40,072 nucleotides of DNA from Tepidanaerobacteraceae bacterium (GTDB lineage: Bacteria > Bacillota > Thermosediminibacteria > Thermosediminibacterales > Tepidanaerobacteraceae). The DNA is taken from contig JARRBK010000013.1 of NCBI GenBank assembly GCA_029982615.1, positions 1 to 40,072 of the forward strand, written 5' to 3'. How positions within the stretch are numbered: position 1 is the stretch's first letter; each line of letters opens with the position of its first letter. Shown piece after piece: positions 1-40,072 of the stretch. Under the pieces are notes generated by a model, which was given only the letters and a program-made list of their open reading frames with translations, did not search any database and had not been told where the DNA came from. The position numbers and the translations under genes are program-made.

Positions 1-18
1 GTGTCCAGACGGATAACC

Positions 19-47
19 TTGAAAAACCATTTGATAAATGATATAAT
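19..47 (+). promoter_or_regulatory. Housekeeping sigma promoter of the rpsF operon
   Basis: TTGAAA (19-24) and TATAAT (42-47) are separated by exactly 17 bases, a near-consensus sigma-A promoter. Transcription would begin near 54, giving a leader of about 55 nt before rpsF. Seen directly; use as promoter is inferred. Confidence 0.8.
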
Positions 48-64
48 ACATCCGAACATCTCTG

Positions 65-96
65 CTCCGGACCACCGGGGCCAAAAGTCCATGGAG
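65..96 (+). promoter_or_regulatory. Probable S6:S18 autoregulatory leader RNA
   Basis: Between the promoter and rpsF the transcript can fold into an outer stem CTCC (65-68)/GGAG (93-96) and a stem GGAC (69-72)/GTCC (87-90) enclosing a CACCGGGG segment (73-80). rpsF leaders in many bacteria carry a bulged CCG-containing motif bound by the S6:S18 complex for feedback control. Here both S6 and S18 are encoded by the operon, and the 3' strand of the outer stem is the rpsF Shine-Dalgarno itself, so folding would block translation. Motif assignment is by eye and not by covariance model. Confidence 0.5.
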
Positions 97-108
97 GTGA
101 AAAAAATA

Positions 109-396
109 ATGAGAGACTACGAAGCCCTTTACATCATTGACCCAGAACTGGAAACCGATGATATAAAACAATTGGTGGACAGGTTCAAGGGTGTGATTGA
201 AGAAAAGGGGGGCAGCGTGCAGGGGATTGATGAGTGGGGCAAGAAAAGGCTTGCTTATCCTATCAATCACCGGCGGGAAGGTTATTATGTCCTCATGAAT
301 TTCAGCTCAAACCCCGAAGCTGCGCAGGACTTAGAAAGGGTATTTAAAATAACCAGCGGGCTTATGAGATACCTCATTGTAAGAAAAGATAAGTAA
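109..396 (+). CDS. rpsF: Small ribosomal subunit protein bS6
   Basis: bS6 of the 30S platform, which pairs with bS18 around 16S rRNA. The 95-residue product starts MRDYEALYIIDPEL and carries the family core GGSVQGIDEWGKKRLAYPI and YVLMNF. The ATG at 109 is chosen because GGAGGTGA (93-100) lies 8 nt upstream and the protein then has the usual length; an in-frame GTG at position 1 would add 36 unrelated residues and would lie upstream of the promoter. First gene of an operon with ssb and rpsR, 12 nt from ssb. Confidence 0.97.
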   Translation: MRDYEALYIIDPELETDDIKQLVDRFKGVIEEKGGSVQGIDEWGKKRLAYPINHRREGYYVLMNFSSNPEAAQDLERVFKITSGLMRYLIVRKDK

Positions 397-408
397 GAGG
401 TGAAACCC

Positions 409-831
409 TTGAACAGAGTCATATTGATAGGCAGGCTTACCAGAGACCCGGAATTGCGGTATACACCTGCCAACAGCGTGCCCGTGGCCACTTTTACTCT
501 GGCGGTGGATCGCCCTTTTTTAAACCAAAAGGGGGAGCGGGAAGCAGATTTTATCAGGATAGTGGTGTGGAGAAAGCTGGCCGAAACCTGCGCCAATAAT
601 CTAAAAAAAGGCCGCCAGGTGGCGGTTTCCGGAAGGCTGCAGGTAAGGTCGTACGATACTCCTGAGGGCCAGCGCCGGTCCATAACTGAAGTGGTAGCTG
701 ATGAAGTGAAATTTTTGGAAAAACCCAAAAATGTCGGCGTTGAGCCGGATTTTGACAGTATAGACATGGATCTGGATTTTGACAGCGGAGAACAAAACGA
801 AGACATTGGAGGAAATGAGGTGCCATTTTAA
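409..831 (+). CDS. ssb: Single-stranded DNA-binding protein
   Basis: OB-fold SSB that coats single-stranded DNA in replication and repair, acting as a tetramer. The N-terminus reads [20 protein letters not shown], the OB domain covers about residues 1-105, then an acidic linker leads to a short acidic tip ending VPF, the partner-docking tail (often DDIPF elsewhere). The TTG at 409 is preferred: AGAGGTGA (396-403) is then a properly spaced Shine-Dalgarno, whereas the in-frame GTG at 400 is part of that Shine-Dalgarno. Product 140 aa. Its stop overlaps the rpsR start (TAATG), indicating coupling. Confidence 0.95.
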
Positions 832-1073
832 TGAAAACAGAAGGTGGATTAAAACAGAAAAAGCTTAAAAAGAAAAAAGTATGCAGTTTTTGTATGGATA
901 AAGTGGAAACCATCGACTATAAAGAATACAACCGCCTTAGAAAATTCATAACAGAACGAGGCAAGATCCTGCCCCGTAGAATTACCGGAAATTGTGCAAA
1001 GCACCAGAGGCAGCTTACTCTGGCCATCAAAAGGGCGAGAAACATTGCCCTGTTGCCATTTACTACAGAATAA
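831..1073 (+). CDS. rpsR: Small ribosomal subunit protein bS18
   Basis: 80-residue bS18, binding partner of bS6 in the 30S platform. A lysine-rich N-terminus with CSFCMDK is followed by the conserved core [20 protein letters not shown] and [20 protein letters not shown]. The Cys pair resembles the zinc-type N-terminus of some S18 proteins, but only C19 and C22 plus C55 are seen, so metal binding is uncertain. Its ATG overlaps the ssb stop, and the gene is closed by a strong terminator, ending the three-gene unit. Confidence 0.97.
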
Positions 1074-1098
1074 GAGAGGGTCTTCCCTCTCTTTTTTT
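1073..1098 (+). terminator. Rho-independent terminator after rpsR
   Basis: AGAGAGGG (1073-1080) and CCCTCTCT (1085-1092) form an 8-bp perfect stem with loop TCTT, followed by a T run to 1098. It overlaps the final base of the rpsR stop codon and separates this operon from the DUF2232 gene. Confidence 0.9.
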
Positions 1099-1118
1099 AA
1101 GCAAAAGGAGGAGGCTAA

Positions 1119-2060
1119 ATGGGGCCTGCTAACACCAGATCAACGGTAGAAGGAGCCATGCTCTCCGCCATAACCATCATCATCAGCCTTATTGCCCTTT
1201 ATGTGCCGGTTCTGGGCGTGTTTGCAAGCCTGATCTGGCCCGTCCCCATAATCATCCTTGGTATAAGGCACGGAGCAAGGACCAGCATTCTTGCCACTGC
1301 CGTGGCCGGGATAGCAGTAGCCATGCTGCAGGGGCCTGCGCAGTCATTTAATGTGGTGCTGGGTTTCGGACTGCTGGGGGTGGTTATGGGATGGGCGATA
1401 AGAAAAAAATTCAGCCCGTACAAAGTGCTTATGATAGGCAGCGCCGCTTCTCTCGTATCTGAAGTAGTGCTTATTGCTGCGACCATTTACCTTATGGGGT
1501 TCAACCCGATGAAGGCAGAGCTTTCCGCCATGAAGGAGTCCATAACCATGGTCGGCAACATGTATAAAAACATGGGTGCAAGCCCTGAGATGGTCAAAGA
1601 GATGGTGGAAGGTTATGGGAAAATTCTAGACTTTTTTACCCTGGCCATTCCTGCGCTGCTGGTCCTGTCGTCAGTTGTATCGGCGTTTTTGAACTATCAG
1701 ATGACAAAGCTCATCCTTTCCAGACTAGGGCAGAAACTGGAGGATTTTACACCTTTCTGGCTTTGGAGGCTTCCTGAATATACGGTGTTTTTATTCCTTC
1801 TAGGGGTGCTTTTTAATATGCTGGAATATTACTGGCCTGTAGGAGTCTTAAAATCCATCGGCACAAATCTCCAGCTTATTTTCGGCTTTGCGTTTATCTT
1901 AGAGGGGCTATCTCTAGTGGCTTACTATATGGGACGCTTTAATGTATCGAAAATATTGAGGGTTTTGCTTGTGTTGCTGATTTTTTTCAATCCTTTTGTG
2001 ACCCAGCTGGTAATGTGGGCGGGAATGTTCGATATATTGTTTAATTTCAGGCATATTTAA
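1119..2060 (+). CDS. DUF2232 (YybS-like) polytopic membrane protein
   Basis: 313-residue integral membrane protein of the YybS/DUF2232 family. About eight hydrophobic stretches are visible, e.g. residues 13-55, 65-100, 110-130, 175-200, 215-240 and a C-terminal pair. It fits the S-component-like fold proposed for the family; no substrate is established. AAAGGAGG lies just before the ATG. Conserved Firmicutes position between rpsR and gdpP supports the assignment. The terminator upstream implies its own promoter, or readthrough; no clear promoter is visible in the short gap. Confidence 0.85.
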   Translation: MGPANTRSTVEGAMLSAITIIISLIALYVPVLGVFASLIWPVPIIILGIRHGARTSILATAVAGIAVAMLQGPAQSFNVVLGFGLLGVVMGWAIRKKFSPYKVLMIGSAASLVSEVVLIAATIYLMGFNPMKAELSAMKESITMVGNMYKNMGASPEMVKEMVEGYGKILDFFTLAIPALLVLSSVVSAFLNYQMTKLILSRLGQKLEDFTPFWLWRLPEYTVFLFLLGVLFNMLEYYWPVGVLKSIGTNLQLIFGFAFILEGLSLVAYYMGRFNVSKILRVLLVLLIFFNPFVTQLVMWAGMFDILFNFRHI

Positions 2061-2111
2061 ATTATTGGTTTTGGTGTATTAGCCATTTATATCGTTTGAG
2101 GGGGACTGAGC

Positions 2112-3818
2112 TTGAGCTGCCGCCGTAACTTGAATCTACTCCGGGTTTGTGCGATAATCCTGCTGGGAGAAATAACAGCATTTTTATCTGTAGATTACCG
2201 GTTTTCCATTGCCCTGGTGCCTGTGCTGATTTTAATTTTTATTGCAGACACGTTGAAAACGTTAAAAGATACCAGAAGAAAAACGCCTTCACTGCCAGAT
2301 GAGGAAAAGACTCGGGAAAAAGCAGAAACCTTAAGCCAAATCGAGGAACCGGCCACGAACGTTGAAGAGGAACGGTTGGTAATGGCTTACATTCAGGTGG
2401 ACAATTTTGACGAAATAATGTCTGTGTGTCAGGATGAAAACCGCCCCGAACTTCTGGCAAGAATCGATAAAATCATTACCCAGTGGGTCCAAAAATACAA
2501 CGGTTTTATCAGGAAATATGAAAGCGATAAATTCGTAGCCGTGTTTAGCAAAAAGGAACTCGATAGGGTGGAAGAAGATAAATTTTCCATCCTCGAAGAG
2601 ATAAAAGAACTCAAGGTTGGGCCAGCCATAATGGTGACTTTAAGCATTGGAATAGCATACGGACAGAATACAGTCCTGGAAACGAGCAGGATGGCTCTAA
2701 ACGCCCTGGAGCTTTGCCTTGGCCGGGGTGGGGACCAGATAGTGATTAAGGCAGGAGGGAAAACCCAATTTTTCGGTGGCAAAACCAGGGAAATGGAAAA
2801 GTACAGTAGGGTCAGGGCTAGGGTTATTTCCCATGCCCTCAGAGATTTAATAGAAGAGTCGGATGCTGTCATGACTTTAGGCCATGTTTTTATGGATATG
2901 GACGCCCTAGGAGCCGGTGCGGGGATAGTGACGGCGGCAAAAGGACTGGGAAAACCGGGATATATTCTGCTCTCCCCAGAGCAGAGTCCATCGGTGGAGT
3001 CTCTGATGTCCCTTCTCCTGGAGGATGAAGAATTATGTAAAGTCTTCATAAAAGAGGAAGCTGCGCTAGATAAAATGACGAAAAAGACCCTGGTGGTGGT
3101 GGCAGACACTCATCGGCCTTCTTTTTGCCTGTCGCAAAAAATACTGCAAAGGGCTGAAAAAATAGTCGTGATAGACCACCATCGGCGAGGAGAAGAATTC
3201 ATTGACAATGCGTTTCTGGTATACCTGGAGCCTTATGCTTCTTCCACCAGTGAGATGGTAACCGAAATGCTGGAATACATGGGCGAAGAAGTAAAACTTT
3301 CTCCGCTGGCAGCAACGGCTCTGCTATCAGGTATTGCTGTAGATACTGGCCACTTTTCCTTTAAGACCGGAGTCAGGACCTTTGAAGCCGCATCTTATCT
3401 CCGGCGGATGGGGGCGGACCCCACAATGGTTTTTAAGCTGTTCCAGGAGGATATGGAAACTGTAAATGCCAGGGCAGAAGTGGTGAAAAGGGCAAAGGTA
3501 CATTTTGGCCACATAGCTATTTCCTATTATCTTGAAAAGCCTAAAAATCCGTCTTTATCCGCTGCACAGGCAGCAAACAGCCTTCTGGAGATAAAGGGTA
3601 TAAATGCATCCTTTGTGCTGGTTCCCACAGATGAAGGAATTTCTATAAGCGCAAGATCTTTGGGAGATGTGAATGTACAAAGGGTTCTGGAAAAACTCGG
3701 CGGCGGCGGGCACATGACGGTAGCCGGCGCTCAGTTAAAAAATACTGGAATAAAAGAAGCGCTGGAGAAATTACAGGCAGCTATTTTAGAGTATATGAAA
3801 GAGGGTGAAACTGCATGA
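2112..3818 (+). CDS. gdpP: Cyclic-di-AMP phosphodiesterase GdpP, PAS-less form
   Basis: Membrane-bound phosphodiesterase that hydrolyses c-di-AMP to pApA. Two hydrophobic helices lie in residues 9-46; a degenerate GGDEF-like domain covers about 88-225; the DHH domain has GHVFMDMDA (257-265), VADTH (330-334), IDHH (354-357) and DTGHF (411-415); DHHA1 has [11 protein letters not shown] (530-540). All expected manganese-binding His/Asp motifs are present. Length is 568 aa against about 655 for Bacillus GdpP, and the missing part is the PAS domain between the helices and GGDEF, replaced by a charged linker (50-88). TTG start with GAGGGGGA upstream. Overlaps rplI by 4 nt. Confidence 0.95.
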
Positions 3819-4261
3819 AAGTAATAATGCTGAGCGATGTTAAGGATGTGGGCAAAAAAGGCGAGGTTATAAATGTGGCGGAAGGATATGCCAGGAATTA
3901 TCTGTTTCCCAGAAAACTGGCTATGGAAGCCACTGAATCCAGCATGAAACAGCTGGAGCAACAAAGGCGAGCCCATGAGAAAAAGAAACAAAAAGAAAAA
4001 GAAAATGCAATGCATCTGGCCGAAAAACTTAAAAAAATCCATCTAGCCTTGAAGGTTAAAGCAGGTGAAAATGGCAAGCTCTTTGGTTCTATCACTTCTA
4101 AAGACATTTCCGATGCGCTGAAAAACAATTACAATATTGATATAGACAAAAGAAAAATTGAAATCGCAAACCCCATAAAATCCTTAGGGGAGTATGAAGC
4201 TACCGTTAAACTGGCGCCTGAAGTAGAGACAAAGATACATTTCAAAATAATAGAAAGGTGA
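3815..4261 (+). CDS. rplI: Large ribosomal subunit protein bL9
   Basis: 148-residue bL9. The N-terminal rRNA-binding domain reads [19 protein letters not shown] and [12 protein letters not shown]; a long charged connecting helix (about 42-75, very Lys/Glu rich) leads to the C-terminal domain with [13 protein letters not shown]. The ATG overlaps the gdpP stop (ATGA), implying translational coupling; GAGGGTGA upstream is the Shine-Dalgarno. Followed by dnaB in the standard Firmicutes order. Confidence 0.97.
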
Positions 4262-4266
4262 TTTCC

Positions 4267-5607
4267 GTGGATAATCTGAAAGTTCCTCCATACAGCTTGG
4301 AAGCGGAACAGTCGGTGCTGGGCTCCATGCTGCTTTCTAAGGAAGCCATATTCGTAGCGGTAGAACGCTTGAAAAGCGAGGATTTTTACAAGGAGTCCCA
4401 CCGCAAGATATTTGAAGTTTTGGTGGAACTCAACGAAAACCGGGAACCTGTGGACCTCATCACCGTCACCGAAGCCCTCCGCTCTAGGAAGCTGTTGGAG
4501 CAAGTGGGGGGCGTTTCATATCTTACCACCCTCACCGAAACCGTCCCCACCGCAGCCAATATAGCCCACTATTGCAGCATAGTTGAAGAAAAGGCGCTGC
4601 TCAGGCGACTGATTGCCACATCGTCTAAGATTATGTCCATGGCTTATGATGCCAGAGAAGACGCCGAACAAGTGCTGGATGAAGCCGAGCGGATGATTTT
4701 TGAGATTGTTCAGAAAAGAAGGGTTGAAAACTTTTACCACATAAAGGACATTTTGCTCTCCACCTTTGAGCGCATTGAGGAACTTTACAATTCCGAAGGC
4801 GGCATCACCGGTGTGCCCACAGGATTCCCCGATTTGGACGAGATGACCTCGGGGCTGCAGCCCTCAGACCTGATACTCATAGCTGCAAGGCCCAGCATGG
4901 GCAAGACCTCCTTTGCCCTCAACATTGCAGCCAATGCGGCTATAAGGTATAAAGTGCCAGTAGCGATTTTCAGCCTCGAAATGTCAAAAGAGCAGCTGGT
5001 GCAAAGGCTATTGTGCGCCGAATCCAACGTGGATAGCCATAAACTGCGCACCGGAAAGCTGGACGAAGACGATTGGCCGCGCCTGGCAAGGGCGATGGGC
5101 CCGCTGTCTCAAGCACCCATTTACATAGACGACACGCCGGGAATCACATCGCTGGAGCTTCGGGCAAAAGCCCGCAGGCTTAAAGCCGAAAAGGGACTGG
5201 GTCTCATAATGATAGACTACCTACAGCTCATGTCAGGAAAGGGCAATTCCGAGAACCGCCAGCAGGAAATATCCGATATCTCAAGATCCCTTAAGGCGCT
5301 GGCTAGGGAACTTTCTGTGCCGGTGGTGGCGCTTTCCCAGCTTTCCAGAGCTCCGGAGATAAGGTCGGATCACCGCCCCATCTTGAGTGATTTGCGGGAA
5401 TCCGGAAGCCAGGAGCAGGACTCGGATGTGGTAGCCTTTTTATACAGAGACGACTACTACAACCCCGACACCGAGAAAAAGAACATTGCGGAAGTCATCA
5501 TAGCCAAGCAGCGAAACGGCCCTACCGGCATTGTAGAGCTGGTATGGCTATCAAAATATACAAAATTTGCCAGCATCGAGAGGTATAGGCAGAGTCAGGC
5601 GGGCTGA
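4267..5607 (+). CDS. dnaB: Replicative DNA helicase DnaB
   Basis: Hexameric 5'-3' helicase (DnaC in Bacillus naming) of the replisome. N-terminal primase-interacting domain begins MDNLKVPPYSLEAEQSVLG; RecA-like domain has Walker A ARPSMGKTSFA (about 207-217), Walker B LIMIDYLQLM, and the arginine-finger region LSQLSRAPE...RPILSDLRESG. No intein is present. The GTG at 4267 gives 446 aa and is spaced correctly from AAAGGTGA (4254-4261); the in-frame GTG at 4258 falls within that Shine-Dalgarno. Overlap with rplI is avoided by 5 nt. Confidence 0.96.
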   Translation: MDNLKVPPYSLEAEQSVLGSMLLSKEAIFVAVERLKSEDFYKESHRKIFEVLVELNENREPVDLITVTEALRSRKLLEQVGGVSYLTTLTETVPTAANIAHYCSIVEEKALLRRLIATSSKIMSMAYDAREDAEQVLDEAERMIFEIVQKRRVENFYHIKDILLSTFERIEELYNSEGGITGVPTGFPDLDEMTSGLQPSDLILIAARPSMGKTSFALNIAANAAIRYKVPVAIFSLEMSKEQLVQRLLCAESNVDSHKLRTGKLDEDDWPRLARAMGPLSQAPIYIDDTPGITSLELRAKARRLKAEKGLGLIMIDYLQLMSGKGNSENRQQEISDISRSLKALARELSVPVVALSQLSRAPEIRSDHRPILSDLRESGSQEQDSDVVAFLYRDDYYNPDTEKKNIAEVIIAKQRNGPTGIVELVWLSKYTKFASIERYRQSQAG

Positions 5608-5729
5608 ACTTAATAAAATCTTAGGAGTATAATTATCAAGTTAGATTTTATTCTAATGAATATATATTTCTACTGAATATAAATTTATCATTCTGCTTTT
5701 TAACAATATAGAGTTTGCGAGTATTTTAA

Positions 5730-5762
5730 GCGCCCGTAAAAAGTTTGGGCGTTCCTTTTTTT
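5730..5762 (+). terminator. Terminator of the rplI-dnaB unit
   Basis: GCGCCC (5730-5735) pairs with GGGCGT (5747-5752), closing with one G-U, and is followed by TCC and a T run. Lies about 120 nt after dnaB, with no gene between. Confidence 0.75.
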
Positions 5763-5830
5763 GTGAAAAAATATTTTTTCGGCTTGCAGGAATTTAAAAT
5801 TATTTGTAGAATTATATAAAATATTACAAA

Positions 5831-5854
5831 ATGTATCCCGGATGCGGGATGCAT
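5831..5854. promoter_or_regulatory. Inverted repeat, candidate GntR operator
   Basis: Arms ATGTATCCCG (5831-5840) and CGGGATGCAT (5845-5854) are complementary except one position, with a 4-nt spacer. No T run follows, so it is not a terminator. The half-sequence GTATCCCG recurs at 6783-6790 before the aconitase gene, suggesting a shared protein-binding site of the adjacent GntR regulator. Inference from position and recurrence. Confidence 0.45.
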
Positions 5855-5941
5855 AAAGAAATATTTACGGTAAAAGTGTGATGGTTCTAGCTGTAGAAGC
5901 CCCTGATGCTGTAGCAAATAAAAGATTGTCGAGGTGGAACA

Positions 5942-6631
5942 ATGAGCGGTGCCCTGGAATCATTCAATGTTTCGAACATAAAGCCCATAAGGGAAATGAT
6001 TTATGAATCCATACGCCAGGCCATTTTCTACGGCGAGTTGAAACCCGGCGACAGGCTGGTGGAAAAAGAACTTGCAGAAAAAATGAGGGTCAGCAGGACG
6101 CCCATACGGGAGGCTCTCCGAAAACTCGAAGCCGAAGGCTTAATCAAGCACGTGCCCCGCAAAGGAGTGGTGGTTAAAGGATTCAGCCCCGAAGATATAA
6201 TAGAAATATATTCTATAAGGCAGGCCCTGGAAGCTCTCGCCATTACCTATACGGTAAAAAACATTACTGAAACAGAGATAAAGAAGCTAAAAGTTTTAAT
6301 TGAAGAAATGGCTGCCTTGACCGAAGAGGACGAAACCGAAGGCCTATTCAACACATCTCAGGAGTTTAACGACATTTTACTGAAGTCGTGCAAGATGCCC
6401 CGCCTTATTAGTCTTATAAACACATATAAAGAATATCTAAAGCGCTTCCGGATGGTTACAATGAGGGAGAAAGAGAGAAAAATATCGGCGCTAAAAGACC
6501 ACCGGGAGATTCTTCAGGCAGTCATCGACAGGGATGCTGAGAGGGCGAGAAAGCTGGTTGAAGAGCATCTTCAAAAGGCCCTGGAGTCTTATCTGAAGAC
6601 ATTCAAAATAAATAAAAATGAGCGGGAATAA
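5942..6631 (+). CDS. GntR family (FCD-type) transcriptional regulator
   Basis: 229-residue regulator. The N-terminal winged helix (about 12-80) includes IREMIYESIRQAIFYGELKPG and the recognition segment RVSRTPIREALRKLEAEGL; the C-terminal half (about 90-220) is an all-helical FCD-like effector domain, which in this family binds organic acids via His/Asp with a metal. GAGGTGG (5931-5937) precedes the ATG. It lies directly upstream of aconitase and isocitrate dehydrogenase on the same strand, so control of that pair by citrate or a related acid is a reasonable inference. Effector unknown. Confidence 0.9.
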   Translation: MSGALESFNVSNIKPIREMIYESIRQAIFYGELKPGDRLVEKELAEKMRVSRTPIREALRKLEAEGLIKHVPRKGVVVKGFSPEDIIEIYSIRQALEALAITYTVKNITETEIKKLKVLIEEMAALTEEDETEGLFNTSQEFNDILLKSCKMPRLISLINTYKEYLKRFRMVTMREKERKISALKDHREILQAVIDRDAERARKLVEEHLQKALESYLKTFKINKNERE

Positions 6632-6682
6632 TTTATTCTCATACTCTGTCAAAGGCAGCATGGCTTATGCGTAGCTTTTCTC

Positions 6683-6740
6683 GCCTGCTATAAATTCGAA
6701 AGGGGCAGGATGGACGAAGGTGCCGAGCCATCTTTGGCAG
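6683..6740 (+). other. Structured leader-like segment before aconitase
   Basis: A GC-richer island in an AT-rich gap. CCTGC (6684-6688) can pair with GCAGG (6705-6709); GATGG (6709-6713) with CCATC (6728-6732); TGCC (6721-6724) with GGCA (6736-6739). The last two cross and so are alternatives or a pseudoknot. The TTTGGCAGGA core followed by CGAATT and TATAAT reminds me of a sequence block seen before genes in other Clostridia, but I cannot name a family. Could be a cis-acting RNA or a recurrent intergenic repeat. Confidence 0.3.
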
Positions 6741-6782
6741 GAAAATGACTTTCCATACTTGAATCGAATTTTATAATTTAAA

Positions 6783-6812
6783 GTATCCCGTATACATTTT
6801 TAAAAATGTATA
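6783..6812. promoter_or_regulatory. Operator-like palindrome before aconitase
   Basis: GTATCCCG (6783-6790), identical to the arm before gntR, abuts a perfect 22-bp palindrome with arms TATACATTTTT (6791-6801) and AAAAATGTATA (6802-6812). GTATAC-centred palindromes are usual GntR-family targets. A TATAAT at 6772-6777 just upstream could be the -10, which would place the palindrome over the transcription start. Repressor binding is inferred. Confidence 0.5.
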
Positions 6813-6848
6813 ATGCAAAATACAACCAAATTGAAAGAGGGATGTAAA

Positions 6849-8783
6849 ATGGCCATGAATCTCACCCAGAAAATCATAAAATCTCACTTAGTGGAAGGCA
6901 GAATGATCCCGGGCGAGGAAATCGCCATAAGGATAGACCAAACCCTCACCCAAGATGCTACCGGCACCATGGCATACCTTGAGTTTGAGGCCATGGGAAT
7001 TCCTCGGGTAAAGACCGAGCTTTCGGTAAGCTACGTGGACCACAACACCCTGCAGACCGGCTTTGAAAACGCCGACGACCACCGCTTCCTCCAGAGCGCT
7101 GCGGCTAAATTCGGCGTGTATTTTTCCCGGCCCGGAAACGGCATATGCCACCAGGTGCACCTAGAGAGGTTTGGGGTGCCCGGTAAGACCCTGCTGGGTT
7201 CCGACAGCCACACCCCCACCGCCGGAGGGCTCGGCATGCTGGCCATCGGGGCCGGAGGACTTGACGTAGCCATGGCCATGGCAGGCCGGCCGTTTTACCT
7301 TGCCATGCCCAAAGTAGTGAATGTGAGGCTTCACGGCAAACTCGCGCCGTGGGCATCGGCAAAGGATATTATCCTGGAAGTGTTGCGGCGCCTCAGCGTT
7401 AAAGGTGGCGTGGGCAAGGTCATGGAGTACAGCGGTGACGGCGTAAAGTCCCTCAGCGTTCCCGAAAGAGCCACCATCACCAACATGGGTGCCGAACTGG
7501 GAGCCACATCATCCATATTCCCCAGCGACGAAGTTACCAAGAAGTTTCTGGAAGCCCAGGGTCGGGGCTGCGATTTTATTCCCCTTCAGGCTGATCCAGA
7601 TGCGGAATATGACGAGATAATCGATATAAATTTGGACGAGTTGGAACCCCTCATTGCTCTGCCGCACAGCCCTGACAATGTCAAGAAAGTCTCGGAAGTG
7701 GAAGGCCAAAGGGTGGACCAGGTTTTTATAGGAAGCTGCACCAATTCTTCATATGTAGATTTGATGAAAGTGTCAAAGATTTTAAAGGGAAAAACCATTG
7801 CTCCCAATGTGAGCCTGGTGGTGGCTCCAGGTTCTAAACAGGTTCTATATATGCTAGCCAAAAACGGAGCTCTCGCTGACATAGTGGCTGCCGGCGCCAG
7901 GATACTTGAGTGTGCCTGCGGGCCCTGCGTGGGGGTGGGGCAGGCGCCGCCTTCCGCAGGCGTTTCCCTTCGGACCTCCAACAGGAACTTCGAGGGAAGG
8001 AGTGGTACCAGGGATGCAAAGGTATACCTTGTAAGTGTAGAGACCGCTGTGGCATCGGCTTTAACCGGTGTCATCACAGATCCCAGGTCGCTGGGAGAGC
8101 CCATTATGGTAGAAATGCCCGAAAAGTTTGCAGCAGATGACCGGATGATTATCCCGCCCCCTGTAGATGGAAGCGATATGGAGATTTTGAGGGGGCCCAA
8201 CATTAAGCCTTTGCCTAAAGCTGAAAAGCTGCCTGATGAAATAAGGGGCAGGGTTTTGCTCAAGGTTGGGGACAACATAACCACCGACCACATTATGCCC
8301 GCCGGCGCGAAGATACTACCCCTGCGCTCCAATATCCCTGCAATTTCAAAGCACTGTTTTGAGACGGTGGACCCCACCTTCCCGGATAGGGCCGAGAAAG
8401 CCGGCGGCGGATTCATAGTGGGCGGAGCAAACTACGGCCAGGGTTCCAGCCGGGAGCATGCAGCGCTGGCACCATTATATCTTGGAATAAAAGCCGTTAT
8501 TGCCAAATCCTTTGCCAGAATACACCGGCAGAATCTAATAAACTTCGGCATCCTACCCCTCACCTTTGACGATGAAAGGGATTATGACGAGATAAATCAA
8601 GCAGTTGGCAGGGATGGAGATGAGCTTGTTATTGAAAATGCCCGGGAGAAACTTTTCTCCGATACCATTGAGGTGAAAAACGTAACCCGCGGCAGGACAT
8701 TTAAAGTGAGGCACAACCTCTCCGACCGCCAGAAGGAAATAATCCTTTCCGGAGGGCTGCTGAATTTTGCCGGAAAAAAATGA
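6849..8783 (+). CDS. Aconitate hydratase, single-chain LeuCD-like type
   Basis: Interconverts citrate and isocitrate through cis-aconitate with a [4Fe-4S] cluster. The 644-residue length and near-direct LeuC-plus-LeuD layout match the short aconitases of Clostridia and Aquifex rather than the 900-residue AcnA. Cluster ligands are C297 in IGSCTNSS and C357/C360 in CACGPC; substrate-loop GSDSHTPTAGGLGM lies near 117-130; the swivel domain has TTDHIMPAG and NYGQGSSREHAAL near the C-terminus. ATG at 6849 chosen over ATG 6813 because AAAGAGG (6834-6840) is spaced 8 nt from it. Followed by icd 51 nt on. Confidence 0.93.
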   Translation: MAMNLTQKIIKSHLVEGRMIPGEEIAIRIDQTLTQDATGTMAYLEFEAMGIPRVKTELSVSYVDHNTLQTGFENADDHRFLQSAAAKFGVYFSRPGNGICHQVHLERFGVPGKTLLGSDSHTPTAGGLGMLAIGAGGLDVAMAMAGRPFYLAMPKVVNVRLHGKLAPWASAKDIILEVLRRLSVKGGVGKVMEYSGDGVKSLSVPERATITNMGAELGATSSIFPSDEVTKKFLEAQGRGCDFIPLQADPDAEYDEIIDINLDELEPLIALPHSPDNVKKVSEVEGQRVDQVFIGSCTNSSYVDLMKVSKILKGKTIAPNVSLVVAPGSKQVLYMLAKNGALADIVAAGARILECACGPCVGVGQAPPSAGVSLRTSNRNFEGRSGTRDAKVYLVSVETAVASALTGVITDPRSLGEPIMVEMPEKFAADDRMIIPPPVDGSDMEILRGPNIKPLPKAEKLPDEIRGRVLLKVGDNITTDHIMPAGAKILPLRSNIPAISKHCFETVDPTFPDRAEKAGGGFIVGGANYGQGSSREHAALAPLYLGIKAVIAKSFARIHRQNLINFGILPLTFDDERDYDEINQAVGRDGDELVIENAREKLFSDTIEVKNVTRGRTFKVRHNLSDRQKEIILSGGLLNFAGKK

Positions 8784-8834
8784 GTCAAAGAACCATCCCT
8801 GGCTCACTAATTCATTGGAAAAGGAAGTGATTTC

Positions 8835-10043
8835 ATGGCCGAAAAAGTATGTGTAAAAGACGGAAAACTTATAATTCCTGACAATCCAATTATTCCCTTT
8901 ATCGAAGGTGATGGTACCGGGCCTGACATCTGGAGGGCCACCAGGAGAGTGGTGGATGCGGCGGTAAAAAAGGCTTACGGGGACCGGCGCAGTATCGAAT
9001 GGAAGGAGATACTGGCAGGGGAGAAGGCATTTCATCACACGGGCGAATGGCTGCCAAAAGAAACGGTTGATGCTATTCGCGAATATATCATAGCCATAAA
9101 AGGCCCTCTCACCACTCCGGTGGGTGGGGGGTTCAGGAGCATAAACGTCACTCTTCGCCAGGAACTGGACCTTTATGCCTGCGTGAGGCCGGTCAAATGG
9201 ATACCCGGAGTGCCGAGCCCGGTGGTCCATCCGGAACTTGTGGATGTGGTGGTGTTCAGGGAAAACACCGAGGATATATATGTCGGCATAGAATGGCTTG
9301 CCGGAAGCCAAGAAGCGGAAAAAGCCAGGGGATTTTTAAACGACAGTATGGGGTGTGACATCCCGGAAGATGCCGGGATTGGCATAAAATATATATCGAA
9401 AGCCGCATCGGAGCGCATAATGAGAAAGGCTTTAAAATACGCCATCGAGAATGGGCGAAAGTCGGTCACCATAGTCCATAAAGGGAATATAATGAAGTAC
9501 ACCGAGGGAAGTTTTAAAAACTGGTGCTATGCCGTGGCAACAGAGGAATTTAAAGAAAAAATTGTAAATGAAGAAGAACTTCAGACGTATGGCGGCAGTG
9601 CGCCTGAAGGCAAAATAGTTGTAAAAGACCGCATTGCCGACAACATGTTCCAGCAGCTTCTCCTAAGACCTTCGGAATATGATGTCATCGTGACTCCCAA
9701 CTTAAACGGCGACTATCTGTCCGATGCGGCGGCTGCTCAGGTAGGGGGCCTTGGCATGGCTCCCGGAGCTAATATCGGGGATTTTGTCGCGCTTTTTGAG
9801 GCGACTCACGGCTCGGCTCCCAAATATGCAGGCCAGGACAGAGCAAATCCTGGATCACTTATTCTTTCTGCAGTTATGATGCTGGAATATATGGGGTGGA
9901 AAGAAGCAGCATCTCTCATTACTGAAGGTCTCGCGAAGGCCGTTTCCAAAAAAACCGTGACCCATGACTTAGCCAGGCAGATGGAGGGGGCAAAAGAGGT
10001 TAAGACGTCGGAATTTGCGGAAGTTATTATAACATGTATGTAA
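8835..10043 (+). CDS. icd: Isocitrate dehydrogenase, E. coli Icd-like
   Basis: Oxidative decarboxylation of isocitrate to 2-oxoglutarate, probably NADP-dependent. The 402-residue protein has the isocitrate-binding segment [46 protein letters not shown], the metal/substrate segment [17 protein letters not shown], and [15 protein letters not shown] near the nucleotide site, all close to E. coli Icd. AAGGAAGTG precedes the ATG. With aconitase it forms the citrate-to-2-oxoglutarate arm; no citrate synthase is nearby, so the pair likely serves glutamate synthesis. Cofactor specificity is by similarity. Confidence 0.95.
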
Positions 10044-10137
10044 CCCTGATGCAGAAATTAAGGCTGCTGATGGGCTGCCTCCGGGCAAAAAAAGTAACTT
10101 CTAAAACTAGGACGCATGCAGCATATTATGAAAGGGA

Positions 10138-10172
10138 AAGGGCTGATAGAATTCGGCCCTTATTTGTGTTAT
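10138..10172 (+). terminator. Weak terminator after icd
   Basis: AAGGGCTG (10138-10145) pairs with CGGCCCTT (10154-10161) with one G-U, loop of 8, followed by an interrupted T-rich stretch. It closes the aconitase-icd unit and precedes the AbrB-type gene. Confidence 0.5.
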
Positions 10173-10213
10173 TATTTTATTGTGCCGAATTGTACAGAAA
10201 AGGAGTTGTTTTC

Positions 10214-10732
10214 ATGGACAAGGTAGTTTTCACAATAACTTTGGCTCTTATAGGGGGCTTTATCGGAAACGAGCTGAAAATTCCAGCGGGAGCTCTGCTG
10301 GGTGCCATGGTATTTGTAGGCGCTGCAAATATTCTGGGAGTAAAACCCGAAATGCCGGAATCCTTTAACACCATTGCCCAGATAGTGCTGGGGGGATTTT
10401 TGGGTCTTTCCATAACCAAAGAAGTGGTAGCGGATTTAAAGGATTATATAATCCCGTCTTTGATGGTGGTGGTTATCCTGGCCATCTTCGGCATTTTTAC
10501 AGGTATGCTCGTCAGCAAAATTACCGGCATGGAGCTTTATACATCGCTTTTTGGCAGCGTGCCCGGAGGTATGCAGGAGATGATAGTGCTTTCGGAATCT
10601 TACGATGTGAATCACCCGGCAGTGGTGGTGATACAGACAGTTCGCCGGGTGCTGATTGTTGTCATATACCCGCTTTTGGTTTTTATTCTCTCAAAATATA
10701 CGGGGTATCCGCTCAATACAATAAGTAAATAG
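10214..10732 (+). CDS. AbrB-type (AmoA-like) membrane protein, half-size
   Basis: Membrane protein of the AbrB duplication family (not the AbrB DNA-binding regulator). About five helices are visible, starting at residues 3-35, with the signature GSVPGGMQEMIVLSESYDV near 115-133 and a final helix 145-165. Full members carry two such units in about 350 aa; this one has a single unit of 172 aa. ATG 10214 chosen because AAAAGGAG lies 8 nt upstream; an in-frame ATG at 10034 would give a non-membrane extension through the icd terminator. Transport role is unproven for the family. Confidence 0.8.
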   Translation: MDKVVFTITLALIGGFIGNELKIPAGALLGAMVFVGAANILGVKPEMPESFNTIAQIVLGGFLGLSITKEVVADLKDYIIPSLMVVVILAIFGIFTGMLVSKITGMELYTSLFGSVPGGMQEMIVLSESYDVNHPAVVVIQTVRRVLIVVIYPLLVFILSKYTGYPLNTISK

Positions 10733-10745
10733 CAGGATGCAGCGG

Positions 10746-10940
10746 CTATTCTCCCGGATATATCATGAGGTTTGGCCTTATGGCGACTGACTTTTCTCGT
10801 GGCATATTTTCAATTTCGTCCCGGGCGGTGCCGGTTTTCGGTATAATCTCTTCTGAAGTTTCGATGTCGTATCCTAAATCCTGGGGCTTTATGGAAAAAT
10901 GACTTGCCTCAATCCCGGTAATAGTAATTGGTTTTATCAT
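10746..10940 (-). CDS. Small hypothetical protein, 64 aa
   Basis: Not recognised. Reads MIKPITITGIEASHFSIKPQD, then a charged, proline-containing stretch ending NLMIYPGE; no signal peptide, membrane helix or cysteine. A canonical GAGGAGG lies 9 nt before the ATG on the minus strand, which is the main reason to accept it. It converges on the AbrB-type gene with only 13 nt between stops. Function unknown. Confidence 0.55.
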   Translation of the reverse strand: MIKPITITGIEASHFSIKPQDLGYDIETSEEIIPKTGTARDEIENMPREKSVAIRPNLMIYPGE

Positions 10941-11242
10941 GATTTTATGCCTCCTCGAAGGATTTATAGCTCTTTTTATAGCATTTCATAACCTAAGGAT
11001 AAATATGCACGGATTGCTGAGGTGTGAAGGATTTTTGTTTCGAAGACAGGCATAAAACATGAGCTGGAGACAATAATTATTTAGATTGTGTTAAAATCAG
11101 TCCTGTTATACCATAAATGTTCGGATACAAGCGAATTATAATCATATATAAAAATATATTGTTCGGATATTGTGTTGACTTTACAATGACACTTTGATAT
11201 TATTAATATTGCTGCAAAATTAAGCAGAGAAAGAGGGATCTT
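10941..11242. other. Intergenic region before the FAD dehydrogenase
   Basis: About 300 bases between divergent genes. It contains the plus-strand promoter at 11175-11203; nothing else definable was seen. Confidence 0.5.
11175..11203 (+). promoter_or_regulatory. Promoter of the FAD dehydrogenase gene
   Basis: TTGACT (11175-11180) and TATTAT (11198-11203) with a 17-base spacer, a good sigma-A promoter 40 nt before the gene start. Confidence 0.7.
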
Positions 11243-12679
11243 ATGCCCGAAAAATATGACGTTATTATTGTAGGCGCTGGGCCTGCAGGAATTTTTGCTG
11301 CCCTGGAGCTTGTCAATAAAGCCCCTGAAATATCGGTGCTGATTCTTGAAAAGGGGAAGGATATAGAGGAAAGAGTTTGTCCTTCGAAAGAGAAAAATGT
11401 GCCGTGCCGCCACTGCGAGCCGTGTTCCATAGTGAACGGATGGGGAGGGGCAGGAGCCTTCAGCGACGGTAAACTCACCCTTACCACCGAATTCGGCGGA
11501 TGGCTTGATGAATACCTACCCAAAAGCGAAGTGGCGGAACTTATAACATATATTGATAAAATTTTTTTGAGTTTTGGCGCCACAGATGTGGTGCATGGCG
11601 CTGACAGCCCGGAAGTTAGAGAAATACAGCAAAAAGCCGCTACAGCTGATTTGAGGCTGATTCCCGCCAGGGTGAAGCACCTAGGTACTGAAAAGTGCTG
11701 GGATATACTCTGCAAGATGAGAAATTACCTTGATTCAAAGGTGGAAATAAAAACTTCCACTGGAGCCAAAACCATCCTGGTGGAAGACGGAAAGGCCGCA
11801 GGTATTGTAGCAGAAAACGGGCAGGTGTTCCGCGCAAAATATATTGTTTCGGTTCCCGGCCGGGAAGGCTCTGAATGGTTTGCAAAAGAAGCGGCTCGCC
11901 TTAAACTTGACATGAGCATAAATCCTGTGGACATTGGCGTGCGAGTAGAAGTTCCCGCTGTAATAATGGAACACATAACGGATGCGGTATATGAGTCGAA
12001 ACTCATATATTATTCCAAATCTTTCGATGATCGCGTGAGGACCTTTTGCATGAATCCTTACGGCGAGGTGGTCATTGAAAACAACAGCGGCCTCATAACC
12101 GTCAATGGTCACAGTTATTCGGATAGGAGGACACCCAATACCAATTTCGCCCTTTTGGTGAGCAAGACCTTTACCGAACCTTTCCGGGAACCCATTTCGT
12201 ACGGCAAATACATTGCCGCTTTAGCGAACATGTTGGGCGGAGGCGTGCTGGTGCAGCGACTGGGAGACCTTTTGTCCGGCAGGAGGTCTACACCGGAGAG
12301 GATCAAAAGGGGCCTTGTGGAACCAACATTAAAGGAAGCTACGCCTGGGGACCTTAGCCTGGTGTTTCCATACCGGCATCTCGTGAGCATCTTGGAAATG
12401 CTGCAGGCCATGGACAAACTGGCCCCTGGCGTGTATTCAAATCACACTCTGCTTTACGGGGCGGAAGTCAAATTTTATTCTTCCAGGCCTGCATTGAGTT
12501 CATCCCTGGAAACCCAGATTAAAAATCTTTTTGCCGCGGGCGATGGTGCGGGCGTTACCAGGGGGCTGGCTCAGGCGTCCGCGTCTGGAGTCGTAGTGGC
12601 CAGGGAGATACTGAATAGAATAAAAAACAATTTGGCAAACGAGGTTTTTCGAAGTGCTGACCATGAGAAAAATATATAA
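11243..12679 (+). CDS. FAD-dependent dehydrogenase (COG2509-like)
   Basis: 478-residue flavoprotein. The N-terminus has the FAD dinucleotide motif YDVIIVGAGPAGIFAALEL (5-23); a Cys-rich CRHCEPC (about 54-60) precedes the family segment NGWGGAGAFSDGKL; the C-terminus has LFAAGDGAGVTRGLAQA, the second FAD-contact motif. These features match uncharacterised FAD dehydrogenases of COG2509 found in anaerobes and plastids. Substrate is unknown; the CxxCxxC could bind metal or a cluster, which is a guess. Soluble, no signal peptide. AGAAAGAGGG precedes the ATG. Monocistronic by its own promoter; purA follows after 110 nt. Confidence 0.88.
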   Translation: MPEKYDVIIVGAGPAGIFAALELVNKAPEISVLILEKGKDIEERVCPSKEKNVPCRHCEPCSIVNGWGGAGAFSDGKLTLTTEFGGWLDEYLPKSEVAELITYIDKIFLSFGATDVVHGADSPEVREIQQKAATADLRLIPARVKHLGTEKCWDILCKMRNYLDSKVEIKTSTGAKTILVEDGKAAGIVAENGQVFRAKYIVSVPGREGSEWFAKEAARLKLDMSINPVDIGVRVEVPAVIMEHITDAVYESKLIYYSKSFDDRVRTFCMNPYGEVVIENNSGLITVNGHSYSDRRTPNTNFALLVSKTFTEPFREPISYGKYIAALANMLGGGVLVQRLGDLLSGRRSTPERIKRGLVEPTLKEATPGDLSLVFPYRHLVSILEMLQAMDKLAPGVYSNHTLLYGAEVKFYSSRPALSSSLETQIKNLFAAGDGAGVTRGLAQASASGVVVAREILNRIKNNLANEVFRSADHEKNI

Positions 12680-12753
12680 AGCACAGAATGCAGTAAAATT
12701 AAGAATCTATGGGAAAATGGTAAGGGCGGGCCGTGTGAAATGAAAATACATAG

Positions 12754-14073
<1,320 letters not shown>

Positions 14074-14087
14074 AGGGGGTATATATC

Positions 14088-14345
14088 ATGATGTCGTGTC
14101 AGGTATCTCTCTACCCTTTGGGGACAAAGGATTATGAAAAAATAGTGCTTGAAGCCGTCAAAAACTTGCCTCAAGAAGGCGTAGAAGTGGATTTGACCCC
14201 CATGAGCACCCTGCTGCGCGGAGAAGACGATAAAGTCTGGGAAGCTGTGAAAGCCATTTATAAAACCGGCAAACACTTCGGGGATATGGCCATGGTAATC
14301 ACCGTAGCTCACAGGGGCGGCATGAAATGTAAAAATGAGGCATAA
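14088..14345 (+). CDS. YkoF-like thiamine/HMP-binding domain protein
   Basis: 85-residue soluble protein resembling one ferredoxin-like unit of YkoF, which binds thiamine or hydroxymethylpyrimidine. Signature stretches are CQVSLYPLGTKDY at the N-terminus, VDLTPMSTLLRG (about 39-50) and FGDMAMVITVAHRGG (about 64-78). Bacillus YkoF has two such units; this has one, like stand-alone archaeal relatives. AAAGGGGGT precedes the first of two adjacent ATG codons (14088, 14091). It trails purA closely. Ligand not established. Confidence 0.75.
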   Translation: MMSCQVSLYPLGTKDYEKIVLEAVKNLPQEGVEVDLTPMSTLLRGEDDKVWEAVKAIYKTGKHFGDMAMVITVAHRGGMKCKNEA

Positions 14346-14354
14346 AAATAATGG

Positions 14355-14383
14355 TTGACAGTTTGCCTGTTTTATAGTAGTAT
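14355..14383 (+). promoter_or_regulatory. Promoter of tRNA-Lys/tRNA-Glu unit
   Basis: Perfect -35 TTGACA (14355-14360), 17-base spacer, -10 TAGTAT (14378-14383), ending 18 nt before the first tRNA. Confidence 0.8.
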
Positions 14384-14401
14384 TATATTTGCATTTTGTG
14401 T

Positions 14402-14477
14402 GAGCCATTAGCTCAGTTGGCAGAGCACCTGACTTTTAATCAGGGTGTCCCGCGTTCGAGTCGCGGATGGCTCACCA
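14402..14477 (+). tRNA. tRNA-Lys (anticodon TTT)
   Basis: Cloverleaf with acceptor GAGCCAT/ATGGCTC, D arm TAGCTCAGTTGGCAGAGCA, anticodon loop CTTTTAA (anticodon TTT), T arm CGCGTTCGAGTCGCG and an encoded CCA at 14475-14477. Confidence 0.97.
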
Positions 14478-14482
14478 TTTGT

Positions 14483-14557
14483 GGCCCCGTGGTCAAGTGG
14501 TTAAGACATCGCCCTTTCACGGCGGTAACGTGGGTTCGAATCCCGCCGGGGTCACCA
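14483..14557 (+). tRNA. tRNA-Glu (anticodon TTC)
   Basis: Acceptor GGCCCCG/CGGGGTC, anticodon loop CTTTCAC (anticodon TTC), T loop GGGTTCGAATCCC, encoded CCA at 14555-14557. Five bases after tRNA-Lys, so cotranscribed. Confidence 0.96.
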
Positions 14558-14586
14558 AAATTAATGAAAACAAAATTTTCGGCTTC

Positions 14587-14620
14587 GGCATAGATATATA
14601 ACTATGCCTATATTATTTTA
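14587..14620 (+). terminator. Terminator of tRNA-Lys/Glu unit
   Basis: GGCATAG (14587-14593) pairs with CTATGCC (14602-14608), 7-bp stem with 8-nt loop, followed by a TATTATTTTA stretch. Confidence 0.6.
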
Positions 14621-14627
14621 AGATTTC

Positions 14628-14648
14628 AAAAAAATCCGCCTTCGGCGG
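14628..14648 (-). terminator. Minus-strand terminator with no gene in front
   Basis: CCGCC (14636-14640) and GGCGG (14644-14648) with a 3-nt loop, preceded on the plus strand by seven A, i.e. a hairpin plus T run reading leftward. The segment to its right (about 14650-14715) is GC-richer than its surroundings but encodes no recognisable product, so it may be a remnant. Confidence 0.5.
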
Positions 14649-14726
14649 TTAAGTAGAAGCAGCAGATATGAAATCTGAGGTCACGCGAAAGCCGCATGCC
14701 GAAGTGGAGGGTGTTTGTTTTGAACC

Positions 14727-14754
14727 TTGACTAATTCATTTATTTTGCTATAAT
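14727..14754 (+). promoter_or_regulatory. Promoter of tRNA-Gly
   Basis: TTGACT (14727-14732), 16-base spacer, TATAAT (14749-14754), 20 nt before the tRNA. Confidence 0.8.
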
Positions 14755-14774
14755 TAAAATAGTTAAACTAATTT

Positions 14775-14849
14775 GCGGAAGTAGCTCAGTGGTAGAGCAT
14801 CGGCTTCCCAAGCCGAGGGTCGCGGGTTCGAATCCCGTTTTCCGCTCCA
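14775..14849 (+). tRNA. tRNA-Gly (anticodon CCC)
   Basis: Acceptor GCGGAAG/TTTCCGC (one G-U), D arm TAGCTCAGTGGTAGAGCA, anticodon loop TTCCCAA (anticodon CCC), T loop GGGTTCGAATCCC, encoded CCA at 14847-14849. Its 3' half is the target of a duplication found at 17274-17305, marking it as an integration site. Confidence 0.97.
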
Positions 14850-14850
14850 G
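14819..14850 (+). repeat. Direct repeat, tRNA-side attachment site (att-like)
   Basis: The last 31 bases of tRNA-Gly plus one base are repeated exactly (32/32) at 17274-17305. The following ~50 bases, including the terminator, also align without gaps but with scattered substitutions. Retention of an intact tRNA at one end and a 3' fragment at the other is the usual outcome of tyrosine-recombinase integration into a tRNA gene. Confidence 0.8.
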
Positions 14851-14859
14851 AAAAATCAA

Positions 14860-14898
14860 GGGTTCCGAGATTTTAGCTAAAAATCGGAGCCCTTTTTT
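14860..14898 (+). terminator. Terminator of tRNA-Gly
   Basis: GGGTTCCGA...TCGGAGCCC long stem (14860-14892) followed by six T. A divergent copy follows the second att repeat at 17315-17353. Confidence 0.8.
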
Positions 14899-15026
14899 GG
14901 TGCCCGTACGTAAAACTTCATCTATTTTTCCATTGCTTCACGTTCCTTTACTTCCTGCGTTACATGCGAATATATATCAGCCGCTGTAGATAGTTTTGCA
15001 TTGCAGAGCATTTCCTGCACGACTTT
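14899..15026 (-). pseudogene. Tyrosine recombinase (integrase) C-terminal remnant
   Basis: Minus-strand translation gives KVVQEMLCNAKLSTA followed by ADIYSHVTQEVKERE, the C-terminal catalytic region of phage-type integrases, where the usual text is VVQEMLGHS..STT.DIYSHV. The nucleophilic Tyr is kept (codon near 14972), but the box-C His region reads CNA rather than GHA/GHS, a loss of a key residue. The tail DEVLRTGT, typical of these enzymes, follows in another frame (14899-14922), showing a one-base deletion at about 14925. Upstream integrase sequence, including the Arg-rich catalytic part, is gone; the fragment runs straight into a coiled-coil gene. Confidence 0.75.
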
Positions 15027-15198
15027 GTAGATTTTTTGTCTTTCTCCGTGTTCATGTTCAATTTTGTCTATTCGTTGTTCTATCTGGTTAAATCTTTTCC
15101 ACATCTGATTTCATTTCATCCATGTCAATAGTGAGCTTACTTACTTGAGCAACAACAAGTTCCAGCAACTTTCTGTCAGATGCATTATTTTTGCTCAT
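15027..15198 (-). pseudogene. Frameshifted small coiled-coil protein fused to integrase tail
   Basis: A minus-strand start with GGGAGG 9 nt upstream encodes MSKNNASDRKLLELVVAQV and a heptad-like segment to DVEKI, then stops at 15088. The adjoining frame, overlapping at 15104, continues WKRFNQIEQRIDKIEHEHGE, which looks like the rest of the same short coiled-coil protein common in Clostridia, before changing into integrase sequence at about 15026. So it is a frameshifted gene whose end was replaced by a deletion junction. Function of the family unknown. Confidence 0.55.
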
Positions 15199-15283
15199 AG
15201 ATTTCATCCTCCCGTATTGAGAGTGCAGAGATACACGGACTGTGATATAATATTCTTGAAATAATTTTATGGAGGTTTTAAAT

Positions 15284-15535
15284 ATGAGCATACCACAGGA
15301 AAAGATTTTTGAGCTGCTGAAAAAATTGCCTGATGAAGATAAAAAAGAAGTGCTGAATTTCATGGAGTATTTGTATGAAAAGAGAAAAAAAGCCTTGAAA
15401 GAATTTCTTGAAAGTGTCCCGGAAGAAGATGAGGAATTATCACCGGATGAAATTGAAGCTTTAAGGCATGCTGAAAACGATACATCGGAGCCAATGGAGA
15501 AAGTCGCAAGGGAGTTAGATTTTAAATGGAAGTAG
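15284..15535 (+). CDS. Antitoxin-like protein paired with a RelE/ParE toxin
   Basis: 83-residue acidic protein starting MSIPQEKIFELLKKLPDEDK. The N-terminal helical segment resembles DUF2281-type antitoxin N-termini (compare the gene at 38626) and the C-terminus ends in an acidic, flexible toxin-neutralising-like tail (EEDEELSPDEIEALRHAEN). ATG 15284 chosen for GGAGG at 15271-15275 with 8-nt spacing. An extended -10 (TGATATAAT, 15243-15251) precedes it. It overlaps the damaged toxin gene by 10 nt, the usual toxin-antitoxin coupling. Confidence 0.7.
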   Translation: MSIPQEKIFELLKKLPDEDKKEVLNFMEYLYEKRKKALKEFLESVPEEDEELSPDEIEALRHAENDTSEPMEKVARELDFKWK

Positions 15536-15777
15536 AAATTAAGAAGGAGGCAAAGAAGGATCTAAAAGCTCTTGATGGAATAATAAGACAATAAATTGCT
15601 GATGATATATTAAAATTAATACATTTTCCTGAAACAGCGAGAGTTAAGAGACTAAAAGGCAAACCGATAAAATACAGGCTTCGTTCTGGTGACTGGCGCA
15701 TAGTTTTCAGCGTTGGCTGGGAAAAGAATAAGTTATACGTGGAATCAATTAAACATAGAGGAGAGGTTTATAAATAG
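15526..15777 (+). pseudogene. RelE/ParE-superfamily toxin with nonsense mutation
   Basis: Reading from ATG 15526 gives MEVEIKKEAKKDLKALDGII, RQ, then an in-frame TAA (15592-15594), then without frame change IADDILKLIHFPETARVKRLKG, KYRLRSGDWRIVFSV and YVESIKHRGEVYK before a normal stop. The YRLR.GDWRI.F core and SIKHR.EVYK end are typical of RelE/ParE-type mRNA interferases. Only one nonsense codon (codon 23) separates it from an 83-residue intact toxin, so the inactivation appears recent or is bypassed. The antitoxin upstream is intact. Confidence 0.8.
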
Positions 15778-15815
15778 TTTGATGACGAAATCCATCCCTA
15801 AAAGGATGTGGTAAG

Positions 15816-15948
15816 ATGCCTGAAACAGCAAACAAGCTAAATGATATTGTGTTGTCGTTTATAAACGTCCTAAAATCGAAAGGCATAATACCTGAAAAAG
15901 TGTATTTATACGGTTCCCAGGCAAGAGGCACATCAAGGCCGGACAGTG
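15816..15948 (+). pseudogene. MNT-type nucleotidyltransferase, N-terminal fragment
   Basis: About 45 residues from ATG 15816 (MPETANKLNDIVLSFINVLK) reach LYGSQARGTSRPDSDI, the GSxxRG...SDxD active-site motif of minimal nucleotidyltransferases, then sequence similarity ends where the second catalytic Asp should follow. The open frame runs on out of register to 15989. The rest of the catalytic domain is deleted and replaced by an antitoxin-like tail. Non-functional as a transferase. Confidence 0.7.
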
Positions 15949-16122
15949 ATATTAATCATACTCAAAGAATTAAAAGAAATAATGGATGATGAAATTGACG
16001 AATTTGACTTACAGCTAGCAAAAGAAGCTGAAGAAGCTTTAAAAAATGAGGAATTTATATCCTTTGAGGAGGTTTTAAAGGAGGCCGGCATTAGTGAAAA
16101 AGACTTACAAGATAATATTTGA
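15949..16122 (+). pseudogene. RelB/RHH-type antitoxin, C-terminal fragment
   Basis: In another frame from the nucleotidyltransferase fragment, the sequence LKELKEIMDDEIDEFDLQLA, KEAEEALKNEEFISFEEVLKE and AGISEKDLQDNI can be read up to a TGA at 16122. Its acidic helical character and ISFEEVLKE-GIS ending resemble antitoxins of RelBE-type pairs. It has no own start codon with a ribosome site, so it looks like a 3' fragment joined to the upstream gene by a deletion near 15949-15958. Confidence 0.5.
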
Positions 16123-16174
16123 GAAAAAAGCTGCATAAATCGGGAACAATGGATCTTGAAAGGAGAAATAAACA

Positions 16175-17185
16175 ATGCGTAGCTGGATAATCCGGGGGTT
16201 CGTATTAGTTGGGCTTATTGCCGCACTGATTATATTTGTAAAGCTCGGGGCAATAAAAACCACAGGTCTTTCTTTACAAAATCCTGAAGTCAACCTTACC
16301 GTTCTTGCAACCGCTGATTTACACGGAGGAATTCCGGCCAAACTTGCCGAATATATACAGGAGGAGAGAATTAAGGACAGAAACCTGATTCTGGTAGATG
16401 CCGGGGATTTTTACGACGCGGACAATGGAGACATCAGCAGTATACCGATGCGCCAATGGTTCAACATATGTGGCCCTAACAGAAGCCATCAGCGAAGGAT
16501 GTCACCCATTGTACGCGCAATGGCTAAACAGGGATATGATGCTGTAGTGCTGGGAAATCATGAATTTGTATCGAATAATAAGGATTATTTGGACGAATTG
16601 GTTTTAGATTTTGCCGATTGCAATATACCGGTTCTATCAGCCAATTTATATACTACATTAAACAATTACAAAGTCAATTATGTCAATCCCTATATTATAA
16701 AAGAAGTAGAAACGGACCAGGGAGTTGTAAAGGTTGGTATCCTGGGCCTTACTATCAAGGAAGTTGGAGAATCTAACGGTGCGAAAGAATTAAAAGATTT
16801 GCCACAATACAAAGGGACTCTGGAATTGACGGATATGGTTCAGGAAGTCAACGACAAAAAGTGGACTGAATGCATGAGGTATAACGGAGCCGATATCGTC
16901 ATTGCTGTGGTTCACGCTGGCGAAGAATCAGCAAAATTTAAAAATCCCGGCAACAGGATTAAAGAATTGGCACAAAGTACCAACGGCATCGATGCTATTG
17001 TAGCAGCACATACCCATGTTAATATTCCGGAGCATAGGTACAAAAATAAATCCGGAGAAACCGTTATTGTTACGCAGCCCGGTAGATATGGGCAATATTG
17101 CTCCAAAATAAGTTTTACCTTATTAAAAAGAGATGGTAAATGGGATGTGATAAAAAAGAATAGCCTTACTCATAAAACCAGTTGA
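16175..17185 (+). CDS. Membrane-anchored 5'-nucleotidase-like metallophosphoesterase
   Basis: 336 residues: an N-terminal membrane/signal anchor (7-24), then a calcineurin-like phosphoesterase domain with the metal-ligand motifs TADLHG (D48, H50), DAGDF (D78), LGNHEF (N128, H129), VVHAGE and AAHTHVN. This is the UshA/5'-nucleotidase pattern, but the C-terminal substrate-binding domain of these roughly 550-residue enzymes is absent. The protein would act outside the membrane on nucleotides or other phosphoesters. AAAGGAG precedes the ATG. It is the only sizeable intact gene in the tRNA-Gly island and ends 90 nt before the second att repeat. Confidence 0.8.
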   Translation: MRSWIIRGFVLVGLIAALIIFVKLGAIKTTGLSLQNPEVNLTVLATADLHGGIPAKLAEYIQEERIKDRNLILVDAGDFYDADNGDISSIPMRQWFNICGPNRSHQRRMSPIVRAMAKQGYDAVVLGNHEFVSNNKDYLDELVLDFADCNIPVLSANLYTTLNNYKVNYVNPYIIKEVETDQGVVKVGILGLTIKEVGESNGAKELKDLPQYKGTLELTDMVQEVNDKKWTECMRYNGADIVIAVVHAGEESAKFKNPGNRIKELAQSTNGIDAIVAAHTHVNIPEHRYKNKSGETVIVTQPGRYGQYCSKISFTLLKRDGKWDVIKKNSLTHKTS

Positions 17186-17273
17186 ATTTATTCAAGGCAA
17201 AGCTAATGCCAGAAATATGTTGCGATACTAAATACTGCAACATGTAATTTAATGATTCCGGTGTAGAAACTAA

Positions 17274-17353
17274 GTCGCGGGTTCGAATCCCGTTTTCCGC
17301 TCCAGGAATATCAAGAGTTCCGAGATTTTGTTTACATATCGGAACCCTTTTTT
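17274..17353 (+). repeat. Distal att-like repeat: tRNA-Gly 3' fragment plus terminator
   Basis: 17274-17305 is identical to 14819-14850 (T arm, acceptor 3' strand, CCA). 17306-17353 aligns without gaps to the tRNA-Gly terminator region with about ten substitutions; the hairpin (GTTCCGA/TCGGAAC) and T run are kept. There is no tRNA 5' half. Interpreted as the other end of an integrated element. Confidence 0.8.
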
Positions 17354-17812
17354 GTTGCTATTCTGGTGAGATTTTTTTTAAACTTCGTAAGTTTTTTTTA
17401 CTGCTTGTCGTTTTACTTCTTCAGCAAGAGAATAGAATCCATGTTGTGGATATTTTTAATGGCCGAAATTCTTTAGACGAGAAAATAGATACCGGGTCAT
17501 AGTAAGCAATTTTAAGAAATAATGAGAAAAGCGAAGATTTAAGCAGATAATTGCTTAAAATAGAATCATAAGTACATTTGCATTGCAAGACGTACCTTAT
17601 ATGCGACGTTATTTTTTTTAATTAGTACATAGCCGATTTTTCTAACGGTACATGATTTTATAGTCCAGTATGTAAATCGGCGAATTTGGCCAAATTCTGA
17701 AGGTGCAACGGGTTATTAATTCCACTATAATGATTAACAGAACAAATCGAAACTTCAAAGTAACTGCATCAGTTTTCGATTTGAATAAAAATCAATTATG
17801 GAGGGAAGAAAC
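17354..17812. other. Non-coding AT-rich stretch after the island
   Basis: No credible gene. A short hairpin AAACTT/AAGTTT with T run (17380-17400) and an inverted repeat GCCGATTT (17632-17639)/AAATCGGC (17674-17681) are visible. A weak antisense peptide-like stretch (AEEVKRQAVKKTYEV, minus strand near 17400) may be a gene tail but is too short to assign. Confidence 0.4.
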
Positions 17813-18187
17813 ATGTTGGACAGAAATTTAATTTTCAATCTTCTGGAAGAGAGGAATCAAAAGCCAAGATATTTTAATAACTCCAAGACGATTATCGAAA
17901 CAGATTCTGCAGGGGTGTTCTATGTCCTTGAATACAGAGGTTCCGGCAGAATTGGATGGACTGTAAGCCACAACATATTGCGGGAGCTAAAATCCTATGG
18001 GCAGTTTTGCATTTTATTCATAAATGTAACGGAAGAAGAAATGTATATCATCCTGGAATCAAACAAAGAATTTCTGGAATCCCTGGATAATCAAACCGGA
18101 CCGTATAAAATAGACAAACACGATGTGGAAAAATACAATATAAGTTTTGAAAACCTTGATGAATATCTGATTTCATTAAATTCATGA
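17813..18187 (+). CDS. Hypothetical protein, 124 aa
   Basis: Not recognised. It begins MLDRNLIFNLLEERNQKPRYF; contains mixed alpha/beta text such as GVFYVLEYRGSGRIGWTVSH and a C-terminal acidic part; no signal peptide, helix in membrane, cysteine motif or known catalytic motif. ATG 17813 with GGAGGG about 8 nt upstream. It stands alone between the island end and a bidirectional terminator. Its neighbourhood suggests accessory origin. Confidence 0.65.
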   Translation: MLDRNLIFNLLEERNQKPRYFNNSKTIIETDSAGVFYVLEYRGSGRIGWTVSHNILRELKSYGQFCILFINVTEEEMYIILESNKEFLESLDNQTGPYKIDKHDVEKYNISFENLDEYLISLNS

Positions 18188-18548
18188 TGATATTTTACTG
18201 TGATGTAAGGGAAAATTTTACTGAAAAAAGTTATTTTTTAAGTAGATTAGTTTTGTTCATATAATTGTTTACATTTAAAATCTTCATCTAGTGGCGCTAC
18301 GGCTTTGGAAAAATAAGGCTTTGGAAAAATAAGGCAATACACTTTTAAAACATGTCATAATAGTACTATAAAAAAAGTCCCGGTGACTTGAAAAGCGCCG
18401 GGATTTTATTTCTTAAATATGTTTTATCTTATGTTATGGATCTGATGTTGGAACATGCTGGCTGTGTCTAAATGTGTTGGTTTCAATAAAAGCGCTGGAT
18501 AATCATATATTCTTCTTTCAAAATATAAAAGGAGAGTACAATCACTCA
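18188..18548. other. Intergenic region with a 16-bp tandem repeat
   Basis: About 360 bases between convergent genes. The unit GGCTTTGGAAAAATAA is perfectly duplicated (18301-18316, 18317-18332) with a partial third GGC. A bidirectional terminator lies at 18366-18410. Nothing else seen. Confidence 0.6.
18366..18410. terminator. Bidirectional terminator
   Basis: TCCCGG (18378-18383) pairs with CCGGGA (18398-18403). A T-rich tract follows on the plus strand, and an A run precedes on the plus strand, giving a T run for minus-strand transcription. It serves both the orphan gene (left) and the alcohol dehydrogenase (right). Confidence 0.7.
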
Positions 18549-19727
18549 TTATCTATACGCTTCATTCATAATTTCTATGGTTTCCTCCAGAGAAAGGGCG
18601 TAGGGGTCTACTTCGAACAAGCCTCCCATGGTCTTGCGGGCATTTTCGGCCAGAGCCGGGATGTCCTCTTTTTTAATGCCATAGTCGGACATCTTGAGGC
18701 CCCTCACGCCACAGTCTTCCTGAAGCTTGATCAATGCATTCACGAAGGCCATAGGCCGCTCTTTTTCAGGAAGAAAGTCCACGTTTACTCCCATAGCCCT
18801 GGCCATGGCAGTGAATCTTTCCGGTGCTTTGGATGCAAAGAATGTGTAATATGCTTCAGACAGCATGATAAGCCCCGCGCCATGGGCAAGCTCCGGATGA
18901 TGAGCGCTGAGGGCGTGCTCCATAGAGTGTTCCGATGTACAGCTAGATGTGGATTCCACAAATCCCGAGAGGGTATTGGCCAATGCCACCTGGGTCCTGG
19001 CTTCAATATTGCTTCCGTCATTGACGCAGACGGGCAGATACTTGGCAATCAATTCAATGCTCTTTAAAGCGTATGCGTCACTTATGGGCGTGGCTGTTTT
19101 TGCTATATAACCCTCGGTGGAGTGGAAGAGCGCGTCGAAACCCTGATATGCGGTGAGGTGCTTGGGCACTGTGAGCATAAGTTCAGGGTCCACTATGGAC
19201 AGGGTCGGAAATGTATACGAATTTCCGTAACCGATCTTCTCGTTGGTTTCCTCTTTGGTGATGACCGTCCAGGGGTCGGCTTCAGTACCTGTGCCAGCGG
19301 TGGTGGTGATTGCAACTATGGGAAGGGCGCCATTTTTTACGGGCATTCCCTTGCCCGTTCCGCCGCTTACGTAATCCCAGTAATCCCCCGGATTTTTAGC
19401 CATAATGGCAATGCTTTTGGCTGAATCAATGCTACTGCCTCCTCCAAGGCCTATGACAAAATCACAACCCTCATCTTTGGCCAAGGCAGCCCCTTCCATT
19501 ACGTGGGATTTGATGGGGTTTGGCAGGATTTTGTCAAAAAGAACATGTTCTATGCCCAGGCGGTCCAGAATTTCCACCAGTCGGTCCAGGTAACCGTTGC
19601 TTTTCATGGACTTGCCTGAAGAAATGACTATCAGAGCCTTTTTCCCGGGGAGTTCCTCCTTTGCAAGTTCATTTAGCTTTCCGGGGCCAAAAAGAATCTT
19701 AGTTGGCATGTAATAATTGAACTTCAT
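18549..19727 (-). CDS. Iron-containing alcohol dehydrogenase
   Basis: 392-residue group III (Fe-ADH) enzyme, NAD(P)-linked oxidation of alcohols or reduction of aldehydes, most like butanol dehydrogenase/YugJ-type members. The dinucleotide motif GLGGGSSIDSAKSIA lies near 93-107, TTAGTGTEADPW near 141, and the metal ligands fall in YQGFDALFHSTEGY (Asp, His) and EHSMEHALSAHH...AHGAG (His). GGGAGG lies 8 nt before the ATG on the minus strand. It is divergent from an HxlR regulator, an arrangement often seen for aldehyde-stress control. Physiological substrate unknown. Confidence 0.92.
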   Translation of the reverse strand: MKFNYYMPTKILFGPGKLNELAKEELPGKKALIVISSGKSMKSNGYLDRLVEILDRLGIEHVLFDKILPNPIKSHVMEGAALAKDEGCDFVIGLGGGSSIDSAKSIAIMAKNPGDYWDYVSGGTGKGMPVKNGALPIVAITTTAGTGTEADPWTVITKEETNEKIGYGNSYTFPTLSIVDPELMLTVPKHLTAYQGFDALFHSTEGYIAKTATPISDAYALKSIELIAKYLPVCVNDGSNIEARTQVALANTLSGFVESTSSCTSEHSMEHALSAHHPELAHGAGLIMLSEAYYTFFASKAPERFTAMARAMGVNVDFLPEKERPMAFVNALIKLQEDCGVRGLKMSDYGIKKEDIPALAENARKTMGGLFEVDPYALSLEETIEIMNEAYR

Positions 19728-19812
19728 TTAAATTACCTCCCATTGTATTTGTATTATATTGTAATTTTCAGCACCCCCGCCGGCGATGGGTTTTCTTAAA
19801 TTCTTAAATTAT

Positions 19813-19841
19813 AGTATAGTATTTACTTTTTATTTTAACAA
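19813..19841 (-). promoter_or_regulatory. Promoter of the alcohol dehydrogenase
   Basis: On the minus strand TTGTTA (19841-19836) and TATACT (19818-19813) are 17 bases apart. Confidence 0.6.
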
Positions 19842-19853
19842 GAATGCACTTTA

Positions 19854-19882
19854 TTGATAGATGGTAACACATGTGATACTAT
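19854..19882 (+). promoter_or_regulatory. Promoter and operator-like palindrome of hxlR
   Basis: TTGATA (19854-19859) and TACTAT (19877-19882) are 17 bases apart. Between them GTAACACATGTGATAC (19864-19879) is a 16-bp palindrome with one mismatched pair, a plausible HxlR dimer site positioned for autorepression. Its distance to the divergent dehydrogenase promoter is about 25 bp, so it could affect both. Confidence 0.5.
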
Positions 19883-19905
19883 ATACTACAGGGGTGAGGA
19901 AGCTT

Positions 19906-20286
19906 ATGGCTGAAAAAAGCAGGAGAACAAAAGAAGCCACATGCGAGATTGAAGTGGCCTTTAGCGTAATAGGCGGTAAATGGAAGCCTTTAATCTTGTG
20001 GTTTTTAGGGCAGTCCGGCACTCTCAGGTTCGGCGAGCTTCAGCATTTGATTCCTGACATAACCCATAGGATACTGACAAAACAATTGAGAGAACTGGAA
20101 ATGTACCAGCTGATCCAGAGGAAAGTGTACCCCGAAGTCCCCGCTAGGGTGGAATACTCCATCACGGAAAAGGGCAGGGAAATTATACCCATCCTGGATA
20201 TGATGTGTGAATGGGCCGATAAAAATGATTATTTTGGATATAAGATGAAATATAATTTATGTGAACAAAACACAGGAAATCTATAA
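19906..20286 (+). CDS. HxlR family transcriptional regulator
   Basis: 126-residue winged-helix repressor/activator. The N-terminal CEIEVAFSVIGGKWKPLILW matches the HxlR signature with its single conserved Cys (about residue 12), the thiol used for sensing electrophiles or disulfide stress in YodB and HypR; then FGELQHLIPDITHRILTKQL is the recognition helix region and RVEYSITEKG the wing. ATG 19906 preferred because GGGGTGAGG (19891-19899) is spaced 6 nt; the in-frame ATG 19861 lies before the promoter. Divergent from the Fe-alcohol dehydrogenase, its probable target. Confidence 0.9.
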   Translation: MAEKSRRTKEATCEIEVAFSVIGGKWKPLILWFLGQSGTLRFGELQHLIPDITHRILTKQLRELEMYQLIQRKVYPEVPARVEYSITEKGREIIPILDMMCEWADKNDYFGYKMKYNLCEQNTGNL

Positions 20287-20413
20287 ATATAAGAAATCTT
20301 TACATCAAAATATTTAGGAATAAAAGAAACAGTATTTTAATAATAATTTAAAAGCAAGTATATATATTAAACAGATCATCAATCCGAGGCTCATTGCAGA
20401 AAGGCGGATTTAT

Positions 20414-21919
20414 GTGAACATAAAAAGGCTGGGAATCGCGGCTGTGGTATTCATCCTGCTGACATCAGCGCTTTACGCTGCTTTTAAAAAGCCATCGGAC
20501 TACATGGAAGGCGCAGCTCGGCGCATATCAGGAGAGTGCCCCAGGTACACCATAAATGTGAGCTTTTACCCTGAGGAAAAAAGGATAGAAGGCACACAGA
20601 GCCTAATCGTAAAGAACACGGAAAAGGCGGAACTTTCAGAGTTGTATTTTCACCTTTATCCCAATGCTTTCAAAACCTCCGATACTGCTCCCTTTCCCCG
20701 CAGCGAAATGCAGTTAGCTTATCCCAATGGATTTTCCCCCGGTTATATCGATATAAAAAAAGTGGCGACGCCTTCTGGACCGCTGGAATATGAAGTGCGC
20801 GGCACCCTGTTGAAAGTGGTGCCGGATAAGCCGTTAAAACTAGGGCAGAGCCTAAAACTCACCATGGAATTTACCGAGATTATTCCCCCATCTTACGGCC
20901 GCTTCGGCTACGGGAAAAACACATACAACATAGCCAACTGGTACCCCATCTTGGCTGTATACGATGAACACGGCTGGAACAAAGACCCTTACTATGCGAT
21001 CGGAGACCCTTTCTACAGCGAGGTCGGGCTTTATGAAGTAAAGATAAAAGCGCCGGCGGAATATACCATAGCGGCCACTGGTTATTTGGAAAACAAGAGG
21101 CAAGAGGGAAGCTCTTTGATTTGGACTTTCAAAACAGGGCTTGTGCGGGACTTTGCCTGGGTTGCCAGCACCAGGTTTAAAGAGGCTTCCAGCGAGGTCG
21201 GCAGGGTTAAAATAACCTCCTATTATTTAAAAGAAGATGCCGTATTTGGGCAAAAAGCCCTGGAATATGCCGCAAGGGCTGTGAAATTTTTCAGCGAATA
21301 TTTCGGCCCGTACCCGTATAGAGAGTATTCGGTGGCTGCTTCGGACTTTTACATAGGAGGCATGGAATATCCCAATCTGGTGATGATAGGCCGCCAGTTT
21401 TACAGTGAAGGTGATATGCTGGAATATGTGGTGGTGCACGAGACAGCCCATCAGTGGTGGTACGGGCTTGTGGGCAACAACGAAGTCAAAGAACCCTGGC
21501 TTGATGAAGCGCTCACCGAGTTTTCCACAGTGCTCTATTATGAAAAAGTTTATGGCAGAAAAAGCGGTCAGAGGGTTTATGATGACTTTATATTAAACCC
21601 GTATAAATTTTATGAGCAGACTCACCAAAGCCAGAAAATGGGCCCCATATTAAGGCCGTTATCAGAATTCAGCAGCTGGGGAGAATACGACGCTATAGTA
21701 TATTCGCGGGGTGCCATTATGCTAAAGCAGTTGGAAAGCATTATCGGCGAAGACAAATTCCGTGAGGCGACGCGCTTTTATTTTAAACAAAATATTTATA
21801 AAAACGCCACCACCGAAGATTTTATTAAAGCTGTAAACAAAGCCACCGGCGCTGACTGGACAGACTACATATACAACAAGATGTTAAAAAACGATGAGCC
21901 TCTACAAAAAGCCGCCTGA
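20414..21919 (+). CDS. Secreted/anchored M1-like zinc metallopeptidase
   Basis: 501-residue gluzincin. An N-terminal signal or anchor (5-23) is followed by a beta-rich domain, then GGMEYP (315-320, equivalent to the GAMEN exopeptidase box), the zinc site VVHETAHQWW (H342, E343, H346) and the third ligand E365 in WLDEALTEF. Shorter than classic aminopeptidase N (about 850 aa), because the C-terminal helical domain is reduced. Likely trims peptides at the cell surface. GTG start; AAAGGCGG upstream is only moderate. No partner gene; the next gene starts 79 nt later. Confidence 0.9.
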   Translation: MNIKRLGIAAVVFILLTSALYAAFKKPSDYMEGAARRISGECPRYTINVSFYPEEKRIEGTQSLIVKNTEKAELSELYFHLYPNAFKTSDTAPFPRSEMQLAYPNGFSPGYIDIKKVATPSGPLEYEVRGTLLKVVPDKPLKLGQSLKLTMEFTEIIPPSYGRFGYGKNTYNIANWYPILAVYDEHGWNKDPYYAIGDPFYSEVGLYEVKIKAPAEYTIAATGYLENKRQEGSSLIWTFKTGLVRDFAWVASTRFKEASSEVGRVKITSYYLKEDAVFGQKALEYAARAVKFFSEYFGPYPYREYSVAASDFYIGGMEYPNLVMIGRQFYSEGDMLEYVVVHETAHQWWYGLVGNNEVKEPWLDEALTEFSTVLYYEKVYGRKSGQRVYDDFILNPYKFYEQTHQSQKMGPILRPLSEFSSWGEYDAIVYSRGAIMLKQLESIIGEDKFREATRFYFKQNIYKNATTEDFIKAVNKATGADWTDYIYNKMLKNDEPLQKAA

Positions 21920-21997
21920 GGCGATGCAAAACTCGTGCATTTTGGCAGGCCGGAAACATTGAGCCCAAATGGTATAAAATTGAAGGGAGCTGAAGAC

Positions 21998-22894
21998 ATG
22001 AACCCTTACAGAAAGGGAATATTGCTGGCTGCTCTGGGCACAGTTTTTTTCGGGACAAGCCCTGTTTTCACTAGGCTTGCATCAGGTCTTTCTGTAGGTG
22101 AAATAGCCTTTTTCAGGATGTTTTTGGGTGCGATTTTTATCCTGGCAGCTTCTAGGCTTTCAGGCATGGACGTTTCAATTGAGAGGCGGGATGTGTCAAA
22201 ATTTATACTCTACGGCCTGATTACGTCCTTTCATTTCCTTTTTTATATCGGTTCGGTGATGTACACCACCATTGCCCACTCTCTGAGCTTGGTATATACA
22301 GCGCCTATAATGATAACCGTGCTCACGGCTGTGATATTGAAAGAAAGAATACCGCCGTATAAATATATAGGTATAATTATAGTAATATTGGGAATTATTA
22401 TCTTAGCCAGGTTTGAACCCCAGCTTACCGGCAGAATGATTCTCGGTGACATCATGGCGCTGGGGTCGGCACTGTGCCTGGCTCTCTATTCAGTGGCGGG
22501 CCGAAGGGAGAGAAACAATTATCCGCTTTTAAAGTATGTATTCTGGGTATATTTGCTGGCGGCGTTCTTCTTGCTGCCGTGGGCAATTCCGCATTTCACG
22601 TGGCCGAAAACTGTCCAACAATGGGGGGCTTTGATAATGCTCGGATTTTTGCCCACAACACTGGGCCATACCCTGTATAACGCCGGGCTCAGATACATTC
22701 ATCCTACATATGCTAACCTTATATCCACTCAGGAAGTCACCGGTGGGGTAGTGCTCGGTTACTTGTTTTTGGGAGAAATTCCAAGCAAAAATTCAATTGT
22801 GGGCATTTTAGTTATGTTTATCGGGCTTTTCCTGGTTTTAATCCAGAAAAAACAGCAAAATAAATTACAGTTGAGGAAGGAAAATCCGGCTTGA
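21998..22894 (+). CDS. EamA family (DMT) transporter
   Basis: 298-residue membrane protein with ten predicted helices in two EamA repeats (about 5-135 and 150-285). Typical stretches are LLAALGTVFFGTSPVF, EIAFFRMFLGAIFI and the second-repeat LGFLPTTLGHTLYNAGLRY. Exporter of metabolites or amino acids in this superfamily; substrate not predictable. ATG 21998 chosen because AAGGGAG (21983-21989) is spaced 8 nt. Basic residues at the C-terminus (KKQQNKLQLRKEN) lie in the cytoplasm. Confidence 0.88.
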   Translation: MNPYRKGILLAALGTVFFGTSPVFTRLASGLSVGEIAFFRMFLGAIFILAASRLSGMDVSIERRDVSKFILYGLITSFHFLFYIGSVMYTTIAHSLSLVYTAPIMITVLTAVILKERIPPYKYIGIIIVILGIIILARFEPQLTGRMILGDIMALGSALCLALYSVAGRRERNNYPLLKYVFWVYLLAAFFLLPWAIPHFTWPKTVQQWGALIMLGFLPTTLGHTLYNAGLRYIHPTYANLISTQEVTGGVVLGYLFLGEIPSKNSIVGILVMFIGLFLVLIQKKQQNKLQLRKENPA

Positions 22895-22909
22895 TATCGA
22901 ATATTATAT

Positions 22910-22937
22910 ATTACAAATATGTTACAATAATATTACA
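22910..22937 (-). promoter_or_regulatory. Three phased WalR half-sites before the M23 hydrolase
   Basis: ATTACA (22910-22915), GTTACA (22921-22926) and ATTACA (22932-22937) are each separated by exactly 5 bases. On the minus strand this is TGTAAT-N5-TGTAAC-N5-TGTAAT, two overlapping matches to the WalR/YycF consensus TGTWAH-N5-TGTWAH. They sit 75-100 nt before a LysM-M23 wall hydrolase, the type of gene WalR controls in Bacillus and Staphylococcus. Confidence 0.75.
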
Positions 22938-23011
22938 TAAATTTTACTAAAACATATCAAGCGGTACATTTGCCGAAAAAAACTAGAAAACTGTTCGAAA
23001 GGAGTGGAGGG

Positions 23012-24388
23012 ATGAAGTTACCTAGGGTGGAGGGTTTTTACTTCTGGGGCAGGGCAGACCACAAGCGGAAGATTCTCATCATTGCTTTGTGCTGTGTGCT
23101 GGCCGCGCTATCGACCATAGCGTTTATCATAAATAGAAACGTTTATGCGGTGAGCGTAGATGGTAAAACCCTCGGGAACGTAAGCGACAGGAAAATAGTG
23201 GACAGGATAAAAGAAGATTTAAAGTCAAAGTACAGGGACAGGCTGGGCTCGGATATCGAGTTTTCCCAGGAGATTCAGGTTACGCCCGTCCGGGCTCTGG
23301 GGAAGAAAATCGATACAGAACAACAACTTTTTGAAAAACTTGATAAAATCCTTTCAGTTCAGGTTAAGGCCGTAGCCATAGAAATCGATGGGCAGCAGAT
23401 AGCTCTTGTCAAGGACCGACAGACCGCCGAGGCAGTGCTTCAGGAGGTCAAAAATTACTATGTAAACCAATCTCCGGGAGAGTTGATAAAAGTCGAGGTG
23501 TCAAATAGCATAGAGCTTGCGGAAAAGTTTACAAATCCGGAAAGAATAATGACTGCCGAGGCGGCAAAAGACCTGATTTTGAAGGGTTCTGTAGAAATGG
23601 CCACGTATAAGGTCAAACAGGGGGATACCCTTTGGGACATAGCCAGAGCGCAGGGCATCTCGCTGGACGAGCTAATAAAAGCAAACCCCCAACTAAAGTC
23701 CGAGGACAGGCTGGCGCTGGGTGAGGTTATCAACCTTAAGGAGGTAAAACCGCTCCTGAACGTAACAGTAACAAAAAAAGTTACATACCAGGAACCCATA
23801 GCTTATAAGACAGAAATAATAAAAGATGACAATCTCTGGAAATGGGACCAGAAAGTGAAACAGCAGGGCGAAAACGGAACCAAAGAAGTGGCGGCCCAGG
23901 TCGTATACAAAAACGGCGTGAAAGTGCAGCAGCAAGTGTTAGGGGAAAAGGTGCTGAAAGAGCCCGTGACCCGAATTGTGGCCAGGGGGACTAAGGCTCA
24001 GGTGGCTTTCAGGGGAAGCGGAAGATTTTTATGGCCCCTGGTAGGGACTGTAACCTCTCCCTTCGGCCGGAGGGGCGGAGAGTTTCATACGGGTATAGAT
24101 GTGGCTGCGGACAGAGGTACTCCCATCAGGGCATCGAATGCGGGGACGGTTACTTTTGCCGGCCGCAGAGGAACGTACGGCAATCTCGTAATAATAGACC
24201 ACGGTGGAGGATATGAAACATGGTACGCCCACGCCAATTCTATATTGGTGTCGGTAGGCGATAGAGTTGAAAAAGGGCAGCAGGTAGCCACAGTAGGTAC
24301 TACTGGAAGGACTACAGGCTCCCATGTTCACTTTGAAGTTCGACTAAATGGAAAACCGCAAAATCCGTTGAACTATTTGAGCAGATAG
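23012..24388 (+). CDS. LysM-G5-M23 peptidoglycan endopeptidase
   Basis: 458-residue membrane-anchored wall hydrolase. An N-terminal anchor (about 20-41) leads to a region with two YVV-like/structural units, a LysM peptidoglycan-binding domain (197-242, YKVKQGDTLWDIARAQGISL), a G5 domain (about 249-327), and an M23 peptidase domain with zinc ligands H359 and D363 in FHTGIDVA, H407, and HVHFE (H438, H440). Cuts peptide cross-bridges in peptidoglycan. ATG 23012 chosen because AAAGGAG (22998-23004) lies 7 nt upstream. WalR half-sites upstream indicate control by the wall-stress system encoded just downstream. Confidence 0.93.
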   Translation: MKLPRVEGFYFWGRADHKRKILIIALCCVLAALSTIAFIINRNVYAVSVDGKTLGNVSDRKIVDRIKEDLKSKYRDRLGSDIEFSQEIQVTPVRALGKKIDTEQQLFEKLDKILSVQVKAVAIEIDGQQIALVKDRQTAEAVLQEVKNYYVNQSPGELIKVEVSNSIELAEKFTNPERIMTAEAAKDLILKGSVEMATYKVKQGDTLWDIARAQGISLDELIKANPQLKSEDRLALGEVINLKEVKPLLNVTVTKKVTYQEPIAYKTEIIKDDNLWKWDQKVKQQGENGTKEVAAQVVYKNGVKVQQQVLGEKVLKEPVTRIVARGTKAQVAFRGSGRFLWPLVGTVTSPFGRRGGEFHTGIDVAADRGTPIRASNAGTVTFAGRRGTYGNLVIIDHGGGYETWYAHANSILVSVGDRVEKGQQVATVGTTGRTTGSHVHFEVRLNGKPQNPLNYLSR

Positions 24389-24430
24389 TTATGCAAAGCT
24401 TTCAGCACGATAAAAAATTACTGCATATGA

Positions 24431-24464
24431 ACCGGTGTAGCCGCTGGCGCGGCCGCCGGTTTTT
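24431..24464 (+). terminator. Terminator of the M23 gene
   Basis: ACCGG (24431-24435)/CCGGT (24456-24460) with an inner stem GCCGC (24440-24444)/GCGGC (24449-24453), followed by a T run. Confidence 0.75.
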
Positions 24465-24539
24465 ACATTATTTCTCAAAGGGGCAATATGAGCAGCGATG
24501 TTTGCTGTCAGCTAAATTATGTCGATTATCCCAGAAATT

Positions 24540-24568
24540 TGTAATAATTTTGTAATATAACCGTTACA
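24540..24568 (+). promoter_or_regulatory. WalR box upstream of the walRK operon
   Basis: TGTAAT (24540-24545)-N5-TGTAAT (24551-24556) is an exact match to the WalR consensus on the plus strand; an inverted half-site GTTACA follows at 24563-24568. Suggests autoregulation of the operon. Confidence 0.7.
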
Positions 24569-24640
24569 ATTTCTTAATAATAGTAAAATATAATAAAAAT
24601 TAAAAGCAGTCAGCAACAACAAAACGATCCCCCCTTTGAA

Positions 24641-24666
24641 AAGGCGGCAAACAGCCGCTTTTTTTT
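24641..24666 (+). terminator. Terminator or attenuator between WalR box and walRK operon
   Basis: AAGGCGGC (24641-24648) pairs with GCCGCTTT (24654-24661), loop of 5, then T run to 24666. It lies after the WalR box but 63 nt before the first gene, and the preceding gene already has a terminator, so it may act as an attenuator on WalR-driven transcripts. Confidence 0.6.
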
Positions 24667-24728
24667 AAATTATTTTCCAGTGAAATTCCTTTTCAAATTT
24701 TATATAATTATGGGGGGGAGGGAGAACC

Positions 24729-25550
24729 TTGAGAAGAAAGGCTATTCTCCTGGCGATGGTGGCGTTTTTAATCCTGCTGTCGGCCACAGGAGTTTATTTT
24801 TATAAAGAAATTAGAATATTCGGGTTTAGACTGAAAGGATTTGACTCGCTGGTTACTCCGCATTTTAACATACTGTTTTTGCCCGAGGGCAGGAATGAAG
24901 TGGAAGTAGTGGCGAAGGCGGCAGAAAGGGCTTATGCGGAAGTGGGCAGGGATTTTAATTTTTTTCCGAAAGAGCGCATACCCATAGTAATCTTCCCTGA
25001 CAGTCGGAGCCTTCAGCAGGCCTTTCGCTGGCCGGCGGACGAGAGCAACCAGGGGGTTTACTACAGGGGTATAATATATATCCAGGCGCCGGGGGCGTGG
25101 ATTGATGATTCCGAAGACGTGGAGGAGAACTTCTATAAAAATGGGCCAATGGTGCATGAATATACGCACCTGGCAGTGGACAAGTTGAGCGGCGGCAACT
25201 ACTCCCGCTGGTTTACCGAAGGGGTAGCACAATACGAAGAAGAAAGGGTAACGGGATATACCCTGGCCCAGGACTTTGATATAGATAAAAACGAATTTTA
25301 TTCTTCAAATGAAATTATTCACCATTTCGACGAACTGCCCGATGTGCCCAGCGCTTATATGAAAGCCCTAGCCATGGTAAAAACCATGGCAGGAGAGGGC
25401 GGCATCGCTGAAATCAGAAAAATTCTCTCCATGTTGAAAGACGGAGCTTTGGCGGAAGATATTTTCTTTCGACGGGTGGAGAAAGCCCATCTGGAAGGAA
25501 ATTTCCATCCTGTGACGAATACTATTAATGGGGGTGATCACGTTGAATGA
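24729..25550 (+). CDS. Peptidase MA-like gluzincin, anchored
   Basis: 273-residue protein with an N-terminal anchor (5-24) and a metalloprotease domain: VHEYTH (H143, E144, H147) and the downstream glutamate E164 in [12 protein letters not shown], the gluzincin layout of the peptidase MA-like family. It would act outside the membrane. TTG start with GGGAGGGAGA upstream. It overlaps walR by 8 nt and is thus the first gene of the walRK operon, an unusual partner for this system; a role in cell-envelope proteolysis is inferred from context. Same fold class as the M1-like gene at 20414, but a different family. Confidence 0.8.
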
Positions 25551-26232
25551 AACAGTACTGGTGGTGGATGATGAAAAGCCGATAGTAGACATTTTGAAAT
25601 ATAATTTGACAAAAGAAGGCTACAACGTTCTGATGGCATACGATGGCGAAGAGGCATTGAAAGTTGCCGAAAAGGGGAACCCGGATCTGGTACTGCTGGA
25701 CATTATGCTTCCCAAGATTGATGGCTTTTCGGTGTGTAAAAAACTCAGAGAAAAGATGACATGCCCCATAATTATGCTTACAGCCAAAGGTGAGGAAGTG
25801 GATAAGGTACTTGGCCTGGAACTGGGGGCCGATGACTATGTCACTAAACCCTTCAGCATGAGGGAGTTAATGGCAAGGATTAAGGCAAACCTCCGCAGGA
25901 ATGTTATGGCAGACCCCGCAGGGCAGCAGAAGATCATAAAGATAAAAGATCTGGAACTGGACCTTCAGAGCTACCAGCTCAAGAAAAAAGGTGTGCCGCT
26001 GGACCTCACCTACAGAGAATTTGAGCTCATAAAGTTTCTTGCAACTCAGGCGGGACAGGTGTTTTCCAGGGAAAAACTGCTGGAAGAGGTGTGGGGCTAC
26101 GAATATTACGGTGATATCCGGACCGTGGATGTCACGGTTAGAAGGCTTCGAGAAAAGGTGGAAGACGATCCGGCGAACCCTACATACATATTGACCAAAC
26201 GGGGCATCGGATACTATTTCCCGAAGCAATAA
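25543..26232 (+). CDS. walR: Response regulator WalR (YycF)
   Basis: 229-residue OmpR-type regulator of cell-wall metabolism, essential in many Firmicutes. Receiver domain: acidic pair D9-D10, phospho-acceptor D53 in LVLLDIML, conserved T in IIMLTAKG and K in YVTKPFS. C-terminal winged helix: [38 protein letters not shown] 25543 is chosen: GGGGGTGA (25530-25537) lies 5 nt ahead and the product then begins [20 protein letters not shown] as usual for WalR; the ATG at 25528 would precede the site. Followed by walK after 18 nt. Identity rests on sequence pattern and the yycH/yycI neighbours. Confidence 0.95.
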
Positions 26233-26250
26233 GCAATAGGAGGCTGTTAG

Positions 26251-28032
26251 GTGTTTAGAAGCATCCAGTGGAAGTTGGTCTCCATATATATACTCCTGAT
26301 ACTTCTGGCAATGGAAGTGGTGGGGGTATATCTGGTCCAGTCTATTGAAAAATATCATACGAACAAACTTTCAGACGAACTGGATATAAAAGCACAGCTC
26401 ATGTCCGATATGGTGGAAAGGTATCTTTACCCTGTTTTGCGAAACCGGGATATAGACGAACAGGTGAAATGGTGGCAGCAATCGTGGACGGAGATAAATT
26501 ACATTGCGATTCTTGATGAAGCAGCCGGTGTAATAACTTCCACCGATGAAACCAGGTTTCGCAAAGGCGATAAATTGCTGACGCCTGAAATAACTCAGGC
26601 AACCTTTGGAAACAAAGCGCGCGATATCCGGGAGGACAGCCGAACCAAAACAAGATATATGTATTTGGCTTATCCGGTAAAAAACGGATCCCGCGTAGTA
26701 GGTATTATTTATCTGGTATCCTCTATGGAAAATATATACAAAACCATAGGCGATATAAAGGCGATATTGCTGGTAGCCACGCTTTTGGCGCTTCTGGTTA
26801 CAGGGATACTGGGGTATTTTCTTTCAAAAACGATCACAGGGCCCATTCAGGAAGTGACAAGAAACGCAGCCCTCCTGGCGCAGGGGAATTTTGATCACAA
26901 GATTCAGGTAAGATCCGATGACGAAATAGGAAAACTCACCGGCATGTTCAATTATCTTACGGCACGGCTCAAGGATACGTTGGAAGAAATTTCAGACGAA
27001 AAGGAAAAAATGGAAGCAATCCTCATCAATATGGCTGACGGCGTAATAGCCTTAAACAGCAATGGGGAAGTAATTCATATTAACCCTGCAGCCTGCCGGA
27101 TGCTTTCCATTAATCGAGATCCTAGCGGAGAAGACTTCAAGCCGGTTTTGAGGGACTTGTTCAAAATAAACCTAGAAGAATTTCTGGGGAAGGATGTAAT
27201 ATTCCGGGAAATATCCGTTAAAAATAAGGATATGGTAATGAAGTCGATTATTGCACCATTAAAAAGAGAGAGCCGAATCATAGGTGTCATCCTAGTGCTT
27301 CAGGATATAACCAAACAGACCAAGTTGGAAAACATGCGCAAGGAATTTGTGGCAAACGTTTCCCATGAACTCAGGACACCCCTTACCACTATAAAAAGCT
27401 ATGCGGAAACCCTTCTGGACGGAGCTATGGATGAGCCTGACACAGCGCGCCAGTTTATTGGCGTCATCAATAATGAAGCTGAACGCATGACCAGGCTGGT
27501 GAACGACCTTTTGGAGCTTTCTCGTCTTGACAATAAGGAAGTGCGGTGGAACAAAAAGGTTATTTCGCCTTCCGGAGTTTTAAAAGACGTTATTTCAAAA
27601 ATGATTGTGAGCATAAATAAAAAGAGGCTGGCACTGGAAACCTGTATTTCCGACAGTTCACCAGATATTTTTGCCGACAGGGACAAAATCGAACAGGTAT
27701 TTCAAAACATCCTGAGCAATGCTATAAAGTATACTCCTGAAGGAGGCAAAATTTTTATCACTCAGGACAGTGCTGGCGATATGGTTAGGACGATTTTCGG
27801 CGATACAGGAATAGGCATACCGAAAGAGGATCAACCCAGGCTTTTTGAAAGATTTTACCGCGTGGATAAAACCCGTTCCCGGGAGTTGGGAGGCACTGGT
27901 CTGGGCCTTTCTATAGCAAAAGAAATAGTGGAAGCGCATGACGGCACTATCACCATAGAAAGCGAACCCGGCAGGGGTACCCAGGTTACGATAAGTCTTC
28001 CCGCAGTTCAGGGGGTTGATGCGAATATGTAA
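26251..28032 (+). CDS. walK: Sensor histidine kinase WalK (YycG)
   Basis: 593-residue membrane kinase that phosphorylates WalR. Two transmembrane helices (about 10-30 and 171-192) flank an extracellular Cache/PAS-like sensor (31-170); HAMP (193-245), cytoplasmic PAS (about 253-355), HisKA with H372 in VSHELRTP, and the ATPase domain with N-box QNILSNAIKY (485-494), DTGIGIP and GGTGLGLSIA. All catalytic motifs intact. GTG start with AGGAGG upstream. Partner of walR; YycH and YycI, encoded downstream, normally restrain or tune this kinase. Confidence 0.95.
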   Translation: MFRSIQWKLVSIYILLILLAMEVVGVYLVQSIEKYHTNKLSDELDIKAQLMSDMVERYLYPVLRNRDIDEQVKWWQQSWTEINYIAILDEAAGVITSTDETRFRKGDKLLTPEITQATFGNKARDIREDSRTKTRYMYLAYPVKNGSRVVGIIYLVSSMENIYKTIGDIKAILLVATLLALLVTGILGYFLSKTITGPIQEVTRNAALLAQGNFDHKIQVRSDDEIGKLTGMFNYLTARLKDTLEEISDEKEKMEAILINMADGVIALNSNGEVIHINPAACRMLSINRDPSGEDFKPVLRDLFKINLEEFLGKDVIFREISVKNKDMVMKSIIAPLKRESRIIGVILVLQDITKQTKLENMRKEFVANVSHELRTPLTTIKSYAETLLDGAMDEPDTARQFIGVINNEAERMTRLVNDLLELSRLDNKEVRWNKKVISPSGVLKDVISKMIVSINKKRLALETCISDSSPDIFADRDKIEQVFQNILSNAIKYTPEGGKIFITQDSAGDMVRTIFGDTGIGIPKEDQPRLFERFYRVDKTRSRELGGTGLGLSIAKEIVEAHDGTITIESEPGRGTQVTISLPAVQGVDANM

Positions 28033-28049
28033 TTCATTTTTAATAGCGC

Positions 28050-28066
28050 TGTAATATGTTTGTAAT
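28050..28066 (+). promoter_or_regulatory. WalR box between walK and the yycHI group
   Basis: TGTAAT (28050-28055)-ATGTT-TGTAAT (28061-28066), an exact match to the WalR consensus, 74 nt before the next gene. Suggests a separate WalR-controlled transcript for the secreted protein, yycH and yycI. Confidence 0.7.
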
Positions 28067-28139
28067 ATTAATCATTTAAACTAAATAATAGAAATAAGGG
28101 TATTTTTTTCAACTTTGGATTTGAAAAGGAAGATTAGAA

Positions 28140-28538
28140 ATGAAGAGGGTATTGCTCACAATATTAATATTAATAGCAGCTCATTTTATAATTTTTACCC
28201 CCCTTGCCATGGCTGAATCTGTAACGTTGAATGAGCCAAAAGACAACCTTATGACCACCAGCGATTCCGTGGTGGTTTCTGGTGAAGCATTGCCGAATTC
28301 CAGCATCTACATACTTGTTAACGGGCGCTCCCGGGCCAGGCTTACGGTGGGTGCAGCTGGAATTTTTCTGACTCAGGTGCCCATATCGGGAAAAGAGAGC
28401 ATTATTACCATAAGGGCCGTTCAGCCGTCGGGCATAACCGAAACGGTGTCCCGCAGAGTATATAAAATAGACGGCTCCGAACTGCCGGATTTGGAGTCTC
28501 TCATTCAGACCATAAAAACATTCCTTATATTAAAATAA
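28140..28538 (+). CDS. Small secreted beta-sandwich-like protein
   Basis: 132 residues with a clear signal peptide (MKRVLLTILILIAAHFI, cleavage likely after PLAMA at about 25) followed by one domain of beta-strand character: VTLNEPKDNLMTTSDSVVVSG, SSIYILVNGRSR, IITIRAVQPSG, resembling bacterial Ig-like/Bacillopeptidase-type repeats. Not assignable to a named family. AAAAGGAAG precedes the ATG. Lies between a WalR box and yycH, 15 nt from yycH, so probably cotranscribed; could be an envelope factor acting with the Wal system. Inference only. Confidence 0.75.
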   Translation: MKRVLLTILILIAAHFIIFTPLAMAESVTLNEPKDNLMTTSDSVVVSGEALPNSSIYILVNGRSRARLTVGAAGIFLTQVPISGKESIITIRAVQPSGITETVSRRVYKIDGSELPDLESLIQTIKTFLILK

Positions 28539-28553
28539 AAAGGCGGTGCCTCC

Positions 28554-29831
28554 ATGACAAGAGATGCTGTCCTGGGATGGATTCTTATCTTTGTGGTGGG
28601 CCTCAGCCTTTTGCTTTATTTTGCCGTATGGTCCAGGATTCCCGGGGAACAGGCTGTACAAGAAAATCTCCAAGAAGAAAAGAATGTGGATTTGACGAAC
28701 ATAGCAAGCCCTGGCAGGATTCTGGTACATATGGGAAATACTTCGCATACGCTAATTTCCCCATCGTCAGCCTTTTATGACAAAGCGTGGAATTATTCAA
28801 CGAAAGCCCTATCCGCCCTATGGGCCGGGGCAAAAATTGTACCCGTCGACATAGGTGCGGATTTTTTTGAGCAGCGAACTGGTCTGGAGGTGGTATTCAC
28901 CACTCCTATGCCGGTTTCTTTTGTTAAGCGGCTGTTCAACATCGAATCGACAGATGATGCAGCATACGACAATGGTGTTATTGTATCATACGGTTTGATA
29001 GATGATGACGGCATGTGGGCATATCTCAAAAGCAGCGATGGTAAATATTACAAAATAAATAAAAACGGAGCTTCAAGACAGCTATTGGCGATTGTAAAAG
29101 AGATAGCTTCTTCAAACCCGCCGCTGTTTGCCACTATTCCTCCGGGTAACACCCGCCTGAAAATAGCCAAGGGAATTTACGTGCCGCTTCAATCGTATAT
29201 TCTTCCCCAATACAGTGTTAAACGCGAAAAAATCGTAAGCGACAGATTGGCGGCAAAATTTTTTGATGATTTTTCGGTGGTTCGTAGAATACAAGAGACG
29301 GATGGAGCTATTATATACACCGATGGGCAAAGGGCACTCCGCATTTATCGCGACGGTACGGTGGAGTACAGCTTCCCAGGAGTGAAAGCGCCAAAGAGAA
29401 ATGTCTCGTTCTATGATGCCGTTAAAACCGCCCTGGACTTTATAGCGGCTCATGGAGGATGGCCGCAGGGAGGCTTTCTGTCTTCGTACGATGTTTCAAA
29501 TCAGGATTCGAGCGGAAGTATTTACAAATTTAAATTCGGGCTGAGAATAAACGGGTATCCTTTAGCCGGCGATAAGGAGTATATGTCGGTTACTGTGGCG
29601 GGCAGCGATGTTAAAAACTTTTACAGAAATATGCTGAGTGCCGACAAGCCCGGTAAATTGACAGAGCTGATATCACCAATAAAAGCCATAGATATAGCCG
29701 TATCTACGAAAGACGTAAAGAGTATGGAAGATATCTACGCAGCGTATATGCTCAACAATGGCGAATTCATACCCGTGTGGGTTATAAAGTCCCAGGGACG
29801 CGAGATAATAATACGCAATTTGCCGGAGTGA
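28554..29831 (+). CDS. yycH: WalK accessory protein YycH
   Basis: 425-residue protein with one N-terminal membrane helix (about 8-25) and a large extracellular part of the YycH fold; it modulates WalK with YycI through membrane-helix contacts in Bacillus and Staphylococcus. Family assignment rests on position after walRK, topology, length and sequence such as the PEPSY/YycH-like segment VSFYDAVKTALDFIAAHGGW near 280-300. Ends two bases into the yycI ribosome site. The Shine-Dalgarno AAAGGCGGTG is good. Confidence 0.85.
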   Translation: MTRDAVLGWILIFVVGLSLLLYFAVWSRIPGEQAVQENLQEEKNVDLTNIASPGRILVHMGNTSHTLISPSSAFYDKAWNYSTKALSALWAGAKIVPVDIGADFFEQRTGLEVVFTTPMPVSFVKRLFNIESTDDAAYDNGVIVSYGLIDDDGMWAYLKSSDGKYYKINKNGASRQLLAIVKEIASSNPPLFATIPPGNTRLKIAKGIYVPLQSYILPQYSVKREKIVSDRLAAKFFDDFSVVRRIQETDGAIIYTDGQRALRIYRDGTVEYSFPGVKAPKRNVSFYDAVKTALDFIAAHGGWPQGGFLSSYDVSNQDSSGSIYKFKFGLRINGYPLAGDKEYMSVTVAGSDVKNFYRNMLSADKPGKLTELISPIKAIDIAVSTKDVKSMEDIYAAYMLNNGEFIPVWVIKSQGREIIIRNLPE

Positions 29832-29837
29832 TCTGTT

Positions 29838-30689
29838 TTGGACTGGCGCAAAGCCGTAATAATCCTCATATTCTCCTTTTTAGCGCTGAATATAATACTG
29901 GCTGTAGACCTCTGGTTTAGGGGTAAGGCGGGAGAAGAATTTGTTCTTACACCGGAACAGCAGCGAAAAATAGAGGCCCAGTTGCAAGGCAAGGGAATCC
30001 AGCTGGAAGCAGAAATCCCAGCAGAGGGGATACCTCAGGCTTTTTTGGAGCTGGGATATGCAAAAGTTGATGCTCAAAAAGTCTTAGAAAACTTTATGGG
30101 CAAAGGGTCAAATCCCCGCATGGAGCAAATACAGGGCGGCAGGAGTTACACCGAGGACGGCAAACAGCTTATTATAATGGATAATGGCATAATAACTTTT
30201 TTCAACAGGCAAACCGATGATGTTTCCAAGAACATGTCCAGGGATGAAGCAGAATCCAAAGCCCTCGAATTTTTAAAAAGTCACGGTGGCCTGCCGAAAG
30301 ATGCCGTTATTAACAGTATCACTTATGATGAAAAAACTGCCAGCTATCTTATAGAATATGTGAGAATGTTTGATGGTTTTTTTGTGGCAAACAGCTATAT
30401 AGATATTCTGGTGTCTAATTCTGGAGTGAAAAATTATTATCAAAGCTGGCTAAACATATACGGCTATAGAGGAAAGAAAAAAGCAGTAATTTCTCCGTTT
30501 GCAGCGATTTTAAGAGTGGCCAGTGATAAAAAAAATTCAGAGCCGATAACAATTACCGGTGTGGAACAGGGCTATTATTCCAAATTTTATGATGCGGAAA
30601 GATGGCAGGCAGCTCCGGTGTGGAAAATAAAGCTCAAGAGCGGTGACGTGTATTATGTGAATGCTTACACCGGAGAATTGGAACAATAA
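29838..30689 (+). CDS. yycI: WalK accessory protein YycI
   Basis: 283 residues; an N-terminal helix (MDWRKAVIILIFSFLALNII to about 25) and an extracellular YycH/YycI-type domain with ITFFNRQTDD, EAESKALEFLKSHGG and a C-terminal APVWKIKLKSGDVYYVNAYT. Partner of YycH in control of WalK. TTG start with GGAGTG 7 nt before. The next expected gene, yycJ (MBL nuclease), is not present here; a LarA-family gene follows instead after 270 nt. Confidence 0.88.
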   Translation: MDWRKAVIILIFSFLALNIILAVDLWFRGKAGEEFVLTPEQQRKIEAQLQGKGIQLEAEIPAEGIPQAFLELGYAKVDAQKVLENFMGKGSNPRMEQIQGGRSYTEDGKQLIIMDNGIITFFNRQTDDVSKNMSRDEAESKALEFLKSHGGLPKDAVINSITYDEKTASYLIEYVRMFDGFFVANSYIDILVSNSGVKNYYQSWLNIYGYRGKKKAVISPFAAILRVASDKKNSEPITITGVEQGYYSKFYDAERWQAAPVWKIKLKSGDVYYVNAYTGELEQ

Positions 30690-30959
30690 ATCGAAAATTT
30701 TTAGAGAGAATATTAAGGATTCGGCCAGGAGGAATTTTATCTGAAAAGGCCATAATAATGGAAAATAATTACAATTTTGCTTTTTATAAAATGGCAAGAT
30801 GAATGTCAAAAATTATAAGGCTGAGGGCACATCAATTGTTTCTTTATTTTTTACTTTGAATGGTATATAATCTAAAAGGACGGAAAAGGGAGAAAAACAA
30901 TTTAGGCAGCAATGGTTTAATAATAACGCAAAAATATTCATATTGGAGTTGAAGGAAAC

Positions 30960-32249
30960 ATGCTTACATTCAACTTAAAATACGGCAAAGGTGAAGTAAA
31001 ATTAGACATCCCAGAGGAAAACGTGTTAGCAGTTCTGGAGGGAAAGAATATAGAAGCTGTGGCGGATGAAAAGCAGGCCGTAATTCGTGCGATGGAACAC
31101 CCCATTCAGTCCCCTGCACTGGATAAAATTGTAAATCCAGGAGAAAAGGTAGCTATCATTGCAAGTGATATTACCCGCACTGTAAAAAGCCAGATAGTGG
31201 TGCCCCTTATTGTTTCAGAACTGAACAGATGTGGTATCGCCGATAAAGATATGGTTATTGTTGTGGCTACAGGGACCCACCGGAGCCATACTGCGGAAGA
31301 ACACAAATATTTATTCGGCAAGGATATAGTGTCCCGCATAAAAGTAGTCGACCATGATTCCAAGGATGAAACAAGCCTTTCATTTATAGGCAATACTTCC
31401 AGGGGAACACCAGTATATATAAACAGGATTGTGGCTGAAGCGGATAGAGTTATCCTCACTGGAGGCATAGTGTACCATTCCATGGCTGGATTCGGCGGCG
31501 GAAGAAAAAGCATATGCCCCGGAGTGTGCGGCTTTAACACCATACAGAAAAATCATAAGCTCATGTTAAACCCCATTGAAAAGGGTGGCGGAATCGATCC
31601 CAGAGTGGGCCTGGGCAAAACCTTGGAAAACCCCATGGCTGCCGATATGGCAGAGATTGCGGAGATGGTTCACCCTGACTTTCTCGTGAATGTTATTCTA
31701 AATGACGACGGCAAATTGGTAAAAGTGGTGGCCGGAGATTATAGAGCGGCATTTGAGGAAGGCTGCCGCTTCGCCCGAGAAGCCTTTAGCATTAAAGTAA
31801 ACGAAACCGCAGATGTGCTTATCCTTTCCTGTGGAGGCTTTCCCAAAGACATTGATCTTTATCAGGCTACAAAAGCGGTTGAAAACGCCATGCACGTGGC
31901 TAAAGACGGCGGTGTAGTGGTGCTGCTAGCGGAGTGTTCCGACGGCATAGGGCACGATGGGTTTTACCATATAATTACCGGCTTTAAAACCCGGCGAGAG
32001 CGAGAGGAATCCCTGTGGGATGAATTCACTATAGCTAAAGCCGTAGGGTATATACTAACTTTGGGCATGGAGCGCTTTGATGTGGTGTTGGTATCAAATA
32101 TGAATGAAAAAGTGGTGCGGGATATGGGCATGATTCCGGCGTCAGGCATGGATGAAGCTTTTGAAATCGTAAAAAATAAGCTGGGAAATGATTTTAAAGC
32201 TTATGTTATCCCCCATGCTTCGACTACGGTGCCGATTTTGGAAAAATAA
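30960..32249 (+). CDS. LarA-family nickel-pincer enzyme (lactate racemase-like)
   Basis: 429 residues with the DUF2088 N-terminal domain (SDITRTVKSQIVVP near 69) and C-terminal LarA domain. The residues that hold the nickel-pincer nucleotide in Lactiplantibacillus LarA (H108, H174, K184, H200) are all found at matching spacing: H107 in GTHRSH, H173 in VYHSMAG, K183 in GGGRKS and H199 in KNHKLM. So it is likely an active racemase/epimerase of a 2-hydroxyacid. The cofactor genes larB, larC and larE are not in the window. ATG 30960 with GAAGGA upstream. Specific substrate unknown; LarA homologues are diverse. Confidence 0.88.
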   Translation: MLTFNLKYGKGEVKLDIPEENVLAVLEGKNIEAVADEKQAVIRAMEHPIQSPALDKIVNPGEKVAIIASDITRTVKSQIVVPLIVSELNRCGIADKDMVIVVATGTHRSHTAEEHKYLFGKDIVSRIKVVDHDSKDETSLSFIGNTSRGTPVYINRIVAEADRVILTGGIVYHSMAGFGGGRKSICPGVCGFNTIQKNHKLMLNPIEKGGGIDPRVGLGKTLENPMAADMAEIAEMVHPDFLVNVILNDDGKLVKVVAGDYRAAFEEGCRFAREAFSIKVNETADVLILSCGGFPKDIDLYQATKAVENAMHVAKDGGVVVLLAECSDGIGHDGFYHIITGFKTRREREESLWDEFTIAKAVGYILTLGMERFDVVLVSNMNEKVVRDMGMIPASGMDEAFEIVKNKLGNDFKAYVIPHASTTVPILEK

Positions 32250-32258
32250 AATCGAAAA

Positions 32259-32272
32259 ATTTCCCGGGAAAT
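32259..32272. promoter_or_regulatory. 14-bp perfect palindrome
   Basis: ATTTCCCGGGAAAT between the LarA-like gene and the DUF362 gene. Could be an operator or the stem of a weak terminator (an A run, not a T run, follows on the plus strand). Unassigned. Confidence 0.3.
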
Positions 32273-32347
32273 ATAAAAAAACAGGCATATAATGTCATTT
32301 CAATATTTGTTCATACTTGCCATCGATTATGATTTACAGCAAGAATG

Positions 32348-32356
32348 TGTTATAAT
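32348..32356 (+). promoter_or_regulatory. Extended -10 promoter before the DUF362 gene
   Basis: TGTTATAAT matches the extended -10 TGnTATAAT; no good -35 is present. About 60 nt before the gene start. Confidence 0.45.
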
Positions 32357-32416
32357 AACTATCAGCTAAAGAAGTCATTGTAGTTGAGATTTTATTGTAA
32401 AGAGGAGGGAACGATC

Positions 32417-33565
32417 GTGAAAAGCAAAGTGTATTTTGCTGATGCCAGGGTCAAAAGTTATGACTACAAGTACAGCTTTGTGGCCAAATTCGAACAGATA
32501 CTGCAGATGATAGACTTTAATTCCTTTATCAAGAAAGACGATTATGTGGCCATAAAGACCCATCTGGGTTCGTATGGTGCCCACCGCATTGTGAGGCCCA
32601 TATTTTTGAAAAAAGTCGTGGATAGGGTCAAAGAAGCCGGAGGTAGGCCTTTTGTGACCGATACTGTACGGATTCCCGGCTTGGAGTACCTGGACGTGGC
32701 CAACATGGAAGGGATAAACCACCTTTCGGTGGGAGCTCCGGTTATACTGGCGGACGGCATATTCGGTCGAGATCAGATAAAAGTGAAGAGCGGCCCTATT
32801 TTGAAGGAAATAGGGGTAGCTTCGGCCATATATTACGCCCCGGCGATGATAGTGGTTTCTCACTGCAAAGGCCATATCGGTGCAGGTTACGGCGGAGCCA
32901 TCAAAAACCTGGGCATGGGCGGCATAAGCTGCAAAGACCACCGCGGTGAAGCCGAGCGCGGAAGGATACATATGGAGGAGAAAAAACACCTGGAATGGGT
33001 GGAGGAAAAGTGCATACGCTGCGGACAATGCGTAAATGTGTGTCCCCACGGAGCCATCAAACTCGAAGACGGCCGCATAGTAATAGATGTTTCAATATGC
33101 GTAAAATGTGCCCGGTGTGCAAGAGTATGTGAACAGAAGGCGCTGGAGGTGCCCATCACTGAAGAGGGATTCCAGAAGGGCCTGGCGGAAGCCGCTTATG
33201 CAGTCGTTTCCACCTTTGAAAAGGGAAGGATACTTTATATAAACTTCATCACCGAAGTGCAGCCCGAATGCGACTGCATGCCCATGGCGGACACCCCTCT
33301 GGTGCAGGATCAGGGTGTCATGGTTTCACACGACATCGTGGCCATTGACCAGGCTGCTTTTGACATGATAAACAATGCCGAACCGCTGCCTCAGTCCAAA
33401 GCAGAGGATAAAAATGTTAAAAAAGGCGATAAAATACTGAAGGTGGTCACTGGCAAGGATGCCCAGCTCCACATAGATGCCGCCTGTGAACTGGGCATGG
33501 GCAGCAAAGAGTATGAACTCATAACAGTGTCGGAAAAAGACATGCCCGAAGGCGAAGGGCATTAG
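32417..33565 (+). CDS. DUF362 protein with two [4Fe-4S] ferredoxin motifs
   Basis: 382 residues: a DUF362 domain (about 1-195, with HCKGHIGAGYGGAIKNLGMG) followed by a bacterial ferredoxin domain with two full cluster motifs, C199/C202/C205/C209 and C228/C231/C234/C238, and a C-terminal tail. Soluble, probably an electron-transfer or redox enzyme; no reaction is known for the family. GTG 32417 is used because GAGGAGGG lies 8 nt upstream; the in-frame ATG 32384 precedes that site. It follows the LarA-like gene in the same direction after 168 nt. Confidence 0.88.
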   Translation: MKSKVYFADARVKSYDYKYSFVAKFEQILQMIDFNSFIKKDDYVAIKTHLGSYGAHRIVRPIFLKKVVDRVKEAGGRPFVTDTVRIPGLEYLDVANMEGINHLSVGAPVILADGIFGRDQIKVKSGPILKEIGVASAIYYAPAMIVVSHCKGHIGAGYGGAIKNLGMGGISCKDHRGEAERGRIHMEEKKHLEWVEEKCIRCGQCVNVCPHGAIKLEDGRIVIDVSICVKCARCARVCEQKALEVPITEEGFQKGLAEAAYAVVSTFEKGRILYINFITEVQPECDCMPMADTPLVQDQGVMVSHDIVAIDQAAFDMINNAEPLPQSKAEDKNVKKGDKILKVVTGKDAQLHIDAACELGMGSKEYELITVSEKDMPEGEGH

Positions 33566-33587
33566 GGGAATATCATATCCAATTAAT

Positions 33588-33621
33588 AGCCGCCGCGATT
33601 TTTTGCGACGGCTTATTTTTG
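33588..33621 (+). terminator. Terminator after the DUF362 gene
   Basis: AGCCG (33588-33592)/CGGCT (33609-33613) plus inner CGC/GCG, loop with T, followed by TTATTTTT. It overlaps the stop of the convergent nucleotidyltransferase gene. Confidence 0.65.
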
Positions 33622-34002
33622 TAATGAATTTATCCCGTCTAAGACTTTATCCCAAATACCATCATCATAGATTAAGATACCCTGTTCGACGGCTTCCACA
33701 GCTATCGGGTTTTTCTTTTTATATATGGAAATAAATTCTTCAATTTTATATCCTTTTGGTTCTATTGCATCAAAGACATAATCATAGAGAAGTTCAAATC
33801 TCTTTTTATACACATCAGGCATTTTGTCCGATATTAATACTACGTCAACATCACTTGCATCATTAAAGTCCCCTCTTGCCACCGATCCAATCACCACCGC
33901 ACACATAGGCTTTAAAACTTTACTGATATTACCTGCAAAACATGTAGCCTCATATATTAAATTATTCCTCTTTTCCTTCCTTATCTCCATTGCAGTGTTC
34001 AT
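33613..34002 (-). CDS. MNT-type minimal nucleotidyltransferase (MntA-like)
   Basis: 129 residues of the DNA-polymerase-beta-like nucleotidyltransferase fold: active-site GSVARGDFNDASDVDVVL (about 38-55) with both Asp in the DxD. In paired systems such a protein modifies (AMPylates) or antagonises the HEPN partner. Minus-strand GGAGGG 8 nt before the ATG sets the start. It overlaps the upstream HEPN gene by 41 nt, so the two are translated as a coupled unit. Here all catalytic residues are kept, unlike the fragment at 15816. Confidence 0.85.
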   Translation of the reverse strand: MNTAMEIRKEKRNNLIYEATCFAGNISKVLKPMCAVVIGSVARGDFNDASDVDVVLISDKMPDVYKKRFELLYDYVFDAIEPKGYKIEEFISIYKKKNPIAVEAVEQGILIYDDGIWDKVLDGINSLQK

Positions 34003-34393
34003 TTACATATCCCTCCACGAAAGCCAGTATTTTTTGAGCATATTCAATGGAAAGCTTTGCATCTTCTTCATCATAATACTCATAAGGACTGCCTTGGGGA
34101 TATGCATCGGGGTAACGAGGTTGAATATAGTCTCTATCGAGCTTTCGTGCCCATTTCATATAATCTTCTGGCTTTTCTATACCTGCCTTATCAAGTTCAT
34201 AAGATAATTTGACAAGGGAATGTCCTACTACAGAAATACCAAAAGCCTTCAATAGTGCCTTTATTCCTAATTCAGCAGCTTGTTGCGCCTTAAAACAAGC
34301 CCAGGAATAATCCCCATCTTTGATATCTCTATAAGATGATCTCAATGTATGCTCTGCCTGATTATACCACCTACTATACTCCTCCATATCCAT
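33962..34393 (-). CDS. HEPN-domain protein (HepT-like)
   Basis: 143-residue all-helical HEPN protein: YSRWYNQAEHTLRSSYRDIK, WACFKAQQAAELGIKALLKA, GHSL, and the diagnostic YIQPRYPDAYPQG near 93-105, then a final helix. In type VII toxin-antitoxin pairs HEPN is the toxin and MNT the antitoxin; the typical C-terminal RX4-6H RNase motif is not evident here, which favours the YPD-type HEPN subgroup whose activity is less clear. AAGGTG lies 5 nt before the ATG on the minus strand. Divergent from htrA. Confidence 0.82.
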   Translation of the reverse strand: MDMEEYSRWYNQAEHTLRSSYRDIKDGDYSWACFKAQQAAELGIKALLKAFGISVVGHSLVKLSYELDKAGIEKPEDYMKWARKLDRDYIQPRYPDAYPQGSPYEYYDEEDAKLSIEYAQKILAFVEGYVNEHCNGDKEGKEE

Positions 34394-34719
34394 AAAATCA
34401 CCTTCTAGCTTTATTTTATCAATAGTTTTAATATTCCAAACCTACCCATACCATATTTATTAATTTCATTATATAATTTTGTTTTCCGTTATACAACATC
34501 TATTTCTTAAAATGCGTAGGAAAGCAAAGATAATCCTTAAGATATGGCTTTCCGTAACGCATTTAAAAAAAGTTACCGTTATTTAATTGCTTATAATAAA
34601 AGCTTTTTTTTAGATATTATCCCCGGATAAAAAGGATAAAAAAGGTGACAATTATAATGTATTACAATAAATATCTTTAGATTTGACTAACAATCCAAAA
34701 ATAACGGCAGGTGTAAAAA
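34394..34719. other. Intergenic region before htrA with a structured repeat
   Basis: 326 bases between divergent genes. The centre is the structured repeat at 34510-34610. The remaining sequence is AT-rich; a single ATTACA half-site occurs at 34661-34666 without a partner. Confidence 0.6.
34510..34610 (+). repeat. Structured ~93-nt repeat element, copy 1
   Basis: A two-part hairpin: AAATGCGT (34510-34517)/ACGCATTT (34557-34564) and GGAAAGC (34519-34525)/GCTTTCC (34547-34553), separated by an asymmetric bulge, with a 21-nt loop; then AAGTTACCG, a short GCTT/AAGC hairpin and a T run (34604-34612). A second copy at 39978-40072 is about 85 percent identical and ungapped. One base pair in the outer stem differs by a compensatory change. 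Not matched to an RNA family I know. Confidence 0.6.
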
Positions 34720-35832
34720 ATGCAAAATGAAAAGTATTCCAGGAAATCATCATCGGAGTTCAAAAAAATCCTTATGGTAGCAGTCCTTTGTTCGTTCATT
34801 GGGGCACTGGCAGCTGCAATTATTACCACATCCATTCTGTACGGCAGGCAGCCTTCTTCAAACAAAACTGCTCCTCAAACCCCAAAAGTGATTCAAAATC
34901 AAGAACAGCCTATTCCGGCAATCGCCAGGGAAGTGACGCCCGCGGTGGTGGGCATAGTCACGGTGAGCATTGACTATGACTTCTTTTACCGCCCCATCAG
35001 GACAGAAGCGGTGGGGTCCGGGGTTGTCGTGAATCCCGAGGGATATATCATAACCAACGACCACGTGGTGGGCAATGCGAACGAGATAACGGTTTTCCTG
35101 AATGACGGGAGAAAATATAAAGCTAAACGGCTTTATACTGACCCTGAACTGGACCTTGCCGTTATAAGAATAGACGCCAAAAACCTGACTTGCGCAAGGC
35201 TGGGTGATTCGGGCAGGGTGGTGGTGGGAGACCTGGCGGTGGCCATAGGCAATCCTCTGGGGCTCACATTGCAGCGGACCGTCACCGCGGGAATAATCAG
35301 TGCCAAAGGCCGCACAGTGATGGTAAGGGACCGGCGGGGCGAGGTGCTCATGCAGGACCTGATCCAGACAGACGCATCCATAAACCCGGGCAACAGCGGC
35401 GGCCCCCTTGTAAACGGCAGCGGTGAAATCATAGGCATCAATACCATAAAAGCTTCTCAGGCAGAAGCCATAGGATTTTCAATTCCTGTAAATATCGTAA
35501 AACCCATTTTGAAAAGCGTTCTGGAAAAGGGAAGGTTCGACAAGCCCTATCTCGGTATAGAAGGAATTGACAAAGACATGGCAAAACTCATGAATGTGAA
35601 TATAAATATTGACAGCGGAATATACGTGGTGAATGTGGAAAAGGACAGCCCTGCAGATGGGGCAGGCATAAAAAAAGGCGACATCATAATAAAACTTGCG
35701 GGCACTAGGATCGATTCTATGGCAAAATTGCGCCAGGTAATGTATAATCTTGATATAAATAAAAAATATGACATTGAGCTTTACCGAAATGGATTTCATG
35801 TCAGAGCAAAAATCGTCCCTGTGCGAAGATAA
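34720..35832 (+). CDS. htrA: HtrA/DegP-like membrane serine protease
   Basis: 370 residues: N-terminal transmembrane anchor (16-40), trypsin-like domain with the triad H115 (TNDHVVG), D145 (DPELDLAV) and S226 (NPGNSGGP), and one PDZ domain (about 270-365, ending with DIIIKLAGTRID). Degrades misfolded proteins on the extracytoplasmic face. CAGGTG precedes the ATG. Neighbourhood with rlmH recalls the Firmicutes yyc region (walRKHIJ-htrA-rlmH). The structured repeat lies about 110 nt before the start. Confidence 0.93.
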   Translation: MQNEKYSRKSSSEFKKILMVAVLCSFIGALAAAIITTSILYGRQPSSNKTAPQTPKVIQNQEQPIPAIAREVTPAVVGIVTVSIDYDFFYRPIRTEAVGSGVVVNPEGYIITNDHVVGNANEITVFLNDGRKYKAKRLYTDPELDLAVIRIDAKNLTCARLGDSGRVVVGDLAVAIGNPLGLTLQRTVTAGIISAKGRTVMVRDRRGEVLMQDLIQTDASINPGNSGGPLVNGSGEIIGINTIKASQAEAIGFSIPVNIVKPILKSVLEKGRFDKPYLGIEGIDKDMAKLMNVNINIDSGIYVVNVEKDSPADGAGIKKGDIIIKLAGTRIDSMAKLRQVMYNLDINKKYDIELYRNGFHVRAKIVPVRR

Positions 35833-35952
35833 TTTTTCATTTTAAATTTTTACACCATAGTCAATAATAATTTTGCATTCTAATACATGTGTGTTAAAGC
35901 CGCGTCAGAGAATTGAAAACATTTGTCTTTATTTTCGCTTGGAGGGAGACTT

Positions 35953-37956
35953 ATGGAGGTTTACAGGACCGCATGTCCCAGGGATTGCCTTGACAGCTGC
36001 GCTATCCTGGCATATGTAGAATCCGAGAAAATAGTCGGAGTAAAAGGCGATCCCCAGCATCCGCCCACAGGTGGGTTTTTATGCCCAAAGGGCAATTCTT
36101 ATTTGGAGTATGTTTATCATCCCGAGCGCATTAAATATCCCATGATTAAAAAAAACGGCAGGTTTCAAAGAGTCTCCTGGGATGAAGCCCTGGATTTTGT
36201 AGTCCGCAAAATCCGTACAGCGCAAGACCAATATGGGCCTCTTTCCATATTCCACAATTATGACAGCGGATCGGAGGCGGTGCTGAAGAATCTGGACCGG
36301 AGATTTTTCAACGCTCTTGGGGGATGCACCGGAGTTTCGGGTTCGCTCTGCTGGGGCGGCGGCATAGCGGCCCAGTCTTATGACTTCGGAGGCTTGATGC
36401 AAAATGATGTCGAGGATCTGGAAAATGCCGGCGGCATAGTGCTTTGGGGAAGAAATGTGACAGATACCAATTCCCATGCAGTCCCTTTCATTAAAAAAGC
36501 TCTTTTGCGAGGAGGGAAACTAGCCGTCATCAACCCTATAAAAACCGGCTTTGATAATGAAGCCGATATTGTGGCAAGGCCCAGGCCCGGCACGGATGCG
36601 GCGTTGGCCCTGGGTGCCGCCCGTTATATCATAAAACGGGGGCTTTTCGATGAGGAATTCATAAAAAAATATACACTGGGGTTTGAGGAATTTTGCCGGG
36701 CCGCAGAAGATTTTACTGAAAAGAAGGCAAGGGATATCACGGGCGTAGATGAAGGGATCATAGAAAAACTAGCGCTGTTTTACGTACAGAATTCTCCCGT
36801 TACCACCCTTCTGGGCTACGGCCTTCAGAGGTACAGAGGCGGGGGCAATACGATTCGGGCTATTGATGCGCTCTCTGCCATCACCGGAAACATTGGAAAA
36901 TCCGGTGCCGGAGTATCTTACGGTCACCAGATGCACTGGCCGGTGGGGTCCCATATAGCTGGAATGGAGCTGGCGAGGGAACAGCGCTATTTTGATAGAA
37001 CCAACCTTTCCCGGGAGATTTTGGGTGCCAAGAACCCGCCGATAAAGGTTGCCTTTATCACCCGTTCAAACCCCATGAATATGAATCCCGATACCGCCGC
37101 CATGAAAAAAGCGCTGAATTCTATAGAAACGGTGGTGGCAGTGGATTTGTTCATGACCGACACAGTCCGGGAAGCGGACATAGTGCTGCCGTGCACCAGC
37201 TTTTTCGAAGAAGAAAACATCAGGGTAAATTCCTGGAGCTCATGGATATTTTACTGTCCTAAAATCATCGAGCCGATAGGAGAATCCCGCCCCGACCAGG
37301 AGATATTCATGGATTTGGCACACAGAATGGGACTTTCTGGTTTTGAAGGTTTGAACACCGAAAAACTGCTCGAGTGGGCTTTCAAACCGCTGGAAGCCTG
37401 CGGTATAAATCTTGAACAATTGAAAAAAGTAGGATACATGAGAAATCCGAAGATCCCCAGAGTTGCCTGGGAGGACAAAAAATTTTCAACCCCTTCCGGG
37501 AAGTTCGAGTTTTATTCTCAAAAGGCGGCATCAGAAGGACAATCCCCGGTTGCAAGATATATCCCCCCGGCAGCGGAAGATTTAGCAAAAGAGCCCGGAG
37601 CTTATCGCTACTTTTTCATAACTCCCCATTCGCGCTTCCGCATTCATTCTCAGTTTCAAAACATATCTAAGCTTAAAGCTTTTCACCGAAAGCCCACAGT
37701 CCTCATGCATCCGGAAGAAGCGGTATCCCTGGGTTTAAAACAGGGGGATACGGTGGAAATATACAATGACCGCGGACAAATTTATGCCAGCCTTTTGCTG
37801 GAGCCAGATATGAGGAGGGATGTGGTGGCCATGGAATCAGGCTGGAATATCGAAAGCGGCGCCTGTGCCAACTTCCTCACGCCCTGCACCACTACCGAGA
37901 TGGGTGAGAGCGCCGCCTTTTACGACTGCAGGGTTGCAGTGAGAAAGATTGATTAA
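35953..37956 (+). CDS. Molybdopterin-dependent oxidoreductase (DMSO reductase family)
   Basis: 667-residue catalytic subunit. N-terminal [4Fe-4S] ligands C8, C12, C16 (TACPRDCLDSC) and C44 (GFLCPKG); the molybdopterin domains carry GSLCWGGG (possible Mo-ligand Cys), LWGRNVTDTNSHA, ALLSAITGNIG-like segments (RAIDALSAITGNIGKSG), and the C-terminal MopB domain FFITPHSRFRIHSQF and LKQGDTVEIYND. No Tat signal is seen, so it is probably cytoplasmic. No electron-transfer subunit is adjacent. Substrate cannot be assigned. ATG 35953 with GGAGGGA 5 nt before it. Confidence 0.9.
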   Translation: MEVYRTACPRDCLDSCAILAYVESEKIVGVKGDPQHPPTGGFLCPKGNSYLEYVYHPERIKYPMIKKNGRFQRVSWDEALDFVVRKIRTAQDQYGPLSIFHNYDSGSEAVLKNLDRRFFNALGGCTGVSGSLCWGGGIAAQSYDFGGLMQNDVEDLENAGGIVLWGRNVTDTNSHAVPFIKKALLRGGKLAVINPIKTGFDNEADIVARPRPGTDAALALGAARYIIKRGLFDEEFIKKYTLGFEEFCRAAEDFTEKKARDITGVDEGIIEKLALFYVQNSPVTTLLGYGLQRYRGGGNTIRAIDALSAITGNIGKSGAGVSYGHQMHWPVGSHIAGMELAREQRYFDRTNLSREILGAKNPPIKVAFITRSNPMNMNPDTAAMKKALNSIETVVAVDLFMTDTVREADIVLPCTSFFEEENIRVNSWSSWIFYCPKIIEPIGESRPDQEIFMDLAHRMGLSGFEGLNTEKLLEWAFKPLEACGINLEQLKKVGYMRNPKIPRVAWEDKKFSTPSGKFEFYSQKAASEGQSPVARYIPPAAEDLAKEPGAYRYFFITPHSRFRIHSQFQNISKLKAFHRKPTVLMHPEEAVSLGLKQGDTVEIYNDRGQIYASLLLEPDMRRDVVAMESGWNIESGACANFLTPCTTTEMGESAAFYDCRVAVRKID

Positions 37957-38063
37957 TGGTTCAAATATAAGATATAAAAATTAACTTCCCTGCAGGGTTA
38001 TCTCCGGCAATGACTTAGTTTAAGCATCAGAATAATTTTAGCAGATGAAATAAGGGGATTTTC

Positions 38064-38543
38064 ATGAATATCACTGTTATAGCGGTAGGAAAATTAAAAG
38101 AAAAATATTTAAAGGCCGGCATAGCAGAATATACAAAGCGGCTAAAGCCTTACTGCAATTTAAACATTGTCGAGGTAGCCGAGGAAGTGATTCCTGAAAG
38201 CCTGAGCTTTGCGGAAAAAAATCAGGCATTGAGGAAAGAAGCTTCATATATTCTAAAAAAAATAAACCCTGCCAGTTTCGTAATTTCCCTCTGCATCGAA
38301 GGTGAGCGTTTTACATCTGAAAAGATGGCAAAAAAGATTGAGGGACTTATGACATCAGGCACATCCCACATTACCTTCATCATCGGCAGTTCCCTGGGCC
38401 TTTCGGATGAAGTAAAAGAAAAAGCCCATTTGAAACTTTCTTTTTCAGACTTTACCTTCCCCCATCAGCTCATGCGCCTTATACTGTTGGAACAAATCTA
38501 CCGCTGGTTCAAGATAATCCGCGGCGAGACGTATCATAAATAG
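38064..38543 (+). CDS. rlmH: 23S rRNA pseudouridine1915 N3-methyltransferase
   Basis: 159-residue SPOUT methyltransferase that methylates pseudouridine 1915 in helix 69 of 23S rRNA, formerly YbeA/YydA. Start MNITVIAVGKLKEKYLKAGI, the SAM-knot region FIIGSSLGLSDEV and the conserved C-terminus FPHQLMRLILLEQIYRWFKI with RGETYHK. AAGGGGATTTTC precedes the ATG. The YybS-GdpP-RplI and WalRK groups lie upstream; rlmH near htrA is the usual Firmicutes position. Confidence 0.97.
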   Translation: MNITVIAVGKLKEKYLKAGIAEYTKRLKPYCNLNIVEVAEEVIPESLSFAEKNQALRKEASYILKKINPASFVISLCIEGERFTSEKMAKKIEGLMTSGTSHITFIIGSSLGLSDEVKEKAHLKLSFSDFTFPHQLMRLILLEQIYRWFKIIRGETYHK

Positions 38544-38598
38544 AGAAAGGCTTTTCAATAAAATTCACTTTTAAACTTTAGTGAGTATGTGTTTATTG

Positions 38599-38607
38599 TG
38601 GTATAAT
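38599..38607 (+). promoter_or_regulatory. Extended -10 promoter of antitoxin gene
   Basis: TGGTATAAT matches TGnTATAAT, 18 nt before the antitoxin start. No -35 seen. The antitoxin at 15284 has an extended -10 of the same form. Confidence 0.5.
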
Positions 38608-38625
38608 AAATTTGAGGTGGTAATA

Positions 38626-38826
38626 ATGAATACGGCTAAAAGCATTTTAATTAAATTAATTGATGAAATTCCAGAAAGTCAAATACCAGAAATAATCGAT
38701 TTTATTACGTTTTTGAAGAATAAGAAGAATAATAATGAAGTATTCAAGGATTTATTATCTGCAAGCGAAAGCAGCATAGATTTCTGGGACAATGATGTAG
38801 ATAATGAGGTATGGAATAATGTATAA
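38626..38826 (+). CDS. DUF2281-like antitoxin
   Basis: 66 residues beginning MNTAKSILIKLIDEIPESQ, then a helical IIDFITFLKNKK and an acidic end (SSIDFWDNDVDNEVWNNV). The N-terminal LIDEIPE..IPEIIDF pattern is that of DUF2281-type antitoxins. ATG 38626 with GAGGTGG upstream. The stop overlaps the start of a MazF-type remnant (ATG 38819), typical of a toxin-antitoxin pair. The antitoxin appears whole although its toxin is deleted. Confidence 0.7.
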   Translation: MNTAKSILIKLIDEIPESQIPEIIDFITFLKNKKNNNEVFKDLLSASESSIDFWDNDVDNEVWNNV

Positions 38827-38948
38827 ACAGGGAGATATTTTATTAATTCCAATTCCTTTTATCCCAAAATATTGTAATTAGCAAGTTTGGCACCGTGAAG
38901 AAATATGTTATAAATGCTGTAAAGAAAAGACTCTACGAGTTAATATAA
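38819..38948 (+). pseudogene. MazF/PemK-family toxin with internal deletion
   Basis: From ATG 38819 the text MYKQGDILLIPIPF is the N-terminus of MazF/PemK toxins; the frame then ends at TAG 38879-38881. In another frame IVISKFGTVKKYVINAVKKR and LYELI, ending TAA 38948, is the family C-terminus. The central part of the toxin (most of a roughly 110-residue protein) is missing, with a frame change at the junction near 38861-38870. Non-functional. Confidence 0.75.
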
Positions 38949-39116
38949 AATGACATTGAATGATTTAACAGGATCGCTGTATTATGGCTTCTTGAAAAAG
39001 AAGCTTTATAATTTTTGTTGGAAAAGTTTAAATCGATCTTGTATACTCAAAATTGCGTTTAAGGTAATGCTTGATAAACTGAGACGTATCATAAGTAAGA
39101 AGGGGCGGGACACAAG

Positions 39117-39986
39117 ATGTTTGTCAAAGAAATAGGCGAAAGAGGCGTATTGTTCACATTTAGTGGCAGAGATTTTCCTTATCTCGGAGACACATCGGTG
39201 TATCTGATAAATGCAGGTCATTACTTTTTCGTGTGCGACACTCACCTGGGACCTCAATCCATGGAGCCCGTCAAAAAGTATATGGCTGTTGAAGGAGAGA
39301 AAAAGCAAACAATCGTTTTTAACTCCCATTCGGACTGGGATCATGTCTGGGGCAACTGTGCTTTTGAAAAAGCGGCAATAGTTGGCCATGAGACGTGCCG
39401 CAGGAGGCTGAAGGAGGTAGGGGATTTTGAGCTTCAAATATATTCGCAATATCAAAATGGTAATGTAAAAATCCTGCTGCCAAATCTTACTTTTACAAGC
39501 AGCTTAAGATACGAAGATGAAGAAGTGGAGTTTTTATACGCCCCTGGGCATACAGTCGACTCGGTCATCTGCTTTGATAAAAAGGATTCTGTACTGTATG
39601 TCGGAGACCTTGTGGAATATCCAATTCCCTACCTGGACTTTCTTGACCTGGAGGCTTACATAAAATCTCTGGAGCTTATAAAAAATCTTCACGCAAAAAT
39701 CATCATATCCGCCCATTCGGGCCTAGTGGATGAATCGTTGATAGACGACAATATATCATACATCAAAAGCGTCCTATGCAGCAATCCGGTAGATTTTAAA
39801 AATGGCGATGCCAAAAGCAGACACGATTATAATATTAAGAATATAATGGTTTTAACATACGAAAAAATTTCAAGAGCAAAGCTGAAGGAAAAGTTTGATT
39901 ATAACTCTTTCAGAAGAAGATTTTTAAATATCGATAATATGAGTTACAGGGAGTTGAAAAAAGGCCTGCAAAATTATAATGCATAG
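39117..39986 (+). CDS. MBL-fold metallohydrolase
   Basis: 289-residue metallo-beta-lactamase-fold protein. Metal ligands are H71, D75, H76 in HSDWDH (D73 also in the motif), H145 in PGHTVDS, D164 in YVGDLVEY and H in SAHSG near 206. Substrate cannot be inferred; it lacks the YycJ N-terminal pattern, so it does not replace the missing yycJ. A lysine/arginine-rich C-terminal extension (about 230-289) is unassigned. ATG 39117 with AAGGGG upstream. The final codons and stop (TAG 39984-39986) overlap the 5' strand of the structured repeat copy 2. Confidence 0.85.
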   Translation: MFVKEIGERGVLFTFSGRDFPYLGDTSVYLINAGHYFFVCDTHLGPQSMEPVKKYMAVEGEKKQTIVFNSHSDWDHVWGNCAFEKAAIVGHETCRRRLKEVGDFELQIYSQYQNGNVKILLPNLTFTSSLRYEDEEVEFLYAPGHTVDSVICFDKKDSVLYVGDLVEYPIPYLDFLDLEAYIKSLELIKNLHAKIIISAHSGLVDESLIDDNISYIKSVLCSNPVDFKNGDAKSRHDYNIKNIMVLTYEKISRAKLKEKFDYNSFRRRFLNIDNMSYRELKKGLQNYNA

Positions 39987-40072
39987 GAAAGCAAAGATAT
40001 ACCTTAATGTAGGGCTTTCCGTAATGCATTTCAAAAAAGCTACCGCTGTTTAATAGCTTATAAATGAAAGCT
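39978..40072 (+). repeat. Structured ~93-nt repeat element, copy 2
   Basis: Same layout as 34510-34610: AATGCAT (39978-39984)/ATGCATT (40024-40030), GGAAAGC (39986-39992)/GCTTTCC (40014-40020). Downstream AGCTT (40055-40059) can pair either with AAGCT within AAGCTA (40037-40042) or with AAGCT (40068-40072), i.e. alternative hairpins, the second being terminator-like. The window ends before any T run. Begins inside the end of the MBL gene. Confidence 0.6.

Follow-up and report, generated by a model that had tools for sequence, protein, structure and literature searches.

A probable decayed integrative element, from a temperate phage or a related element, at a tRNA-Gly(CCC) gene of a Tepidanaerobacteraceae bacterium

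DLP12, which lies at argU of E. coli, is a cryptic ('grounded') prophage at a tRNA gene with a 47 bp partial copy of that tRNA (PMC6379469). In phages with tRNA-dependent lysogeny, the tRNA is not rebuilt at the junction and the shared core comprises only ~10 bp (PMC10865867). Here we describe a locus from the little-studied bacterial family Tepidanaerobacteraceae, located in a stretch of 40,072 nucleotides (hereafter, the window) that corresponds to contig C20 of a draft genome (1.82 Mb, 68.5% complete). Like DLP12 (PMC6379469), the locus features an element in the 3' end of a tRNA gene, a partial tRNA copy at the far border, and decay by deletion; unlike DLP12, the element has nearly vanished and its repeat extends over a transcription terminator. 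It shares a tyrosine integrase and an attB overlapping a tRNA gene with the phages that exhibit tRNA-dependent lysogeny (PMC10865867), whereas the window retains an intact tRNA and a shared block of 32 nt. The locus adds a further case to the decayed elements at tRNA genes, resembles cryptic prophages of the DLP12 kind, and in this sense is ordinary biology; the part worth following is a short signature at its border. Open literature searches returned no description of the locus or of this signature, which does not prove that none exists.

Borders of the element and their two terminators

Genes for tRNA-Lys, tRNA-Glu, and tRNA-Gly(CCC) together span positions 14402-14849 of the window (ARAGORN). 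An earlier note on this DNA claimed that an exact 32-bp repeat of the tRNA-Gly(CCC) 3' end, together with an ungapped, diverged copy of its terminator, recurs at 17274. Both claims were confirmed. The exact block comprises the last 31 nt of the tRNA and one further base (14819-14850 and 17274-17305) and forms the start of a longer repeat of 85 nt (14819-14903 versus 17274-17358) with 88% identity and a spacing of 2455 (repeat search), whose first 32 nt are identical; an ungapped hairpin and T-run are present in both copies. The length of the repeat excludes a chance origin. A direct repeat of the tRNA 3' end is present at both borders of the interval, with an intact tRNA at one of them. At the second copy (copy 2), ARAGORN called no tRNA, and the 88 nt upstream showed no similarity to the 5' part of the tRNA (score of 10 versus a shuffled mean of 11.1, p = 0.88). 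Likewise, comparison of the region upstream of copy 2 with the second tRNA-Gly of genome G009 and with the sequence upstream of the phage attP-like sites described below revealed nothing above shuffles. Two candidate traces of the other arm, a TGATTC shared ahead of the core and a single ACTGCAA (17234-17240), were rejected because they are too short. The features of the locus are compiled in Table 1.

Table 1. Features of the tRNA-Gly(CCC) locus, in positions of the window; attL, attR, P', and B' denote proposed assignments.
Feature	Positions	Strand	Basis
tRNA-Gly(CCC), intact, probably rebuilt at attL	14775..14849	+	ARAGORN; Rfam RF00005
Putative attL copy of the 32-nt exact repeat (TpsiC arm to CCA + one base)	14819..14850	+	Repeat search
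Putative phage-side (P') terminator and one TTTTTTGGTGCC repeat unit	14851..14904	+	Pattern searches; design shared by phage contigs L071 and L072
Tyrosine integrase C-terminal remnant with internal stop, overlapping the P' repeat	14886..15044	-	tblastn with integrase family panel
Coiled-coil-like ORF, broken into two frames and continuing into the integrase remnant	15031..15198	-	Reading frames
DUF2281 antitoxin-like gene, open	15269..15535	+	Pfam PF10047 E=2e-6; 86% DNA identity to G004:C133
ParE-like toxin, interrupted by TAA at 15592-15594	15526..15777	+	Pfam PF05016 E=0.0012 for the part downstream of the stop, which does not reach the curated cut-off
Two joined gene fragments: nucleotidyltransferase N-terminus and small DUF6290-like gene	15816..16122	+	Pfam
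Calcineurin-like metallophosphoesterase (Metallophos), open	16175..17185	+	Pfam PF00149 E=2e-15
Putative attR copy of the 32-nt exact repeat, without tRNA 5' half upstream	17274..17305	+	Repeat search, ARAGORN, shuffle comparison
Putative host-side (B') terminator, displaced by the insertion, without GGTGCC	17306..17353	+	Repeat search; match to G009
Extra DNA between copy 2 and Fe-ADH	17354..18546		Absent from G005 and G009

The two copies differ in a short motif. GGTGCC occurs once between positions 14000 and 18600, at 14899-14904 adjoining the intact tRNA, where it closes a segment that also contains TCAAGG at 14856-14861, 6 nt after CCA; copy 2 has GTTGCT in its place. The closest match to the terminator and tRNA end of copy 2 was the tRNA-Gly of G009 that is proximal to an Fe-ADH gene (92.5% over 80 nt). 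These two observations suggest that the tRNA-proximal hairpin is the phage side (P') and the distal hairpin the host side (B'), which is what integration into the 3' end of a tRNA predicts. A duplicated terminator is odd under a model in which the tRNA sequence alone is repeated, and is explained if attP itself carries a terminator. The locus would thus represent a worked case of an attP that brings its own terminator.

We assign a probability of roughly 0.87 to the reading that the interval is a decayed temperate phage or related integrative element that was inserted by a tyrosine integrase into tRNA-Gly(CCC). Since its attP would have carried the 3' part of the tRNA and a terminator, integration would have rebuilt the tRNA together with a phage-supplied terminator, generating attL (14819-14904) followed by the convergent integrase gene, and would have displaced the original tRNA 3' end and terminator of the host to the distal border as attR (17274-17353). 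Deletions and point mutations would subsequently have left the C-terminus of the integrase, the broken toxin-antitoxin-like genes, the phosphoesterase, and little else; with nearly everything removed, the element is presumably incapable of autonomous excision. The attL side probably persists because the tRNA transcript now ends there. The order of these events and selection on the terminator are our interpretation of the layout, as is the assignment to a phage rather than to another type of element.

Integrase remnant, phage attP-like sites, and an intact analogue

An integrase remnant is present at the tRNA-side border, in the position and orientation observed in related phages. It comprises the C-terminal ~50 codons and its best match was L082, the integrase of G075 (46% over ~56 aa, E = 2e-7; tblastn); comparison with the integrase of phage contig L071 gave 58% over 31 aa. 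Searches of the remnant alone against Pfam and PHROGs gave no significant match, and its homology was recognized by comparison with tRNA-linked integrases. The tail of the remnant, APKKGSDF, reads through the GGTGCC repeat, as do the tails GTIWAPK of L071 and L082 and GTKMAPKKGSGTG of L072. L082 comprises arm-DNA-binding, SAM-like, and catalytic domains, and the GGTGCC-type repeats are candidate arm-type sites, which would fit its arm-DNA-binding domain.

An exact search of IMG/VR for TCGCGGGTTCGAATCCCGTTTTCCGCTCCA identified two contigs, L071 (3300034520_000339) and L072 (3300033145_001682). In both, a 3' part of tRNA-Gly(CCC) that begins in the anticodon arm precedes a hairpin and GGTGCC repeats, with a convergent tyrosine integrase gene directly after them, and neither contains a complete tRNA. 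Both contigs code for an endolysin and a holin, L071 additionally for a phage-type repressor and L072 for a tail protein. Their layout suggests that the tRNA-Gly blocks are attP sites, such that an apparent attP of the same design as that proposed for the window is present on phage genomes. The two apparent attP sites share the tRNA-Gly(CCC) 3' block, the hairpin with T-run, GGTGCC, and the convergent integrase with the window, whereas their tRNA block is longer, their repeats are double, and their integrase is complete or longer. A search of viral contigs with the L071 integrase recovered, besides itself, distant relatives only.

Several observations stand against the preferred reading. The attP-like blocks of the phages start in the anticodon arm and copy 2 starts in the T arm, and the repeat in the window is therefore shorter than expected. 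In addition, the remnant is short and by itself matched neither Pfam nor PHROGs significantly, no phage structural gene is left, G009 encodes two full tRNA-Gly(CCC), copy 2 reads TCAAGA and may thus be an old scar as well, and the spacer of G005 deviates from that of the anticipated empty site.

Among 32 compared loci of the integrase family, 24 have a tRNA (ARAGORN) in convergent orientation at a distance of 32-203 bp. One of these 24 loci holds an intact element at tRNA-Gly(CCC) itself (G199:C12, 11.2 kb), albeit in a distant host and as a different element. An exact 46-bp copy of the tRNA, which begins in the anticodon arm and stops just beyond CCA, is found at its far end 11.2 kb away, and its integrase-side repeat, TTACTGCAAT, is present in two copies and recurs once inside the far end. 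The tRNA, the integrase family and orientation, and the partial tRNA at the far end are as in the window, whereas the repeat sequence (TTACTGCAAT) and cargo are different and the terminators differ between the two sides. As judged by this arrangement, the G199 element is the undecayed form of the layout proposed for the window. Since its two terminators are unlike, duplication of the terminator does not hold for the family in general. Collectively, the position of the integrase remnant, the phage attP-like sites, and the G199 analogue support the view of the earlier note that the repeats are the attL and attR of a worn-down tyrosine-recombinase element. Its expectation that some strains would carry a full-length element held in part: such an element is present at the same tRNA in G199, but it is a different element, and no full-length version of the element in the window was found in close relatives.

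An integrative mobilizable or satellite element with the same kind of integrase could have left the same borders in place of a phage. In its favor, the intact G199 analogue is only 11 kb and no structural genes were evident by eye among its ORFs; against it, the attP-like sites closest in their GGTGCC design belong to phage contigs that carry lysis and tail genes. We therefore regard this alternative as rather unlikely.

Cargo, flanking genes, and relatives of the locus

The contents of the interval bore out the previous description of an integrase remnant, a broken toxin pair, a fused fragment gene, and a phosphoesterase, with the precision that the toxin is the member broken (by the TAA at 15592) and that the antitoxin-like gene is open. 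The junction of the fused fragments lies at ~15952/15953, and the halves match different loci (G004:C204 versus G002:C39/G011:C6). No family match was detected for the coiled-coil-like ORF (Pfam, PHROGs), and no phage structural or lysis genes were identified among the ORFs between the borders (Pfam, PHROGs). The phosphoesterase is patchily distributed: the remaining family genomes that were searched gave no match at E <= 1e-30, and G053 and G094 encode relatives. This pattern suggests that it was probably acquired. The cargo may have belonged to one single element. Elsewhere in the same genome (G000:C2, L040:9229-10002 and 10563-11111), a broken paralogue of the phosphoesterase is followed by a tandem-repeat region that resembles a CRISPR array and whose translation repeats the peptide FQFLIGRLKT. 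A 30-bp promoter-like stretch before the antitoxin-like gene (15229-15258) recurs in G001 (L021:12099-12128; 90%, E = 8e-4), also in the interval between tRNA-Gly and an M1-peptidase gene, where no antitoxin gene was noticed; a stretch similar to it precedes a small gene in G002:C39.

The order of purA, a gene for a Ykof-like protein, and tRNA-Lys-Glu-Gly is common to the window and to G001, which belongs to the same genus, and in G005, from the same family, at least the purA region and the tRNAs are in the order of the window. When contigs of public genomes were searched with the Ykof-like protein, only the congener Tepidanaerobacteraceae bacterium A05DMB13 matched. G005 has one tRNA-Gly, followed after ~170 bp by Fe-ADH, an HxlR regulator, and an M1 peptidase as in the window. 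The hairpin after its tRNA-Gly differs and bears a weak resemblance to the terminator on the ADH side of the window, and its spacer deviates from the expected empty site. By comparison of these sequences, G005 is a single-tRNA site that is imperfect as a pre-integration site. The empty site anticipated in relatives was thus recovered with respect to its gene order and not with respect to its terminator and spacer. G001 also has one tRNA-Gly at the locus, followed by a candidate chemotaxis-receptor-like gene (read from DNA) and the peptidase, without ADH.

G009 differs in that it encodes two complete tRNA-Gly(CCC), one after tRNA-Lys-Glu on C14 (L022:9869-9943, - strand) and one directly before Fe-ADH on C11 (L023:8811-8885, + strand). 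C14 ends ~550 bp past its tRNA-Gly, the C11 copy is 132 bp from the contig end, and the two may possibly flank an unassembled element that carries a full tRNA; by analogy, a phage-borne tRNA, as in tRNA-dependent lysogeny, could be the source of the second gene. The earlier note had named a functional second tRNA-Gly at 17274 in relatives as evidence for simple tandem tRNA decay, and on this point G009 speaks against an integrated element whereas the single copies in G005 and G001 speak for one. Under tandem decay, an ancestor would have encoded two full tRNA-Gly(CCC) with similar terminators, the second of which lost its 5' half by deletion, and the genes of the interval would have arrived independently. 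In favor of this reading, the tRNA-Gly on the ADH side of G009 is complete, is preceded by a promoter-like TTGCAA/TATAAT, and is the closest match to the terminator of copy 2. However, neither a tRNA 5' half nor the upstream sequence of G009 has left a trace at copy 2, G005 and G001 have one copy each, and decay in place predicts neither an integrase C-terminus beside the intact tRNA nor phage sites with the same block and hairpin. We consider tandem decay improbable.

A border signature and apparent recurrent use of tRNA-Gly(CCC)

TCAAGG occurs exactly 6 nt after CCA at 14 of 24 integrase-adjacent tRNAs versus 6 of 103 others (Fisher p = 3e-8, a descriptive value only since the motif was noticed in the same loci before counting). 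Four of these six are the tRNA-Gly(CCC) loci at issue, and the remaining two, L038 and L092, have an integrase or an integrase match nearby. A later search with the TCAAGG pattern yielded 31 matches, distributed over 26 of 120 genomes, and the reversed pattern matched nowhere; this set and the earlier one partly overlap (e.g., G015, G062, and G135). Among 30 matching loci that were read, 10, including the window, have a family integrase or a remnant thereof just downstream, and several others keep the tandem repeats without an integrase. Loci of the latter kind, with TCAAGG 6 nt after CCA, include L137, L139, L140, L145, L150, and L153. The integrase-less loci are probable old integration scars at several types of tRNA, including tRNA-Gly(CCC) in G083 and G099. 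In G199, CCAAGG is present on the phage side and absent from the host side; the host-side copy 2 of the window reads TCAAGA. Host terminators could in principle share a TCAAGG-type motif.

Taken together, a short border signature seems to be a mark of similar old insertions across many related genomes. A broader interpretation, which we advance tentatively and rate at slightly below even odds, is that a clade of integrases has a fixed P' design in which TCAAGG, 6 nt after CCA, opens the terminator hairpin and is followed by tandem ~10-bp repeats before the integrase gene. After integration the tRNA would depend on the phage-supplied terminator, and the P' segment would for this reason outlive the prophage as a durable scar at many tRNAs. 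The signature could then reveal past integrations from the flanks of tRNAs after loss of the phage.

A more specific pattern, TTTTCCGCTCCAGNNNNATCAAGG followed by TTTTGGTGCC, was detected in 3 of 399 genomes (the window, G001, and G027), always at tRNA-Gly(CCC). In G013, a related TTTTTTGGTGCCAATTTGGTGCC at the same tRNA is followed by a bacterial PH-domain gene and ORFs without a Pfam match, and no integrase was found at that site. Since such scar patterns are present in the window, G001, G027, and G013, tRNA-Gly(CCC) looks to have been used repeatedly as an integration site.

Repeated use also bears on the DNA beyond copy 2, where foreign sequence probably extends past 17353. Within 17354-18546, a 129-aa ORF at 17798-18187 has no convincing relative among 101 genomes. 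Successive entry of at least two elements of the integrase family into the tRNA is compatible with the preferred reading: copy 2, with its TCAAGA, may itself be the tRNA-side scar of an older element, and 17354-18546 may be what remains of it. Such accretion would account for the GGAATATCAAG of copy 2, which is near the family signature, for the absence of 17354-18546 from G005 and G009, and for the family scars at the same tRNA in G001, G013, and G027, but neither an integrase remnant nor a third repeat was found to the right of copy 2. We view this history as possible, though on balance doubtful.

In both genera, integrases of G005 (L058) and G001 (L059) also adjoin a tRNA array of Val-Asp-Phe-Gly(GCC)-Cys-Leu, with TCAAGG soon after tRNA-Leu.
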